A stretch of 64,000 nt of DNA, from NCBI GenBank assembly GCA_002722795.1, contig PBMY01000004.1, positions 1 to 64,000 of the forward strand. The letters are read 5' to 3'. Made by a program: the position numbers and the translations under genes. Positions 1 to 64,000 of the stretch are shown here, one piece after another (positions within the stretch are counted from its first letter, which is position 1; the number at the start of each line of letters is the position of its first letter). The notes under the pieces are model-generated. The model searched no databases. It worked only from the letters and a program-made list of their open reading frames with translations, and was not told where the DNA came from. Origin of the DNA: Crocinitomicaceae bacterium (GTDB taxonomy: Bacteria; Bacteroidota; Bacteroidia; Flavobacteriales_D; Sanyastnellaceae).

Positions 1-106
1 TAATTACTGCACCAGTTGTCTTTACAGTCTTGACAATCTTCTCTGCCGACTTATCCACTAGGTTGTGGTCGTACGACTTGAGTTTTATGCGAATCTTTTG
101 TGTCAT
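1..106 (-). CDS. rpsJ: 30S ribosomal protein S10 (partial, N-terminus only)
   Basis: Only the first 35 codons lie in the window; the gene runs off the left edge. The start is the ATG at 104-106 (minus strand), giving [20 protein letters not shown], the conserved beginning of S10. S10 is a small-subunit head protein and also NusE in antitermination. It starts 11 bp beyond the fusA stop, the usual Bacteroidota order in which the str operon runs into rpsJ and the S10 ribosomal protein cluster. Confidence 0.95.
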
Positions 107-117
107 TTTCTCGGTAA

Positions 118-2244
118 TTATCCTTGAGCTTCTTCGATCACTCGTTCTTGAACATTATTTGGTGCTTCAGTATAGTGACTGAAAGACATGCTTGATGTTG
201 CACGACCTGAAGTAAGAGTTCTTAAATCAGTTACGTAACCAAACATCTCTGAAAGAGGCACCTTAGCGTTAATTACTGTCTTACCTGAACGTTCATCAGT
301 ACCCTCAATAAGAGCACGACGCTTGTTAAGGTCGCCAATACAATCACCCATGTTTTCTTCAGGAGTAACAACTTCAAGTGCCATCATGGGCTCAAGAATC
401 TTTGGTGTACAGTTTTTAACTGCATTACGGTAAGCAAACTTAGCAGCCTGCTCGAATGAAAGTGCATCAGAGTCAACTGGGTGGAATGAACCATCCATAA
501 GCTCTACTCGCATGCTATCCATTGGGAAACCAGCAAGTACACCATTAACCATTGCAGTTTTGAATCCTTTTTCTACTGCTGGAATGAATTCCTTAGGAAC
601 GTTACCACCTTTTACAGAGCTAACAAATTCTAACCCTTCTTTATCTGCATCAGTAGCAGGACCAATCTTAATTACGATATCAGCGAACTTACCACGACCA
701 CCTGATTGTTTCTTGTAAACCTCACGATGATCAGATTCTGAGAAGATGGCCTCCTTATATGCAACACGAGGTTGACCTTGGTTACACTCAACGCTAAACT
801 CTCTCTTAAGACGGTCGATAAGCACCTCAAGGTGAAGTTCTCCCATACCAGAGATTATTGTTTGTCCACTTTCCTCATCAGTTTTTACAGTGAAGGTTGG
901 ATCCTCTTCTGATAGTTTTGCAAGACCATTAGAAAGCTTATCGATGTCTGCTTGAGACTTTGGCTCGATAGCGATTCCGATTACGGGGTCAGGGAAAGAC
1001 ATAGACTCAAGAACTATTTGTGCTTTTTGGTCACAAAGAGTATCTCCAGTACGAATGTCCTTAAATCCTACAACTGCACCAATATCTCCTGCCTCTAGAC
1101 AGTCAATTGGGTTCTGCTTGTTTGAGTGCATTTGGAAAATACGTGAGATACGCTCCTTTTTATCTGAACGAGTGTTCTGAACATAAGACCCCGCTGGAAG
1201 TATTCCCGAGTAAGCACGAACAAAGCAAAGACGACCAACAAATGGGTCAGTAGCAATTTTAAATGCAAGACCTGAGAATGGCTCAGATGGATCTGGCTTA
1301 CGCTCAAGTTCGATTGACTGATCATCAGGATCAGTACCTACGATAGAACCTACATCATAAGGAGATGGTAGGTAACGCATAACTGCATCAAGCATAGTTT
1401 GTACACCCTTATTCTTAAATGCAGAACCGCAAAGTAGTGGAGTAATCTCCATCGCGATAGTCGCCTTACGGATTGCGTTATGAATTTCTTCTTCTGTTAA
1501 GCTATCTGGATCCTCGAAGTACTTCTCCATAAGAGTTTCATCTTGCTCAGCAACGGACTCGAATAACTTTTCTCGCCACTCATCAACTGTACCCTTAAGA
1601 TCCTCTGGCATGTCAATTTCTTGCCATGTCATACCCATATCCTCTTCATTCCAAACAAATGCTTTGTTTGTTACAAGGTCAACAACACCACGAAAGTCGT
1701 CCTCAGCACCAATTGGTACTTGAAGTGGAACTGGGTTTGCGCCTAACATTTCTTTAATCATGTTTACCACGTTAAAGAAGTCAGCACCAGAACGGTCCAT
1801 CTTATTTACGAAACCAATACGAGGTACGTTGTACTTATCAGCAAGGTTCCAATTTGTCTCTGACTGTGGTTCAACACCATCGACCGCAGAAAATAAAAAA
1901 ACCAATCCATCCAGTACTCGGAGTGATCGGTTTACCTCAACCGTGAAGTCGACGTGACCGGGGGTATCAATGATATTAAAGTGATAACCTCTTGCGTCTG
2001 CTGTGGGTTTGCCTTGTTCTGTTGGAAATTCCCAAGTACAGGTCGTGGCAGCAGATGTGATGGTGATCCCTCTTTCTTGTTCTTGCTCCATCCAGTCCAT
2101 TGTAGCCGCACCATCGTGTACCTCACCAATTTTGTGAGAGATACCGGTGTAGTAAAGTATACGCTCTGTTGTCGTTGTTTTACCAGCGTCAACGTGGGCC
2201 ATAATCCCAATATTTCTCGTAAAATTTAAATCGCGCTTTGCCAT
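118..2244 (-). CDS. fusA: Elongation factor G
   Basis: This 708-residue GTPase catalyses translocation of tRNA and mRNA on the ribosome. The N-terminus [30 protein letters not shown] contains the G1 loop AHVDAGKT; further on are DTPGHVDF (G3) and NKMD (G4), and the length is normal for EF-G. It is the third gene of the str operon, 6 bp after rpsG and 11 bp before rpsJ, so it is probably co-transcribed from the promoter upstream of rpsL. The domain IV region with GGRGKFAD is intact, so this looks like the housekeeping copy and not a resistance-type or mitochondrial-type paralogue. Confidence 0.98.
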
Positions 2245-2250
2245 AATATA

Positions 2251-2718
2251 TTAGAAACGGAAGTGTGAGAATGCTTTGTTTGCTTCAGCCATACGGTGAG
2301 TATCTTCTTTCTTTTTGAAAGCAGAACCCTCCTCCTTAGAAGCAGCGATAATTTCAGCTGAGAGACGATCTGCCATAGACTTCTCATTACGCTTACGGGC
2401 GAAGCTAATAAGCCAGCTCATTGCAAGGCTGTTTTTACGGCTATCGCGAATTGGTGTCGGAATTTGGAATGTCGCACCACCTACACGGCGACTACGAACC
2501 TCAACTCCTGGAGTAACGTTTTCCAATGCCTTCTTGAACAACTCAAGGCCATCTTCTCCAGTTTTCTCTGAAACCTGATCGATAGCGTTGTAGAAGATTT
2601 TAAATGCTGTGCTCTTTTTACCATCCTTCATCAAGTTGTTTACAAAAACAGATACTTGAACATCACCAAACTTTGAGTCTGGTAGGATTGGGTGCTTTTT
2701 TGCTACTTTCCTTCTCAT
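2251..2718 (-). CDS. rpsG: 30S ribosomal protein S7
   Basis: The 155-residue product is S7, which nucleates assembly of the 30S head and touches the mRNA exit/E site. The conserved beginning [19 protein letters not shown] and the [12 protein letters not shown] stretch are visible, and the length is normal. It lies 2 bp after rpsL and 6 bp before fusA in the str operon. S7 is the autogenous regulator of this operon in Escherichia coli; whether that applies here cannot be seen. Confidence 0.98.
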
Positions 2719-2720
2719 GG

Positions 2721-3098
2721 TTACTTCTTCTTAGCTTTTTTAGTTCCGTATTTAGAACGACGCTGAGATCTTCCTTCCACACCTGCTGTATCTAGAGCAC
2801 CACGAACAATGTGGTATCTTACTCCTGGTAAGTCTTTTACACGACCTCCACGCACAAGCACGATGCTGTGCTCTTGTAGGTTGTGTCCTTCTCCACCAAT
2901 GTATGCGTTCACCTCATTTCCGTTTGTTAGACGAACACGGGCTACTTTACGCATTGCTGAATTAGGCTTCTTAGGTGTCGTAGTGTACACACGTACACAC
3001 ACACCACGACGTTGTGGGCATGAGTCCAAAGCTGCGGACTTGCTCGCTACAGGTTTAGTATAGCGACCCTTGCGTATTAACTGCTGTATTGTAGGCAT
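2721..3098 (-). CDS. rpsL: 30S ribosomal protein S12
   Basis: S12 sits at the decoding centre of the 30S subunit. The ATG at 3096-3098 was chosen because the protein then starts [13 protein letters not shown], the family's N-terminus, giving 125 residues; the frame is open a little further upstream but that extension is not conserved. The streptomycin-site region reads [16 protein letters not shown] with the usual lysine, so no streptomycin-resistance change is evident there. First gene of the str operon, with a promoter and an inverted repeat in its leader. Confidence 0.97.
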
Positions 3099-3139
3099 CC
3101 TCTCGGTTAGCGTTATCAAATGGGCATAAAAAAGTTTTC

Positions 3140-3156
3140 CCCAAATTCAATTTGGG
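3140..3156 (-). promoter_or_regulatory. Inverted repeat in the rpsL leader
   Basis: CCCAAATT-C-AATTTGGG is a perfect 8-bp inverted repeat around one base. It lies 41 bp upstream of the rpsL start and just downstream of the -7 promoter box, so it would be in the first transcribed bases. It could be an operator or a small leader hairpin; there is no T-run, so it is not a terminator. Function is inference. Confidence 0.4.
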
Positions 3157-3160
3157 TGTG

Positions 3161-3191
3161 CAAAAGTACATTCTTTTCTGCTATTTCCAAC
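3161..3191 (-). promoter_or_regulatory. Probable promoter of the str operon
   Basis: Read on the minus strand, GTTG is followed by exactly 19 bases and then TACTTTTG, which fits the Bacteroidota housekeeping promoter TTTG-N19-TAnnTTTG. It lies about 63 bp upstream of rpsL and is the only good match in the intergenic region. Confidence 0.7.
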
Positions 3192-3272
3192 ATAAAATAG
3201 AGGTTTTTTCTACTTGCTCTATAAAGACTATTTTTCCTTCCGTGGAGAAAAGCCACAACGTAAATTAGTCAC

Positions 3273-5609
3273 GTGGATGTTTTAAAGGAATTAAATGGCC
3301 CTCAGAGGAAGGCAGCAGAGCAAATAAATGGCCCTATGATGGTCATCGCTGGAGCGGGTAGTGGCAAGACTAGGGTGCTTACATACAGAATAGCCCATTT
3401 GATGAGTCGAGGAGTGGATCCTTTTCAGATTTTGGCCTTAACATTTACAAATAAAGCGGCTAGAGAAATGAAGGTGAGGATTGGCCGACTAGTGGGGGAA
3501 AGTGAAGCTAGGAATCTCATGATGGGAACATTCCACAGCATTTTTGCCCGAATCCTTCGAATCGAAGCAGATCGACTCAACTATCCAAACAATTTCACTA
3601 TTTATGACACCCAAGATACCAAGTCTCTTTTAAAAGACATAATAAAAGGTATGAAGCTCGACGATAAAGAGTATAAGGTATCAATTGTAGCTAATCGAAT
3701 CTCAGGAGCTAAGAATAATCTTATCGATGCTGACTCCTATTTAAATCACATTGATATTCAGGCTGAAGATAGACAAAGTGGCAAAACCCAAATAGGTTCT
3801 ATTTTCAAAACTTATGAAAATAGATGTTTCAGGGCTGGCGCAATGGATTTTGACGACCTGCTTTTCAAGATGAATATCCTGCTTCGAGACAACCCTGATT
3901 TGCTTGTGAAGTATCAGCATAGGTTTCAGTACATTTTAGTGGACGAGTATCAGGATACAAACTATGCCCAATATCTTATTATAAAGCAGTTAGCTGCGGC
4001 ACATGAAAATGTGTGTGTGGTGGGTGATGATGCACAGTCGATTTATAGTTTCCGAGGGGCTAGTATCCAGAACATTTTAAACTATCGAAAGGATTATCCA
4101 GATAGCATCACTTACAAATTGGAGCAGAATTACAGGTCTACTAAGTCCATTGTTAATGCTGCCAATTCAGTGATTGCGATTAATAAAGACCAAATAAAAA
4201 AGGAGGTTTGGACCAACAACCCACAGGGTGATAAAATTCAGCTACACTGTGCTGCTCGTGACAACAACGAGGGAATGTTCGTAGCAAACAAAATCTTCGA
4301 AACGCGTGCTTCTAAGCAATGCGACTACCTCGATTTTGCTATTCTCTACCGTACTAACGCTCAGTCTCGTTCTTTTGAAGAAAGTTTAAGAAAACTCAAC
4401 ATTCCATATCGCATGTACGGAGGCACAAGCTTCTATCAACGTAAGGAAATAAAAGATCTAATTGCATATTTCAGACTTACAGTTAATCCGCGTGATGACG
4501 AAAGTCTTAGAAGAATTATCAATTACCCAGCTCGTGGAATTGGCGCTACTACTCTAGACAGATTATTTCTTGCAGCAGGCAAACAGAATATTTGTGTATT
4601 CGACCTTATTACTATAGGTGATCAACCAGCCACAATTAAAAACGCGTCTTGGAAGAAGGTAACTGACTTCGCAATAATGATTCAGAGTTTTGCCACAGAG
4701 TTAGAAATAAAATCAGCCCACAGCCTTGCATTACATATAGCTAAGAGATCTGGAATAGTTCATCAACTCTACTCAGACAAACAGAAGGAAGGAAATTACA
4801 ATGAAGGAACAGAGCGATACGAAAACGTTCAGGAACTCCTCAATGGTATTCACTCTTTTAGCGATGAAAACGAAGAAACAGAAAAAGGTAAGCTCATTAC
4901 CCTTCGCGACTACCTCAGTGAGAACATTGAACTTCTTACAGATGCAGACGAAGAAGAGGAAGATAATAATAAGGTAAGTCTAATGACCATCCACGCAGCT
5001 AAGGGACTTGAGTTTAAACACGTATTTGTTGTTGGAATGGAGGAAAACCTATTCCCATCGCAGAGATCAATGGATTCTAGAGCAGATATGGAAGAAGAGC
5101 GCAGACTATTCTATGTGGCACTTACAAGGGCATGCGAAACTTGCACCCTCTCTTACGCACAAATGAGATTTAAATGGGGCCAAATGCATATGGGAGAACC
5201 TAGTCGATTTATTGATGAAATAGACGAAGAGTACGTATGTACTACTTCGGTTGGAGGAGTTATCAAATCTGCGTACGGATCTGGTGGAGGATTTACTTCG
5301 GGTGGTTGGGGCACTAATACAAGTAAACTAGCAGCTAAACCCAAACCTTCTCAACCAACCTCCAACACTTCATTAATGGGGAGGAGACTCAAAAAGGTCA
5401 GCTTAGACTTACCACCCTCAATTAAGAATGCTAGCCCAACAGACCTCAAAGGGTTAAAAGAGGGAGCAAATGTGAAGCACGCAAAGTTTGGCAACGGAAT
5501 AGTTGTAGCATTAGAAGGAAACGAACCAAACATCAAAGCAACTATTAAATTTTCAGCTGTTGGAACAAAACAACTCCTATTAAAATTTGCTAAACTAGAA
5601 ATATTGTGA
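3273..5609 (+). CDS. UvrD/PcrA-type superfamily 1 DNA helicase
   Basis: This 778-residue ATP-dependent 3'-5' helicase acts in nucleotide excision repair, mismatch repair or clearing of stalled replication. Visible motifs: Q-motif region LNGPQRKA near residue 7, Walker A GAGSGKT near 29, DEYQDTN (motif II), VVGDDAQSIYSFRGA (motif III), QNYRS (motif IV), TIHAAKGLEF (motif V) and VALTRA (motif VI). The C-terminus has the small PcrA-type domain with GANVKHAKFGNGIVV. The start is a GTG at 3273; a stop lies four codons upstream. Its TGA overlaps the GTG of the next gene, suggesting coupling. UvrD and PcrA cannot be told apart by eye here. Confidence 0.95.
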   Translation: MDVLKELNGPQRKAAEQINGPMMVIAGAGSGKTRVLTYRIAHLMSRGVDPFQILALTFTNKAAREMKVRIGRLVGESEARNLMMGTFHSIFARILRIEADRLNYPNNFTIYDTQDTKSLLKDIIKGMKLDDKEYKVSIVANRISGAKNNLIDADSYLNHIDIQAEDRQSGKTQIGSIFKTYENRCFRAGAMDFDDLLFKMNILLRDNPDLLVKYQHRFQYILVDEYQDTNYAQYLIIKQLAAAHENVCVVGDDAQSIYSFRGASIQNILNYRKDYPDSITYKLEQNYRSTKSIVNAANSVIAINKDQIKKEVWTNNPQGDKIQLHCAARDNNEGMFVANKIFETRASKQCDYLDFAILYRTNAQSRSFEESLRKLNIPYRMYGGTSFYQRKEIKDLIAYFRLTVNPRDDESLRRIINYPARGIGATTLDRLFLAAGKQNICVFDLITIGDQPATIKNASWKKVTDFAIMIQSFATELEIKSAHSLALHIAKRSGIVHQLYSDKQKEGNYNEGTERYENVQELLNGIHSFSDENEETEKGKLITLRDYLSENIELLTDADEEEEDNNKVSLMTIHAAKGLEFKHVFVVGMEENLFPSQRSMDSRADMEEERRLFYVALTRACETCTLSYAQMRFKWGQMHMGEPSRFIDEIDEEYVCTTSVGGVIKSAYGSGGGFTSGGWGTNTSKLAAKPKPSQPTSNTSLMGRRLKKVSLDLPPSIKNASPTDLKGLKEGANVKHAKFGNGIVVALEGNEPNIKATIKFSAVGTKQLLLKFAKLEIL

Positions 5610-6259
5610 GTAGAAGATCCTTGTACATATTAATATTCTTGATTGCTACAGGATGTTGTAGAGAAGATTGTGCTGACACTTATATAATAAATGGCACCGT
5701 TGAAAATTCAAACAACGGCGACCCCTGTGTTGGATTTGAAATTGAACTAGAAGAAATGGTGATGGAAGGTGGGGTGTTAAATGGCTTCTATGAATCTGTA
5801 GCAACCACAACAACAGACGCTTCGGGTTTCTACTATATTGAATTCCCTAGGAAGCAAGCACTTTCTTACCGCATCGGTATTTTGGAAGATGGTTGGTTTC
5901 CCGTTTTGGACGAGATAGAACCAAACCTTTTTACCCCCGATGTCCCCTTTGACTACAATATTATAACTACTCCCAAGGCAGATCTTGACATCTCTGTTTT
6001 CAATACGGCTCCATCAAATGAAACAGACAAAATGATAGTTCGCCTCTTAAAGACATATGATGAGTATTCATCTTGCGACACTGAGTGGAGGGTGTTTATT
6101 GGAGCAGATATTGACACAACTTGGAGTTGTATTTTACCTGGCAATGTGTGGATGCCTTATATCACTATAGACCAAACAGACCCCGAAAACGAAACCACCA
6201 CAATAGACTCTGTATATTGTACATCATTTGGCCAAGCAACCATTAACGTGGTTTACTGA
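5606..6259 (+). CDS. Small lipoprotein with carboxypeptidase-regulatory-like fold
   Basis: The 217-residue product starts at GTG 5606, overlapping the helicase stop by four bases. Residues 1-17 form a lipoprotein signal peptide ending in ATGC, so Cys17 would be lipidated and the protein envelope-anchored. Residues 28 onward (IINGTVENSNNGDPCVGFEI, later TDASGFYYIEF) resemble the carboxypeptidase regulatory-like/CNA-B beta-sandwich common in Bacteroidota surface proteins. Several cysteines occur in the second half (CDTEW, SCILPG). No enzyme motif is visible and the substrate is unknown. Confidence 0.75.
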   Translation: MSRRSLYILIFLIATGCCREDCADTYIINGTVENSNNGDPCVGFEIELEEMVMEGGVLNGFYESVATTTTDASGFYYIEFPRKQALSYRIGILEDGWFPVLDEIEPNLFTPDVPFDYNIITTPKADLDISVFNTAPSNETDKMIVRLLKTYDEYSSCDTEWRVFIGADIDTTWSCILPGNVWMPYITIDQTDPENETTTIDSVYCTSFGQATINVVY

Positions 6260-6283
6260 GTCATACACCTGAAGAATATTTAT

Positions 6284-8098
6284 ATGAAAATGAGATCTGT
6301 AATTACCGTGGCATTTGCTTTTGCATGTTGCCTTCATACTCAAGCCCAAACCTGGCCTCACAATGTTGGTGAAGCTGAACGAAATTATATTGAACGAGTT
6401 GGTTTCGAACCCCAACTAGTTCGTGGAATAACTACTCCTCCTCAGTACGATAACCTGAGGGCCGCTGCTGAGTGGGAAGAGATTGAAGCGCTGACAATAG
6501 CTTGGGAAGGTTTTGAATGCATCTTGAAGCAGATTACTGCTGCTGCGGTCACTGAGTGCAATGTGATCATTTTCACTGAATCGCCTAGCTCAACTTCAAA
6601 TTACCTGACAGGGAACCAATGCGGAGGTCCAGTACCAATGGATAATATAGAAATTGTTGATGTTGATTTGAATTCAATTTGGATTAGAGACTACGGTGCT
6701 AATACCGTTTATGGGTCATGGAATGACGATAGAATTCTAGTTGATTGGATGTATAATAGACCTAGACCGTATGACGATGTAATCCCTGATGAATTGGGTC
6801 AATACATGGGCATTGATGTGTACAGCACGACAGCTGAACCAAATGATTTGATGAACACGGGCGGGAATTATATGAGCGATGGGTTTGGGCTTGCTTTTGA
6901 ATCAGAATTAATCATTGACGAGAATAATGGATATACAAATTGGTGGACGACATTCCCAAATCATACAGTTGTAGAAATTGAGAACATTTTAGAAGAGTTT
7001 ATGGGCATCGAGACTCTCGTCACAATGGAAACACTTCCTTTTGATGGTATCCATCACATAGATATGCACATGAAACTACTTGATGAGAGTACCCTACTTG
7101 TTTCTGAATATCCTGATGGATTATCAGATGGACCTCAAATTAATGCAAATATTGATTATATTTTATCAAATTTTAGTACTAAATGGGGTACACCTTTTGA
7201 TGTAATACGTATCCCAAGCCCGCCAAGTTCAAGTGGTGCTTTCCCTGGTTCCCAACCTGAATTAGGTAATGAAATTGATGGCTATTACAGAACCTATTCA
7301 AATGCAGTTTTTGTAAATAACACTGTGATTTTACCAACATATTATGAGCAATATGATACAACTGCTGTGAGAATTTGGGAAAACGCTTTACCAGGATATA
7401 ATATCGTTGGAATCGATTGTGATAGTGGAGGCGATAATATTATTTCACAAAGTGGTGCAATTCACTGTATCACTCACTCTGTTGGAGTTGAAGATCCGCT
7501 AATCATTAGTCATTTACCTCTTGATGATACAGAAAATACGACTGAACCTTATACTGTTGAAGGATATTTGAGTCACAGATCTGGAATTTCTACAGCTACA
7601 CTTATTTATGCCACAAGTCCTGACGGGCCATGGACAGAGGTAGTAATGTTAGATACTGGAAACGGAGAGGATTTCACAGCTGAAATACCTGCTCAAGCAT
7701 CGGGAACTGTAGTTTACTACTACATCTCTGGCGAAGCTAATTCAGGCAAGACTGGCAATCGCCCAATGCCAGCTCCCGAAGGATGGTGGAATTTCAACAT
7801 AGGCGAAATTGTTATCGACGGAGTTGAAGAAAATGAACTAGGTGGATTTTCTCCTATTTACCCAAACCCAGCTTCGGCAATTACTTGTGTACCTCTACAG
7901 CTTAGAAATGAATTATATGTGAGAGTAGTATTGCGCAATGTGATGGGTGCCACGATAGAAGTAATTCACCAAGGCATTCTACCTCAAGGACAGACAAAGC
8001 TATTCTTTGACGCTTCTAATCTTGCTAGTGGAGCATACGTTATTACTCTCGAACTAGAGGACGGATCGACTAGCTCACAAAACGTGATGGTGAAATAA
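6284..8098 (+). CDS. Secreted peptidylarginine/agmatine deiminase-family protein with T9SS sorting domain
   Basis: The 604-residue protein has a signal peptide (about 1-22, cleaving near TQAQT), a guanidino-modifying catalytic domain (about 45-405), an Ig-like domain (about 405-510) and a type A type IX secretion C-terminal domain (about 525-604, with YPNP and LASGAYVI). Catalytic residues match the family: Asp136 in SIWIRDYGAN, GGN at 193-195, His258 and Asp260 in HHIDMHMK, and Cys395 in GAIHC. This order (signal, deiminase, Ig-like, CTD) is that of Porphyromonas PPAD, which turns arginine in proteins into citrulline and ammonia. Substrate here, peptide or agmatine, is not settled by sequence. 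Confidence 0.9.
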   Translation: MKMRSVITVAFAFACCLHTQAQTWPHNVGEAERNYIERVGFEPQLVRGITTPPQYDNLRAAAEWEEIEALTIAWEGFECILKQITAAAVTECNVIIFTESPSSTSNYLTGNQCGGPVPMDNIEIVDVDLNSIWIRDYGANTVYGSWNDDRILVDWMYNRPRPYDDVIPDELGQYMGIDVYSTTAEPNDLMNTGGNYMSDGFGLAFESELIIDENNGYTNWWTTFPNHTVVEIENILEEFMGIETLVTMETLPFDGIHHIDMHMKLLDESTLLVSEYPDGLSDGPQINANIDYILSNFSTKWGTPFDVIRIPSPPSSSGAFPGSQPELGNEIDGYYRTYSNAVFVNNTVILPTYYEQYDTTAVRIWENALPGYNIVGIDCDSGGDNIISQSGAIHCITHSVGVEDPLIISHLPLDDTENTTEPYTVEGYLSHRSGISTATLIYATSPDGPWTEVVMLDTGNGEDFTAEIPAQASGTVVYYYISGEANSGKTGNRPMPAPEGWWNFNIGEIVIDGVEENELGGFSPIYPNPASAITCVPLQLRNELYVRVVLRNVMGATIEVIHQGILPQGQTKLFFDASNLASGAYVITLELEDGSTSSQNVMVK

Positions 8099-8105
8099 GT
8101 GCATT

Positions 8106-8831
8106 TTAGTTCCTGCGACCAAGCAACCTCAATAAGAATAAGAAAAGGTTGATGAAGTCTAGGTAAAGAGATGTCGCTGCAAGAATTGCAAGCTTTGAAG
8201 CTGTGCTAGACTCATTATCTATGCTCATTCCAATACGCTTAATTCTCTGAGTATCATATGCAATCAGTCCTGTAAAAACAATTACTCCAATTATTGAGAT
8301 AATTAAATCCATCGCACTTGATCCAATGAACAAATTCACAATTGATGCTAAGATGATTCCAATAAGTGCCATAAATAACAATGAACCCATTCTAGTTAGG
8401 TCTATTGTCGTTGTGTAACCAGCTATTGCCATTATCCCAAATGTTCCAGCTGTTACAGCAAACACTTGGAAAACTGATCCAAGGCTGTAAAGAAGGAATA
8501 CTGAGCTCAATGATAATCCCATACATGCAGAAAAGGCAATGAACATAACTGTTAGGGTCGTAGCAGAGAATTTCTCAAGGCCAAAATTCATAGCTAGGAT
8601 AAATGCAAAAGGTGAAAGCATAATTATCCATGGCATCATTCCTCCAGAACTTATAATCTCGGAGTATAGATCTGTAGAAGCTCCGTACCAAGCAACAGCA
8701 GCGGTAGTAATAAGGCCTACTACCATCCATGAGAATACGTTTGCTATAAAGTTTTTTGCTAGAGCTGTAGAGTTTCCAATATTGTAGTCAGCAGCTTTAT
8801 CAAAAATTTTAGGGGGTTGATTTTTATCCAT
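8106..8831 (-). CDS. Bax inhibitor-1/YccA family membrane protein
   Basis: The 241-residue product has about seven hydrophobic segments, with a cytoplasmic N-terminus. The family signatures are visible near the C-terminus: FTGLIAYDTQRIK and a final LYLDFINLFLFLLRLLGRR, typical of Bacteroidota BI-1 proteins. Characterised homologues (BsYetJ) are pH-sensitive calcium leak channels; the role in this organism is not known. It is convergent with the deiminase gene, 7 bp apart, with no clear terminator between them. Confidence 0.92.
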   Translation of the reverse strand: MDKNQPPKIFDKAADYNIGNSTALAKNFIANVFSWMVVGLITTAAVAWYGASTDLYSEIISSGGMMPWIIMLSPFAFILAMNFGLEKFSATTLTVMFIAFSACMGLSLSSVFLLYSLGSVFQVFAVTAGTFGIMAIAGYTTTIDLTRMGSLLFMALIGIILASIVNLFIGSSAMDLIISIIGVIVFTGLIAYDTQRIKRIGMSIDNESSTASKLAILAATSLYLDFINLFLFLLRLLGRRN

Positions 8832-9026
8832 TATCTATCAATTAAGTTCATAAATTTTATTCTATTGATTCACAAAACCAAGCAATCAAAAATCTAAATT
8901 GATTACGACAAACTTTTGTCAATCAATCGAAAATCTAAACAAAGATCTTGAGTTATTCGACTAAAAATAAAATTTTAATAAGAAAATTATAAATTTAATT
9001 TTCTTAGCATCAATAAAACATAACAA

Positions 9027-9968
9027 CTATGAAGAATGAATTAGACTTGACCAAAATTCATGAGAGATGTCAGAACTGAAACGACTATCAGGAGCTAATA
9101 AAACAGATACTGCATCATGAGAATGTAAGGACTCTTGATGTGAACATATAATTCTGAAATCAATAATTCGATTATCATTTATTAATTGTTCATACAGCAG
9201 TCTAGCAGCATCTTCAACAAATTTTAAATATGAACCATTTAACTCGGCAAAGGCCATCTCATCTTCTCTCTTGACAATCACTTGTGTTTCAGTTTGTAAG
9301 GCTGTTTTGCACATTTCTTGTAAATCTTCAACTATTAAGTTTTCATTGAATTCAACTGAAACTCTTGCCACAGATCTTTGAGAATGAGGAACTGCAGCGA
9401 TATTTCTTGAACTCTTAGCATACTCGCTTAATTCGTATGAACATGGACAAGCAGAGGAGTATACAAAATCGAAATGATAAGTTTTTTTAAAATCACCATT
9501 TTTATTTAGTTCAGCACACATGTTTACATTGTAGTACTGATATCCCTCTAAATCAGACCGAAGAGAAGTCTGGATAATTGGATATGAAAACTTTAATAGG
9601 ATCTTTGCATTAAAAGAAGCTAATTTTTCTTTGTATGACAGTAGAATTTTTTCAAGTAAATCAAAATCAAAAGTGTCATCCTTAAAATCATAAAAAGATC
9701 GCATAATACGTGACATATTAATGCCTTTTTTATGAGCGTCAAGTGATACCGTACCTGTTACTTGTGTTTCTAACTCGATGGTATTTCCATCTTGTGTTTT
9801 ATATTTTAATGGCAGCTTAAAATTATGTATCCCGACCTGTTGAATTTTGACATTAGCACCTTGAATAAGTGAAGATGGCCCATTTTGTAGATCAGGAAAT
9901 TTTTCTATATCCTGTTTAGTGGGCTTATAGGTTGAATCGTAATTTGAGTATGATTTGTTTGACTTCAT
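9027..9968 (-). CDS. folE2: GTP cyclohydrolase FolE2 (type IB)
   Basis: This 313-residue enzyme opens the guanine ring of GTP to give dihydroneopterin triphosphate, the entry to folate, tetrahydrobiopterin or queuosine. FolE2 signatures seen: GTVSLDAHKKGINMSRI, the Cys-rich SSACPCSYEL and VPHSQRSVARVSV. FolE2 is the metal-promiscuous form of GTP cyclohydrolase I. It lies 3 bp after a PTPS-family gene in the same direction, so the two very likely form a two-step operon. It is followed by about 195 bp of AT-rich DNA without a gene. Confidence 0.95.
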   Translation of the reverse strand: MKSNKSYSNYDSTYKPTKQDIEKFPDLQNGPSSLIQGANVKIQQVGIHNFKLPLKYKTQDGNTIELETQVTGTVSLDAHKKGINMSRIMRSFYDFKDDTFDFDLLEKILLSYKEKLASFNAKILLKFSYPIIQTSLRSDLEGYQYYNVNMCAELNKNGDFKKTYHFDFVYSSACPCSYELSEYAKSSRNIAAVPHSQRSVARVSVEFNENLIVEDLQEMCKTALQTETQVIVKREDEMAFAELNGSYLKFVEDAARLLYEQLINDNRIIDFRIICSHQESLHSHDAVSVLLAPDSRFSSDISHEFWSSLIHSS

Positions 9969-9971
9969 AAT

Positions 9972-10397
9972 TTATTGTCCTCCGTAATAATCAACATAAT
10001 TATTTTCTGTTTCATATAATCGAATAGCATGTAGCTCACAATCATAATTTAATATTGGATCTTCTAATTGATTCCAAATCTCAATTACTAAATTCTCTGT
10101 TGAAGCAAGCTTTCCATGCATCCATGGAACATCAAGATTTAAATTTTTGTGATCTAATGGCTCCTCAATGAACTCTTTTATTATATCGGATAGATCTTTC
10201 ATATCCATGCAATAACCAGTATCTATATTAGGGCTACCTTTAACAGTAACGTGAAGTTCATAATTATGCCCGTGCCAATTGTGATTAGAGCATTTACCAA
10301 ATATCTCTTGATTTTTTTGTTCATCCCAACGAGGATTCCATAATTTGTGAGCAGCATTAAATCTTGCTCTTCTAGTTATGTATACTTTTTTTTCCAT
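9972..10397 (-). CDS. 6-pyruvoyl-tetrahydropterin synthase / QueD family protein
   Basis: The 141-residue product acts on dihydroneopterin triphosphate, the FolE2 product. Zinc ligands are visible: His in FNAAHKL and the pair in NWHGHNYELHV; the catalytic Cys is in FGKCSN and a late His is in LHAIRLYETEN. The active-site block KCSNHNWHGHNY is close to animal-type PTPS. The ATG at 10397 is preferred over a possible start four codons upstream, because a TATATTTG -7 box lies at 10407-10414 and the transcript would begin downstream of the earlier codon. It could serve tetrahydrobiopterin or queuosine synthesis. Confidence 0.9.
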   Translation of the reverse strand: MEKKVYITRRARFNAAHKLWNPRWDEQKNQEIFGKCSNHNWHGHNYELHVTVKGSPNIDTGYCMDMKDLSDIIKEFIEEPLDHKNLNLDVPWMHGKLASTENLVIEIWNQLEDPILNYDCELHAIRLYETENNYVDYYGGQ

Positions 10398-10406
10398 AAT
10401 GTTATA

Positions 10407-10414
10407 CAAATATA
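10407..10414 (-). promoter_or_regulatory. -7 promoter box for the PTPS-folE2 operon
   Basis: TATATTTG on the minus strand matches TAnnTTTG exactly, 9 bp before the start codon. No good TTTG lies at the usual distance upstream, so only the -7 half is supported. It implies a very short leader. Confidence 0.45.
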
Positions 10415-10448
10415 CGCCTGAATGATAATTTTCTAAAAAAAATTAATA

Positions 10449-11405
10449 ATGATTGTAGTAACTGGAGCAGCAGGATTCATTGGCAGCCAATTTATTAGTA
10501 CGCTCAACCAAGAAGGGTTTAACGATATCATCCTTGTTGACGACTTTACAAAGGTTGAAAAGAAGGGAAATTATTCCGACTTAGTCTATACAGGGAAGAT
10601 AGAAAGAAGTGCATTCCCTAAGTGGCTTAAGGATAATGAAAATCAAGTTCAATTTGTTTTCCACCTTGGGGCAAGAGCAGACACCGCTGAGACAAATATT
10701 GAGCTTTTAAACGAGTTAAATCTAGACTATTCAAAAACGGTTTGGAAACTATGTGTTGAATATGGACTTGCACTAGTTTACGCAAGTTCAGCTGCAACAT
10801 ATGGGGATGGTGCGTACGGATATCTAGATTCTCATGATATAGTTTTTAATCTTCAACCATTAAATCCTTATGGTGATTCTAAAAACGAATTTGATAAGTG
10901 GGTACTTCAGCAAGAACGAAAGCCATATTTCTGGGCTGGACTAAAGTTTTTTAATGTTTTTGGGCCAGGAGAAAGTCATAAAAACAGAATGGCTTCTGTT
11001 GTTCTTCATACATTCAGACAAGTATCTGAAACTGGCCGAATGAAACTTTTTAGATCACATAATCCAAAGTATAAGGATGGTGAACAAAGTCGAGATTTTG
11101 TTTATGTAAAAGATGTATGTAGAGTTTGTTTCTATATGATGATTAATCGACTCACTACGCAAAGTGGACTTTATAATTTAGGGTCAGGGAAAGCACGTAC
11201 CTTTTTCGATCTTGTAAGTGCAACTATTAAATCAATGGGCGTAGCGCCTCGTATAGAATTCATTGACACACCTGAAGACATCCGTGACAATTACCAATAT
11301 TTCACAGAGGCTGATTTAAGTAAACTTCGCGCATCAGGCTATACTGAAGAGTTTACTTCATTAGAAGATGGAATAAAGGATTACGTAGAAAACTACTTAT
11401 TGTAA
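10449..11405 (+). CDS. hldD: ADP-L-glycero-D-manno-heptose 6-epimerase
   Basis: This 318-residue short-chain dehydrogenase makes ADP-L-glycero-D-manno-heptose for the lipopolysaccharide inner core. Seen: NAD(P) loop VVTGAAGFIGS at residues 3-13, HLGARADT, the Ser of YASSAATYG, catalytic YGDSK and the downstream FFNVFGPGE and DFVYVKD blocks, all typical of the HldD/RfaD subfamily. It is divergent from PTPS with 51 bp between start codons and convergent with the MerR gene (the stops abut). Its lipopolysaccharide partners in the window are waaA and a family 9 glycosyltransferase. Confidence 0.92.
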   Translation: MIVVTGAAGFIGSQFISTLNQEGFNDIILVDDFTKVEKKGNYSDLVYTGKIERSAFPKWLKDNENQVQFVFHLGARADTAETNIELLNELNLDYSKTVWKLCVEYGLALVYASSAATYGDGAYGYLDSHDIVFNLQPLNPYGDSKNEFDKWVLQQERKPYFWAGLKFFNVFGPGESHKNRMASVVLHTFRQVSETGRMKLFRSHNPKYKDGEQSRDFVYVKDVCRVCFYMMINRLTTQSGLYNLGSGKARTFFDLVSATIKSMGVAPRIEFIDTPEDIRDNYQYFTEADLSKLRASGYTEEFTSLEDGIKDYVENYLL

Positions 11406-11819
11406 TTATTTAATCTCAGCTCTTAAAATAAGAAGCTTATCCCTCAATTTAGTCAACCTATCTATTGCTTCCTTTCTTGAATTTTCGTCAAGAGATTTTA
11501 CAGTTGTGTGGTTTTCAGAAGTTTCTTTTGCTATCTGTTTTGCAGCTGCACCAGCTTCTGCGCTTGCACCTTTACGAGCAGTTAGAGCCTTTTTTGCCCC
11601 CTCAAGAGTAAAGCCCTGTTCTTTAACTAAAACATATATTGAGCGTATTACTTCAATGTCCTTTTTTCGATAAGATCTCTTTCCACGGGCATTTGTTTTG
11701 GGCTGAATCTGTTTGAACTCTTTTTCCCAAAAACGAAGTAAAGACGCATTTACCCCAAACACCTGAGCTACCTCAGAGATGCTAAAGTATTGCTTTTGGA
11801 TTGGAGAGTTTAAAGGCAT
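11406..11819 (-). CDS. MerR-family transcriptional regulator
   Basis: The ATG at 11819 gives 137 residues. Residues 10-75 are a MerR winged helix-turn-helix: YFSISEVAQVFGVNASLLRF, then FWEKEF and KRSYRKKDI, with a WExEF recognition block. The rest is helical with an Ala-rich linker (ASAEAGAAAK) and a charged coiled-coil end. No metal or drug sensing cysteine is seen. A TTG 13 codons upstream would overlap the upstream peptidase stop; the ATG was preferred. This MerR type, downstream of an M23 peptidase, is common in Bacteroidota; its target is unknown. Confidence 0.85.
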   Translation of the reverse strand: MPLNSPIQKQYFSISEVAQVFGVNASLLRFWEKEFKQIQPKTNARGKRSYRKKDIEVIRSIYVLVKEQGFTLEGAKKALTARKGASAEAGAAAKQIAKETSENHTTVKSLDENSRKEAIDRLTKLRDKLLILRAEIK

Positions 11820-11850
11820 GAGGGGTAGCAAGATAGCACTCAATCTTACA

Positions 11851-12825
11851 TTAATCAAATGATTGATGAGCGGCCTCTGAATTGCGCAACAATGTTTCGT
11901 ACTCTTTTGGAGTTAAATCGTTGAAATAATAGTGTGCTGGATTCACCTTTTTACCATCCTTAAACACTTCGTAGTGTACGTGCGGAGCAACTGAAGTTCC
12001 TGTATTTCCAACTAGACCTATCACCTCTCCTCTTTTCACCTTTTGACCTTTCTTCACTAGTGTTTTGCTCATATGAGCATAAAGAGTTTCGTAGCCAAAA
12101 CCGTGCTTGATCACTACGTGTCTACCATATCCTGTGTACGATCTTCTGACCTTAATAACTTCACCATCACCAGTAGCAAAAATTTCTGTTCCAGTTTCTG
12201 CAGAAAAATCCATTCCATAGTGAAATTTTCTCACTTTATATATTGGATGATACCTCCAACCCCATCCTGAAGCCATCCTTTTAAGGTCATCATTCCTAAT
12301 TGGTTGAATAGCAGGAATGGATTGAAGACGTGCTTCGTGAGTTTTTGCAAGATCCATTACCTCATCGAATGATCTGCTTTGGGCTACAAGCCTACGTTGA
12401 ATCTCAGCAATCTTTAGCTGCAAATCGCTTACCTCATCTGTGTGATCATATCCTCTCAAGTGCTCGATTCTATCAGCACCACCAACTCCAGGGTTTCGCC
12501 TGTACTCAGGTAAGGGGTCAGTCCCAAACACTGTTCTGTAAATCGCATCATCTCTAATCTGCAGATCTTCAAGCACATCCACCATCTCGTCTATATCCGA
12601 TTTGAATTGGTCAACTTGGCCTTCCAGAAATTGAATTTCTCTTGCCATTGCCCTATCCTTAGGTGAGTCAAAAGCGTAGTCAAAAAGGAAAATCGATGCT
12701 GTTCCGATTAAAAGAACAAGACCCACATTGCGTACAGCCCACCAGATATAGTCTCTAGTATTGTACGGCAACACCTCACTTTGAAGGGTTTGCGGGTTAA
12801 ATCTTGTTTTTTTGAATAAACTCAT
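11851..12825 (-). CDS. M23-family peptidoglycan endopeptidase, membrane-anchored
   Basis: The 324-residue product starts at ATG 12825 (MSLFKKTRF). It has one transmembrane segment near residues 30-50, a coiled coil (about 60-105 and 130-170) and a C-terminal LytM/M23 domain. Zinc motif residues are seen in YHYGMDFSA (HxxxD class) and HVHYEVFKDG, with HGFGYETLYAHMS between. Such enzymes cut peptide cross-links in peptidoglycan; the anchored, coiled-coil form resembles cell-division or morphogenesis endopeptidases. Divergent from alaS with 68 bp between starts. Confidence 0.9.
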   Translation of the reverse strand: MSLFKKTRFNPQTLQSEVLPYNTRDYIWWAVRNVGLVLLIGTASIFLFDYAFDSPKDRAMAREIQFLEGQVDQFKSDIDEMVDVLEDLQIRDDAIYRTVFGTDPLPEYRRNPGVGGADRIEHLRGYDHTDEVSDLQLKIAEIQRRLVAQSRSFDEVMDLAKTHEARLQSIPAIQPIRNDDLKRMASGWGWRYHPIYKVRKFHYGMDFSAETGTEIFATGDGEVIKVRRSYTGYGRHVVIKHGFGYETLYAHMSKTLVKKGQKVKRGEVIGLVGNTGTSVAPHVHYEVFKDGKKVNPAHYYFNDLTPKEYETLLRNSEAAHQSFD

Positions 12826-12893
12826 AATGTGCAAACTTCGTACATTTTTGACAGATGAGTATTTATTAAATTCGAAGTCTCAAACAAAAGAGT

Positions 12894-15503
12894 ATGGAAT
12901 CCAAAAAAATCCGTCAGACTTTTTTAGACTTTTTCGCATCAAAAGGACACAAAATTGTTCCCTCAGCTCCAATGGTATTGAAAGATGACCCTACCCTGAT
13001 GTTTACAAATGCAGGAATGAATCCATTCAAGGATCTTTTCCTAGGCAATAGCACGGTTAAACACCCAAGAGTTGCTGATACGCAAAAATGCCTTCGAGTT
13101 AGTGGTAAACATAACGACCTAGAAGAGGTTGGTGTGGACACATACCATCATACTATGTTTGAAATGCTTGGTAATTGGTCATTTGGGGATTACTTCAAAG
13201 AGGAGGCTATTGCTTGGGCATGGGATCTTTTAACAGAGCACTACGATCTCAATAAAGAAGATTTATACGTTACTGTATTTGAGGGAGATAAAGAAGATAA
13301 CCTTCCTATTGACGAGGAAGCTCGGGAACATTGGAAAAAGTATATTGCTGAGGATAGAATTCTACTAGCAAGTAAAAAGGATAACTTCTGGGAAATGGGA
13401 GAAACTGGACCTTGTGGACCTTGTTCTGAAATTCACATTGATCTCAGAAGTGACGAGGAGAAAAAAGCTACACCAGGAATAGACTTAGTAAACAAAGACC
13501 ATCCTCAAGTTGTTGAAGTATGGAATCTTGTCTTTATAGAATTCAATAGACTTGCATCTGGAAAACTTCAACCTCTATCGGCCAAACACGTTGACACAGG
13601 AATGGGTTTAGAGCGTCTAGCTATGGCGATTCAGAGCAAGAAAAGCAACTATGATACAGATGTTTTTTCTCCTTTACTTAAAAAATTAAGTGAGCTTTCT
13701 GGAAAAGAGTACACTGCAGGAGACGATAGTGAAAGTGTAGCATTCAGAGTTATTGTTGACCACGTTAGAGCGGTTTCGTTCAGTATATGTGATGGACAGC
13801 TTCCATCTAACAACAAGGCTGGTTACGTAATTCGCCGCATTCTGAGAAGGGCTATTCGATACGGATACTCGTTCTTAGATTTTAAAGAGCCTTTCATTTA
13901 CAATTTAGTCGACTCACTTAACGAATCTTTAGGTAACGCCTTCCCAGAATTAGAAGCCCAAAAGGATCTTATCAAGAAGGTGATTAAACAGGAAGAAGAA
14001 AGCTTCCTTCGTACTCTAGATAAGGGTATTAATAGACTCGAGGAACATTTAAAAAACATGAAAGAGGGCGACATGCTATCTGGAGTTAATGCTTTCGAGC
14101 TTTACGATACGTTTGGGTTCCCATCTGACTTAACTGCTCTTATCGCAGGAGAAAGAGGAATTAAGATTAATGAAGCTGAATTTAGTTTAGAGCTTCAAGC
14201 CCAAATCAATCGCTCTAGGGCTGACGGTAAAGTTTCAACTGATGATTGGATAGTATTACACGACGTTGAAAAAGTGGATTTTGTTGGATACGACAATACC
14301 ACTCACTCATGTAAGATTGCTCGTTACAGAAGAGTTAGATCAAAGGGGGATGACCTTTATCAAGTAGTGCTAGACTCTACACCCTTCTACCCTGAGGGTG
14401 GTGGACAAGTTGGTGATACTGGAACAATAACTTGTGGAGATAGTTCTTTTGAGGTAACTGACACAAAAAAGGAAAACAACCTTATTGTTCATACTTTAAG
14501 GGAACTTCCAAATGACACTTCTGCTACATTCGAGGCTGAAGTTAACGCAGACCTTCAGTTATCATCAGCTAGAAATCACTCAGCCACTCACCTTCTACAC
14601 GAAAGTCTTAAGTCAATTCTAGGAAACCACGTTGAGCAAAAGGGATCTTTAGTAAGACCGGAGAATTTACGTTTTGACTTTTCTCACTTCGAAAGAGTAG
14701 ATGAGGAAACTATTTCCAAAATTGAGCAGGACGTCAATAAAAAGATTCTAGCTAACATCTCTCTAGACGAGAGAAGAGACATCCCATTAGCCGAGGCTCA
14801 AGCAGCTGGAGCTATAATGCTATTTGGTGAAAAATACGGGGAGCATGTGAGGATGATTGGGTTTGGTACATCAAAAGAATTATGTGGGGGGATACACGTA
14901 CCTGCGACAGGTTCAATTGGCCTATTCAGAATTACTTCAGAATCTTCTGTTGCTTCAGGTGTAAGAAGAATAGAAGCTGTGACAGGTGAGGCTGCATACA
15001 ACGCAAGTTTAGCTGACAGAAAAGCTCTAAACACTATTGGTTCACACTTCAAAGGAGCAAAAAATGTTGTTAAGGCTGTAAAAGATATGCAAACCTCTTT
15101 GGCCGATTTAAATAAAGAAGTAGAAGGACTTCGCAAAAAAGAGGCAGGTAATGTAAAGGATGATCTTGTAAAAGATCTAAAGGTTATTGATGGTATAAAC
15201 TTCCTAGCAGTTGAATTAAACTTAGACGCTAAATCAGTTAAAGATTTGGCCTTCCAACTAAAGGCAGAACACGCACCCTTCGTAGGAGTTTTTGCAATTA
15301 AGAAGGGGACCAAAGCATATATCAGCGTTGCTATCAGCGATGATGTCATTGCAGACAGGGGGTTAAAGGCTGGAGATATCGTTAAAGAACTTGCGCAGTT
15401 CATCCGCGGTGGAGGAGGTGGTCAACCAATGTTCGCTTCAGCAGGAGGTCCCTACATAGAGGGGATAAAAGAAGCCCTCAGCAAAGCTGAAGGCTTACTT
15501 TAA
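12894..15503 (+). CDS. alaS: Alanyl-tRNA synthetase
   Basis: This 869-residue enzyme charges tRNA-Ala. The class II catalytic core begins at the N-terminus (TFLDFFASKGHKIVPSAP, then TNAGMNPFKD); the editing domain has the zinc-binding HSATHLLH and the CGGIH motif; the C-Ala domain ends in RGGGGGQPMFASAGG. Length and domain order are normal. The ATG at 12894 gives MESKKIRQTFLDFF, the usual beginning. It stands alone, with divergent and convergent neighbours. Confidence 0.98.
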   Translation: MESKKIRQTFLDFFASKGHKIVPSAPMVLKDDPTLMFTNAGMNPFKDLFLGNSTVKHPRVADTQKCLRVSGKHNDLEEVGVDTYHHTMFEMLGNWSFGDYFKEEAIAWAWDLLTEHYDLNKEDLYVTVFEGDKEDNLPIDEEAREHWKKYIAEDRILLASKKDNFWEMGETGPCGPCSEIHIDLRSDEEKKATPGIDLVNKDHPQVVEVWNLVFIEFNRLASGKLQPLSAKHVDTGMGLERLAMAIQSKKSNYDTDVFSPLLKKLSELSGKEYTAGDDSESVAFRVIVDHVRAVSFSICDGQLPSNNKAGYVIRRILRRAIRYGYSFLDFKEPFIYNLVDSLNESLGNAFPELEAQKDLIKKVIKQEEESFLRTLDKGINRLEEHLKNMKEGDMLSGVNAFELYDTFGFPSDLTALIAGERGIKINEAEFSLELQAQINRSRADGKVSTDDWIVLHDVEKVDFVGYDNTTHSCKIARYRRVRSKGDDLYQVVLDSTPFYPEGGGQVGDTGTITCGDSSFEVTDTKKENNLIVHTLRELPNDTSATFEAEVNADLQLSSARNHSATHLLHESLKSILGNHVEQKGSLVRPENLRFDFSHFERVDEETISKIEQDVNKKILANISLDERRDIPLAEAQAAGAIMLFGEKYGEHVRMIGFGTSKELCGGIHVPATGSIGLFRITSESSVASGVRRIEAVTGEAAYNASLADRKALNTIGSHFKGAKNVVKAVKDMQTSLADLNKEVEGLRKKEAGNVKDDLVKDLKVIDGINFLAVELNLDAKSVKDLAFQLKAEHAPFVGVFAIKKGTKAYISVAISDDVIADRGLKAGDIVKELAQFIRGGGGGQPMFASAGGPYIEGIKEALSKAEGLL

Positions 15504-15527
15504 GACAAGTATGAAAAACAAGGTTGT

Positions 15528-15938
15528 TTAAGCCACGTTTAAATTCTCATTTACTAAATCCTTGTTTTGGTATGAAGGTCCTTCGTACACCTCATCATAG
15601 GACAATCCTAGATTTAAAATGTATAAAACATTAAATACAAGTGCAAGTATATAATCGGTAGTTGTGCTCTTACCAAAACTCTGAGCTAACTCAATAATGG
15701 TTTTAGGCAATAAGTAAACGACAGCTGGAGTGAAAAATAACCACGCATGCCAAGAAGGTCTGCCTATTAATTTCATGGTAGTCATCATATTCAAAAAAGG
15801 AACGAAAACATGCCAATACGGTAAATCAGCTTTAGCAAATAGCTTACATGTTCCGACAGCAGCTATCAAAACTATAAAAAGACTTGCTAAAATTACCCCT
15901 CCGCTTATCTCCACTCCGTAGATTATAATATCATCCAT
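15528..15938 (-). CDS. Four-helix membrane protein (DUF5684-like)
   Basis: The ATG at 15938 gives 136 residues beginning MDDIIIYGVEISGGVILAS. About four hydrophobic segments are seen, with the block KLFAKADLPYWHVFVPFLN, which resembles the DUF5684 region also found in front of signal peptidase I in Bacteroidota. No catalytic residues are visible, so a protease role is not supported. It is convergent with alaS and upstream of nothing in its direction. Function unknown. Confidence 0.65.
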   Translation of the reverse strand: MDDIIIYGVEISGGVILASLFIVLIAAVGTCKLFAKADLPYWHVFVPFLNMMTTMKLIGRPSWHAWLFFTPAVVYLLPKTIIELAQSFGKSTTTDYILALVFNVLYILNLGLSYDEVYEGPSYQNKDLVNENLNVA

Positions 15939-16046
15939 TAGATGTGATTTTTTTGGTACGTACCACAAGTTAGACGAATTCTTTTACATGGGGTTGCCTT
16001 ACATAACCTTGGTTTTTAACACTTTACAAGAAAGTTTCTAACCAAA

Positions 16047-17219
16047 TCAATTCAAATGTGCGTAGTGCTTGACTATTGCGGCTGTTATATTTGAGCCTTT
16101 TGGGGTTAAAATCAGCAATCTTTCAACAACATTTCTGAGTTCTCTTACATTTCCCGTCCAATCAGCCTGTTGTATCAATTTCATAGCCGCAGATTCCACC
16201 TTCGGAACTAAAATACCATGATCATCACCTAGCAATTTTAAAAAGTGGTCAACTAAAAGAGGAATGTCTTCTCTCCTATCATTCAATGAAGGAACATGAA
16301 GAGGTATTACAGCCAATCTGTGATACAAATCCTCTCTGAAGTTTCCCTCAGTAATTTCCTTTTTCAAATCCTTATTTGTTGCCGATACGATTCTTACATC
16401 AACCTTGATGTCCTTGTCTCCACCAACTCTTGTAATTTTATTTTCCTGAAGTGCCCTAAGGACTTTAGCCTGAGCGTCGAGACCCATATCACCAACTTCA
16501 TCAAGAAAAAGAGTTCCGCCTGATGCAAGTTCAAATTTCCCTTTCCTCTGCTTTACAGCACTCGTAAAAGCACCTTTCTCATGGCCAAATAATTCACTTT
16601 CTATCAATTCTTTTGGGATAGCAGCGCAATTCACTTCGATAAAAGCAGCTCCTTCCCTAGGGCTCCCATTATGTAACTTTCTTGCTACTAGCTCTTTTCC
16701 AGCACCATTTCCTCCTGTTATTAATACCCTAGCATCTGTTGAAGCAACAGTATCTACCATGTCCAAAATATTAGTAATGGCTTTTGACTCCCCAACAATA
16801 GGGTGAGACTTGGACTTATGAACCTTTTTTCTAAGCCTAGTTGTTTCAGCTTTCAGCTCTTCAGTTTCAGTCGCGTGCTTGAGTGTTACAAGGATGCGAT
16901 TTAAATCAAGTGGCTTTTGAATAAAATCGAATGCGCCCTTCTTAAGCGCCTGAACAGCAGTTTCAACTGTACCATGGCCTGAAATCATAATCACAGGCGA
17001 AGACACGCCTTTTGATTCTAGCATGTCTAGTACGTCAAGACCATCCATTTTAGGCATCTTAATATCGCAGTATATAGCATCAAAGTTGGACTTTGTAGCC
17101 TCAATTACACCAGCCATTCCGTCATCTGATTCACTTACAACGTGTCCCTCGTATTCAAGAATTTCTCTTAGACTAGCTCTAATAGGTTGTTCGTCGTCTA
17201 TGATTAAAATATTTGCCAT
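16047..17219 (-). CDS. Sigma-54-dependent response regulator without DNA-binding domain
   Basis: The 390-residue protein has a receiver domain (1-120; phospho-acceptor Asp52 in IYCDIKMPKMDG), a linker helix and an AAA+ sigma-54 activator domain (about 140-365). Seen: Walker A GGNGAGKE (169-176), sigma-54 contact loop GAFTSA (216-221) in place of GAFTGA, Walker B GGTLFLDE (234-241) and VRELRNVVERL. The protein stops about 20 residues after the AAA+ domain, so the Fis-type helix-turn-helix of NtrC is absent. Similar HTH-less proteins are common in Bacteroidota. rpoN is also in this window (61527-62987). The cognate kinase is not adjacent. Confidence 0.9.
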   Translation of the reverse strand: MANILIIDDEQPIRASLREILEYEGHVVSESDDGMAGVIEATKSNFDAIYCDIKMPKMDGLDVLDMLESKGVSSPVIMISGHGTVETAVQALKKGAFDFIQKPLDLNRILVTLKHATETEELKAETTRLRKKVHKSKSHPIVGESKAITNILDMVDTVASTDARVLITGGNGAGKELVARKLHNGSPREGAAFIEVNCAAIPKELIESELFGHEKGAFTSAVKQRKGKFELASGGTLFLDEVGDMGLDAQAKVLRALQENKITRVGGDKDIKVDVRIVSATNKDLKKEITEGNFREDLYHRLAVIPLHVPSLNDRREDIPLLVDHFLKLLGDDHGILVPKVESAAMKLIQQADWTGNVRELRNVVERLLILTPKGSNITAAIVKHYAHLN

Positions 17220-17271
17220 ATGATTTGATAATTGCGTCAGAAGTTACCCTCTATGTTGCTTAAGACAAAAT

Positions 17272-18246
17272 CTATGCCACACCTGGCACTACGATTTGAC
17301 CTTTAGAAAGTCTATTTAGAACCCCCTCTCTTAGAGCATACTTAGACCTAAACATTTTCTGAATGTTGCTATTTTCAAGAGTCCATCTTACAATTGCTGC
17401 GGCATAAGGAATGTTATCAGCTCTATCAGGCGGCATACCTTCCATGGCTAATCTATCCTTGAGAGAATTGTGCATCAACTCTCCACAAAGAGCTTTGAAA
17501 CCATCCATATCTATTTTTGTTGCGGGTGGATGCTCATCGTCAGCTACTTCCTCTAAATTTGGATTTGTGATTGCACAAAAAGTATCGAATGATCCGCTAG
17601 AACCAACTAAAATAGATGGTTTGATATTTTCAAGTGCAATTTTTAATGGCTGAAGTGTTTCGTCTAAAAAAGGCTTGATTTCCTCGTAAGCTTCGTCCCT
17701 GTTTGTGCCAAACCTATCCTTCATTTTAAAGAGGTTTGCCATTCTTGCGACACCAACATCGAAGGATCTGCTCCAAATGATTTTGTCTTTATGCCAAAAA
17801 ATACATTCAGTACTCCCCCCTCCTATATCCATTGTCAATACATTTTTAGATGACGGTGGTTGATATGTAAGCTCTAGGCCTGATTGAATTAAAGATGCCT
17901 CAGCAGCTCCGCTTATGATGTTGACTTTGTAACCAAATCTCTTTGAAACAGGTTCGACAAATTCAGCACTATTTGATGCGTCTCTCAACGCACTAGTTGC
18001 AAAAATATGAACCTCTTCAACCGAATAGTTATGAATAGCCTCACGCATTACACCAATAGCATCAATGCCTCTTGCAATTCTCTCGGGCAGAATAATACCT
18101 TTCCCTACTCCACCTTTTCCTAGTTTAACAGGAAGTCTGAGGCTAAATACCTCCTTCCACCTTCCTGGTCCAAGAGTTTTGTTGAAATCGACTATTCTTA
18201 GGTTGAAGGTATTGGTGCCACAATCGATGACAGCTGTCCTACTCAT
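17272..18246 (-). CDS. Ppx/GppA phosphatase family protein
   Basis: The 324-residue product belongs to the actin-like-fold exopolyphosphatase/guanosine pentaphosphatase family. Seen: DCGTNTFNLRI at the N-terminus (phosphate 1 loop), FATSALRDASN, and DIGGGSTE (phosphate 2). At 324 residues it is the short form with only the N-terminal two domains, as is usual in Bacteroidota. It may release phosphate from polyphosphate or pppGpp. Its start overlaps the stop of the ABC permease by 4 bp. Confidence 0.9.
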   Translation of the reverse strand: MSRTAVIDCGTNTFNLRIVDFNKTLGPGRWKEVFSLRLPVKLGKGGVGKGIILPERIARGIDAIGVMREAIHNYSVEEVHIFATSALRDASNSAEFVEPVSKRFGYKVNIISGAAEASLIQSGLELTYQPPSSKNVLTMDIGGGSTECIFWHKDKIIWSRSFDVGVARMANLFKMKDRFGTNRDEAYEEIKPFLDETLQPLKIALENIKPSILVGSSGSFDTFCAITNPNLEEVADDEHPPATKIDMDGFKALCGELMHNSLKDRLAMEGMPPDRADNIPYAAAIVRWTLENSNIQKMFRSKYALREGVLNRLSKGQIVVPGVA

Positions 18247-19574
18247 CGATTTCTATATGTTAGCCATTTAAGCATTTCTAATAATGACGGCTTCTTGCCG
18301 TACATAAAAATACCTGTCCTATATATCCTTCCAGCTAGTTTAATCATCAGATAAACTGTGAATACAAGAATCACTGCGCTTATTAAAACTTCATACCAAG
18401 GCACACCCATACTAAGTCGCACCATCATAGTAATTGGTGAGGTGAATGGCACAAATGAACAAATAGTTGCTAAAGTAGTTTCAGGTGCTTCGAGGATTTG
18501 AATATTCAAAATATAGCTGAATATCAGTGGTAACATAACTGGCAATAACAAGTATTGAGCGTCAGATTCCTGTTCAACAGAAGCTCCAACTGCTGCAAAA
18601 AATGAACCGTAAAGTGCAAATCCGCCTAAGTAAAAGAATACACCCCACCCAAGCATTGCTAACCAATTAATCTGCATCAAAAAGCTCAAATCTTCATGTG
18701 AACTCATAAATGTATTCAAGTCAGTAGAAGAAACCGTATTGCCACTTTCAATCATTATATCTGCTAGCATACCCGATGATTCAGCGTAAGTACCAAACCC
18801 TATGAAAAGCAACCAAGAGAGTACGGCCCAAGCCAAAATTTGGGTTATTCCTACAAGACCTATTCCTGCAACTTTAGCCCCCATAAGAGCTTCAGGTTTC
18901 ACGATACTTACTACAACCTCAACTATCCTATTACTCTTTTCCTCAATTACTCCCCTCATTACGTGCATACCATATATCATGATAAACATGAACATGAACA
19001 TTGAAAATATCCATCCTACCAAGCTCTTGTTCTCAGCGTTTCTATCTCTAGTCTCAACGTCTTGGGTAACTAATCCTATTTTAACCTTAAGTCTTTTATA
19101 CGTCTCATAATCAAGGTCTGATTCCATCCTGACCCTAAGTCTTTCTACAGCCTCTGTCAAGTCCCTCTTAATTGCTGACTTCACCCTCATAGAAGGGGTA
19201 GTTTCGTATTGAAGAAGTGCTTTTGAGTTTTGAAGAATACCGTCATCAAATTCAAGCATTCCAGTGAAATCGCTTTCTAAGAACTCCTCTTCACTTATTG
19301 GTTCGGTAGTAAATCTATATTCGAGAAAGTCTCTTTCAGGAAAACACTCGAAGCAACTTGGAATTTGTCCTTTTTCATTAATACTAAAACTCAGAATTTC
19401 GCTAGAATCAACTACTAAAATCTTTGAATTTGTTTCCTGTGACTGAGAAAATAAAACAATTAGAGCAACAAACCCTACCATGATTATGGGTCCCAAAAGT
19501 GTAGAAATTATAAAAGCTCTACGCCTAACCCTAGTCTTGTATTCACGACCCAATATCACTAACCAATTCCTCAT
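18243..19574 (-). CDS. ABC-2 type transporter permease (NatB-like)
   Basis: The 443-residue membrane protein has one N-terminal transmembrane helix (about 20-40), a large extracytoplasmic domain, and five more helices from about residue 190 on. The stretch MRGVIEEKSNRIVEVVVSIV followed by GAKVAGIGLVGI is the signature of NatB/YhaP-type ABC-2 permeases. It overlaps the ATPase gene by 4 bp and forms an exporter with it. The substrate is unknown; sodium or antimicrobial peptide export is known for relatives. Confidence 0.9.
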   Translation of the reverse strand: MRNWLVILGREYKTRVRRRAFIISTLLGPIIMVGFVALIVLFSQSQETNSKILVVDSSEILSFSINEKGQIPSCFECFPERDFLEYRFTTEPISEEEFLESDFTGMLEFDDGILQNSKALLQYETTPSMRVKSAIKRDLTEAVERLRVRMESDLDYETYKRLKVKIGLVTQDVETRDRNAENKSLVGWIFSMFMFMFIMIYGMHVMRGVIEEKSNRIVEVVVSIVKPEALMGAKVAGIGLVGITQILAWAVLSWLLFIGFGTYAESSGMLADIMIESGNTVSSTDLNTFMSSHEDLSFLMQINWLAMLGWGVFFYLGGFALYGSFFAAVGASVEQESDAQYLLLPVMLPLIFSYILNIQILEAPETTLATICSFVPFTSPITMMVRLSMGVPWYEVLISAVILVFTVYLMIKLAGRIYRTGIFMYGKKPSLLEMLKWLTYRNR

Positions 19575-20512
19575 GATTCAGCCTTTTTAACTGCTCTAAG
19601 GAATACCTCGTCCATAGAAATAGTCTTTGGAGAACATGATAGAACGTCTACTTCCTTTGTAGCCCATTTTAGAAATTTCTCAATGGGCGTGTCAGGTGGT
19701 ATACCTAGAACCATATCGTGGACATGGTTTTCAGAACTGTGAACACTATAAAGAATAGCACTAGCTCCTAATGCAGCTGTGAATGCAATTAGGTTTCCTT
19801 TGAATTTAAAATCCACTCTACCAGCTCTAGCATTCTCTCTGAGAAGATCAACTCTCCCTTCTAGAATTTTAGAACCTTGATTAACTAATGCAACATTATC
19901 ACACAATTCGTCAACACTCGACATATCGTGAGTCGAAAGAAGTACAGTGGTTCCGTTTTCATCCCTTAGTCGTTTTATCTCAGCCTTAATTCTTTGAGCA
20001 TTTATGGGATCAAAACCACTTAATGGCTCGTCGAGAATTAGAAACTTGGGTTTGTGTAGAATGCTAACAATGAATTGGATTTTTTGAGCCATCCCCTTGC
20101 TCAAATCTGCAACTTCCTTATTCCACCAACCGTCAACATCAAGTCTTTCAAACCAATCCTTCAATTCGAATTCAGCCTCAGATCTACCCATCCCTCTTAA
20201 ACAGGCAAAATAAAGTGCTTGCTCTCCCACCCTCATGTTTTTATACAAACCTCTTTCCTCCGGAAGGTATCCAATGTTTTGAATGTGACTCTGTTCAAGT
20301 GGTGAACCAAAAAAGCTGATCTCTCCTGAATCTGGGGCTGTTATCCCAGCAACCATTCTAATCAAAGTTGTTTTTCCTGCACCATTGGGTCCTAGAAGCC
20401 CAAATACACTTCCCTGTGGCACATCAACACTTACGCCATCTAAGGCTAAATGATCTCCGTACTGCTTTCGAACTTCACGTAGACTTAATGCTAGAGGCTG
20501 TGTTATTGTCAT
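19571..20512 (-). CDS. ABC transporter ATP-binding protein (NatA-like)
   Basis: The 313-residue ATPase has Walker [10 protein letters not shown] near 38-46, signature DLSKGMAQK, Walker [14 protein letters not shown] and the switch His in STHD. About 80 residues after the ABC domain match the DUF4162 tail common in NatA-type exporters. It overlaps dnaJ (upstream) and the permease gene (downstream) by 4 bp each, so grpE-dnaJ-ABC-permease-ppx look like one coupled transcription unit. Confidence 0.92.
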
Positions 20513-21618
20513 GTAAATAGATCGCGGACCTTGTCAAAGAATCCTCTTTCGTCGTGATTTGGGTCAGGCTTAAAGTTACTCGAGTGTCGCAATGCCTCCA
20601 AAGCACTTTTCTCTTCTTTTGTTAACTCTTGTGGAGTCCATACATTAATATTTACTAGCAGGTCGCCACTACCGTATGAATCCATTGATGGAAGGCCTTT
20701 CCCACGAAGTCTAACAAGTTTTCCGCTTTGCGTTCCAGCATCAATTTTAATCTTTGCTTTTCCATGTAGTAGTGGCACTTCAGCTGATGACCCAAGAGCT
20801 GCATCTGTAAAACTCACATACAAATCGTGATGAATGTTTTTGCTATTTCTCTGAAATTGCGCGTGGGGTATTTCTTCAACTACGATAAGTAAATCACCAG
20901 GTACCCCTCCAATTGGAGCGCCATTACCATTTCCTCTCATAACTAACTGCACACCATCTTCAACTCCAGCTGGAATGTCAATCTCTACTACCTCATCCTT
21001 TCTAATCATACCCATTTGGTCTGCGTCAGTAGGTTTTTTTGTGATACTTACACCTGAACCGTGACAAGTTGGACAAGTTGAAGACGTCTGCATTTGTCCA
21101 AGGATGGTGTTTGATACTCTTCTAACCTGTCCTGAACCATGACAAGTTGAACAATCTGAGTATTCGACTCCATTAGCAAGAACTTGTTTGGCAACTCTTA
21201 TCTTTTTTTTCGCACCAGTAGCAACCTCTTCAAGGGTCAGTTTTACCTTGATTCTTAGGTCAGATCCCTTCATGCGACGACGGCTTCCACCGCCGCCACC
21301 AAAACCACTTCCACCAAAGGCTCCCCCAAAGATATCTCCAAACTGAGAGAAGATATCATCCATGTTCATGTGCTGTCCTCCTGAAGCAGAACCCTTAAAG
21401 CCGGCGTGACCAAATCTGTTGTATCGTTCTCTTTTTTTGTCATCGCTCAACACCTCATATGCCTCGGCAGCCTCCTTAAATTTTTCCTCTGCAGCTGCAT
21501 CGTCTGGATTTTTATCAGGATGATATTTTAGGGCTAATTTTCTGTAGGCCTTTTTAATTTCAGAAGCTGAAGCTCCTTTATCAACTCCTAAAACGGCGTA
21601 GTAATCTCTTTTTGACAT
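20509..21618 (-). CDS. dnaJ: Chaperone DnaJ with a single zinc centre
   Basis: The 369-residue co-chaperone stimulates DnaK ATPase. Seen: J domain (1-70, HPD in YHPDKNP), Gly-rich region (about 95-115), and C-terminal substrate-binding domains. Only two CxxCxGxG repeats are present, CSTCHGSG and CPTCHGSG. By their spacing and the following basic/hydrophobic linker they correspond to repeats II and III of E. coli DnaJ, so zinc centre I (repeats I and IV) is missing. It follows grpE by 1 bp; no dnaK lies nearby. Confidence 0.95.
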
Positions 21619-21619
21619 C

Positions 21620-22156
21620 TTATGAGCCTATTACAACTTTTGAATAGCGAAGCACCTTATCACCCAGCATATATCCCTTTTCAACAATATCAACGATTTT
21701 TCCCTTAAGGTCTTCAGATGGTGCAGGAACATTAGCTATAGCTTCGTGTTTATCCAAATCGAAATCATCACCTTCTTTAGCATCCATAGCTTTCAAGCCC
21801 TTTGAATTAAGCGTTGAAACAAATTTCGCGCGAATTAAATCAATACCCTCTTTTAAAGCTTTGGCATCATCTGTTGCATTAGCATCAGCTCTGTCAAAGT
21901 CATCAATTAGTGGTAGTAATTGTAGCATAATATCGCTTGAAGCAGAACCAATGAGTTCAGCTTTTTCACGCATAGTTCTCTTTCTGAAGTTGTCAAACTC
22001 CGCATATAGCCTCATGTACTTGTCTTGAAAGTCAATTTCTTCATCTTTTTCAGGCTTTTCCACTTGCTCTTCCAACGCCTCGTTTGATTGTACTTCTTTA
22101 TCTTCTATTTCTTCAGATTTCTTATTCTTGTTTTCAGATTTCTTATTCTTGTTCAT
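21620..22156 (-). CDS. grpE: Nucleotide exchange factor GrpE
   Basis: The 178-residue product exchanges ADP for ATP on DnaK. It starts with a highly charged Lys/Glu/Asn-rich tail (residues 1-45, with a repeated KNKKSE) and continues with the GrpE long helix ([20 protein letters not shown]) and the beta domain end [17 protein letters not shown]. It is directly followed by dnaJ, 1 bp apart, a usual heat-shock pair. No CIRCE-like element is seen upstream. Confidence 0.95.
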
Positions 22157-22255
22157 GCTAAAATTGAATTCGCAAATAGCATAGCAAAAGAAGTGCCATT
22201 TGTTCTAAGAATCCAAAACAAGACAGCATGTCACAATGCAGGACAGTATGTCCTG

Positions 22256-22828
22256 TCATCTAAAGCTTTTCACATGCTTATCGATGTAAAGATGGAGGTC
22301 AAATCCTCTTAGATCTTTGGCTACAATTATTCCGTTTTCGTCAAGAAGAAAGCTCATAGGAATTGAACTAACACCGTACATAGCTGCTGCTTCGTTTTGC
22401 CATTTTTTTAAATCGCTTACATGGTAGTGCCACTTCAACCCATCTTGTTCAATAGCCGCCTTCCACGATTCTACTTTAGAATCAAGTGAAACAGAGAAAA
22501 TATCGAATCCTTGTGCATTTTTGAACTTGGCTTTTTTGTACTTATCATATGCCTTTACAACATTAACATTTTCCCTCCTACAAGGCCCACACCATGAAGC
22601 CCAAAAATCAACCAATACTATCTGACCTCTTAAATCACTTAATTTCATTTCAACTCCGTCAGGATTATTCATGATAATATTGGGTGCTTCATCACCAATA
22701 TTTGTGCCGATTCTAATTTCATTTACAATTTCAGTTTCATTGATGGTCAAATTTGTACCAACGTAACTAGTTACTGTTATTACTGCAAGACCAATTGCGG
22801 TCAATGAGGATTTTAGCATCATTGTCAT
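22256..22828 (-). CDS. TlpA-like thiol-disulfide oxidoreductase
   Basis: The 190-residue product has an N-terminal signal or anchor (about 5-25) and a thioredoxin-like domain (about 45-185) with the active site ASWCGPCRRE and the cis-Pro loop SSIPMSFL. It is expected in the periplasm, where TlpA/ResA-type proteins reduce disulfides in substrates such as apocytochromes. Its start overlaps the murA stop by 4 bp. A separate DUF4369-type thioredoxin is at 29448-30467. Confidence 0.9.
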   Translation of the reverse strand: MTMMLKSSLTAIGLAVITVTSYVGTNLTINETEIVNEIRIGTNIGDEAPNIIMNNPDGVEMKLSDLRGQIVLVDFWASWCGPCRRENVNVVKAYDKYKKAKFKNAQGFDIFSVSLDSKVESWKAAIEQDGLKWHYHVSDLKKWQNEAAAMYGVSSIPMSFLLDENGIIVAKDLRGFDLHLYIDKHVKSFR

Positions 22829-24138
22829 TCTACTCTTGTTATTTTTGCTCCTAGTTTGCGAAGTCTTTCGTCAATATTTTGGTACCCCCTATCGATTTGG
22901 CCGATGTTGTTAATGGTGGATGTACCCTCAGCAGAAAGAGCAGCAATAAGTAACGAAACTCCAGCTCTTATGTCTGGCGAAGTCATCGTCACTGATCTTA
23001 ATTCTGTTGTGTGGTCGAGTCCTATAACCGTTGCTCTATGGGGATCACAGAGGATGATTTGGGCTCCCATGTCTATAAGCTTATCGACGAAGAAAAGTCT
23101 GCTCTCAAACATTTTCTGATGTATCATAACAGAACCTTTTGCCTGTGTTGCCATGACAAGGATTATGCTCAATAGATCGGGGGTAAATCCCGGCCAAGGA
23201 GCATCAGAAACAGTAAGTATAGATCCGTCAATAAATTTTTCAATTTCGTAATGCTCCTGTGCTGGTACATAAATATCATCCCCTCTTCTTTCAATCTTCA
23301 CACCCATTCTGCGGAATATCCTTGGTATGATTCCAAGCTCGTCATAACAAACATTCTTGATTGTTATCTCACTCTTAGTCATAGCGGCCATACCAATAAA
23401 GCTTCCTATCTCAATCATGTCAGGTAGACAACTATGCTTTGCTCCGTTTAATTCTGATACACCTTCGATAGTAAGAAGATTAGACCCCACACCTGAAATT
23501 TTACCACCCATCTGATTTATGAGTTTGCAAAGCTGTTGTAGATAGGGTTCACAAGCTGCGTTGTAAATGGTTGTTTTGCCTTCAGCTAAAGCAGCTGCCA
23601 TAACTACGTTAGCAGTGCCTGTAACAGAAGCTTCATCGAGCAACATACTTGTTCCTTTTAGCTTACCTCTAGGCACAGTTGCATTGAAAAATCCCGTTGA
23701 TGCGTCGTAACTAAACTCAGCACCTAAAGCTTTAAAGCCAAGGAAGTGAGTATCCATTCTCCTTCGTCCAATTTTATCTCCTCCGGGTCTTGGAAGAGCT
23801 CCTATTCCAAACCTTGATAATAGCGGGCCTAAAATCATTACTGATCCTCTCAAGGAACTTCCTTTCTTCGAAAACTCTTCTGAGTTGATATAATCTAGAT
23901 TGACTTCATCTGCCTTAAAAGTCCAAGTACCCTCTCCAATCTTTACAATTTTCACTCCCATCGATCCCAACAGGTCAATGAGTTTGTTTACGTCAACAAT
24001 ATCTGGCAGGTTAGAAACCTCTACCTCTCCTGGAGTAAGCAGTACTGCACTCAAGATTTGAAGCGCCTCATTCTTTGCCCCTTGTGGGATAACCTCACCA
24101 CTTAATTTGTGACCTCCTTCAATTACAAAACTGCTCAT
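22825..24138 (-). CDS. murA: UDP-N-acetylglucosamine 1-carboxyvinyltransferase, Cys-to-Asp active site
   Basis: This 437-residue enzyme adds enolpyruvate to UDP-GlcNAc, the first committed step of peptidoglycan synthesis. Seen: KNEALQILSA near the N-terminus, SSLRGSVMILGPLLSRFG, RRRMDTHFLGF and SPDIRAGVSLLIAAL. The fosfomycin-target loop, PGGCxIG in most bacteria, reads PGGDKIG here, so the catalytic cysteine is Asp121. Mycobacterium, Chlamydia and Borrelia MurA also have Asp here and are naturally fosfomycin-insensitive. The gene overlaps the downstream TlpA-like gene. Confidence 0.95.
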   Translation of the reverse strand: MSSFVIEGGHKLSGEVIPQGAKNEALQILSAVLLTPGEVEVSNLPDIVDVNKLIDLLGSMGVKIVKIGEGTWTFKADEVNLDYINSEEFSKKGSSLRGSVMILGPLLSRFGIGALPRPGGDKIGRRRMDTHFLGFKALGAEFSYDASTGFFNATVPRGKLKGTSMLLDEASVTGTANVVMAAALAEGKTTIYNAACEPYLQQLCKLINQMGGKISGVGSNLLTIEGVSELNGAKHSCLPDMIEIGSFIGMAAMTKSEITIKNVCYDELGIIPRIFRRMGVKIERRGDDIYVPAQEHYEIEKFIDGSILTVSDAPWPGFTPDLLSIILVMATQAKGSVMIHQKMFESRLFFVDKLIDMGAQIILCDPHRATVIGLDHTTELRSVTMTSPDIRAGVSLLIAALSAEGTSTINNIGQIDRGYQNIDERLRKLGAKITRVE

Positions 24139-24230
24139 TTTTCAAAGTTGCATCACAACAACGTGCATTTTCACAAAAAGATTGGAACTTGTTCAATAAA
24201 AATTGTGAAAGGATTGAGTCTTGTTAAGGC

Positions 24231-24911
24231 TTAACGACGACGGTTCTTATGGTTCTTTTTACTGTTTTTCTTACCCGGTCTCTTACGGTCAAGAGCATCG
24301 CTAGTTTTTCTAATATTTCTTAAAATTTCTGCAGTACTCTCAAGTTCAGCATCTTCAGGAAGAACTAGATTCCCACCAGAAATTTCCTTGAGTTGATCTG
24401 CAATAAAGCTTCTTTCAACTGTCTTTCTATTCCAAGTAAGGAAGTGCATTTTCATAGTATTAGCAAGTTTAACAATTAGGATGGTTTTCTCTTCACCATC
24501 ATCAAGCTTCTTTGCCATCTCTACCATAGAACCTAGAGTTCGGCCAAAATGTCCCGCTCTTGACGTTTCATTTGGATAGCTCAGTCTTTCAGGCTGAGTA
24601 TATTTATCTTCAGAGTTTGGCTTTTCAAAAGGACTGTCTACATCCATCTGAAACTCAGAAATTTGATGAAGATGATTCCATAGTTTATGCAACCCTTCTT
24701 CCTCAGTACCCTCAGGTGGCACAACTGACCCCATAACACTTACAATAGCTTCAGCACACTTAGTTCTCTCTGCTTTGTCTGAAATAGACAGCATATGTTG
24801 AACCATTATGTGAATGCCTCTACCGTATTCTGGAATTAATAAATCCTCTCTCGAGCTATTGTAGGTAAGCGTATCGCTTAGATCTACACCCTTGTGAATC
24901 GTTTTACTCAT
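24231..24911 (-). CDS. DUF4290 family protein
   Basis: The 226-residue product matches the Bacteroidota-specific DUF4290 family by the block LTYNSSREDLLIPEYGRGIH at residues 15-34, followed by MVQHMLSISD and HLHQISEFQMDVDSPF. The protein looks soluble and helical and ends with a very basic tail (KKNSKKNHKNRRR), suggesting nucleic acid or ribosome contact. Function unknown. In many Bacteroidota it precedes murA, as it does here (92 bp upstream). Confidence 0.85.
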   Translation of the reverse strand: MSKTIHKGVDLSDTLTYNSSREDLLIPEYGRGIHIMVQHMLSISDKAERTKCAEAIVSVMGSVVPPEGTEEEGLHKLWNHLHQISEFQMDVDSPFEKPNSEDKYTQPERLSYPNETSRAGHFGRTLGSMVEMAKKLDDGEEKTILIVKLANTMKMHFLTWNRKTVERSFIADQLKEISGGNLVLPEDAELESTAEILRNIRKTSDALDRKRPGKKNSKKNHKNRRR

Positions 24912-24961
24912 CTAGCACAAAGATACGTTACTTCTTTTGTGCCAAAAACTTCCGCACTCCC

Positions 24962-24992
24962 TTTGTGCAAATAAAAAAGTGTCTTACTTTTG
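24962..24992 (+). promoter_or_regulatory. Promoter of tRNA-Gly
   Basis: TTTG (24962-24965), exactly 19 bases, then TACTTTTG (24985-24992): a complete match to the Bacteroidota promoter TTTG-N19-TAnnTTTG. The mature tRNA begins 20 bp downstream. Confidence 0.8.
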
Positions 24993-25011
24993 TCGTCCGT
25001 TTCACGGTATT

Positions 25012-25087
25012 GCGAAAATAGCTCAGTTGGTAGAGCACAACCTTGCCAAGGTTGGGGTCGCGAGTTCGAGTCTCGTTTTTCGCTCCA
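25012..25087 (+). tRNA. tRNA-Gly (anticodon GCC), with encoded CCA
   Basis: A full cloverleaf can be drawn: acceptor GCGAAAA/TTTTCGC, D arm GCTC/GAGC, anticodon arm CAACC-TTGCCAA-GGTTG with anticodon GCC, and T arm with GTTCGAG. The CCA is encoded at 25085-25087, unlike tRNA-Leu and tRNA-Phe in this window. The 3' part (25040-25085) is repeated exactly at 26879-26924, which marks it as the attachment site of the islet that follows. Confidence 0.97.
25040..25085 (+). repeat. Proximal 46-bp attachment-type direct repeat (in tRNA-Gly)
   Basis: From the anticodon stem to one base past the acceptor stem, these 46 bases are identical to 26879-26924. The match stops at both ends (flanks CACA versus ACT before; CA versus AA after). 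Such a repeat of a tRNA 3' half is the footprint of tyrosine-recombinase integration. Confidence 0.92.
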
Positions 25088-25090
25088 CTT

Positions 25091-25117
25091 AGAAAGCTTC
25101 CTCATCGGAAGCTTTCT
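25091..25117 (+). terminator. Hairpin after tRNA-Gly
   Basis: AGAAAGCTTCC, loop TCATC, GGAAGCTTTCT forms a perfect 11-bp stem starting four bases after the tRNA CCA. The T-run is weak (TTCTTG). It is part of the islet side of the junction and probably replaces the original tRNA terminator, now at 26934-26954. Confidence 0.7.
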
Positions 25118-25215
25118 TGCTGTCAGGGCAAGGGTTCCAGAAGATCTGGAACATGAAAAGCTGACTGATTAATAATTTATTTGCTTTTCTAAATATACTC
25201 TACCAACTGCCAAAT

Positions 25216-25394
25216 TTGAAGCTTAGTGCCATTTTTGCTGCTAGTCTTTTTCTCACTTTACTTACTCTCTGTCTAACTGCAGACAAACAAAAAAAGTTTT
25301 TTTAGCGATTGAGAAACAATCAGGTGAGGCTGTAGAGCTTATTGTATCACCATCCAACAACAGCTGGGATAGCTTTAAGTGGGTATTTAAATGA
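25216..25394 (+). other. Possible small secreted peptide read across a -1 slippery heptamer
   Basis: From a TTG at 25216 the frame reads LKLSAIFAASLFLTLLTLCL followed by TADKQKKFF and a stop at 25303-25305: a basic, then hydrophobic, signal-peptide-like start. The heptamer A-AAA-AAG lies at 25290-25296 in exactly this frame. A -1 slip gives VFLAIEKQSGEAVEL, continuing to a TGA at 25392-25394 (about 59 residues in all). Either programmed frameshifting, a real frameshift mutation, or chance. There is no ATG, and no homologue is recognised. It is the only other coding-like stretch in the 384 bp between tRNA and the AIPR gene. Confidence 0.3.
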
Positions 25395-25425
25395 GCATTT
25401 TCACTAAAAGTTTCATGTAAATAAA

Positions 25426-25451
25426 AAGCGCCCACTATTAAATGGGCGCTT
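25426..25451 (-). terminator. Rho-independent terminator of the AIPR-family gene
   Basis: AAGCGCCCA, an 8-base loop, TGGGCGCTT: a 9-bp perfect stem. On the minus strand it is followed by TTTAT, 20 bp after the stop of the AIPR gene. It lies fully within the islet. Confidence 0.85.
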
Positions 25452-25471
25452 ACAACGGTATGTATAAAAAA

Positions 25472-26608
25472 TTACAGCTTCATTTTTTCTGCAGTGAGAT
25501 CGAGCATCTCATAAATCAATGGAGACTTTCCAAAGTCTTGAACGTTTTTATACTCATCACCCATATCGTATATTTTTTTCATACGAGCAACAATTTTTCG
25601 TGGATCATAGCCATCTGGCAAGTCTAAACTCCAGCTACCAGAATTTTCGTTTACAAAGACTGAATGAGCACTTATAAATGGGAATAAATAACCATCAGTA
25701 ACTCGAATGCCTGATTCAGATCTAATAATCCCTTTTGTTCTCCAATGCTTTAGACCCCAGTAGTCAGATTCTCTTGCTTCTATATAAAGATCTATTGCAG
25801 GAATAAGCATTGACTTAGCAAAGTCTAAAATGTTATTGAACTTCTCTTCATCAGAAGGGTAAGTAAATTCTTTTCCATAGTATTTTAACCACTTAGCTTT
25901 AGAAGAATAGATAGAAGGCCTGTTTCTTGGAAAGCTTATGTTCTCTTCCCAAAACTTTTCTGGCATTAACGCAAACAATAGTTGGATAGCCTTACCTGTA
26001 TCAAAGTATCCTTTATCTGTTTCGCTAGTAGCTAATTCAACAGGATGATTACTTTCAGACAATACCTTATTTAAGTCTTCAAATGCTCCTCGACGTCCAA
26101 ATACACTAATATCTTTTACAGTGTTTTGAACATTTCTTGCTACAGTGATTTCAGTAATTAAATCATCATCTTCTGTCTCAATAACATAAACATCAACTTC
26201 AACTGGCAACTCGCTATTTAGTTCGCCAGAATCATTGTAACCATGATAGCTTCTTAAAGCACCTTGTGTTTGTGATCCATTTATGATAGACGCATTATTA
26301 TGAAAACTACACTCAACTTTACCTCCACCTAGATCTCTAGTTACCACAGCTCTAGTTACTATTGTAATTCCACCATTAAGATATCTGAAAGAATCAGGCA
26401 TATCTTCTAGTGTGTTTAAAATTGCTTTTTTCACCGAACCTCCTTTTTCTCTTCGCACGTTAAGACCGCTAGAGAAATCTAGTAGTTCGTCTGAATTGAA
26501 TACTCCGTGATAAACTGAAACTTTACCTCTCTCTTTAGATTTCATTGTTGGAGAAGTAACATTACGCCAAATTTTAGCCGTGGCGTTCGGACCTGACATA
26601 TTAGCCAT
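25472..26608 (-). CDS. AIPR-family (abortive-infection phage-resistance type) protein
   Basis: The 378-residue protein matches the AIPR family core by eye: GSVKKAILNTLEDMPDSF (about 57-74), the glycine block YLNGGITIV (77-85), HNNASIINGSQTQGAL (103-118) and ITVARNVQNTVKDISVFGRR (154-173). The C-terminal half (Trp-rich, KWLKYYGKEF, YWGLKHWRTKG) is not recognised. AIPR genes are found with phage-defence and restriction loci (AbiR-like); the biochemical activity of this one is unknown. It is the only full gene in the tRNA-Gly islet, with its own promoter and terminator. It is shorter than many AIPR proteins, which often exceed 500 residues, but no break is seen. No signal peptide; presumably cytoplasmic. 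Confidence 0.75.
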   Translation of the reverse strand: MANMSGPNATAKIWRNVTSPTMKSKERGKVSVYHGVFNSDELLDFSSGLNVRREKGGSVKKAILNTLEDMPDSFRYLNGGITIVTRAVVTRDLGGGKVECSFHNNASIINGSQTQGALRSYHGYNDSGELNSELPVEVDVYVIETEDDDLITEITVARNVQNTVKDISVFGRRGAFEDLNKVLSESNHPVELATSETDKGYFDTGKAIQLLFALMPEKFWEENISFPRNRPSIYSSKAKWLKYYGKEFTYPSDEEKFNNILDFAKSMLIPAIDLYIEARESDYWGLKHWRTKGIIRSESGIRVTDGYLFPFISAHSVFVNENSGSWSLDLPDGYDPRKIVARMKKIYDMGDEYKNVQDFGKSPLIYEMLDLTAEKMKL

Positions 26609-26683
26609 TTTAAAAAATATTTAGTTAATCGCGACCATTATCGTACTGCAAGACCTTCTTGAGTCAAAGTCAGCGACTTGATG

Positions 26684-26715
26684 CAAATATAGTTTAATTT
26701 ATAATTAATTACAAA
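26684..26715 (-). promoter_or_regulatory. Promoter of the AIPR-family gene
   Basis: On the minus strand TTTG (26715-26712), 20 bases, then TATATTTG (26691-26684) fits the Bacteroidota promoter. A leader of roughly 70 bases follows, containing an imperfect inverted repeat (CAAGTCGCTGACTTTGACTC at 26678-26659, minus strand) that could bind a repressor. The gene therefore uses a host-type promoter within the islet. Confidence 0.7.
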
Positions 26716-26797
26716 TGAATAGTGTAAGTTGCGAAGATGGAATTTCTAGACGGTTATCATCTTAACAGTGCTAATTTAGTCTATTTAAGGGCTTTGC

Positions 26798-26816
26798 TGT
26801 CACGTTTTTCGTGACA
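26798..26816. repeat. Inverted repeat TGTCACG-TTTTT-CGTGACA in the islet
   Basis: A perfect 7-bp inverted repeat with a 5-T loop lies 62 bp inside the distal attachment repeat, upstream of the AIPR promoter. It does not follow a gene, so a terminator role is unlikely. It may be a protein-binding site, for example a recombinase or excisionase arm site; that is inference. Confidence 0.4.
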
Positions 26817-26878
26817 CCTTTACATAAATAATCATCACAACGCATTTATTTACAAGGACTTACAGGCTTATGACTACT

Positions 26879-26924
26879 ACCTTGCCAAGGTTGGGGTCGC
26901 GAGTTCGAGTCTCGTTTTTCGCTC
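26879..26924 (+). repeat. Distal 46-bp direct repeat (3' fragment of tRNA-Gly)
   Basis: Identical to 25040-25085. It begins in the anticodon stem, so there is no acceptor 5' strand or D arm and it cannot be a tRNA. The next bases are AACA instead of CCA, which is how tRNA genes in this genome end elsewhere in the window (no encoded CCA). This is the expected remnant of the pre-integration tRNA gene. Confidence 0.92.
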
Positions 26925-26933
26925 AACAAAGAG

Positions 26934-26954
26934 AAGCCTCCCAATTGGGGGCTT
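26934..26954 (+). terminator. Likely ancestral tRNA-Gly terminator
   Basis: AAGCCTCC, loop CAATT, GGGGGCTT and a run of seven T form a strong rho-independent terminator (one G-T pair) 10 bp after the tRNA fragment. On the minus strand it could also stop the retropepsin-like gene, which ends at 26958. Confidence 0.8.
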
Positions 26955-26957
26955 TTT

Positions 26958-28031
26958 TTATTTATACAGCCTTAATACATCTCTTTCTATATAAAGCTCC
27001 CACTTTCTGAATTTCTCAAACAATCCTAACCCGCATAGTAAAGAACCCCCATCAATAACATAAACTATAGTATTATCTACTTCGTAATCACCAATTTTAA
27101 TGTTATCAAGGACAAGCCCTCTACAAGTGACTTGATTATTGTCTGCCAAAACAACATCAATACTTTTTATATAATCATTTCTATTGATAACACCCTCGAG
27201 GAGCAACTCTCTTTCCAAATCACTGTTTATGAATAATTCTGAAGCACCCGTATCTAAAGTGAAATACCTAATTACACCATTTATATTAAGCTTAATCTTA
27301 TAGCCGTAATCTATGTTGTTTGATAATAAATCAATATCCGAAAATGTTCTGTAGCCGGAAATATCTTTTGGATTATATGAATTTACTTTGATTTCAGATT
27401 CTTCAGAAATTTCTTGTTCTAAATGCTCAAAGTCCAAAAACAACTCTTCTATACATGGGACTAAAATCTCATTAAACACTTCACTATTTTCATTTTCAAT
27501 TAGATTTAATTGCCCCATACTGTAACCATTGATTATCAATTTTTGCAAAGCGCAATTACAATATGAATACATCATATCTTTAGTAAAAATCTCATATGAC
27601 TCAGGATCTTGTTCCATTTCAAAAACACAAGATTTAATCGCGAAATTCATCTCCTCTTCTGAATACTCATCATATTCTTTGATTTGATTAAACTTATAAT
27701 CGTCTTCAACTTCTACATATTTATAAATGCAGTCAAGCATTATACCGAGGTTTTTATCTGAGCTAAATAAACTCATAAAGTCATCATTCATCATAGCTAC
27801 TTCAATCTCTGATGAATAAAGCTCTGGGATTAATGCATCACAAACACAAGAGCAATAAGAATACATATCAACTTGTATTCCATTTAAATTAATATCACTA
27901 GCACCTGCAGTACAAGCTTCAACAAATTCAGACTTTTCACCTAATAAAATACCGTCTTTAGTATAGATTTTTTGTCCATAAAGACTAGCTATAAACAAAA
28001 AAGTAATAGCTAATAAAAGTATGTTTTTCAT
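26958..28031 (-). CDS. Secreted retropepsin-like aspartic protease with duplicated Cys-rich domain
   Basis: The 357-residue protein has a signal peptide (1-20), two tandem copies of a Cys module, and a C-terminal retropepsin-like domain. Module 1 has Cys40, the block MYSYCSC (56-62), Cys64 and Cys101; module 2 has Cys135, MYSYCNC (154-160) and Cys193. The catalytic block FTLDTGASELF puts the active Asp at 260, and LCGLGLFEKF near the end is the hydrophobic-Gly motif. One Asp per chain means an active enzyme would be a dimer. It lies next to the tRNA islet but outside its repeats. Substrate unknown. Confidence 0.8.
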   Translation of the reverse strand: MKNILLLAITFLFIASLYGQKIYTKDGILLGEKSEFVEACTAGASDINLNGIQVDMYSYCSCVCDALIPELYSSEIEVAMMNDDFMSLFSSDKNLGIMLDCIYKYVEVEDDYKFNQIKEYDEYSEEEMNFAIKSCVFEMEQDPESYEIFTKDMMYSYCNCALQKLIINGYSMGQLNLIENENSEVFNEILVPCIEELFLDFEHLEQEISEESEIKVNSYNPKDISGYRTFSDIDLLSNNIDYGYKIKLNINGVIRYFTLDTGASELFINSDLERELLLEGVINRNDYIKSIDVVLADNNQVTCRGLVLDNIKIGDYEVDNTIVYVIDGGSLLCGLGLFEKFRKWELYIERDVLRLYK

Positions 28032-28043
28032 GATGTCAGAAGT

Positions 28044-28655
28044 TTATTTAAAATGATAATTAATCCCTATAGATAATACTGAAAACTGTTTCAGCTCATT
28101 TGGTGTATAATGAGAAATTGAATTGAATTTTGCATGTAGGTAGCAAATTTGAATAGACATGTTTTTGTTAAACCTATAATCATATGTTGATCCAAAAAAA
28201 ACGGCTTGGTCAAATCTGTCTACCTGATTTCCAAATTCTTCGTCCTTATCAAAAATATATACGGCAGTGATGCCAATGTCTAGGAAAAATCGGTGGTCAG
28301 AAAAAACTAAACCTGGTTTTACAAGACATCCAATGTTTTGGTGTAACTCAAATCTTTGGCTACCTGATCTTGATATTTCAACCTTGTTGTTAAGGTAGAA
28401 GAATTCTAAATCTAGTATTAGTTGTTCTCCTAATATGAATTCATTGCCACAGTAAATCCCTATATCTAAAGGATTATATGAAATCGTATCAATTCCATTG
28501 ACATTACCGTCATTAATTTCAGAAGTAGTGAAAGTTGAGACTCCGCAAAGTCCAATGTGAAATGTATTATTACTTTCTAATTCTTGTGAATGAATGGTGT
28601 ATGTACATGCGAAAAGAAAAATAAAAGAAAATAGATTTTGTATTTTAAATTCCAT
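28044..28655 (-). CDS. Outer-membrane beta-barrel-like protein
   Basis: The ATG at 28655 gives 203 residues starting MEFKIQNLFSFIFLFACTY, a signal peptide ending near IHSQE. The rest has alternating beta strands ending in the aromatic SVLSIGINYHFK, the look of a small Bacteroidota outer-membrane barrel. The frame stays open upstream, but that part overlaps the divergent cyclophilin gene and is not protein-like. 12 bp upstream of the retropepsin-like gene, so the two may be co-transcribed. Confidence 0.6.
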   Translation of the reverse strand: MEFKIQNLFSFIFLFACTYTIHSQELESNNTFHIGLCGVSTFTTSEINDGNVNGIDTISYNPLDIGIYCGNEFILGEQLILDLEFFYLNNKVEISRSGSQRFELHQNIGCLVKPGLVFSDHRFFLDIGITAVYIFDKDEEFGNQVDRFDQAVFFGSTYDYRFNKNMSIQICYLHAKFNSISHYTPNELKQFSVLSIGINYHFK

Positions 28656-28701
28656 AATCAAATCACAAGTTAAGTAAGTTTGCCGAACTAAATAATTAAG
28701 C

Positions 28702-29130
28702 ATGCACGCAATAATACACACCGATAAAGGCCACCTAAAAGTTGAGTTTTTCGAACACGATGCTCCTAATACAGTTGCCAATTTTGTAAAACTAGCTAAG
28801 GACGGTTTCTATGAGGGTTTAACCTTTCACAGAGTCATTCCAGATTTTGTTGTTCAAGGGGGATGTCCACATGGCACAGGTGTAGGTGGTCCAGGATATA
28901 AAATTGATTGTGAATTAGAGGGTGACAATCAATATCATGACAAGGGAGTGCTTTCAATGGCTCATGCTGGAAGAAACACAGGAGGATCTCAGTTTTTCAT
29001 TGTTCTATCTAGATCTCAAACAGCACACCTTGACGGGAATCACACGTGTTTTGGTAAGGTAGTAGAGGGTGTTAATACAATTGAAGATTTGAGACAAGGA
29101 GATCAATTCAGTGTTGAAATTGTGGAATAA
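28702..29130 (+). CDS. Cyclophilin-type peptidyl-prolyl cis-trans isomerase
   Basis: The 142-residue enzyme speeds cis-trans isomerisation of proline peptide bonds. Seen: [13 protein letters not shown] (catalytic Arg), [19 protein letters not shown] and [15 protein letters not shown]. There is no signal peptide, so it is cytoplasmic, like PpiB. Length is normal for the short bacterial form. Divergent from the barrel gene with 46 bp between start codons. Confidence 0.93.
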
Positions 29131-29447
29131 TGTCTAAGGTAGAAGTATACATACAGGGTGTTAGAGAGTGCTTTCTTCCAATTCTAGAAAAGTTAAAATA
29201 GCACCCCTTTAAGAGATGAATTGCAACTTGATGAGGTTTAGAACTAGAGCGTTCTTAATTACAACCATAAAGGGATGGGTATGCTAGCTGGCACAAAATC
29301 ATTAGCTCCCATCCGTCTGTTTGATTATGTGTTGACTGCATACATATAACTTCTTGTTCAGTTTCCTCTGATGGCATAATATACAAAACCTCATATGAGT
29401 GAATATTCAAATCATAAAACTGAAAAAACCAAATACTAAACCCTTCG
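29131..29447. other. Gene-poor stretch with a possible degenerate reading frame
   Basis: On the minus strand a frame is open from 29458 to a TAA at 29255-29257 (67 codons), reading for example FQFYDLNIHSYEVLYIMPSE and MQSTHNQTDGWEL. It overlaps the end of the thioredoxin-like gene and has no ATG until after the middle. On the plus strand a 23-codon frame starts at the ATG overlapping the cyclophilin stop (29130). Neither is recognised. They may be remnants of lost genes or chance; no RNA gene or terminator was seen. Confidence 0.3.
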
Positions 29448-30467
29448 CTATTCCTTTCTTAACAAGCTATCTAAAAGTGGTCTTATTTCATCTGACGATG
29501 GTCGTGGTGCATCAAGGTCAACAACCTTTGAGTAGTCATCAAACAACATAAATCTTGGTATACCATTAATGGAGTAATCATCCATTAGTTGAGATTGCCA
29601 TCCACCTGTATTCAGATGAATTCCCTGCATTGCGTTTTCATCAACAAAACTTTTCCAAGCAACTGAATCTCTATCTACACTGATTCCAATAAATGTTATG
29701 TTTTTACCGTGATAATCCTCTTCTAATTCAGTTAAATGAGGAATCTCTAAAATACAAGGTCCACACCAGGTAGCCCAAACATCAACATACACAAAGGACC
29801 CAACGTAGTCACTTAAACTAATTTCATTTCCATCCATATCTGGATAAGTGAAGTCAATAGCATCTTCTCCATGCTGCGGAAGTGCTGCAAGAGCTTCTAT
29901 CCTGTTTTTTATGTACTCTATTGACGCATCGTAATCACTCAAAATTGAAGCATAGAAATCCGGATTAGAATCTTGAAATCTCTCAGCTCTCATGACAAAA
30001 GGTTCTATAGTCGATCTAAATGTTGAATCTACTTCTTCTAATGGAAGGTCTATAAAGTTGGGCCATTCCATTTTTTCATTATATAAAAATTGCCAAGCTA
30101 AATAATTACATTCATCACTTCCTGTGTACTTGATTGTTTCGTCAAACCGCTCAGTATTAATAGTGAGCTGAATTTCATCATTTGGCTTGATATACATTTT
30201 AGTACTCTCCATTCCCTGAACGAAACTTACATAAGCAGCAGAATCCCACTCAAACTCAATTGAAAAGATTCCAGTCACTGTATCAAGTGTTGTGATATAT
30301 GTCGAATCTGAAGCTCGGAATAAAACTGTATCTCCAATGTTATTTTCTACAAATCCTGTGATTTTAACCATATCAACTTTAGTCCTGTCAATCCTCTCAC
30401 CGTTAATAATTAACAGTACAAAAATGACTGCTAGAATTGCAAAAACTAGTTCTTTCTGATTCTTCAT
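29448..30467 (-). CDS. TlpA-family thioredoxin-like lipoprotein-type protein with DUF4369-like domain
   Basis: The ATG at 30467 gives 339 residues. An N-terminal membrane anchor (about 6-25) is followed by a DUF4369-like beta domain (about 35-120; ITGFVENNIGDTVLF), a helical linker and a thioredoxin-like domain (about 200-335) with the active site ATWCGPCILE and IPRFMLFDD. The domain order is the common Bacteroidota periplasmic TlpA/ResA type, which reduces disulfides of exported proteins. A TTG 12 codons upstream was not chosen, as the added residues are not signal-like. No cysteine lipobox is present. Confidence 0.87.
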   Translation of the reverse strand: MKNQKELVFAILAVIFVLLIINGERIDRTKVDMVKITGFVENNIGDTVLFRASDSTYITTLDTVTGIFSIEFEWDSAAYVSFVQGMESTKMYIKPNDEIQLTINTERFDETIKYTGSDECNYLAWQFLYNEKMEWPNFIDLPLEEVDSTFRSTIEPFVMRAERFQDSNPDFYASILSDYDASIEYIKNRIEALAALPQHGEDAIDFTYPDMDGNEISLSDYVGSFVYVDVWATWCGPCILEIPHLTELEEDYHGKNITFIGISVDRDSVAWKSFVDENAMQGIHLNTGGWQSQLMDDYSINGIPRFMLFDDYSKVVDLDAPRPSSDEIRPLLDSLLRKE

Positions 30468-30704
30468 AATATGAAGGTACCTCTTGAAAGTGGTTGATGC
30501 CAAACTAAACCGGTCTAATTACATCAGGACTGTTTCCAAGCGTTTTAAATGACTTCTTTATCAGATCAGATTGAAACAGTATCTCATGGGATGCTTTAGA
30601 AATCGTTTGGAAATCAATAGATTCAAGCCAAAATCTCTCCATCTTTTTTGCTAAAATAAGTGGTTGACGTCGTTTTGTGTTGTGGATTTAAGTTTGGGTC
30701 AAGA

Positions 30705-30728
30705 AAAAAGCCGCTTTCGCGGCTTTTT
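30705..30728 (-). terminator. Terminator after tRNA-Leu
   Basis: AAAAAGCCGC, loop of four, GCGGCTTTTT: a strong symmetric hairpin with T-runs on both strands, 8 bp beyond the tRNA-Leu 3' end on the minus strand. The about 200 bp on its other side (30504-30704) hold no gene that can be supported. Confidence 0.85.
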
Positions 30729-30735
30729 ATGGTCG

Positions 30736-30819
30736 TACCCGGAGCGGGACTTGAACCCGCACGACCGTTTGGTCATCAGATTTTAAGTCTGACGTGTCTA
30801 CCAATTCCACCATCCGGGC
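30736..30819 (-). tRNA. tRNA-Leu (anticodon TAA)
   Basis: On the minus strand the acceptor GCCCGGA pairs with TCCGGGT; the anticodon arm is CAGAC-TTAAAAT-CTG-like with TAA at the centre; there is a long variable arm (typical class II) and a T arm with GTTCAAG. No CCA is encoded (the next bases are CGA). Confidence 0.95.
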
Positions 30820-30828
30820 ATCGGCCAT

Positions 30829-30836
30829 CAAAGTTA
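30829..30836 (-). promoter_or_regulatory. -7 promoter box for tRNA-Leu
   Basis: TAACTTTG on the minus strand matches TAnnTTTG 9 bp before the tRNA. No clear TTTG is found 19 bp upstream, so only the -7 half is supported. Confidence 0.4.
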
Positions 30837-30852
30837 TGAAGGACTTTAGAAG

Positions 30853-32073
30853 TTAGGGTAAGGTTGAGACAATTTTTATTACGCAACCTTTTTGAGAGTC
30901 TAACCAAGTGCTTGAGGGCTTTTCGGCAGACAGAGCAGACCAAACCACAGACGCTAATAAATTGGATTCAGAAACAGTATTTAAGACACCCTCTTCTTTT
31001 AGCTTAACGGCCTCTCTAAATCGTCTAATTTTAGGGCCTGTTATTATTTTAATGCCGTGAGCTGCTGGCTCTAAAATATTGTGTATACCTTTTCCAAAAC
31101 CACCACCTACTACAGCTAAATCTGCAAGATGATAGTATGAAGTTAGTTCACCCATAGAGTCTGCTATTACAACAGGTGTATCAAGTCGACCCTCACTAAG
31201 AAGTGAAGCGATTCGAGATGTTGAATTAAACAAAGAAAGGATTTCATCAATGTGAGATTTCTTTATTTCATGTGGAGCAATAAGTAGTTTGCGAGATTCT
31301 GACCATGGAAGTGTAGTAAGGCTTATTTCCTCTGGACGCCACGTGCTTCCTGCAACAACTAATTCTGATGAAGACTTCCACTTTAAAAGATCTGCTGATG
31401 GTTTTGTGTTTATAGCCAATTGAAGAACCCTGTCTACTCTAGGATCTCCAATAGCTTCTGAAGAGATTTTAAATTGTGCAAGCTCTTCTACTGAACTTGA
31501 GTCTTGAGTTAGAATGGTTGAGAATTGTGACCAACTATTTCTCAAAAAAGCCCCAACTATTGATTTTCTTAATAGTGCAGATCCCTTGTAAATATGAGCT
31601 CCGAAAATACATGTGTGTATTGATGCTCCCTGAAGTTGTTTCATCAGTTCAGGCCAAACCTCATACTTACACGTTGCAAAGAATTTAATCCTATAGTCTA
31701 CACTTTTAAGGAAATTTCTAATTCTTCTTGGTGTATCAAATGGAAGGGCACAAATACTATCTCCTTTTCTAATCCACGAAGGAGGATTTTCCATAACATG
31801 ATTGTATCCTGAAGGAGAAAAAAAAGTTATGAGAATTGGAGTCTTTGGGTTTAAAGAAACATATGATTCTATTACCGGGGCAGCCTGTTCGTACTCACCT
31901 AGAGAAGCACAGTGAAACCACGCATATTCCAATGAGGGCACAGGCGGAAACTCACTCTTTTTACGAATCTCAAAAAGAGATGAAAGATTTGAATTTCCGC
32001 ATAAAGCGAGGATTCGCATAACAGGAACCGCAATGCGAAATAGAGAAGTGTATATGAAGTGTATTAGTACCAA
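30853..32073 (-). CDS. waaA: 3-deoxy-D-manno-octulosonic-acid (KDO) transferase
   Basis: This 406-residue glycosyltransferase (GT30) attaches KDO from CMP-KDO to lipid A precursor at the inner membrane. Seen: an N-terminal anchor (YTSLFRIAVPVMRIL), WFHCASLGEYEQA (catalytic Glu in SLGE), ITFFSPSGY and the nucleotide-binding end GGGFGKGIHNILEPAAHG. The start is a TTG at 32073 that overlaps the stop of the upstream gene; the next ATG (MRILAL) would remove conserved N-terminal residues. Works after lpxA/lpxC/lpxD found later in the window. Confidence 0.93.
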   Translation of the reverse strand: MVLIHFIYTSLFRIAVPVMRILALCGNSNLSSLFEIRKKSEFPPVPSLEYAWFHCASLGEYEQAAPVIESYVSLNPKTPILITFFSPSGYNHVMENPPSWIRKGDSICALPFDTPRRIRNFLKSVDYRIKFFATCKYEVWPELMKQLQGASIHTCIFGAHIYKGSALLRKSIVGAFLRNSWSQFSTILTQDSSSVEELAQFKISSEAIGDPRVDRVLQLAINTKPSADLLKWKSSSELVVAGSTWRPEEISLTTLPWSESRKLLIAPHEIKKSHIDEILSLFNSTSRIASLLSEGRLDTPVVIADSMGELTSYYHLADLAVVGGGFGKGIHNILEPAAHGIKIITGPKIRRFREAVKLKEEGVLNTVSESNLLASVVWSALSAEKPSSTWLDSQKGCVIKIVSTLP

Positions 32074-32837
32074 TATTCTTTTGGCGCTCTCTCATAAACG
32101 TGAAGTACCCACCCAATCTCGATTCCTAAACCGGCATCAAACCTTGAATCGGTATCTGGTATTTCAGTATCAAAGTTGGTGGTGCGGAGAGGAAAGGTTT
32201 GAGCACCAAAACATATAATGCCGGAAAAGAAATTTATTTTTTGGTCATCATCCATGTGCCAATATCCAACAAAAGCGGATGCATAGTATCCCCATGTTAA
32301 CCTATCGTACCCATAAATATAAGGCTCCTCAAGTTGAGTGATGTGATTCTCTGTAAAGTCGTAGCGAACCCTGTGATGAATTGATCCAGTGCCAACGTGA
32401 AACAAAATACCGCTGTTGGGGTTGGTTTGGTCTAGGGGGAAAACTTTACCAAAGTGTAGCCCAAACATTCCACCACGACCTGAAACCTTTATGCTAGCAA
32501 CATCGCCTTCGTTGTCAATGACTTCACCACTTTCAGTTAACAGGTTGCTAAGAAGGCCATCGATTTGAACATCTGCTCCACTAATTAATGTAGAGCGGAA
32601 CCCCCAGTATAAATTCTTAGAAGTCTTAATTCCAAATTGCCCACCAACAGTTCCAAATGCGCCGTATCTATCGTTTAAATCGGCAAATGGGAGAAAGCCA
32701 CCAAATGTGAATGAAATATGTGGTGCACGGATTAGGGAATCTGAGACTTGGCGATCGGTTTGGGATAGAATATCTGAAGAAGATAAAAGCATCAAAACCG
32801 CTAGGGAAAGCACATGCACAATTTGGGTTAATTTCAT
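32064..32837 (-). CDS. Secreted outer-membrane beta-barrel-like protein
   Basis: The ATG at 32837 gives 257 residues, MKLTQIVHVLSLAVLMLLSS being a signal peptide ending near ILSQTD. The mature part has repeated amphipathic strands (FTFGGFLPFADLN, GGQFGIKTSKNLYWGFRST, SGRGGMFGLHFGKVF) typical of a small barrel. The frame stays open far upstream, but that part lies over the divergent aminotransferase gene. It overlaps waaA by 10 bp. Function unknown; it may help envelope assembly, judging only by position. Confidence 0.7.
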   Translation of the reverse strand: MKLTQIVHVLSLAVLMLLSSSDILSQTDRQVSDSLIRAPHISFTFGGFLPFADLNDRYGAFGTVGGQFGIKTSKNLYWGFRSTLISGADVQIDGLLSNLLTESGEVIDNEGDVASIKVSGRGGMFGLHFGKVFPLDQTNPNSGILFHVGTGSIHHRVRYDFTENHITQLEEPYIYGYDRLTWGYYASAFVGYWHMDDDQKINFFSGIICFGAQTFPLRTTNFDTEIPDTDSRFDAGLGIEIGWVLHVYERAPKEYWY

Positions 32838-32871
32838 GGTAGCGAAGTTAGGGAGTGTATCTTCGCTTTTG

Positions 32872-34014
32872 ATGAAAAGAATACAAATGGTGGACCTTGA
32901 AGGGCAAACCGCAAGCATACGACCCCAAATCGACGAGGCAATAGCAAGGGTTTTGGATTCTTCTAGATACATTGGAGGAGAGGAAGTTATGTCTTTTGAA
33001 AATGAACTCAGCACAGAGTTAGACGGGGCATTTGTGACTTCTTGCGCTAACGGAACTGACGCGCTACAAATTGCCTTGATGGCTTTGGGAGTTGAAACTG
33101 ATGATGAGATTATTGTACCTGCTTTCACCTTCATTTCACCAGTAGAAGTTATAGCTCTTTTAGGGGCCAAACCAGTTCTAGTTGACGTTTACCCAGACAC
33201 ATTTAATATTGATTGCGAAGCCGTAGAGTCTGCGATAACTGATAGAACAAAGGCAGTGATTGCTGTGCATTTGTTTGGGCAGTGTGCTGATATGGGGAAG
33301 CTTTGTAGCATTGCAAAAAAGCACGATATAAAGCTCATCGAGGATACAGCCCAAGCCATTTCAAGTATCTATTGCGACGAAAAGAATATGAGTGGCAAAG
33401 CTGGAACAATTGGAGATATCGGAACTACAAGCTTTTTCCCAAGTAAAAATTTAGGCTGCTTTGGAGATGGTGGAGCAATTATTACTACCTCTGAAACTTT
33501 AGCTCAGTCTTGCCAAACCATTTGCAATCACGGTTCAGAAATAAGATACTCTCATTCTGAAGTTGGAGTAAACTCAAGGTTAGATTCTATTCAAGCTGCC
33601 ATTTTAAGAGTAAAGCTTAAAAACCTGAAGGATTACAACCAAGCTAGAAGGCAAGCAGCTGCTAGGTACGACTCTCTTTTAGAATCAATACCTGGAATCA
33701 CGGTTCCTCACAGAAATAAGCGTTCTTCTCACGTTTTCCATCAGTACACTATTCAAATTGACCCATCAATCACTGATAACAAATCAATTAAAGAGGAATT
33801 GCAGTTAGCAGATATCCCTTCAGCCATTTATTATCCAGCACCTATTCACGAGCAAAAGGCGTACAATTTGCTTGATTACAAAGAAGGGGATTTCCCTGTA
33901 AGTGAAAAATTATCTAAAACAGTGCTATCTCTACCGATGCATACGGAACTTAGCGCTGAACAACAAGAATACATTGCTGACCGTTTAAAAGAAGCTATCA
34001 AAAAATGGATATAG
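32872..34014 (+). CDS. DegT/DnrJ/EryC1/StrS-family sugar aminotransferase
   Basis: The ATG at 32872 gives MKRIQMVDLEGQ and 380 residues. This PLP enzyme transfers an amino group from glutamate to a keto-sugar nucleotide. Seen: SRYIGGEEV, SCANGTDALQIAL (PLP phosphate site), EDTAQA and the Lys block TSFFPSKNLGCFGDGGA (PLP Schiff base Lys), then HVFHQYTI. With the WbpD-like acetyltransferase and the UDP-GlcNAc dehydrogenase downstream, it fits the WbpE step, 3-amination of a UDP-3-keto-GlcNAcA. It overlaps ugd by 10 bp. Confidence 0.9.
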   Translation: MKRIQMVDLEGQTASIRPQIDEAIARVLDSSRYIGGEEVMSFENELSTELDGAFVTSCANGTDALQIALMALGVETDDEIIVPAFTFISPVEVIALLGAKPVLVDVYPDTFNIDCEAVESAITDRTKAVIAVHLFGQCADMGKLCSIAKKHDIKLIEDTAQAISSIYCDEKNMSGKAGTIGDIGTTSFFPSKNLGCFGDGGAIITTSETLAQSCQTICNHGSEIRYSHSEVGVNSRLDSIQAAILRVKLKNLKDYNQARRQAAARYDSLLESIPGITVPHRNKRSSHVFHQYTIQIDPSITDNKSIKEELQLADIPSAIYYPAPIHEQKAYNLLDYKEGDFPVSEKLSKTVLSLPMHTELSAEQQEYIADRLKEAIKKWI

Positions 34015-35318
34015 TAGTAGTAGGAACAGGATATGTGGGTATCGTAACGGGTACTTGTCTTGCCGAATCTGGCAATCACGTTATTTGCGTTGACATCGAT
34101 AAGGAGAAGATCGCAATGATGGAGAGTGGAAAGGTTCCTATTTATGAGCCCCACCTCGAGAGTTTGCTTACAAGGAATATTGAGGCTGAGAGGATTTCGT
34201 TTACTACAGATTTAGCAGCGGCCGTCAAGTCGTCGTCCATAGTTTTTCTAGCGCTTCCAACACCTCCTGGTGAGGATGGTTCGGCCGATCTTCAATATGT
34301 CCTTAAAGTAGCAAGCGATCTTGCCGAAATTATTGAGGATTATACCGTAATCGTTGACAAAAGCACCGTTCCTGTTGGAACTGCTGATAAGATTACAGAA
34401 ATTATAAAAGGCCAAACCAAAGTTCCATTCGACGTGGTTTCTAATCCCGAATTTTTAAGAGAGGGTTATGCCGTGGATGATTTTATGAAGCCAGATAGGG
34501 TAGTTATTGGAACAACTTCGCAAAGAGCTCGTGATTTGATGGAGGAACTTTACAAACCGTTTATGCGTCAGGGCAACCGTATGATATTCATGGACGAGAA
34601 GAGTGCCGAACTCACCAAGTACGCCTCGAATGCATTCCTTGCTACGAAAATCACATTTATGAATGAGGTTGCGAACTACTGTAAAGAAGTTGGTGCTGAT
34701 GTTGATATGGTGAGGCGTGGAGTGGGAACCGACAATAGGATTGGGCCGAGATTCCTATTTCCCGGAATGGGATATGGGGGAAGTTGCTTTCCCAAGGACG
34801 TTCAAGCCCTTCACAAAAGCGGAAGCGAAGTTGGGTGTCATTTCAATATCCTGAAAAGCGTGATGGATGTTAATGCTCGTCAGAAAGTAATCATGCACCC
34901 TCTAATGAAAGAGCATTTTGGCGGAAGTCTTAAAGGCAAAAAGATTGCCGTTTGGGGTCTATCGTTCAAACCTGAAACCGACGATATCCGCCAAGCCCCC
35001 TCATTAGACATTCTTGAAAATCTCATTGAAGACGGCGCAGACATAACTGCATACGATCCAGAAGCAATGGAAAACATCAAGGCCATAATCGGAGATAAAA
35101 TCAAATATGCCAAGCGTTCGATGGAAGCACTAGACGGTGCCGAGGCTCTTCTAATCTGCACCGAATGGGCTGCCTTCCGCAATCCCAACTTCGACAAGAT
35201 GAAAGCCGCTATGGCCTCACCCACCATCTTCGACGGTCGCAACCTATACGAAACTAGCAAGATGGAAGCATTTGGATTTACCTACCACAGCGTAGGCCGC
35301 CGCCCCATCAACGCCTAA
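34005..35318 (+). CDS. ugd: UDP-glucose 6-dehydrogenase
   Basis: The 437-residue NAD-dependent enzyme oxidises UDP-glucose to UDP-glucuronate. Seen: GTGYVGIVTGTCLAESG at the N-terminus, DKSTVPVGTADKI, NPEFLREG, and the catalytic block GGSCFPKDVQAL (Cys), followed by WGLSFKPETDDIRQAPS. This is the Ugd branch, as opposed to the GlcNAc-type at 35937. It overlaps the aminotransferase gene. The 3' part is richer in G+C than the genes before it. Confidence 0.93.
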   Translation: MDIVVVGTGYVGIVTGTCLAESGNHVICVDIDKEKIAMMESGKVPIYEPHLESLLTRNIEAERISFTTDLAAAVKSSSIVFLALPTPPGEDGSADLQYVLKVASDLAEIIEDYTVIVDKSTVPVGTADKITEIIKGQTKVPFDVVSNPEFLREGYAVDDFMKPDRVVIGTTSQRARDLMEELYKPFMRQGNRMIFMDEKSAELTKYASNAFLATKITFMNEVANYCKEVGADVDMVRRGVGTDNRIGPRFLFPGMGYGGSCFPKDVQALHKSGSEVGCHFNILKSVMDVNARQKVIMHPLMKEHFGGSLKGKKIAVWGLSFKPETDDIRQAPSLDILENLIEDGADITAYDPEAMENIKAIIGDKIKYAKRSMEALDGAEALLICTEWAAFRNPNFDKMKAAMASPTIFDGRNLYETSKMEAFGFTYHSVGRRPINA

Positions 35319-35337
35319 CCACAAACCTCAACTGACA

Positions 35338-35925
35338 ATGCCTACACAACCCTACATACATCCCTCAGCCGTCGTTGACGAAGGAGCGATTCTGGGAGAT
35401 AGCGTGAAGGTTTGGCATTTCTGTCACATCATGCCCCAAGCACGGCTCGGTACAGGCACATCCCTAGGCCAAAACTGCTTCGTAGCATCTGGCGTGGTGA
35501 CCGGCACAAACTGTAAAGTCCAAAACAACGTAAGCCTGTACCAAGGCGTCACCCTGGGCGATAATGTATTCTTGGGTCCAAGCTGCGTATTTACTAACGT
35601 GATTAATCCGCGGAGCGAGGTCGAGAGGCGTGACGCCTACGCGCCAACGCATTTGGGGGACGGGGCGAGTGTTGGGGCGAATGCGACGATTTTATGCGGG
35701 ATTAATGTCGGGAGGTATGCCTTCGTCGGCGCGGGAGCCGTGGTGCTGAATAACGTACCCGACTTTGCGATCATGGTGGGAAATCCGGCAGTGCAGAATG
35801 GATGGATGTCCGCCCATGGATGTAGGTTGGACTTTGTTGACTTTAAGGGAACTTGTTCAGAAAGTGGCGAAGAATACGAATTGGTAGTTGATAGTGAAGG
35901 AGTCGAGAAAGTAAAAAGAGTTTAA
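35338..35925 (+). CDS. WbpD-like sugar-nucleotide N-acetyltransferase
   Basis: The 195-residue protein is a left-handed beta helix with hexapeptide repeats (YIHPSAVVDEGAILGDSVKV, later ILCGINVGRYAFVGAGAVV). The end NGWMSAHGCRLDF is typical of WbpD/WlbB, which acetylates the 3-amino group of UDP-GlcNAc3NA. This gene is clearly G+C-richer than its surroundings: 38 of 60 bases in 35641-35700 are G or C. That suggests recent transfer or a different mutational history. Located between two nucleotide-sugar dehydrogenase genes. Confidence 0.85.
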   Translation: MPTQPYIHPSAVVDEGAILGDSVKVWHFCHIMPQARLGTGTSLGQNCFVASGVVTGTNCKVQNNVSLYQGVTLGDNVFLGPSCVFTNVINPRSEVERRDAYAPTHLGDGASVGANATILCGINVGRYAFVGAGAVVLNNVPDFAIMVGNPAVQNGWMSAHGCRLDFVDFKGTCSESGEEYELVVDSEGVEKVKRV

Positions 35926-35936
35926 TTTCTGATTCT

Positions 35937-37244
35937 ATGTCCAAAAACATTTACGATAGATTACTAGAGGGGAGCGCAAGTGTGAGCGTATTGGGTTTGG
36001 GATATGTTGGGCTTCCTATTGCTCTTGCATTTGCCAAGAAGGTTAAGGTAATTGGATTTGATATCAATAGTGATAGAGTTAAAATGATGAAGAAGGGCGA
36101 AGATCCTTCCGGAGAAATTCCCTCAAATGAATTTGCAGGGTGTGATATTCGTTTTACTAGTGATGCGTCTGATTTGGCCTCAGCTGATTTTCATATCGTA
36201 GCAGTTCCTACGCCGATTAACCCATCACAGCAACCTGATTTGGCCCCACTAATAAGTGCATCAAAAATCCTAGGGAGTATAATCAAGAAAGGTGACTATG
36301 TAGTTTATGAAAGTACCGTTTATCCCGGCTGCACCGAAGATGAATGCGTACCAATTCTAGAACATGAAAGTGGACTTGATATGGGTAGTGATTTTTCAGT
36401 GGGATATAGTCCAGAAAGAATCAATCCAGGCGATAAGGTCAATACCCTTGAAACTATAGTTAAAGTAGTTGGAGGATGCTGTCCTACAGCTACTGACCAA
36501 ATTGCATCAGTTTACGAATTGATAGTAAAAGCAGGTACACATAAAGTGAGTAGTATCAAGGTCGCTGAAGCATCTAAGATTATTGAAAACACTCAACGTG
36601 ACCTCAATATCGCTTTAGTAAATGAACTAAGTATTATCTTCAATAAAGTCGGCATCAACACCTATGAAGTTCTTGAAGCTGCAGGTACTAAGTGGAATTT
36701 CTTACCCTTCAGACCTGGATTAGTGGGGGGCCATTGCATTGGAATTGACCCGTATTATTTAACATGGAAGTCAAATAAACTAGGTTACCATGCCAAGGTC
36801 ATAAACTCAGCACGTTACGTTAACGACAGCATGGGATTTTATGTGGGCAAACAAACTGTCAAGAAAATTCTTGCTCGTGGCGTTAACGCACTTGGAGCAA
36901 AAGTTCTTGTCATGGGTTTAACATTTAAAGAAAATATTGAGGACATCCGTAACAGTAAGGTTGTTGATGTTGTGCGTGAGTTACAATCGTTCAACGTAGA
37001 AGTTGATGTTGTAGATCCACACGTTAAATCTGAAGATGCTGAAGCCGAATACGGAATTTCTCTTTTAGCCAAACCCTCTAAAGGAAATTACCACGCAGTA
37101 ATTGTTGCGGTAAATCACGATGAGTATTCTAGCTTGAGTGAGAGTGACTTTTCTGAGCTTCTAGTTGGAGGAGAAGGGGTGCTTGTTGATGTTAAGGGTT
37201 TCTTCAGAGATAAAATCAAAAATCTTGATTACTGGAGTCTGTAA
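35937..37244 (+). CDS. UDP-N-acetylglucosamine 6-dehydrogenase (WbpA/TviB type)
   Basis: The 435-residue NAD-dependent dehydrogenase has the N-terminal GLGYVGLPIALAFAKKVKVI, VPTPINPSQQPDL, YESTVYPGCTE and the catalytic HCIGIDPYYLT region. The block SPERINPGDK is characteristic of the WbpA/TviB/WecC class acting on UDP-GlcNAc or UDP-GlcNAcA-type substrates. It starts 11 bp after the WbpD-like gene. Together they suggest synthesis of a diacetamido-uronic acid; the WbpB-type 3-dehydrogenase is not present in this cluster. Confidence 0.9.
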   Translation: MSKNIYDRLLEGSASVSVLGLGYVGLPIALAFAKKVKVIGFDINSDRVKMMKKGEDPSGEIPSNEFAGCDIRFTSDASDLASADFHIVAVPTPINPSQQPDLAPLISASKILGSIIKKGDYVVYESTVYPGCTEDECVPILEHESGLDMGSDFSVGYSPERINPGDKVNTLETIVKVVGGCCPTATDQIASVYELIVKAGTHKVSSIKVAEASKIIENTQRDLNIALVNELSIIFNKVGINTYEVLEAAGTKWNFLPFRPGLVGGHCIGIDPYYLTWKSNKLGYHAKVINSARYVNDSMGFYVGKQTVKKILARGVNALGAKVLVMGLTFKENIEDIRNSKVVDVVRELQSFNVEVDVVDPHVKSEDAEAEYGISLLAKPSKGNYHAVIVAVNHDEYSSLSESDFSELLVGGEGVLVDVKGFFRDKIKNLDYWSL

Positions 37245-37262
37245 CTTTGATGGATAATTGAA

Positions 37263-38270
37263 ATGAGATCGTTTGAAAAAATATTAGTTACGGGAGGAGC
37301 CGGATTCATAGGATCTCACGTGATAAGATTCATGCTCGCTGAGCATTCAAACATCTCTATTGTCAATCTTGACGCTCTAACATATGCAGGTAATCTAGAA
37401 AATTTGAGCGACATTCGGAATTCAAAACGATACACCTTTGTAAAAGGTAATATTTGTGACGCTGAGCTTGTTGGATCGCTTTTTGCTGAACACAATTTCG
37501 ATTCAGTAATTCATCTCGCTGCTGAAAGCCACGTTGATAGAAGCATAGAAAATCCTATGACATTCCTCGAGACCAACATCATGGGCACTGCCGTGCTTTT
37601 AAATGCTGCGCTCGACTGTTGGAAAACAGAAGGATCTAGAGATATGTCAGGCAAAATGTTCTATCATGTAAGTACAGATGAGGTCTATGGATCATTGGGA
37701 GATACGGGGTTATTTACTGAAACTACTGCCTATGATCCTCGTAGCCCATACAGTGCGTCGAAGGCATCGAGCGACCACATCGTGAGGGCATATCATCACA
37801 CTTACGATATGCCAATAATTATCAGCAACTGTTCTAACAACTACGGCTCTCACCAGTACCCTGAAAAGCTAATCCCACTAATGATTGGCAATATCGTAAA
37901 CAACCAGCCACTGCCTGTTTACGGAGAGGGCATCAACGTTAGAGATTGGCTTTACGTTGAAGACCATGCGAGTGCAATAAATGCCATCCTGCACAATGGC
38001 GAAATCGGCGAAACCTACAATATCGGTGGACTCAACGAATGGCGTAATATCGATTTAGTTCATCTTCTCATCAAACTCGTGGACTCAGAACTAGGCCGCC
38101 TAGAAGGAACGTCTACCTCTCTCATTTCATTCGTAAAAGACAGAGCTGGCCACGACATGCGTTACGCAATTGACGCTACTAAACTATGTGACGGATTAGG
38201 ATGGAAACCGTCAGTGACATTCGAGCAGGGATTGCTTGAAACAGTTAAGTGGTATTTAGCTAATTCATAG
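37263..38270 (+). CDS. rfbB: dTDP-glucose 4,6-dehydratase
   Basis: This 335-residue extended short-chain dehydrogenase makes dTDP-4-keto-6-deoxyglucose from dTDP-glucose. Seen: VTGGAGFIGSHVIR, HLAAESHVDRSIENP, HVSTDEVYGSLG, YSASKASSDH and NCSNNYGSHQYPEKLIPLM, all diagnostic of RfbB/RmlB. The other rhamnose-path genes (rfbA, C, D) are not in this window. It follows the UDP-GlcNAc dehydrogenase by 18 bp, and ends 1 bp from the convergent acyltransferase. Confidence 0.95.
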   Translation: MRSFEKILVTGGAGFIGSHVIRFMLAEHSNISIVNLDALTYAGNLENLSDIRNSKRYTFVKGNICDAELVGSLFAEHNFDSVIHLAAESHVDRSIENPMTFLETNIMGTAVLLNAALDCWKTEGSRDMSGKMFYHVSTDEVYGSLGDTGLFTETTAYDPRSPYSASKASSDHIVRAYHHTYDMPIIISNCSNNYGSHQYPEKLIPLMIGNIVNNQPLPVYGEGINVRDWLYVEDHASAINAILHNGEIGETYNIGGLNEWRNIDLVHLLIKLVDSELGRLEGTSTSLISFVKDRAGHDMRYAIDATKLCDGLGWKPSVTFEQGLLETVKWYLANS

Positions 38271-38271
38271 A

Positions 38272-38901
38272 CTAATCTGTCTTTGCTGCTAGTATTGCTT
38301 CTAGCGAATCTTTTAGGATAACCTCAGTTTCAAGAGACTTAAATTTGATGGGTTCTCCCACGAACAGCTTACTATTACTTGGTAAGAAGACGTTCACTCC
38401 TTTAGGCATGGATTTGTACAATCCGTCAAGAAAAATAGGAACAACAGGAACATCAGGATGTCTTTGCACCATTAGGGCAATACCTTTTTTAAAATCCTGC
38501 ATCACTCCTGGCTCTCCCCTAGTTCCTTCAGGGTAAAGGATGATTGAATCTCCTTTTATTAAAAGATCACTCATGATTTGAAGCGCATCTGGGTCACCTA
38601 GTTTTTCAGGTCTCTTTCGCGGAATCAAAATTGCATTTACAAAATGCTTCATCAAAAATTCTTTGGTCGATTTATCTCCAAAAAAATCCTCAGCTGCTAT
38701 TGGATGAACCTTATGAACCATTGCTATGGGCATTGCGCTCATTATAGCCATTGAATCCAAATGACTATTGTGATTTGCAATAAGAATGAACTGTTTTTGA
38801 GATTTGAGAACACCCCTATTTATATACTTTACTCCTATGATTAACCTCAAAAAAGATCTCCAAATTACAGAGTGAACTAATATGAGGAGGAATCTTTTCA
38901 T
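38272..38901 (-). CDS. PlsC-type lysophospholipid acyltransferase
   Basis: The 209-residue product has the HX4D catalytic motif in ANHNSHLDS (His44, Asp49) and the substrate motif PEGTRGEPG. One hydrophobic N-terminal segment suggests membrane association. It would acylate a lysophosphatidate-like acceptor. It overlaps the CdsA gene by 1 bp and belongs to the four-gene cassette 38272-41250, so it may serve a special lipid and not bulk phospholipid. Confidence 0.88.
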   Translation of the reverse strand: MKRFLLILVHSVIWRSFLRLIIGVKYINRGVLKSQKQFILIANHNSHLDSMAIMSAMPIAMVHKVHPIAAEDFFGDKSTKEFLMKHFVNAILIPRKRPEKLGDPDALQIMSDLLIKGDSIILYPEGTRGEPGVMQDFKKGIALMVQRHPDVPVVPIFLDGLYKSMPKGVNVFLPSNSKLFVGEPIKFKSLETEVILKDSLEAILAAKTD

Positions 38902-39857
38902 TATACTAGTAGCATCAAATATACTATGTGAAAGAATGGTGATGCTGAAGTAGTCAAGCTATCAATTCTATCTAAATACCCGCCATGTCCTGGTATAGAA
39001 TCTCCCATATCTTTTATACCAAAATCTCTTTTTATTGCAGACACTATTGCATCTCCTATAAAGCCAAACAAGGCCACTGAAAAGCTAAGAAGAACTAGGT
39101 TCCATCCCTGATCGAGTGGAGTTAAAAAGCCCATGTAATATCCCACCACTGATGTACCTATTAAACCGCCAAGAAAACCCTCCCATGTCTTGTTTGGGCT
39201 TACTACAGGAAGAATCTTATGCTTACCAAAAATCTTCCCAAAAGTGAATTGCATCACATCATTTATTTGGGTTAGAAATATGAGAAACAAAAGGAGTCCC
39301 TTACCCATAGCAGGATCCTCATTGAGACTAGGGTGACAGACTAAAATTGCCATATGGCTAATCCCAAACACACTCAACACAAGAGACGAAGTCATCATAC
39401 CCATTGACCTTCCCATGTGCTTTTCATAACCGCTCATTACCATGAAGAATGGCACTATAATGAACATGAACACAGGAATGAATGAGAGGAATAAATTGTA
39501 CCAACCCATGTAGGCAAAATAGTATTGCACTGGGATGCACAAGTAGCAAATAAGTAGAGCTACCCTATCAGTTTTTCTAAGTTTAAGATGAGTATATATT
39601 TCCCTCAAAGCGAGGAATGAAAGAACCCCAAGACCAATACATGTTGCCATAGGCCCAGATAAAGTTGCAAATAAAAAGATTATGCATATCACCCACCACG
39701 ACCTAAGCCTAATAATCATTTCATCAATCAATTCTCCTGGTTTGGCCTTCTTCCAAAAAGCAAACAAAACGCTTGATGCAACAAGGATGCTGAATATAAC
39801 TATTACTACAACTTGAAGGTGACCTGCCACATCAATACTTGGGAAAATCTTGTTCAT
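38901..39857 (-). CDS. Phosphatidate cytidylyltransferase (CdsA family)
   Basis: The 318-residue membrane enzyme makes CDP-diacylglycerol from CTP and phosphatidate. The family signature is complete near the C-terminus: SAIKRDFGIKDMGDSIPGHG followed by GYLDRIDS, with SPNKTWEGFLGG upstream. About eight hydrophobic segments are seen. Its start overlaps the next upstream gene's stop by 4 bp; both appear translationally coupled. Confidence 0.93.
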   Translation of the reverse strand: MNKIFPSIDVAGHLQVVVIVIFSILVASSVLFAFWKKAKPGELIDEMIIRLRSWWVICIIFLFATLSGPMATCIGLGVLSFLALREIYTHLKLRKTDRVALLICYLCIPVQYYFAYMGWYNLFLSFIPVFMFIIVPFFMVMSGYEKHMGRSMGMMTSSLVLSVFGISHMAILVCHPSLNEDPAMGKGLLLFLIFLTQINDVMQFTFGKIFGKHKILPVVSPNKTWEGFLGGLIGTSVVGYYMGFLTPLDQGWNLVLLSFSVALFGFIGDAIVSAIKRDFGIKDMGDSIPGHGGYLDRIDSLTTSASPFFHIVYLMLLV

Positions 39858-40450
39858 TTTATTGAATATTTGAGTCTAATAACAGAGCTAAGAGAAACCA
39901 ATCCTATAGCTATTGCAAATATGTATTTTAAATAAGGTTCAACTCCTGTATCAAAATAGAACAAAAGACATATCACGCCTACCAACGTAGCCCTATCACT
40001 TTTACCCATGGGGCCATCATATCTTCTTTCTCCACCCATTGCTTTACCAAGAATTCCACAAAATTCATTTATCGTACTTAGTACAATAAAGCTGAATGCA
40101 AGCCTGAAATCTAACCCCTCTAAAAACAATAATGGATAGAATATCGCAACATCGCTTACAATGTCACCAACCTCGTTTAGCATCTCTCCAGTCCTCGACT
40201 GTAAATCATAAACTCGCGCCATCATCCCATCAAGAGCGTTGAGCATCATTCTAAAAAGGAGGCCCAAAGTAACGTACAAGTAATATGTATTATTAGAATC
40301 TGCTTCGGAAAATAAACAACCTAGAAAAAATGACAATAAAATTGCCAAAACCGAAAGCAGATTTGGCGTAAGACCCAACTTCCTCAAGACCTTAAGAAGC
40401 GGTGTAAGTAGCTTCTGAAATGCAGGCTTTATTTTATAAGTGGATATCAT
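39854..40450 (-). CDS. CDP-alcohol phosphatidyltransferase with Asn-substituted metal motif
   Basis: The 198-residue membrane protein has about six hydrophobic segments. The family motif D-x2-D-G-x2-A-R-x8-G-x3-D-x3-D appears here as N71-x2-D74-G75-x2-A78-R79-x8-G88-x3-N92-x3-D96, so the first and third aspartates are asparagine. The last one and the DG are kept. I recall similar N-x2-DG sequences near CdsA/PlsC cassettes of other bacteria, so it may be a real subfamily. Product lipid and acceptor alcohol are unknown. Confidence 0.82.
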   Translation of the reverse strand: MISTYKIKPAFQKLLTPLLKVLRKLGLTPNLLSVLAILLSFFLGCLFSEADSNNTYYLYVTLGLLFRMMLNALDGMMARVYDLQSRTGEMLNEVGDIVSDVAIFYPLLFLEGLDFRLAFSFIVLSTINEFCGILGKAMGGERRYDGPMGKSDRATLVGVICLLFYFDTGVEPYLKYIFAIAIGLVSLSSVIRLKYSIK

Positions 40451-41250
40451 TTTTTCAACTTTTCAAATTTATCCCAATCGTACACATCTCGTCGAGCGCT
40501 ACTTGTAAAACTACCCTTTTCTAGAAAATGTTCAATCTCTGAACCTATTACATCAAATCTGAAATACATCTCGTCGTGATTTAAAACAGTATGGAAATAG
40601 TCGTCGAGGTTTGGATCTATTTGATATGGATTGAAATTGTATTCACCATAGCTATCAGATGCCTTTCTAAAAAATCGCATCAGTGGAGTTGCTTTGTTTT
40701 CAATGATCAATCCAACTTTTACACCCTTTGCTGAGTCTAGGGGCTTTTTTTCTGCAAGACTAAACTCTTTAATCACCCTGCCTATCGTGAGAAATGAAAT
40801 TAATTTTATTTTGTCTACTACAACATCGGGCGCCCTTTCCTGAATGGGGCTTCTGTCGTAGATAATTGTATTGATGTTGCCAAAACCTTCAGCCTCAATA
40901 TGTCTGTTCAGCACATACCCACCAATGATGTAGCACAACACTGAAACCTCTTTGTATTGTTGGAGATTTTGAGCTTTATAGAAGTCTGAAAAATTCTGAA
41001 TACAGCCATCTAAAGACTTTCTATCCTTGTAATCTGGGATGAAAAAGTCATAGCCAAGGGTTTTAAAATATGCAGTTTGCTTTTTGCGATTCTTTCGAGA
41101 ATCGCCAAACCCATTTAAAATTACAACAGCTGTTTTTTCGCTAACATTTTTATCGCCATCGACATGAATTATTTCTTGGGCATCTAGACTAACACTTAAA
41201 AGCATAGACGCGCCTAAAATAATTCCCAAATGTTTGATTAAAATATGCAT
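40447..41250 (-). CDS. Secreted alpha/beta-hydrolase-like protein
   Basis: The 267-residue product has a signal peptide (about 1-25, SLDAQE). The core VVILNGFGDSRKNRKKQTAY and the pattern GYDFFIPDYKDR look like the first strands of an alpha/beta hydrolase. At the expected nucleophile elbow the sequence is LCYIIGGYVL, with no GxSxG serine, so catalysis is doubtful or uses another residue. It overlaps the CDP-alcohol transferase gene by 4 bp and is the first gene of the lipid cassette. Function unknown. Confidence 0.5.
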   Translation of the reverse strand: MHILIKHLGIILGASMLLSVSLDAQEIIHVDGDKNVSEKTAVVILNGFGDSRKNRKKQTAYFKTLGYDFFIPDYKDRKSLDGCIQNFSDFYKAQNLQQYKEVSVLCYIIGGYVLNRHIEAEGFGNINTIIYDRSPIQERAPDVVVDKIKLISFLTIGRVIKEFSLAEKKPLDSAKGVKVGLIIENKATPLMRFFRKASDSYGEYNFNPYQIDPNLDDYFHTVLNHDEMYFRFDVIGSEIEHFLEKGSFTSSARRDVYDWDKFEKLKK

Positions 41251-41281
41251 TAGCAGAAATAATTTAATTAATCACAAAGGC

Positions 41282-41614
41282 TTATCCAACAGGCGCCAAC
41301 TTGACTTCTAAACCATCAACTTCATTTCGCAGTTGAATTTGGCAACCCAATCTGCTATTATCCTCTACGTTAAATGCTTCATCTAGCATATCCTCCTCAT
41401 CATCAGATCGGTCAGGCAATTCATGATCACTTTTAACGTACATATGACAACTTGCACACATAGCCATACCTCCGCAAGTACCCTCAACAGGCAAATCATA
41501 ACTCTTACAAAGCTCCATCATATTCATATTCATATCTGTAGGTCCCTCGAGCTCGTGGCGCTCACCTTCCCTATCGATTACTATGATAGTTATGATGTTG
41601 GGGTCGTTTGACAT
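41282..41614 (-). CDS. 2Fe-2S ferredoxin (adrenodoxin type)
   Basis: The 110-residue electron carrier has the cluster ligands in GTCGGMAMCASCHMYV (C-x5-C-x2-C) and a final Cys in RLGCQIQL. The acidic DRSDDEEDML stretch is the typical partner-binding region. It is the last gene of the Fe-S operon, 17 bp after the ferredoxin reductase gene, so it is very likely its redox partner. Confidence 0.92.
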   Translation of the reverse strand: MSNDPNIITIIVIDREGERHELEGPTDMNMNMMELCKSYDLPVEGTCGGMAMCASCHMYVKSDHELPDRSDDEEDMLDEAFNVEDNSRLGCQIQLRNEVDGLEVKLAPVG

Positions 41615-41631
41615 AAGTACTTGGAATCTAA

Positions 41632-42642
41632 TTATTCGAAACCATTTACTCCGTTAACAGTAGTATACTTAAGGACTAAATTCTTATCTGGATAGATTCT
41701 CTTAAACGCTGACTGAACCATCAACGTAGCCTCATGAAATCCACAGAGAATTAGCTTCAACTTTCCAGGATATGTATTGATATCACCGATGGCATATATA
41801 CCCGGTACGTTTGTTTGATAATCAATCGTATCCACATCGATTGAGTTTTTGCTGATATTCAAATTCCAATCTGCTATTGGACCAAGCTTGGGGCTAAGGC
41901 CAAACAACGGGACCCAATGGTCTGCCTTGATTACTTTCTCACCGTCAGCTTTGTGCTTCACTCTTACGCTCTCGAGCTTACCATCTCCGTCAACACCAAC
42001 AACTTCGCAGTTGACAACAAGATTGATTTTCCCAGCTTCCGCAAGATCCATGACTTTCTGAACGCTATCTGGATGACCTCTAAATCCTGAACGTCTATGA
42101 ACAAGAGTAACCTCTTCTGCCACTCCATCAGCAAGGAATACAGTCCAATCTAAGGCCGAATCACCACCACCACTAATCACAACTTTTTTTCCCCTGTAAA
42201 ATTCAGGATCCTTGATTATGTACTCAACCCCGTGGTCTTCATAATTTGACAGATTCTCAACAGGTGGTTTACGAGGTTCAAAACATCCAAGACCAGCTGC
42301 AATAGCAATTACTGGCGCCCTGTGTTTAGTCCCCTTATTTGTTGTTAAAATAAACTGATCCTCTTCGTCCTTTTCTATAAACTCAGCTCTTTCACCCAAA
42401 GTAAAACCAGGCTTAAAAGGAGAAATCTGCTCCATAAGCTTATCAGTAAGGTCACCAGCTAATATTTCAGGATAAGCAGGAATATCGAAAATTGGTTTCT
42501 TTGGATAAATCTCAGAACATTGACCTCCGGGTTGAGGTAGTGAATCAATTAGATGGCATCTAAGCTTTAATAAGCCAGCTTCAAACACCGTAAACAAGCC
42601 GCATGGACCTGCTCCAATAATTAAAATATCAGTTTGAATCAT
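41632..42642 (-). CDS. Ferredoxin--NADP reductase, thioredoxin-reductase-like type
   Basis: The 336-residue flavoprotein moves electrons between NADPH and ferredoxin. FAD loop GAGPCGLFTVFEA, the QPGGQC block and NADP-binding GGGDSALDW are seen. It lacks the CxxC of thioredoxin reductase, so it is the YumC-type reductase. It overlaps the NifU-like gene by 4 bp and lies directly upstream of the ferredoxin gene. Confidence 0.92.
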   Translation of the reverse strand: MIQTDILIIGAGPCGLFTVFEAGLLKLRCHLIDSLPQPGGQCSEIYPKKPIFDIPAYPEILAGDLTDKLMEQISPFKPGFTLGERAEFIEKDEEDQFILTTNKGTKHRAPVIAIAAGLGCFEPRKPPVENLSNYEDHGVEYIIKDPEFYRGKKVVISGGGDSALDWTVFLADGVAEEVTLVHRRSGFRGHPDSVQKVMDLAEAGKINLVVNCEVVGVDGDGKLESVRVKHKADGEKVIKADHWVPLFGLSPKLGPIADWNLNISKNSIDVDTIDYQTNVPGIYAIGDINTYPGKLKLILCGFHEATLMVQSAFKRIYPDKNLVLKYTTVNGVNGFE

Positions 42643-42917
42643 AAGTTGATTGCTTCAATAGCGGTTATCTCAGGAGCAACATTTTTAATAGCAGACTCTA
42701 CTCCTCCTTTCATTGTCATATTAATCATTGTACAGTCCACGCATGCACCGTGCAACTGAACTTTAGCCACTAAGTCATCTGTTATTTCAACTAGGGTGAT
42801 ATTACCAGAATCTGCCTCCAAATAAGGGCGTAATTCAGATAATGCATCTTGAATCTTGGCAGCAAGTTCTTGATGCTTACCAAAGTGATCTAGAGTTTTG
42901 ATTTGGGCTTTACTCAT
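42639..42917 (-). CDS. NifU-like Fe-S scaffold protein (C-terminal domain type)
   Basis: The 92-residue protein is a stand-alone NifU C-terminal domain with the cluster-binding GACVDCTMI (CxxC) motif. It starts inside the end of the Mrp gene (4-bp overlap) and overlaps the reductase gene by 4 bp. It probably receives or delivers an Fe-S cluster along with Mrp. Confidence 0.9.
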   Translation of the reverse strand: MSKAQIKTLDHFGKHQELAAKIQDALSELRPYLEADSGNITLVEITDDLVAKVQLHGACVDCTMINMTMKGGVESAIKNVAPEITAIEAINL

Positions 42918-43981
42918 GAGTATACGTTTTTACCTAGGACACCTAGCAAGTTAGAAACTACAGCTCGAAAAGCAGCAGAAGCGTCTGAATCAGTTTGCAT
43001 AACTGCTGGCCTTCCAACATCGCCTGCCTCCCTAACAGTCTGCATTAGTGGTAATTCTCCAAGGAATGGAACATCTAATGTCTCTGACAATCTCTTCACT
43101 CCATCCCTTCCAAAAATGTGGTACTTTTTCTCAGGAGCATCCTCAGGAGTGAAATATGCCATGTTCTCTATCATACCCAATACAGGAACATTAACAGCAT
43201 CTAATCTAAACATCCCAACTCCCTTCCTTGCATCGGCTAAAGCAACATCCTGTGGTGTACTTACCACAACGGCACCTGAAAGCTTTACGGTTTGAACTAA
43301 ACTCAAGTGAATATCACCCGTACCAGGCGGCAAATCAATTATCATATAATCAAGATCCCCCCAAGTAGCCTCAGTGAACAACTGCTTTAATGCCTTTGAT
43401 GCCATTGGGCCCCTCCAAACTATCGCTTGGTCTGGATCAGCAAAGAAACCAATTGACAAAATCTTCACGCCATACTTTTCGATTGGCTTCATCAACTGCT
43501 TACCATTTACATCCACAGGCTCAGGCTTCTCATCAGTGACTCCAAACATCGTAGGCACACTTGGTCCATAAATATCAGCGTCACAGATGCCCACTCTATA
43601 ACCAAGTTGAGAAAGGGCTATGGTTAAATTAGAACTCACTGTACTCTTTCCAACTCCACCCTTCCCGGAAGCAACAGCAATTATATTCTTTACACCAGGT
43701 AGAACTTTTCTAGTCTCAATAGTTCTCTCATCATCAGCAAGTGACACCACTTCAATTTCTATCTCTACATCAGCACCGAACTTCCTTTCAATAGTAAATT
43801 CAACAGCCTCTTGAATTCTTTTTCGAGCGTGCATGGCAGGATTTGAAGACTTGATAGTTGCAACAACCTTATTGTCTGTTACTTCAAGCTTTTTGACAAG
43901 GTCTAAAGACACGATATCTTTGCCCAAATCGGGCTCCATTATACCGCTTAACGCTTCGACTACTGCTTCTTTTTTTAGCAT
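42914..43981 (-). CDS. Mrp/ApbC-family Fe-S carrier ATPase
   Basis: The 355-residue protein has an N-terminal MIP18/DUF59 domain (1-90, SGIMEPDLGKDIVSLDL) and a MinD-like ATPase with GKGGVGKS at about 109-116 and DIYGPSVP. It carries 4Fe-4S clusters to apoproteins. The typical CxxC of Mrp proteins is not visible, as in several Bacteroidota homologues. First gene of the operon Mrp-NifU-reductase-ferredoxin. Confidence 0.9.
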   Translation of the reverse strand: MLKKEAVVEALSGIMEPDLGKDIVSLDLVKKLEVTDNKVVATIKSSNPAMHARKRIQEAVEFTIERKFGADVEIEIEVVSLADDERTIETRKVLPGVKNIIAVASGKGGVGKSTVSSNLTIALSQLGYRVGICDADIYGPSVPTMFGVTDEKPEPVDVNGKQLMKPIEKYGVKILSIGFFADPDQAIVWRGPMASKALKQLFTEATWGDLDYMIIDLPPGTGDIHLSLVQTVKLSGAVVVSTPQDVALADARKGVGMFRLDAVNVPVLGMIENMAYFTPEDAPEKKYHIFGRDGVKRLSETLDVPFLGELPLMQTVREAGDVGRPAVMQTDSDASAAFRAVVSNLLGVLGKNVYS

Positions 43982-44327
43982 CGCTTTAATTCAGTCTTCA
44001 AAGTTCGGTAATAGTGTCTCAAAACACCACATCAAAGTCGACAACTTATTCATTTTTTAAACTAATTGCTTCCAATTCCAACATCTTAGCTATACACTTT
44101 TTTAGGGGGAGTGGTATGGTGGAGTGTACCTGAAAGTATGCATTTATATTGAAAATCTATGGGCTAGCGCCTACAGCTCTATTCCAAAACTTCTATATAG
44201 AGCCCATCCAACTCTTCTAACTTGCCCTTGTATCTCCCAAGTATCTAGAAATTATTCCATAAGCGTTTACTCTAATTTATGTAATTAAGCTAGTAAACTC
44301 ATATACACCATACACCATAGTTAAAGC
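43982..44327. other. 346-bp intergenic region without a supported gene
   Basis: A short minus-strand frame ends at 44179-44181 and reads GRYKGKLEELDGLYIEVLE after an in-frame stop at 44245-44247. It looks protein-like but is only 21 codons. A tandem CATACACCATA-like repeat occurs near 44300. No tRNA, terminator or promoter box was found. It may hold the remnant of a lost gene. Confidence 0.3.
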
Positions 44328-45011
44328 TCAAACCTTCAGTTGTAGAAAGTGAATTTTTTTACCCTCTTTAAGCCACCTCTTTTCATAGAATGTCTTTATT
44401 TCTAGAGCAGATTTAAGTTCGGGATCAACTCTGTTGATTAATTCTCCATATACATCTTTAGAATCAAGTTGTATATCATATCCTTTTTCTAAATATCCTT
44501 CTTTTGACAGGTCATAAAGAAGAACAGAATCTGATTTTATATTAATAAGACTTCCTGACTTGAGAATATTCTTGTATTTCTCAATGTAGAATGGAGAAGT
44601 AATACGCTTAGTCCCACTTTTATCTTTAGGCTGAGGATCAGAAAAAGTAATCCAAATATCACTTACCTCGTCTTTTTCAAAAAATCTTTCAATGAATTCT
44701 AACCTTGTTCTAAGGAATGCAACATTGGAAATTTCTTCCTCTTGTGCAGTCTTAGCACCACGCCAAAACCTATGACCTTTTATATCTAATCCTACAAAAT
44801 TTCTGTTAGGATGTTGTCTTGCAAGACCCAATGTATACTCACCTTTACCACATCCAAGCTCAAGAGTAATTGGATTTTCGTTTACGAATATTTCAGACCA
44901 TTTTCCCTTCATATCTCCATCCACTCCTCTCAATGCTGCTTGAAGATCTGGTTCAAAAACGTGATCAAAACCCTCGTTCTCTTTCCACCTTTTGAGTTTA
45001 TCCTTTCCCAT
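44328..45011 (-). CDS. trmB: tRNA (guanine-N7)-methyltransferase
   Basis: The ATG at 45011 (MGKDKLKRWKENEGFDHVFE) gives 227 residues. SAM-dependent methylation of G46 in tRNA is the known role. Seen: ELGCGKGEYTLGLA (SAM loop), VGLDIKGHRFWRGAK, and the active site ITFSDPQPKDKSGTKRITSP with Asp and Arg/Lys. The frame stays open upstream but overlaps the divergent tadA gene. The WITFSDPQP block (others DPWPK) is the usual Bacteroidota variant. Confidence 0.93.
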   Translation of the reverse strand: MGKDKLKRWKENEGFDHVFEPDLQAALRGVDGDMKGKWSEIFVNENPITLELGCGKGEYTLGLARQHPNRNFVGLDIKGHRFWRGAKTAQEEEISNVAFLRTRLEFIERFFEKDEVSDIWITFSDPQPKDKSGTKRITSPFYIEKYKNILKSGSLINIKSDSVLLYDLSKEGYLEKGYDIQLDSKDVYGELINRVDPELKSALEIKTFYEKRWLKEGKKIHFLQLKV

Positions 45012-45051
45012 TTTGCATACAAAATTAGCAAGTTGTCCCCAACTTTGCAGT

Positions 45052-45537
45052 ATGGATATTAAGGAAGATGAGAGGTTTATGCGCCTCGCTTTAAGTGAAG
45101 CAGAACAAGCAAGAGACTTAGACGAGGTCCCCGTTGGAGCAGTAATAGTCTCAGGTGGTTCAGTTATAGCTAGAGGCCACAATCTATGTGAGAGACTAAA
45201 CGACTTTACTGCTCATGCCGAGATGCAGGTATTCACTAGTGCTTCCGAATACCTTGGGGGTAAATTCCTTGACAAATGTACACTTTACGTCACTTTGGAA
45301 CCTTGCCCCATGTGTGCTGGTGCAGCATTTTGGACTAGAATAGGCCGAATCGTCTACGGAGCTTCAGACCCTAAAAGGGGTTATGACCGTTGGACAGTAC
45401 ACCTAGACAAAGAGGGCAAAGGAGGTGCACTTTCAGAAAACGGGCTAATCCATCCTAAGACTGAAATCATGGGTGGCATTTTAGCTGATGAGTGCTCACA
45501 ATTAGTAAAGGACTTCTTTTCGAAGAAAAGAAAGTAA
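45052..45537 (+). CDS. Nucleoside/tRNA adenosine deaminase (TadA-like)
   Basis: The ATG at 45052 gives 161 residues. This zinc deaminase makes inosine at the wobble position of tRNA-Arg in the TadA family. Seen: VPVGAVIVSGG, the proton shuttle and zinc ligand TAHAEM, and PCPMCAGA (two zinc Cys). ERLNDFTAHAEM contains the TadA-like Asn. A guanine deaminase cannot be ruled out. 40 bp separate it from the divergent trmB start. Confidence 0.85.
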   Translation: MDIKEDERFMRLALSEAEQARDLDEVPVGAVIVSGGSVIARGHNLCERLNDFTAHAEMQVFTSASEYLGGKFLDKCTLYVTLEPCPMCAGAAFWTRIGRIVYGASDPKRGYDRWTVHLDKEGKGGALSENGLIHPKTEIMGGILADECSQLVKDFFSKKRK

Positions 45538-45561
45538 TTTTACCTCTCGACAAAGCAAGCC

Positions 45562-46920
45562 ATGCTCGAGCTAGATAACAAATACCTAGAAGAACTTCAC
45601 ACTCTGATCGAAGAGGGTAAGGGCAGCGTGCTATCAAAAAAGCTTAGCTCCCTGCACCCTACTGATATTGCAAAGATTCTAAACCAACTAAAGCGAGACG
45701 ATGTTCATTACACATATAGACTTCTTTCTGATGAAAATAAGTCTGATGTACTTGTTGATTTAAACGACGAAGTAAGGGAGGATCTCCTTGGCACTCTTAC
45801 TTCGAAGGAAATTGCTGAAGATGTAATTGAAGGGCTTGAGTCTGACGATGCAGCAGACGTAGTACAAGATTTAAGTGAAGAAAAGTTGGAAGAGGTTCTT
45901 TCTCTAGTAAAAGATGAGGAGGCCAAATCAGACGTCATGGATCTTCTCACATACGAAGAGGGTACGGCTGGAGCATTAATGGCCAAAGAGCTTGTAAGTG
46001 TTGAGGAGAATCTAACTGTTACTCGTGCTATTAGAAAAATAAGAGAGCAAGCAGATAACATAGACCAACTATATACGGTTTATGTTGTGGACTCTAAGGC
46101 AAGACTTACAGGACGTTTAAGCCTTAAGAATTTACTGCTTAACGCACCAAGCACGAGGACTCCAATCAGCGAGCTAAAAAACTCTGACGATTTAGTTTCC
46201 ATAAAGGATACAGATTCTGAAGACATGGTAGTTAGCATTATGGAGAAGTACGACATTGTTGCTCTACCAGTTGTTGACGCAGAGGGAATTCTAGTAGGAC
46301 GAATCACAATCGACGATGCCGTTGACGTAATAATTGAAGAAGCTGAAAAAGACTATCAACTAGCTTCAGGTATTTCAGAGGACGTTGAATCTAATGACTC
46401 AGTCATTGCTTTGACAAGAGCTCGACTTCCATGGCTTTTAATTGGACTTGGCGGGGGAATTGGTGGTGCTTACGTAATTGGAGCTTTTGATATAGTGAGT
46501 AACCCCATGCTTGCATTATTCATACCACTTATTGCTGCGATGGGAGGAAATGTAGGTGTACAATCATCTGCAATTGTTGTGCAGGGACTTGCATCTTCAA
46601 GTCTAAATACCTCAAACATCCTTGGACAACTTTCAAAGGAACTCAGCGTAGGTCTTTTAAACGGAATTATTTGTTCCACTATTATATTTTTAACGACTTA
46701 TGTTTTGGGATTTGGTGCTAGCTTAAGCATCACTGTTGGAATCAGCCTTCTTTGTGTTATAGTCTTTGCAGCGCTATTTGGAACCTTTGTTCCATTAGCA
46801 CTTGAGAAACGTAAAATTGACCCAGCTCTTGCTACTGGTCCATTTATTACTACTGCAAATGATATCATTGGTCTCATCATTTACTTCAGTATTAGCTCAC
46901 TTGTAAGTTCATTCTTTTAG
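45562..46920 (+). CDS. mgtE: Magnesium transporter MgtE
   Basis: The 452-residue protein has the MgtE N-domain (about 1-130), a CBS pair (about 135-260) and a membrane domain of five helices (about 280-450). Seen: LLTYEEGTAGALM at the start of the CBS part, PLIAAMGGNVGVQSSAIVVQ and TGPFITTANDIIGL, where the conserved Asn/Asp line the pore. It lies 24 bp after tadA and 5 bp before the PGDH-like gene; co-transcription is likely. Confidence 0.95.
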   Translation: MLELDNKYLEELHTLIEEGKGSVLSKKLSSLHPTDIAKILNQLKRDDVHYTYRLLSDENKSDVLVDLNDEVREDLLGTLTSKEIAEDVIEGLESDDAADVVQDLSEEKLEEVLSLVKDEEAKSDVMDLLTYEEGTAGALMAKELVSVEENLTVTRAIRKIREQADNIDQLYTVYVVDSKARLTGRLSLKNLLLNAPSTRTPISELKNSDDLVSIKDTDSEDMVVSIMEKYDIVALPVVDAEGILVGRITIDDAVDVIIEEAEKDYQLASGISEDVESNDSVIALTRARLPWLLIGLGGGIGGAYVIGAFDIVSNPMLALFIPLIAAMGGNVGVQSSAIVVQGLASSSLNTSNILGQLSKELSVGLLNGIICSTIIFLTTYVLGFGASLSITVGISLLCVIVFAALFGTFVPLALEKRKIDPALATGPFITTANDIIGLIIYFSISSLVSSFF

Positions 46921-46925
46921 CCCGA

Positions 46926-47873
46926 ATGAAAGTTGCATTTCTCGACACCGTTCACCCTATACTAAAGGAAAGGCTTGAAGCTGATGGTTATTCATGCCAT
47001 GAGCTTTACTCAATGTCTAGGCAAGACATTTTAGAAGGTGCTCTAAAAGATTATGAGGGAGTGGTAATTAGGTCTAGATTAACTCTTGATGCAAGATTAC
47101 TAGCAGCTCTTGTTGGCTTAAAATGGATTGCTCGATCTGGCTCTGGGCTCGAAAATATCGATATAGAAGAGGCTGAGGCAAGAGGTGTTAAAATAATAAA
47201 TTCTCCTGAAGGGAACAGAGATGCTGTTGGTGAGCATACACTTGGACTACTTTTAATGCTACTTCATAAGCTGCGTAGTGGAGATAGTAGTGTTCACCGA
47301 AGAGAGTGGCTAAGAGAGGAACATAGGGGTAATGAGTTAGGATCCCAAACCGTAGGTATCATAGGCTACGGAAATATGGGCTCAGCCTTTGCTGAAAAGC
47401 TCTCCGGCCTAGGGTGTAGAGTTGTTGCCTACGATAAATACAAAAAGGGTTTTGGGACTGAGGCTGTCGAGGAAGTGAGCGAGGAAGAATTCTTTATAAA
47501 GAGTGATATTGTAAGTGTTCATTTACCTTGGACTACTGAGACTAAGGGTTTGATTGATTCTAAGTGGCTCAGCAAATTTTCTAAGCCTATTACATTCATT
47601 AATACTTCTCGAGGAGCAGTAGTAAACACCTCTGATCTTCTCGATGCTATTGATTCAGGTAAGGTGCTGTCTGCAGCACTTGATGTTATAGAATTTGAAG
47701 GAAGATCTTTAGAAGGATTAGAGCTAGATAATGATGCATCTATTACCCTTGATAGACTTCTGAAAAATAACCAAATACTCATCACCCCACACGTGGCGGG
47801 GTGGTCAGTAGAAAGCTACTACAAATTGAGTAACGTATTGGCCGATAAGATTATTCTTCTGCGCCAGTCCTAG
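46926..47873 (+). CDS. D-2-hydroxyacid dehydrogenase (PGDH-like)
   Basis: The 315-residue NAD-dependent enzyme resembles 3-phosphoglycerate dehydrogenase without an ACT domain. Seen: GLKWIARSGSGLENID, the NAD fold GIIGYGNMGSAFAEKL, NTSRGAVVNTSDLLDAI (catalytic Arg) and ILITPHVAGWS (catalytic His). Physiological substrate (serine path or another hydroxy acid) is not decided by sequence. It ends overlapping the convergent ExbD gene by 23 bp. Confidence 0.88.
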   Translation: MKVAFLDTVHPILKERLEADGYSCHELYSMSRQDILEGALKDYEGVVIRSRLTLDARLLAALVGLKWIARSGSGLENIDIEEAEARGVKIINSPEGNRDAVGEHTLGLLLMLLHKLRSGDSSVHRREWLREEHRGNELGSQTVGIIGYGNMGSAFAEKLSGLGCRVVAYDKYKKGFGTEAVEEVSEEEFFIKSDIVSVHLPWTTETKGLIDSKWLSKFSKPITFINTSRGAVVNTSDLLDAIDSGKVLSAALDVIEFEGRSLEGLELDNDASITLDRLLKNNQILITPHVAGWSVESYYKLSNVLADKIILLRQS

Positions 47874-48324
47874 AACGACTGTTAGCTGAGTAAAGAACCT
47901 TCAATGCTGAAGCTTTTCTGAGCTCCTGCTTTACGTTTGTTACAATGCCCATCTTAGTATCTTGGTCAACCTTAAGGCTAATCCACATCTTGCTTTGCTC
48001 TGCTTCTGCAAGAGTTTGACGTTCCTTTCCTATCCAATCTTGGATTTCGTTCACTTTAGAGAACTGATCATTTAATTGGATTACTGGCTCAGTACCACGA
48101 CGCTTATCCATTGGAATACCAATATTGATGTAGCGAATAAGGTGTTTCTTTTGGACTTTGTATAGCTCGGAAGCCTCAGGCTTTGTAACCTGTACTTTTT
48201 CTTCTTCAGTTCTAAGCACGGTAGCAACCATGAAAAAGAACAGAAGCATGAATACGATATCAGGTAGCGATGCTGTAGAGATTGACCCTGTTGGGCGATT
48301 TCCTCCTTTTTTAAATTTCCCCAT
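47851..48324 (-). CDS. Biopolymer transport protein ExbD/TolR family
   Basis: The ATG at 48324 gives 157 residues, MGKFKKGGNRPTGSISTASL then a single transmembrane segment DIVFMLLFFFMVATVL with the proton-carrying Asp. The rest is periplasmic. It begins 1 bp after the preceding ExbD stop. With ExbB it uses the proton motive force to energise TonB-type receptors. Its 3' end overlaps the convergent dehydrogenase gene. Confidence 0.88.
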   Translation of the reverse strand: MGKFKKGGNRPTGSISTASLPDIVFMLLFFFMVATVLRTEEEKVQVTKPEASELYKVQKKHLIRYINIGIPMDKRRGTEPVIQLNDQFSKVNEIQDWIGKERQTLAEAEQSKMWISLKVDQDTKMGIVTNVKQELRKASALKVLYSANSRSRTGAEE

Positions 48325-48325
48325 A

Positions 48326-49150
48326 TCAGTAATAGTTTGAGCTTGCGTCACGCGGTTCAGCTTCAGAAATACGCTGTGGATACACAGATCTTATCGCAGT
48401 AATTTTCTCAAGTGTTTTCTTGTCTTGCTTATTGCGAGAATAGATATCCTCTAAATCGCGATAAGATTGACCAAACTTTGCATATGCTAATTCATCTCTT
48501 AACTCATTCACTGCAGACTGAAGTTCATTCTGAACCTGCAAGTATGTGTTGTAAGTTGTATTGTTATCGTTTTGCATAGAAATAAGAGCAGAAGCTGGAA
48601 GCTCCTTGTAATCTCCTCCTAATAGTTCAATTGTGCGAAGTTTTTCATTCCACTTATCAAGTACTTTTTGGAAAGCTTTTTTATCTTCTTCTTTTGCCAA
48701 TTTTACTATCTGCTCATACTCAGCCACCTTCATTTTAACGTTAGATTTTCTCACCCACTCTCTTTCAGGGAATGCAGCGTTAGTCTTACCATTAGCACCG
48801 GTAATCATTTCTACATCACGGTGTTTTCCGATATTCATACCATCGATTTCGTGAGCCATGATGCCATCTCCTGTAGCGATAAGGAAATTCTTTGCCTTAT
48901 CCTTCAATTGATCTATCTCTAGAGGCAGACCTTCTACAAGTAGTGCGTCAAGGAAGTTTACCTTAACGTTAAATACGTTTTGCTCCTTAGCTTGAGGCAC
49001 ATCTATATCCGGTGGCACAGGAGGAGGTAGCTGTCGCTTGATGCCCTCATCTGATTCGATGGTAGTTGTTACCAACCAAAAGATGAGGAGCAAGAACGCG
49101 ATATCGGCCATAGAGCCGGCATTGATTTCTTGTAATTCGCGACGTGCCAT
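48326..49150 (-). CDS. Biopolymer transport protein ExbD/TolR family with extended periplasmic part
   Basis: The 274-residue product begins MARRELQEINAGSMADIAFL, with the Asp-bearing transmembrane helix ADIAFLLLIFWLVTTT (about 15-30) and a Pro-rich QLPPPVPPDIDVP segment. It is longer than common ExbD (about 140-200): residues 100-274 are charged and coiled-coil prone (VAEYEQIVKLAKEEDKKAFQ, SAVNELRDELAYAK). It is the third gene of the ExbB-membrane protein-ExbD-ExbD operon. Confidence 0.87.
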   Translation of the reverse strand: MARRELQEINAGSMADIAFLLLIFWLVTTTIESDEGIKRQLPPPVPPDIDVPQAKEQNVFNVKVNFLDALLVEGLPLEIDQLKDKAKNFLIATGDGIMAHEIDGMNIGKHRDVEMITGANGKTNAAFPEREWVRKSNVKMKVAEYEQIVKLAKEEDKKAFQKVLDKWNEKLRTIELLGGDYKELPASALISMQNDNNTTYNTYLQVQNELQSAVNELRDELAYAKFGQSYRDLEDIYSRNKQDKKTLEKITAIRSVYPQRISEAEPRDASSNYY

Positions 49151-49154
49151 TTAG

Positions 49155-49634
49155 TTATTTAATAATACTGCTTACTTCAGCCCAAACCACAGATAACATA
49201 GCTGCTATACCTAAAATGTATACAAAAATCATGCTACCGCCTGCAAAAACACTTTCGCTAGATGTAACTGTAATTCCGCTCGCCTCGTAAGCATTTAAAA
49301 CTGTAGAATCTGCAAGCAAAAAGTAACTTACTAGTCCTAGAATCAAAAAAAATGATAGACCTGTCAATGTTCCAATCTGTGAATGAAAATCATTTTTAAG
49401 GTTTTTTCCAAAGGTGAATAAACCAAATCCAACTGCTGCTACAGCACATGCTGCACCAACTGTATAAATGATATAGAACAATCCATCGAGATATTTTCCG
49501 TAGTTCGCATCTCCCTCTATGAACGATTCGTCAGGCACACTGCTCAATAAAATTTTTATGACTAGGCTCACACCTAGGAAAATGATAGCCAAACGAAGTC
49601 CAGAAAGGTTGCGTGTTAATTTATTACCGTCCAT
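49155..49634 (-). CDS. Membrane protein of the ExbB/ExbD operon
   Basis: The 159-residue product has four hydrophobic segments (about 12-30, 50-72, 88-106, 130-150) and short loops with few charged residues. It sits between ExbB and the first ExbD gene with 6-bp and 4-bp gaps. The same kind of four-helix protein is usual at this position in Bacteroidota Exb operons, but its function is not known. Confidence 0.8.
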   Translation of the reverse strand: MDGNKLTRNLSGLRLAIIFLGVSLVIKILLSSVPDESFIEGDANYGKYLDGLFYIIYTVGAACAVAAVGFGLFTFGKNLKNDFHSQIGTLTGLSFFLILGLVSYFLLADSTVLNAYEASGITVTSSESVFAGGSMIFVYILGIAAMLSVVWAEVSSIIK

Positions 49635-49640
49635 AGCAGA

Positions 49641-50546
49641 TTACTTTCCTTGAAGCTTGCGCTTGTATAATAGGTCAACTAAATCCATGCTCGCTTCTTC
49701 CATGTCTAGAACGATAGAATCAATCTTGCTTAGAATATAGTTATAAAATACCTGAAGAATAATCGCAACAATAAGACCAGATACTGTTGTAATTAAGGCG
49801 ATCTTAATACCACCAGCTACAATAGATGCGTTAATTGTATTTGCTTCGGCGATATCGTCAAATGCGCTAATCATACCGATTACAGTACCCATAAAACCAA
49901 GCATAGGTGCAAGAGCGATAAATAAGCTAATCCAACTTAGTCCGCTTTCAAGCTTAGACATCTCTACTGAACCATAATCTTCAATTGCTTTAGCTACTTC
50001 CTCATAACTTCCGGATGAACGATCTAATCCTTGGTGGAATATGCTAGCTACAGGTCCTGCAGTGTTTCTACAAATTTCCTTCGCTGCATCAACACCTCCA
50101 TTGTTTAGGCTATTTTCAATTTCCTCAACTAATTTCTTAGTATTTGTAGTCGCCATATTTAAGTAGATGATGCGTTCAATGCTAAGTGCAAGACCTAGAA
50201 TTAAACAAATCAGTACCGATGCCATAAAGGCTGCTCCACCCTCGATGAAGTAACGCTTTACTGTTTGGTGGAAGCTAAGAACCTCACGAGTTGGCTCTTC
50301 TGAGTCAGCTAATTCCGAAGCAACAGATGTATCATCATTTACAGCAGGCCTTTCTTGACCCGCTTCAGTTCCTAATGCATTTGAGTCAACTGCTAAACTA
50401 TCCGACTCAAATGACTCTTCAGTTAGTGAATCTGACGCTACTTCTTCCAAAATTTCTTGGTAATCTTCATCTTGTGCAAAAACCGTAATTGGTTCTGAAG
50501 CAAAAATGATTCCCGCTAAAGCGAGAAGTGCAAACAAATTTTTCAT
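49641..50546 (-). CDS. MotA/TolQ/ExbB proton channel family protein
   Basis: The 301-residue protein has a signal-like N-terminus, an acidic extension (about 25-90), and three transmembrane helices. Seen: LEIENSLNNGG-like cytoplasmic loop, then LSWISLFIALAPMLGFMGTV and VAGGIKIALITTVSGLIVAI, the proton-channel core. It is the first gene of the operon and forms the channel with the two ExbD proteins. An upstream region of about 186 bp (50547-50732) holds no gene. Confidence 0.9.
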   Translation of the reverse strand: MKNLFALLALAGIIFASEPITVFAQDEDYQEILEEVASDSLTEESFESDSLAVDSNALGTEAGQERPAVNDDTSVASELADSEEPTREVLSFHQTVKRYFIEGGAAFMASVLICLILGLALSIERIIYLNMATTNTKKLVEEIENSLNNGGVDAAKEICRNTAGPVASIFHQGLDRSSGSYEEVAKAIEDYGSVEMSKLESGLSWISLFIALAPMLGFMGTVIGMISAFDDIAEANTINASIVAGGIKIALITTVSGLIVAIILQVFYNYILSKIDSIVLDMEEASMDLVDLLYKRKLQGK

Positions 50547-50732
50547 TTTATTTTTGTGCTTGTATTTTTTGTTCTTTACAGAATTAAATCATGACAACGC
50601 AAATATATTAAAACTTCATCCCTAATGGCGTTTGTTGTTTGTTCATAAAAAAATCTTATGAAAGGATGGGTCAAGTTATAGGTTTTAATTTCTCAAAAGA
50701 GACAAAAAGGTATGTTATATTAAAAGGTGATG

Positions 50733-51770
50733 TTAAGGATTTGTAGTGAGTTCACCTCTGATGTCGCTTGTGAAATCTCTTCTAATCTCTTCCTGATAGT
50801 CTGTTTTTCCAAGAAGCATCATTAGTTTGGTTATTGCTGCTTCATTGGTCATATCTCCACCAGGAATTACTCCGCATTCTGTCAACATAAGACTAGTTGC
50901 GTACATCTCATGCTTTACCCCTCCGTGTCCGCATTGAGTTATATTTACTATAGTTACTCCCCTATCTATTGCTCTTTTGAGCATATCTTTTAGGGCTTCA
51001 ATATTAGGTGCGTTTCCGCTGCCGAAAGTGCTGAGAATAACTCCTCTTAAGTTATCATTTTCGAGAAGATTATCAAATATTTCGTAAGTCATTCCAGGAA
51101 AAAACGGAAGCCAAGCGACTTGGGATTCAAATCTTGTGTTGAGCTTAAGTGGTTTTTCGGATGCCCTGTATAAAGCGTGATGATTAACCTTAAAATCAAC
51201 TCCTGCATCAACTAAGGAAGGATAGTTGGGACTAACAATTGCGTCAAATGAGTGGGCGCTTTGTTTGTGGGCTCTATTTCCTCTGAGGAGCTTGCTGCCG
51301 AAGTAGACTGAGACTTCTTGAATGACGGGAGAACCTGTTTTGTCACGGAGTGCTGCAATCATAACCGAACTGAGGAGGTTTTCACGACCGTCGGTACGTG
51401 GCATACCGATGGGGAGTTGTGATCCTGTTAGAATTACTGGCTTTTTAAGCCCCTCGATCATAAAGCTTAATGCTGATGCGGTAAACGCCATTGTGTCGGT
51501 GCCATGGAGAATTACGAAGCCATCGTATTTCTTGTGGTGGGTTCTAATGAGAGTAGCTATTTTGCGCCAATGCGACGGATTAATATTTGATGAGTCTATG
51601 GGTGGGTTGAACGAGACTGCGTCGATTGTAATGCCAGATCGATTAAGTTCAGGAACGTGGGACGTGATTTGGCTAAAGTCAATTGGGACTAGAGAACCTG
51701 TACGAGGGTCGTGCACACTACCGATGGTACCACCGGTGTAAATAATAAGTATGGGTTTTCTAGCTGACAA
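50733..51770 (-). CDS. ansA: Type I L-asparaginase
   Basis: The 345-residue enzyme hydrolyses asparagine to aspartate and ammonia. Catalytic Thr loops are seen: IIYTGGTIGS near residue 9 and ILHGTDTMAFTASAL near 90; SFGSGNAPN-like block and NITQCGHGGVKHEMYATS follow. There is no signal peptide, so the cytoplasmic type. The start is a TTG at 51770, just after the tatD stop; no ATG fits. Part of a three-gene run purT-tatD-ansA. Confidence 0.92.
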   Translation of the reverse strand: MSARKPILIIYTGGTIGSVHDPRTGSLVPIDFSQITSHVPELNRSGITIDAVSFNPPIDSSNINPSHWRKIATLIRTHHKKYDGFVILHGTDTMAFTASALSFMIEGLKKPVILTGSQLPIGMPRTDGRENLLSSVMIAALRDKTGSPVIQEVSVYFGSKLLRGNRAHKQSAHSFDAIVSPNYPSLVDAGVDFKVNHHALYRASEKPLKLNTRFESQVAWLPFFPGMTYEIFDNLLENDNLRGVILSTFGSGNAPNIEALKDMLKRAIDRGVTIVNITQCGHGGVKHEMYATSLMLTECGVIPGGDMTNEAAITKLMMLLGKTDYQEEIRRDFTSDIRGELTTNP

Positions 51771-51771
51771 T

Positions 51772-52560
51772 TTATCCTTTTAGATTGAACAAGTTTACAG
51801 CATTTTCAGTTGTGACAGAGGCCACTTCCTCAGTTGTGAGGTTTAGTATATGTGCAACACGATCAGCTATTTGGAGAATGTAAGAACTCTCGTTGCGCTT
51901 ACCTCTAAAAGGAACTGGAGCGAGATATGGGCTGTCAGTTTCAAGCACGAGGTATTCAAGCCCTACACTAGTAAGGACCTTGTCGAGACCTCCATTTTTA
52001 TAAGTACTCACACCTCCTATACCTAGTAAGAATCCTCCGTATTCAAGAGCACGCGAAGCTTCTTTTTCGCCGCCTGTGAAGCAGTGGAATACGCCTGAGA
52101 GATTTTCGTCGTTTACTTTATCTATGGTTTCAAAAATCTCATCCCAAGCGTCTCGAACGTGAATAACAATTGGAAGCGAACGCTCTTTAGCCCAAGCGCA
52201 TTGTTTCATAAATGCGAGCTTCTGCTGCTCGATGTGGGTCTTATCCCAATAGAGATCCATTCCGATTTCGCCTACTGCTACAAAGCGCATTCCGGCAGGA
52301 GGATTATCGAGTTGCTTCTTAATTGTATCAAGTTCCGCTTCAAATTTTTCATCAACATGACATGGGTGTAGGCCCATCATACCGTGACAGATTTGGGGCC
52401 ACTTTTCCATCATTGAGAGTACTCTAGGAATGCTTTCGACGTCAATGTTGGGAAGGATTAGGGTGTCGACGCCGGCTTCTAGGCAGCGTTCAATGCTTTG
52501 GGGCCTGTCGGAATCGAATTTGGGATGGTACTGGTGAGTATGTGTATCAATGAGGCGCAT
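51772..52560 (-). CDS. TatD-family metal-dependent hydrolase
   Basis: The ATG at 52560 (MRLIDTHTHQYHPKFD) gives 262 residues. Metal ligands are seen: HTH at the N-terminus, GEIGMDLYWD (Glu), IVIHVRDAWDE (His), FHCFTGG and ETDSPYLAPVPFRGKRN. The family includes 3'-5' DNA exonucleases and D-aminoacyl-tRNA-related hydrolases. It lies 1 bp after purT. Confidence 0.92.
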   Translation of the reverse strand: MRLIDTHTHQYHPKFDSDRPQSIERCLEAGVDTLILPNIDVESIPRVLSMMEKWPQICHGMMGLHPCHVDEKFEAELDTIKKQLDNPPAGMRFVAVGEIGMDLYWDKTHIEQQKLAFMKQCAWAKERSLPIVIHVRDAWDEIFETIDKVNDENLSGVFHCFTGGEKEASRALEYGGFLLGIGGVSTYKNGGLDKVLTSVGLEYLVLETDSPYLAPVPFRGKRNESSYILQIADRVAHILNLTTEEVASVTTENAVNLFNLKG

Positions 52561-52561
52561 C

Positions 52562-53731
52562 TTAGTCACGAGATTCGATTTTAATACACGCTGCTACTTG
52601 CTTTGCTCTATCTACTAGATCCGAAACGGGTTCATTGCCGTAGGCGAGCCCAACCGCCATACGTCTGTAAGGTCGAGTAGAGGGCTTATTAAAAATTTTG
52701 AAATCGGAATCCGGAATGAGTGCTGCCGATTCTAGGCCGGTGATGAGAGGGAATCCGTTACCAGTGTCGGATGCTAGGACTACGGCTGAGGCGCCGTTTC
52801 GGTGTAGGACTATTTCTGGAACTGGTATACCTAGTATGGCTCTTGCGTGGAGTTCGAATTCCGAAAAATTTTGGGTGCCGGCAAGAGTTGCCATGCCTGT
52901 ATCGTGGGGTCGGGGTGAGATTTCAGAAAAGTAGACTCCGTCCTTGCCAATGAAGAATTCCACTCCCCAAATTCCACTACCGCCAAGGGCTTCTGTGACC
53001 TTTTCAGCCATATTTTGGGCAGCAGCTAGGTCTTCTTCCTTCATCGCCATGGGCTGCCAACTTTCTAGGTAGTCACCTCTTTCTTGGCGGTGACCAATTG
53101 GGGGGCAGAAGAGAGTGTTACCTGATTTTTGGGTTAGGGTGAGTAGGGTTATTTCGTAATCGAAGGAGATGAATTCCTCTACAATTACTTCCATCAAATC
53201 ACCTCTCGAACCTTCCATCGCGTAGTTCCACGATTTCTTAATGTCATCATTGGTTTTTATTACGCTTTGGCCTTTACCTGAAGAAGACATTAAAGGTTTT
53301 ACTACGCAAGGCATACCTACATACTCCACACCTGCGGCTAGTTCCTCATAACTAGTAGCGTATTTATACTTAGCAGTCTTGAGACACAAATCCACCGCAG
53401 CCAAATCCCGAATCGCACGCCTATTCATAGTAAAATTAGCTGCCTTAGCTGAAGGAATAACCGTGTATCCCTGCTTCTCATATTCAAAAAATCTTTCTGT
53501 GCGAATGCTTTCCACCTCGGGAACGATGAAATCAGGTTTATGCTTCTCTACTATTGAGTCGAGCTGATCACCGTCGAGCATACTGATGACCTCGTAGTCA
53601 TGTGCCACTTGCATCGCGGGAGCATTTTCATAAGAATCAACAGCAATAACTTGTGCACCTAGTCGTTGAAGTGCAATCACCACCTCTTTACCCAATTCGC
53701 CAGATCCAAGTAGAAGTATTTTCTTTCTCAT
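52562..53731 (-). CDS. purT: Formate-dependent phosphoribosylglycinamide formyltransferase
   Basis: This 389-residue ATP-grasp enzyme makes formyl-GAR from GAR, formate and ATP in purine synthesis. Seen: [35 protein letters not shown] (ATP-grasp), [20 protein letters not shown] and [20 protein letters not shown]. The start codon abuts the divergent glycosyltransferase start. The 3' half is clearly richer in G+C than neighbouring genes. Family and length are typical. Confidence 0.95.
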
Positions 53732-54745
53732 ATGAATACAAAGATATCAGGGCTCTACCTTTACAACGTGCAACATCCAAAATTTATTCTTGCAAGATTT
53801 AGTTCCATTGGAGACATAGTTATGGCAGCTCCTGTAGTACAGGCTCTTCGCTCTCACTTTGGGGTTGAAGCCCAAATAGATTTCATCACACTCAATAAAT
53901 TCAAAGGAGCAGCACAATTAATTTCGGGAATAGATACCATTTACACTGTGGAAAAACGCGCTATCGAGATCGCTCCACAACTGAAAAGTAATGGTTACAA
54001 CTACCTCGTTGACCTACACTCAAATATCAGATCTCGTGCACTAGCAAGGGCACTTAAGATTGATACTCTTAGGGTAAAGAAACAAAATAACAAAAGACTT
54101 GCACTTGTTTTGGGATTAAACAAAAAGCCAATAGAGAATTTTGTAGATAGGTCTTTAAAAACTCTAGAATCTTTATCAGTTAGTTACGATTCTAAAAATC
54201 CTTGGGGAGTAATAAATTGCTCTAAACCTTCACATGAAATACCTGAAAAATACATTTCTGTTGCAGCAGGAGCTACTTATGAAGGTAAACAAATACCTCA
54301 GCAAATTCTAGAAGAAGTTATTGATTCTTTAGACAATCAATTTGTAATTGTAGGTGGTAGCGACATGGAGAAAATAGGCTCTTCACTAGAAAAGAAATCT
54401 CCCAACAAAGTCACGAATCTTTGCGGAGCAATTAACCTCAGTGAAACTGCATACGTTATGACCAACTGCAAGGTAGCTCTTGGTGGAGATACAGGTGCAA
54501 TGCACATAGCCACAGCCGTGGGAGCAAAACTTGTGTCAGTATGGGGGTGTACGCGCCCCTCGCTTGGTTTGGCCCCATGGAAAGCAAATCCAAAATCACT
54601 TATTCTCGAACCACAAAATAGGGGCAATAAACCCTGCTCAAGGCATGGAGATAAATGTCGTTATAAAAGATTGGGTGCAAGCCTATGCATCACAGACATA
54701 AGCTCTGAGTGCATAGTCGATGCGATAAAGTCTCTACTCAAATAA
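53732..54745 (+). CDS. Glycosyltransferase family 9 (heptosyltransferase-like)
   Basis: The 337-residue product adds a heptose-like sugar to lipopolysaccharide. Seen: [20 protein letters not shown] at about residues 19-38, [12 protein letters not shown], and the nucleotide-sugar site [20 protein letters not shown]. The ATG at 53732 directly abuts the divergent purT start codon and lies over the purT promoter box. A GTG at 53771 would give a start nearer to the family's and leave room for a promoter, so the true start is uncertain. hldD at 10449 supplies the sugar donor pathway. Confidence 0.88.
53739..53746 (-). promoter_or_regulatory. -7 promoter box of purT
   Basis: TATCTTTG on the minus strand, 8 bp before the purT ATG, matches TAnnTTTG exactly. 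It implies an almost leaderless purT transcript and sits inside the annotated start of the divergent glycosyltransferase gene. Confidence 0.45.
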
Positions 54746-55246
54746 AGCCTTAAGCTCTGTAGCATCCTTGGGATCAATCTTTCCGGCAAGAATGAGTCTC
54801 AACTGACGGCGCCTAAGAGCACCATCGTATCTCTCCCTTTCCTCATCGGTTTCAGGGATAAGGTCAGGCACACCTATTGGAGCACCAAGCTGATCAACAG
54901 CTACAAAAGTGTACATAGCCTCATTACATCTCTCCCTCTCTCCAGTAACGCTATCTTCTACAAACACTTCGAGATAAACCTCCATAGAAGAATTGAAAGA
55001 TCTTGTTACTTGGGATTCAATGATCACAATATCAGCAAGTCTAATGGGCCTATCGAAAGACACATTATTTACGGCGGCAGTAACTACTACCCTTCTACAA
55101 TGTCTATTTGCAGAAATAGCAGCCGCCACGTCCATCCAATTCAACAAATTACCTCCCATTAAATTTCCGAGCGTATTTGTATCGTTGGGCATAACAATCC
55201 TAGTGGTCGACGCGAAAGTTTCTTTTGGATATCTTGATTTTACCAT
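54734..55246 (-). CDS. Acyl-CoA thioesterase (hotdog fold)
   Basis: The ATG at 55246 gives 170 residues starting MVKSRYPKETFASTTRIV. The hotdog core is visible in NTLGNLMGGNLLNWMDVAAA (with catalytic Asp) and VSFDRPIRLADIVIIES. It hydrolyses acyl-CoA; chain-length preference is not visible. It ends over the convergent GT9 gene by 12 bp. Confidence 0.9.
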   Translation of the reverse strand: MVKSRYPKETFASTTRIVMPNDTNTLGNLMGGNLLNWMDVAAAISANRHCRRVVVTAAVNNVSFDRPIRLADIVIIESQVTRSFNSSMEVYLEVFVEDSVTGERERCNEAMYTFVAVDQLGAPIGVPDLIPETDEERERYDGALRRRQLRLILAGKIDPKDATELKALFE

Positions 55247-55310
55247 AATACAAAATTCGACCACCCTCAATTCTTATCAAAGCTAATAAACAATAAAAGA
55301 AACTTATGTT

Positions 55311-55345
55311 TTTGTGCGCAAAACAAACACCCTTCTATATATTTG
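55311..55345 (+). promoter_or_regulatory. Promoter of tRNA-Phe
   Basis: TTTG (55311-55314), 23 bases, TATATTTG (55338-55345). The spacing is at the long end of the Bacteroidota range, but the -7 box is exact and lies 12 bp before the tRNA. Confidence 0.6.
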
Positions 55346-55357
55346 CCGTCCCAATCG

Positions 55358-55430
55358 GGTGCTATAGCTCAGTTGGTAGAGCAAAGGACTGAAAATCCTT
55401 GTGTCCCCGGTTCGAATCCTGGTAGCACCA
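55358..55430 (+). tRNA. tRNA-Phe (anticodon GAA)
   Basis: Acceptor GGTGCTA/TAGCACC, D arm GCTC/GAGC, anticodon arm AGGAC-TGAAAAT-CCT with GAA, and T arm with GTTCGAAT. The discriminator A is followed by CAA, so no CCA is encoded. Confidence 0.97.
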
Positions 55431-55433
55431 CAA

Positions 55434-55459
55434 AAAAAACCCTCATATGAGGGTTTTTT
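55434..55459 (+). terminator. Terminator after tRNA-Phe
   Basis: A perfect palindrome, CCCTCATATGAGGG flanked by A and T runs, four bases after the tRNA. It works in both directions; the next about 200 bp before aroB hold no other gene that can be supported. Confidence 0.8.
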
Positions 55460-55662
55460 AATACTTTCGGAGCAGCAGAATTACAACCTAAACTTATTTC
55501 ACTAAATGAATGTAAGCTTTTAAAATAAATTTTTGCCCCGCTAAACAATCTACTATTTTGACTACAAGAATACTGTTTTGATTAAGAGATTATTTCATAA
55601 TAATTATGATTATTCTAACTTGATTTAAAATTTACTAACGTTTCTTTTCGGCATTTACAAAG

Positions 55663-56673
55663 ATGAATTCAGTGTACACCCAACCATGGAAAACAGGTCT
55701 CAAAGAGGCCCTTCATGGATGTACGAGTATTTTCATACTTGCGGACTCAAACCTCCCAAGCAAATATTTAAATGAAGTAGTTGAGACTTGCGGAACAAAA
55801 GCTCCAATCACAACTCATTCAATCATTGGTGGTGAACAAATTAAAACTCTTCAAGAAGCTGAAAATCTATATCTCGAGTTACAGAAAGTTGGTTCAGATA
55901 GAGACACAGTGCTTGTCTGCCTAGGTGGTGGAACTGTAACTGATCTTGGAGGATATGTTGCAAGCAACTACAAACGTGGGATAGACTATGTGCTTCTTCC
56001 AACTACATTACTTGCTATGGTTGACGCAGCTATTGGTGGAAAAACAGGAGTCAACCTAAGCACCTATCAAGGTCTACTTAAAAACCAAATTGGAACATTT
56101 CACCAATCAAAATTTACAGGCCTCAATACAATGTGGCTTGAATCTCTACCCGAAAGAGAAATACGATCCGGAAAAAGTGAAATGATAAAGCACGCTCTTC
56201 TTCTTGGTGATACTGCATACATTGAACAAGTACTCGACACAAAAAACAGCGAATTACCCGACTTGATTAAAAAGTCAGCCCAAATCAAACAAAATATCGT
56301 CAACCAAGACCCCCACGAACAAGGCATTAGAGCTCAATTAAACCTAGGGCATACTGTAGCTCATGCTTTAGAGACTCTAGCTGCGGAAAATGGGGAGGAC
56401 TTGAGGCATGGGGAAGCTGTTGCGTGGGGTTTGGCCTTTACGATAAAAGCTTCAAGCATCCATACAGAGCTACAAAATAGAATTACCAAAGACATAAAGA
56501 TCAACCTGCCTAAGGCAGAAAAAATGTGGGAAGTAATGGGGTCGGATAAGAAAAATAAAAGTGGCAACGTTACTGACGTTATGATAACTGAGACTGAACC
56601 TTTGGTAGATTTTATTTGGAGTGAAACAGAATTCACAAAAATGTGGCAGGATTTCTGTAAAAAGCACGCGTAA
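55663..56673 (+). CDS. aroB: 3-Dehydroquinate synthase
   Basis: The 336-residue NAD- and zinc-dependent enzyme makes 3-dehydroquinate in the shikimate path. Seen: CLGGGTVTDLGGYVASNYKR, LPTTLLAMVDAAIGGKTGVN, a zinc Glu in SGKSEMIKHAL and zinc His in NLGHTVAHALE and HGEAVAWGL. It is a little shorter than E. coli AroB (362) at the N-terminus but complete in its motifs. 29 bp before lpxD. Confidence 0.95.
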   Translation: MNSVYTQPWKTGLKEALHGCTSIFILADSNLPSKYLNEVVETCGTKAPITTHSIIGGEQIKTLQEAENLYLELQKVGSDRDTVLVCLGGGTVTDLGGYVASNYKRGIDYVLLPTTLLAMVDAAIGGKTGVNLSTYQGLLKNQIGTFHQSKFTGLNTMWLESLPEREIRSGKSEMIKHALLLGDTAYIEQVLDTKNSELPDLIKKSAQIKQNIVNQDPHEQGIRAQLNLGHTVAHALETLAAENGEDLRHGEAVAWGLAFTIKASSIHTELQNRITKDIKINLPKAEKMWEVMGSDKKNKSGNVTDVMITETEPLVDFIWSETEFTKMWQDFCKKHA

Positions 56674-56702
56674 CCTAACTTACAAAAATATCTTTGCCCC
56701 CT

Positions 56703-57731
56703 ATGGAAAAAACTGCATCAGAATTAGCTCAACTACTTGGCGGTAATGTGTTTGGAAACCCTGACGTTAAAATCAGTAAACTAGGCAAAATCGAAAGTGC
56801 GACTACTGGTGAATTAACATTCTTGGCAAACCACAAGTATGAGAAGTTTATTTACGATTGCGGAGCATCAATTGTGTTAGTAGGAAAAGACTGGGAACCA
56901 TCTTCTGATCTACCAGATAATCTCACCTTAATCAAGGTAGATGAAGCATATGGAGCGTTTGCTATGCTGCTGAAAACTTACGAGCAGGTTAAAAAGAAAC
57001 AAGCAAGAGTTCATTCATCTGCAATAATACACGAAGGAGCTTCTGTTGGCGAATATTGTCATATCGGAGCAGGTGTAGTAATTGAAGAAGGAGCTGTTGT
57101 TTGTTCAAATTCAGAGATAGGTGCTTCTTGCTATTTGGGTAAGAATGTTAAGCTAGGAGAAGGATGTCAGCTCTTTTCAGGAGTTAGGATATTGGACAAC
57201 TGCACGGTTGGATCAGATTGTACTATTCAATCGAATACTGTGATAGGGTCTGAAGGATTTGGATTTGCTCCCAAAGAGGATGGATCATATTCTAAAGTGC
57301 CTCAAATTGGTAACGTAATAATCGAGGACAATTGCGACATAGGTGCTAATTGCGCGATTGATAGAGCAACTATAGGATCGACAATAATACACCAGGGATG
57401 TAAACTTGACAACCTCATTCAAGTTGCTCACAATGTTGTGATAGGAGAGAAAAGTGTGATTGCTGCCCAAACTGGAATTGCAGGATCTACAATCATTGGC
57501 AAGAACTGTCTCATCGGCGGCCAAGTAGGATTTGTGGGTCATCTTAAAATTGCAGATGGAACTAAAATTGGAGCCAAAACAGGCGTTTCGAAAAACGTTA
57601 TGACTCCAAACACGATTCTTCAGGGCATACCAGCTATGCCGATTAAAGCATACCAAAAATTCCAAGTAGGGCTTAGAGGTTTAGTAAGGAACTACTTTAA
57701 AAATAAAGAACAAGGTAGAAAGAATGATTAA
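56703..57731 (+). CDS. lpxD: UDP-3-O-acyl-glucosamine N-acyltransferase
   Basis: The ATG at 56703 gives 342 residues; a TTG three codons upstream is less likely. LpxD adds the second acyl chain in lipid A synthesis. The N-terminal domain is followed by hexapeptide repeats (VHSSAIIHEGASVGEYCHIG) and the catalytic His in QVAHNVVIGE. It overlaps lpxC/fabZ by 8 bp, in the order lpxD-lpxC/fabZ-lpxA. A TATCTTTG box lies just upstream of the start. Confidence 0.95.
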   Translation: MEKTASELAQLLGGNVFGNPDVKISKLGKIESATTGELTFLANHKYEKFIYDCGASIVLVGKDWEPSSDLPDNLTLIKVDEAYGAFAMLLKTYEQVKKKQARVHSSAIIHEGASVGEYCHIGAGVVIEEGAVVCSNSEIGASCYLGKNVKLGEGCQLFSGVRILDNCTVGSDCTIQSNTVIGSEGFGFAPKEDGSYSKVPQIGNVIIEDNCDIGANCAIDRATIGSTIIHQGCKLDNLIQVAHNVVIGEKSVIAAQTGIAGSTIIGKNCLIGGQVGFVGHLKIADGTKIGAKTGVSKNVMTPNTILQGIPAMPIKAYQKFQVGLRGLVRNYFKNKEQGRKND

Positions 57732-59136
57732 TTCCAAGGTTCAACATACCCTGAAGAGAGAAATTGAATTTTCAGGAGTTGGATTACACACAGGGGAATC
57801 TTGCGTAATGCGAGTAATTCCAGCTGAGGAAAATCACGGTTATAAATTTCAGAGACGAGACCTTGAGGGAACGCCTATAATTGAAGCTGTAACTTCTAAT
57901 GTTAGCAGCACTGAACGTAGTACAAAACTATCTAAGGATGACGCGGATGTTCATACAACTGAGCATATTCTAGCAGCCTTATACGCTTTCGGAGTAGATA
58001 ATGCTTTGATTTCATTAGATGGCCCAGAAGTACCTATAATGGACGGTTCATCTCAACATTTTATTGATGAGATTAAAAGAGTAGGGACTGATGAGCAATG
58101 TGCTCCTAGGAAATTCTATAAGTTCAGAAAGAACATTAGTTTTGAGCAGAAGGACAAAGAAATTGAGATAATGGTTGTGCCTTCGAAGGACGAGGAGTTT
58201 AAAATCACTGTAATGGTTGATTACAACAGTTCGATTCTTGGAACGCAGCATGCAAGACTTGACAGCCTAGACCAATTTGAAGAGGAAATCGCTTCATGTA
58301 GAACCTTCGTATTTATGAAGGAAGTTGCAGCTTTAGCGGCAAATGGTCTTATTAAAGGGGGAGGTGTAGATAACTCCGTTGTACTTGCTGAACGCCCTTA
58401 TTCTGAAGAAGAATTAGCTGAAATAGGAAAAAATATTGGAAGAGATCAAATCAATATCATTCCCAACAAAACTGGTGTAGTTAGTATATCAGAACTCAGG
58501 TTCCAAAACGAACCAGCACGCCATAAACTTTTAGACATTATAGGAGATATCGCATTGACAGGCAGATATTTACAAGGTCATATCTTCGCATCTAGACCAG
58601 GACACTATTCTAACGTCGAAATCGCAAAACTCATGTCGGATACAATCAAAAAAACCGATGATCTACCAGATCTAAGGACTGATAGAGAACCCATCTTGGA
58701 TATTAATGCCATATCTAAACTTCTACCCCACAGGTACCCATTTCTATTGGTGGATTCAATTTTAGATAAAGATGAGAACAGTATTACTGGAATTAAGAAC
58801 GTCACAATGAACGAACCTTACTTCCAAGGACACTTCCCAGATAATCCTGTAATGCCTGGAGTACTTCAAGTTGAAGCTATGGCACAAGTAGGAGGTGTAT
58901 TTGCTCTTTCATCTGTTGATGAGCCTGAATATTGGTCTACTTATTTCATGAAAATTGATGATGTAAGATTCAAGCAAAAGGTTCTTCCAGGTGACACTAT
59001 CCTTTTCCACCTTGAATTAATATCTCCAATTCGTAGAGGTTTAGTGCATATGCAAGGAAAAGGGTACGTAAGAGGGAAGTTGGTATCTCAAGCAAATCTT
59101 TTGGCCCAAATTATTAAAGACAGAGTCCCAGAATAA
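57724..59136 (+). CDS. lpxC/fabZ: Bifunctional LpxC deacetylase / FabZ dehydratase
   Basis: The 470-residue fusion has LpxC (about 1-310): SGVGLHTGE, HTTEHILAALYAF and a zinc-binding block ending HKLLDIIGD; and FabZ (about 320-470): LPHRYPFLLVDSI and GHFPDNPVMPGVLQVEAMAQ with the catalytic His and Glu. LpxC commits to lipid A, FabZ dehydrates 3-hydroxyacyl-ACP; joining them ties lipid A to fatty acid flux. The fusion is known in Bacteroidota. Placed between lpxD and lpxA. Confidence 0.95.
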   Translation: MINSKVQHTLKREIEFSGVGLHTGESCVMRVIPAEENHGYKFQRRDLEGTPIIEAVTSNVSSTERSTKLSKDDADVHTTEHILAALYAFGVDNALISLDGPEVPIMDGSSQHFIDEIKRVGTDEQCAPRKFYKFRKNISFEQKDKEIEIMVVPSKDEEFKITVMVDYNSSILGTQHARLDSLDQFEEEIASCRTFVFMKEVAALAANGLIKGGGVDNSVVLAERPYSEEELAEIGKNIGRDQINIIPNKTGVVSISELRFQNEPARHKLLDIIGDIALTGRYLQGHIFASRPGHYSNVEIAKLMSDTIKKTDDLPDLRTDREPILDINAISKLLPHRYPFLLVDSILDKDENSITGIKNVTMNEPYFQGHFPDNPVMPGVLQVEAMAQVGGVFALSSVDEPEYWSTYFMKIDDVRFKQKVLPGDTILFHLELISPIRRGLVHMQGKGYVRGKLVSQANLLAQIIKDRVPE

Positions 59137-59137
59137 A

Positions 59138-59923
59138 ATGCCCTCAAAAATAAGCCCACAAGCATTTGTAGACCGAGACGCACTCATTGGAGAAGGTGTT
59201 ACTATTGAACCATTCGCGTTTGTTGGACCCAATGTAAAAATTGGTGATAGAACATGGATAGGCCCCAACGCAAACATTATGAATCGCACGACTATTGGTG
59301 CTGATTGTAAGATTTTTCCTGGAGCTGTAGTTGGAGCTGTCCCTCAGGATCTAAAATTTGCTGACGAGCCAACAGATATTATCATAGGAAATCGTACAAT
59401 CATTAGAGAATGTGTGACAATTCACAGAGCAACAGTAGATAGAAAGAAAACCGTAGTTGGTGATGATTGTCTAATTATGGCATACGTGCACCTTGCTCAT
59501 GATGTACACGTTGGGAACCATGTAATTATTGCAAATGCAGTAAATATTGCTGGACACTGCACAGTTGAAGATTGGGCTATTATTGAGGGAATGGTTGGGG
59601 TTCAACAATTTGTACGAATTGGAGCTCATGCATTTGTGGCAGGAGGATCACTTGTGAGAAAGAATGTTCCGCCATATATCAAGGCAGCAAGAGAACCTCT
59701 AGCATTTATTGGTGTGAATTCTATTGGATTAAGAAGAAGAGGCTTCCTTCAGGATAGAATCCAAAGAATTGAAGATATCTACAGAACACTTTATGTTCAA
59801 AATGCAAATATGTCACAAGCATTAAAGGTCGCCGATGTAGAATTCCCAAAGTGTGAGGAGAAAGATCTAGTTCTAGATTTTATTAGAGAATCTGATAAAG
59901 GAATTATTAGAGGACCATTCTGA
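59138..59923 (+). CDS. lpxA: UDP-N-acetylglucosamine O-acyltransferase
   Basis: The 261-residue acyltransferase makes the first lipid A intermediate. It is a left-handed beta helix (ISPQAFVDRDALIGEGVTIE) with the conserved catalytic His block MAYVHLAHDVHVGN and GMVGVQQFVRIGAHAFVAGG. It follows lpxC/fabZ by 1 bp and overlaps the ABC ATPase gene by 3 bp. Confidence 0.95.
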   Translation: MPSKISPQAFVDRDALIGEGVTIEPFAFVGPNVKIGDRTWIGPNANIMNRTTIGADCKIFPGAVVGAVPQDLKFADEPTDIIIGNRTIIRECVTIHRATVDRKKTVVGDDCLIMAYVHLAHDVHVGNHVIIANAVNIAGHCTVEDWAIIEGMVGVQQFVRIGAHAFVAGGSLVRKNVPPYIKAAREPLAFIGVNSIGLRRRGFLQDRIQRIEDIYRTLYVQNANMSQALKVADVEFPKCEEKDLVLDFIRESDKGIIRGPF

Positions 59924-60540
59924 TGATTAGTGTTGAATGGGATAATTTGGGTAAAAGGTTTGGCCTTAAGTGGGTCTTTAGAAACCTATACGGGAATATT
60001 CCAAGCGGATCTCATATTGTAGTTAAAGGATCTAACGGTTCGGGCAAAAGCACATTTGGAAAGCTATTAGTCGGAGCAACAGATGCCACAGATGGCGAAA
60101 TGAGGTGGTTGAGTTCAGGTGAGTCTATCGAAATTGATGACATCCCACAGCGTATTGCATGGTCAGCACCTTTTATAGAGGTTCCAGAAGATATGACCAT
60201 AAATGAGGTGCTAAATTTTCATTGCACTTTTAGAAATAGTTGGTCTGATGGTTATCTCTCGAAACTACTCGCTTCTTCTAATCTTGAGAGTCATTCAGAT
60301 TCTCAAATCAGCACTCTTAGTTCAGGTCAAAAACAACGTCTAAGACTCACCCTTGCAATGGGAACTGAAGCCGGATTAGTAGTTTTAGACGAACCATGCA
60401 GCAACCTTGATACAATCGGAATCAAGTGGTATAGGGATGAACTTAAAAAACTTGTTTCGAAAACTACTGTTGTGGTGTGTTCAAACAACAGGCTAGAAGA
60501 GCACCTTGATGGTGCTGCAGTAATTTTACTTGGAGACTAG
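59923..60540 (+). CDS. ABC-type ATPase without partner permease
   Basis: The 205-residue ATPase has Walker A GSNGSGKST, signature TLSSGQKQRLRL and Walker B GLVVLDEPCSNLD. The D-loop is seen; the H-loop His is not obvious (VVCSNNRLEE). No permease is nearby. It starts at the lpxA stop (TGATG) and ends overlapping galE convergently by 15 bp. Coupling to lpxA suggests an envelope role, as yet unknown. Confidence 0.88.
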   Translation: MISVEWDNLGKRFGLKWVFRNLYGNIPSGSHIVVKGSNGSGKSTFGKLLVGATDATDGEMRWLSSGESIEIDDIPQRIAWSAPFIEVPEDMTINEVLNFHCTFRNSWSDGYLSKLLASSNLESHSDSQISTLSSGQKQRLRLTLAMGTEAGLVVLDEPCSNLDTIGIKWYRDELKKLVSKTTVVVCSNNRLEEHLDGAAVILLGD

Positions 60541-61527
60541 CTCCTTCTGCCATCTCCAGGCATCACCTAGAGCTTCTTTTATTGTTCGCTTTGCCGTCCA
60601 CTTTAATTCAGCTTGAGCTCTTGAAGGATTAGCCCAGATAGAAATTATATCTCCTTCCCTTCTAGGTCCAAGCTTAAACGGCACCTTCTCTCCAGTAGCA
60701 TTTTCAAACGAAGCGATTACTTCTAGAACAGAAGTACCTTTACCTGTTCCAAGATTATAAGCCCTAATTGATTTGCTGTGGTTTTCAAGAGCCGCAACAT
60801 GTGCATCAGCTAGATCACAAACATGTAAATAATCCCTTATACATGAACCATCTTCAGTTGGGTAATCATCACCAAAGACGATAAGTTCAGGTCTTAAACC
60901 TGCTACAACTTGGCATAAGAATGGAATAAGATTGTTTGGCACACCAATAGGAAGTTCGCCAATTTTTGCAGATGAATGAGCCCCAATTGGATTGAAATAT
61001 CTGAGAATAGCTGCTGTTAGACCTGATTTTGAAATCATCTTCTCACACTTCTGTTTGGTTTCGCCATATGGCGATTCTGCTAGCAGAAATGGTGCACTCT
61101 CGTCTACTGGCATCTCTTCAGGTTGGCCATAAACAGTACAACTCGAAGAAAAGACCAATTTTTCCACTCCATTTGATTTCATCACTTTAATAAGAGCCTC
61201 AGTACCACCAACGTTGTTTGCATGATAAAGCTTAGGTTTTTCGAAACTCTCGCTAACAGACTTTAATGCTGCAAAATGAACAACTGCTTCGATTGGACAT
61301 CCTTGTGAAGACTGTTCCTTAAACACTGATTCAAGGGCTTTCTCATCACAAATATCAACTTCATAAAACCCTATTGAGTGGTCCGAAAGTTCTACTACAG
61401 ACTCAACCATAGTCACATCTGAATTACTCAAATTGTCGACAACAACCACATCGTATCCAGATTCTACAAGAGCAACACAGGTGTGAGATCCGATATATCC
61501 AGCTCCTCCTGTTACTAAAACAGTCAT
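60526..61527 (-). CDS. galE: UDP-glucose 4-epimerase
   Basis: The 333-residue enzyme interconverts UDP-glucose and UDP-galactose. Seen: VTGGAGYIGSHTCVALVESG, VVVDNLSNSD, AALKSVSES, SSSCTVYG and catalytic SPYGETKQKCEK (Tyr, Lys), then RYFNPIGAHSS. It overlaps the rpoN stop by 1 bp and is convergent with the ABC ATPase. Confidence 0.95.
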   Translation of the reverse strand: MTVLVTGGAGYIGSHTCVALVESGYDVVVVDNLSNSDVTMVESVVELSDHSIGFYEVDICDEKALESVFKEQSSQGCPIEAVVHFAALKSVSESFEKPKLYHANNVGGTEALIKVMKSNGVEKLVFSSSCTVYGQPEEMPVDESAPFLLAESPYGETKQKCEKMISKSGLTAAILRYFNPIGAHSSAKIGELPIGVPNNLIPFLCQVVAGLRPELIVFGDDYPTEDGSCIRDYLHVCDLADAHVAALENHSKSIRAYNLGTGKGTSVLEVIASFENATGEKVPFKLGPRREGDIISIWANPSRAQAELKWTAKRTIKEALGDAWRWQKELVSK

Positions 61528-62987
61528 TATAATTCCTTTCTTAAACGTGCTACAGGAATTTCCAACTGTTCTCTGTATTTAGCAACAGTTCTCCTTGCAA
61601 TATGGTAACCTTTATCATTGAGAATTTTACCAAGCTTTTCATCAGTTAGAGGTTTTTTCTTATCCTCATCGTTGATTGCGTCTTGTAAAATCCTTTTAAC
61701 CTCCCTCGAGCTCACATCCTCTCCACTATCAGTACTCAAGCTTTCAGAGAAGAATGTCTTCAGAAGAAAAGTGCCATAAGGGGTTTGAACATATTTGCTA
61801 TTAGCTACCCTTGAGACCGTGCTGATATCCATATCAATCTTCTCAGCGATATCTTTAAGAATCATAGGATTAATATCAGTCTCGTCACCTGATAGAAAGT
61901 ATTCATTCTGATGCTCAACTATTGCATTTATCGTCTTCATCAGAGTGAGTTGTCTTTGTCTAATAGCATCGACAAACCACTTTGCAGCATCAACCTTTTG
62001 CTTAACAAAACTCAATGCTTCTTTCTGCTCTTTTGAAGTTTTTGCACCTGATGAATATGTTTCCATCATCTCCTTGTAGGATGGACTTATCCTAAGTTCA
62101 GGAGCATTTCTGTGGTTAAGAGTAACCACTACTTCTTCATCTCTAATTCTTAGAATAAAATCTGGAACAACATGTTGAACTGGTCTACTTATATCACCAC
62201 TAGAGTTTCCAGGTTTGGGATTTAGTGTAGTAATCTCATCGAGAGCAAGCTTTAGAACATCCTCATCAATTTCATATTTGCTTAGAATCTGAGAATAATG
62301 CTTTTTTGTGAATGCATCGTAGTGGTCTTCTAGGATGCGTGAGGCAAGAATCATTGAAGCTACTCTTACCTCATCCTTTACAATTTCCATTTTGCGTCTA
62401 ATCTGAATAAGTAGACACTCTTGCAAATTTGTTGCGCCTACTCCCGCTGGATCAAAGGTTTGGATTACACCAAGCACATTTTCAAGCTCCACTCTTTCTA
62501 CCACAAGGTTTTGTGTAAAGGCCAAATCATTCACTATGCTATTCAGATCACGCCTTAGATAACCCGCCTCATCAATTTGGCCTATCAGATGTTCCCCTAG
62601 CATACGGTCATACTCTTCAAGGTGCTGAAGACCTAACTGACTTATCAACTGCTCCCTGAAAGTAGAACCAGCACCAAGCGGAATATCCTTGTCCTCTATA
62701 TCTGCTCCGTGGTTTCTAATACTAGTCTTGTAATCTGGCGTGTCTTCATCTAGGTATTCGTCAAAATTGAATTCATTTAGTGATTCATCTCTATCCTCCT
62801 CGTGCCCATCGAGGAAATCATCTTGCTCCTCTATTTCAACACCCTCCTCAAGGGCTGGATTAGCTTCAAGTTCTTGCTTTATACGTGCTTCAAGCTCAAC
62901 AGTAGGAACCTGTAAAAGCTTCATCAGCTGAATTTGCTGTGGTGATAGCCTTTGAAGTTGTTTTTGCTGTAGTGACTGCTTAAGCAT
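61527..62987 (-). CDS. rpoN: RNA polymerase sigma-54 factor
   Basis: The 486-residue protein starts with the Gln-rich activator-interacting region (QLQRLSPQQIQLMKLLQV), then an acidic linker (45-85), the core-binding domain with QECLLIQIRRKM, and the DNA-binding end with ARRTVAKYREQ, the RpoN box. It directs transcription from -24/-12 promoters with ATP-dependent activators such as the one at 16047-17219. It lies 9 bp after asnS. Confidence 0.95.
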   Translation of the reverse strand: MLKQSLQQKQLQRLSPQQIQLMKLLQVPTVELEARIKQELEANPALEEGVEIEEQDDFLDGHEEDRDESLNEFNFDEYLDEDTPDYKTSIRNHGADIEDKDIPLGAGSTFREQLISQLGLQHLEEYDRMLGEHLIGQIDEAGYLRRDLNSIVNDLAFTQNLVVERVELENVLGVIQTFDPAGVGATNLQECLLIQIRRKMEIVKDEVRVASMILASRILEDHYDAFTKKHYSQILSKYEIDEDVLKLALDEITTLNPKPGNSSGDISRPVQHVVPDFILRIRDEEVVVTLNHRNAPELRISPSYKEMMETYSSGAKTSKEQKEALSFVKQKVDAAKWFVDAIRQRQLTLMKTINAIVEHQNEYFLSGDETDINPMILKDIAEKIDMDISTVSRVANSKYVQTPYGTFLLKTFFSESLSTDSGEDVSSREVKRILQDAINDEDKKKPLTDEKLGKILNDKGYHIARRTVAKYREQLEIPVARLRKEL

Positions 62988-62996
62988 TTGTTGTTA

Positions 62997-64000
62997 TTAG
63001 AATTCTACCGAAAGTGGTGTTCTTGGGAATGGAATTACGTCTCGGATATTATTCATCCCAGTTACGTACATAACTAACCTTTCAAAGCCCATGCCAAAAC
63101 CACAATGCTTTGCAGATCCAAACTTTCTTGTTTCCAAATACCACCAAACGTGCTCCTCAGGAATATCAAAATCTGCACACTTTTTCTTCAGTATATCTAA
63201 TCTCTCTTCACGTTGCGAGCCGCCTATAAGTTCACCAATACCTGGGACTAATACATCCATAGCTGCAACGGTTTTTCCATCATCGTTAGCCCTCATGTAA
63301 AATGCCTTAATATCTGATGGATAATCAGTTACGATGACTGGACCACCAACGTGCTTTTCAACTAACCATCGTTCATGTTCACTCTGCAAATCAACTCCCC
63401 ACTTTACTGGAAATTTGAATTTTTTCTTTTTGTAAGGCTTAGATCTTATTAGAGTATCAATAACCTCAGTATATGTCATATGAACGAACTTAGAGTCTAC
63501 TACAAGCCTCAGCATTTCTCTAAGCGGTCTATCGCTTCTATTCTTTTGTGGAAGTTGCTTCTCCGACTGAATCTGCCTGTTTTCCAAAAAGGCTAAATCC
63601 TCCTCACCTTGCTCTAAAACATATCTTAGGACATACTTTAAGCATCTTTCAGCAAGTGCCATGTCGTCATTTAAATCAGCAAATGCAATCTCTGGTTCAA
63701 TCATCCAAAATTCAGCTAAGTGACGAGAAGTATTCGATTTTTCGGCTCTAAACGTTGGCCCAAACGTATATACCTGACCCAATGCCATTGCACCAAGTTC
63801 AGCCTCTAATTGACCACTCACCGTCAGATTTGAAGGTTTCCCAAAGAAATCCTGACTGTAATCTGTGGAACCGTCTTCAGATTGGGGAATATTGTCTAAA
63901 TCAAGGGTTGTAACCTTAAACATTTCTCCAGCACCCTCAGCATCAGACCCAGTGATTATAGGCGTATGTAGCTGGTAAAACCCTTCCTCATGGAAAAATT
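62997..64000 (-). CDS. asnS: Asparaginyl-tRNA synthetase (partial, C-terminal part)
   Basis: The reading frame continues to the right edge of the window, so the N-terminal anticodon-binding domain is outside. The visible part is the class II catalytic core: [19 protein letters not shown] near the edge, [20 protein letters not shown] (motif 2) and [15 protein letters not shown] (motif 3). The N at motif 2 and the EGAGE block are those of AsnRS and not AspRS. Followed by rpoN after 9 bp. Confidence 0.95.

Follow-up and report, generated by a model that had tools for sequence, protein, structure and literature searches.

An integrase-less, CIME-like islet in tRNA-Gly that probably belongs to a marine Flavobacteriales family of small integrative elements

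The 64,000-nucleotide stretch of DNA analysed here (the window) carries a short islet in the 3' half of its tRNA-Gly gene. We conclude that this islet is very probably an integrase-less member, resembling a cis-mobilizable element (CIME), of a set of small integrative elements that insert in the 3' half of tRNA genes in marine Flavobacteriales. A previous interpretation, made from the letters of the window without database searches (the sequence-only reading), had described a tyrosine-recombinase-type islet in tRNA-Gly. That description is now supported by empty sites, by variable DNA at the same place in relatives, and by same-site integrase-bearing elements whose arms match those of the islet.

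The intact tRNA-Gly(GCC) gene, called by ARAGORN, occupies 25012–25087 on the forward strand and adjoins a DUF4290 gene, an arrangement kept across the genus and family and also found in several further genera. ARAGORN and a repeat finder reproduced the proposed repeat exactly: 46 bp of the tRNA 3' half (25040–25085, forward strand, the attL copy of the core) recur without mismatch at 26879–26924 (forward strand, the attR copy, a lone tRNA-Gly 3' fragment), so that the unit measures 1,839 bp from start to start. Counted from 26876, the repeat extends to 49 bp with one mismatch, and the repeat finder pairs 25037–25093 with 26876–26932 (57 bp at 93%). An exact match of 46 bases within 64 kb excludes chance, and the two other tRNA genes of the window (Leu and Phe) have no comparable partial copy anywhere in its 64 kb. 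The direct repetition of the 3' part of a tRNA gene at the distal boundary is the arrangement expected of a tRNA islet. The GC content of the islet (0.353) is lower than that of the window (0.396) and of the neighbouring core genes. An integrase gene of its own is the feature of such islets that it lacks: gene content, Pfam and translation checks found no integrase, and no trace of one, inside the 1,839-bp unit, as had been claimed. The two hairpins that had been pointed out were also recovered. One, a hairpin with a T-run (26938–26951) in the segment 26938–26958 of the forward strand, follows the distal copy and resembles the terminator by which tRNA-Gly is immediately followed in other genera whose site is empty, as expected of the displaced original terminator; the other, new hairpin follows the intact tRNA and forms part of the left arm.

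Both ends of the islet are shared with other elements. The left arm (25088–25270, forward strand), delimited by homology to the left arms of relatives, contains its own terminator hairpin, two conserved stems and repeats of the TGCCA type. Over ~180 bp it is 93–94% identical to the left arm of G008, and it is 80–85% identical to those of two further relatives (85% for G011, 80% for G006). The right arm (26806–26880, forward strand), which ends in the att core, was recognized by homology to an integrase-bearing element in G012; it is 94.7% identical to the G012 right arm over 75 bp, and the match ends 6 bp short of the start codon of the G012 integrase. The core genes DUF4290 and murA are 79–82.5% identical between the window and G012, and core genes are 76–79% identical between the window and G008. 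The arms (93–95%) are therefore more alike than the core genes (76–83%), which points either to recent exchange between species or to strong constraint. The arm repeats of the islet are imperfect. On the left, TGCCA occurs at 25208 and 25227 and a third copy reads TGCTA where G008 has TGCCA; on the right, TGACA at 26812 is accompanied by TGTCA (26798), just beyond the homologous block; the corresponding repeat of G012 reads TGACA, and the spacing in the islet is longer. A tandem-repeat shuffle test on the window's arms alone was not significant. Left and right arms each occur once in the window's genome, and we found no second islet there.

A model of the left arm (R1) had hits immediately behind tRNA-Gly in 14 of the 114 family genomes, from 3 genera; its one hit elsewhere was a displaced copy in G004. 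Within the arm, window positions 25086–25212 form two stems with compensatory changes, with both partners altered in 4 of 15 pairs; the paired share of cells is 93%, compared with 23–54% in slid controls. A search of Rfam with the left arm returned no family. The R1 structure is also present at tRNA-Gly sites where no element remains (G008 contig 23, G003 and G015), and because left-arm-like sequence persists at such sites, part of the left arm can be a scar.

The same site varies among relatives. At empty sites in other genera (L048, L049, L052, L053 and L054), tRNA-Gly and its terminator are followed immediately by a peptidyl-prolyl isomerase (PPIase) gene, the counterpart of which lies at 28702–29130 in the window. 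A tRNA search of the 114 family genomes found lone tRNA-Gly 3' halves, which represent attR, in the window and in G002, G011, G012 and G117 only, in a count that sets aside copies cut by contig ends. The DNA behind tRNA-Gly differs from relative to relative and includes, in G006, a Prim-Pol/AAA replication protein behind an islet-type left arm. Empty alleles and other contents, both hallmarks of a tRNA islet, thus exist at this site, and a colinear, non-variable interval was not seen.

Several further features of this neighbourhood deserve mention. Between the displaced terminator and the next gene, the window holds an aspartyl-protease-like gene (26958–28031; PF13650, 357 aa, GC 0.30), which may have been inserted here at an earlier time; the gene beyond it directly follows attR in G012. 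Variability extends to the upstream side of tRNA-Gly as well: on G012 contig 47 (L039/L070) a broken second integrase gene stands directly beside DUF4290 and tRNA-Gly is missing, and in G008 three paralogous lipoprotein genes lie between DUF4290 and tRNA-Gly. Two contigs of the single G008 MAG, 23 and 27 (L068 and L040), share tRNA-Gly and then diverge, one continuing with the left arm and an element, the other with a left-arm scar and the PPIase gene, which likely reflects strain variation at the tRNA-Gly site within one population. The PBNL01 contigs (L109, L112 and L148), titled 'Euryarchaeota archaeon isolate SP189', are those of G012, which is in the window's own Flavobacteriales genus, and the title seems mislabelled.

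The sequence-only reading had suggested that an integrase using this tRNA-Gly might be found elsewhere, and such integrases exist within the genus. In G012, G002 and G011 a tyrosine-integrase gene (Pfam Phage_integrase, 4.5e-13) precedes a lone tRNA-Gly 3' half, with its start ~75–80 bp away and reading into the element. The gene is intact in G012 and G002, and in G011 it runs off the end of its contig. In G117 the integrase is reduced to its last 119 residues within a 1.5-kb islet that keeps attR and carries an AHSA1-type cargo gene; in G004 just 21 C-terminal residues are left, and at the site in the window there is no integrase at all. Given this series of intact, 119-residue, 21-residue and absent integrases, deletion after integration is the most parsimonious account of how the islet arose. 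The window's assembly, a 1.74-Mb MAG that is 83% complete, yielded no family integrase at E<=1e-15, and its only two recombinases are XerC/XerD-like; at that completeness an integrase elsewhere in the genome could be missed.

Taken together, a full-length parent element would begin on the left with the tRNA 3' half (attL core) and a tRNA terminator of its own. A left arm bearing repeated putative integrase-binding motifs would come next, then the cargo and a leftward-reading tyrosine-integrase gene, and finally a right arm with similar repeats and the attR core. The islet in the window would be such an element from which the integrase gene is gone, with an AIPR-type gene as sole cargo and with both arms and both cores kept. 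The family integrase presumably bound the arms and placed the islet at tRNA-Gly, and a deletion at about the time of integration or later would have removed its gene. A related integrase entering the cell could still excise the islet or move it in trans, since both arms and both cores are kept, unlike in G004.

The cargo gene (25472–26608, reverse strand) is the sole complete gene between the core repeats and encodes a putative anti-phage protein of 378 aa, of AIPR (PF10592)/Abi type according to Pfam, PADLOC and PHROG. The protein contains an AIPR domain: it matches PF10592 at 8.4e-20 with 72.1 bits (cut-off 25), over profile positions 4–142 of 308. It also matches PHROG 1841, 'Abi alpha-like abortive infection mechanism', at 1.3e-17. 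From these similarities we infer that the gene may protect against phage. We rejected two more specific assignments: the match to PADLOC AbiU (4.7e-12) spans part of that profile and not its full length, and the MzaE score was 26 bits against a curated cut-off of 1050. A single-sequence AlphaFold2 model (pLDDT 34) was set aside. The gene had been credited with its own promoter and terminator. The terminator stands, as a strong intrinsic terminator of 11 pairs and a T-run at 25426–25451 on the reverse strand. A putative promoter of the Bacteroidota type, TTTG-N20-TATATTTG, is present at 26684–26715 on the same strand as a weak pattern match, which is weak evidence because chance alone gives about 3.5 matches to the pattern in each window and 42 of 100 shuffles gave as many matches. 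On the forward strand, an open stretch of 34 codons plus stop (25290–25394), known from its translation, begins just past the end of the left-arm homology and may be the 3' tail of a truncated gene; a search for its relatives found none.

The cargo gene looks foreign and strain-specific. At E<=1e-10 the protein has no relatives in 399 genomes of the order, and 395 genomes of the phylum gave one weak match (34% over 124 aa). In a plasmid collection its nearest AIPR relative, at 31.7%, is a 390-aa ORF on a Tritonibacter mobilis plasmid (NZ_CP110385.1, L153). That ORF lies near a 475-aa ORF resembling a reverse transcriptase, and the two are possibly a two-gene defence pair.

Two origins had been left side by side for the islet, as cargo moved in trans or as a remnant of a larger island. 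The overall islet reading held; between its branches, the truncated integrases at the same site favour a remnant, or CIME, over a purpose-built trans-mobile element. The latter, in which arms and cargo would be moved by the integrase of another element, much as a MITE would be for a tyrosine recombinase, is in our judgement unlikely, while retaining a real share of the probability. It would account for two arms that are complete and recent by comparison with the core genes, for the islet's freedom from any integrase trace, and for the compatible integrases that use the same site within the genus. It fits poorly with an integrase truncated in place twice at this site, in G117 and G004, and with a cargo found in no second genome; the AIPR islet did not turn up a second time anywhere, and movement as a unit was not seen. 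The slightly degraded arm repeats also argue against efficient use by an integrase. Movement of the islet in trans is possible on the evidence of its ends. Slightly more doubtful is the proposal that the islet is a non-autonomous tyrosine-recombinase element, made of arms and one defence gene, that only an integrase from larger elements sharing its tRNA-Gly site can carry among Flavobacteriales hosts, with the structured left arm serving as a dedicated cis signal.

The integrase-less, CIME-like reading gains from a wider family of elements. When the integrase alignment was used to scan 84,980 genomes, 40 loci emerged, nearly all titled Flavobacteriales or other Bacteroidota. Seven of them (L131, L132, L135, L136, L141, L142 and L145) are complete tRNA-bounded elements of 3.0–7.0 kb in tRNA-Met, tRNA-Asn or tRNA-Ala, with repeats of 40–106 bp. 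The family integrase adjoins attR in six of the seven; the exception is L142, where attR lies away from the integrase and the interval read lies beside it, not around it. The arms of the complete elements carry paired direct repeats of the TGnCA type at a spacing of 11–13 bp, and in five of the seven the same tandem 5-mer pairs occur in both arms (four at 0/1000 shuffles, one at 15/1000). These repeats are probably the arm-type sites expected for such an integrase. The cargo is varied: some genes encode long secreted proteins with repeats, one a hydrolase with weak GDSL similarity, one resembles a transposase gene, and others are unknowns. Three of the complete elements (L131, L135 and L141) also carry a small ORF of ~85–100 aa in which an N-terminal basic motif (for example GRQKGTPNK) is combined with a similar helical part; its product may be a recombination directionality factor or a regulator in this element family.

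That the islet is instead what is left of a prophage or phage satellite, with the AIPR gene as a moron, we hold to be improbable. AIPR proteins are known as phage morons (PHROG 1841), and the Prim-Pol/AAA replication protein of G006 stands behind the same left arm. Against this, the cargo of the complete relatives, which was in part profile-tested, includes no recognized gene for a capsid, terminase or portal protein; the family integrase has no match among 2.9 million IMG/VR contigs, and the AIPR protein has none in IMG/VR or the phage collection. An origin without any mobile element, by tandem duplication or rearrangement around tRNA-Gly, would suit a repeat made of the tRNA 3' half only and the decayed copies and rearranged flanks in relatives (G012 contig 47, G004), but it is exceedingly improbable, as the unit starts and ends in arms common to integrase-bearing elements, the repeat is confined to the tRNA 3' half in the way expected of an att core and the cargo looks foreign, and we reject it on the arm homology.

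On the integrase-less, CIME-like reading, one tRNA site displays in stages how an element that bears its integrase becomes a unit that has none but keeps its two ends intact. The analysis also brings to light a family of very small (~3–7 kb when complete), tRNA-targeting elements of marine Flavobacteriales with variable cargo and clearly paired repeats in their arms. Should movement in trans be possible for the islet, one anti-phage gene plus ~250 bp of ends would suffice as a mobile unit, and if the non-autonomous reading is true, the islet would be a minimal single-gene defence cassette.

CIMEs are defined for derivatives of ICEs and IMEs, as integrase-less units that keep their att sites (PMC5704250). 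Judged by its sequence, the islet conforms to this description: the integration gene is lost, there is no transfer gene, attL, attR and both arms are retained (the arms at 93–95% identity to elements at the same site, of which that of G012 bears an integrase), and the site is used by integrase-bearing relatives. It differs in that no conjugation genes were recognized among the cargo of its complete relatives, so that a conjugative ancestry is not supported, in its very small size (1.8 kb, one gene), and in that no accretion with a helper element is seen in the genome. The ssrA-GIs of Dehalococcoides include 15 islands without integrase that were proposed to be CIMEs (PMC3146451). Like the islet, they are bounded by a repeat of the 3' end of an RNA gene and are integrase-less cargo units at a site shared with integrase-bearing islands; they involve a serine recombinase, tmRNA and tandem arrays, whereas the islet is a single unit of tyrosine-recombinase type in tRNA-Gly. 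Tycheposons are cargo-carrying tRNA elements of marine bacteria, 4–200 kb long, with a recombinase (PMC10872708). Compared by description only, they share with the islet a tRNA target, a tyrosine recombinase, a marine host and variable cargo; the islet is smaller and has no integrase. The seven complete elements have the integrase family, arm design and tRNA 3' repeats seen at tRNA-Gly, and differ from the islet in carrying the integrase, in using other tRNAs and in their length. CIME-type units are therefore already known, and this islet is an unusually small one; less familiar are the family of small tRNA elements and the structured left arm.
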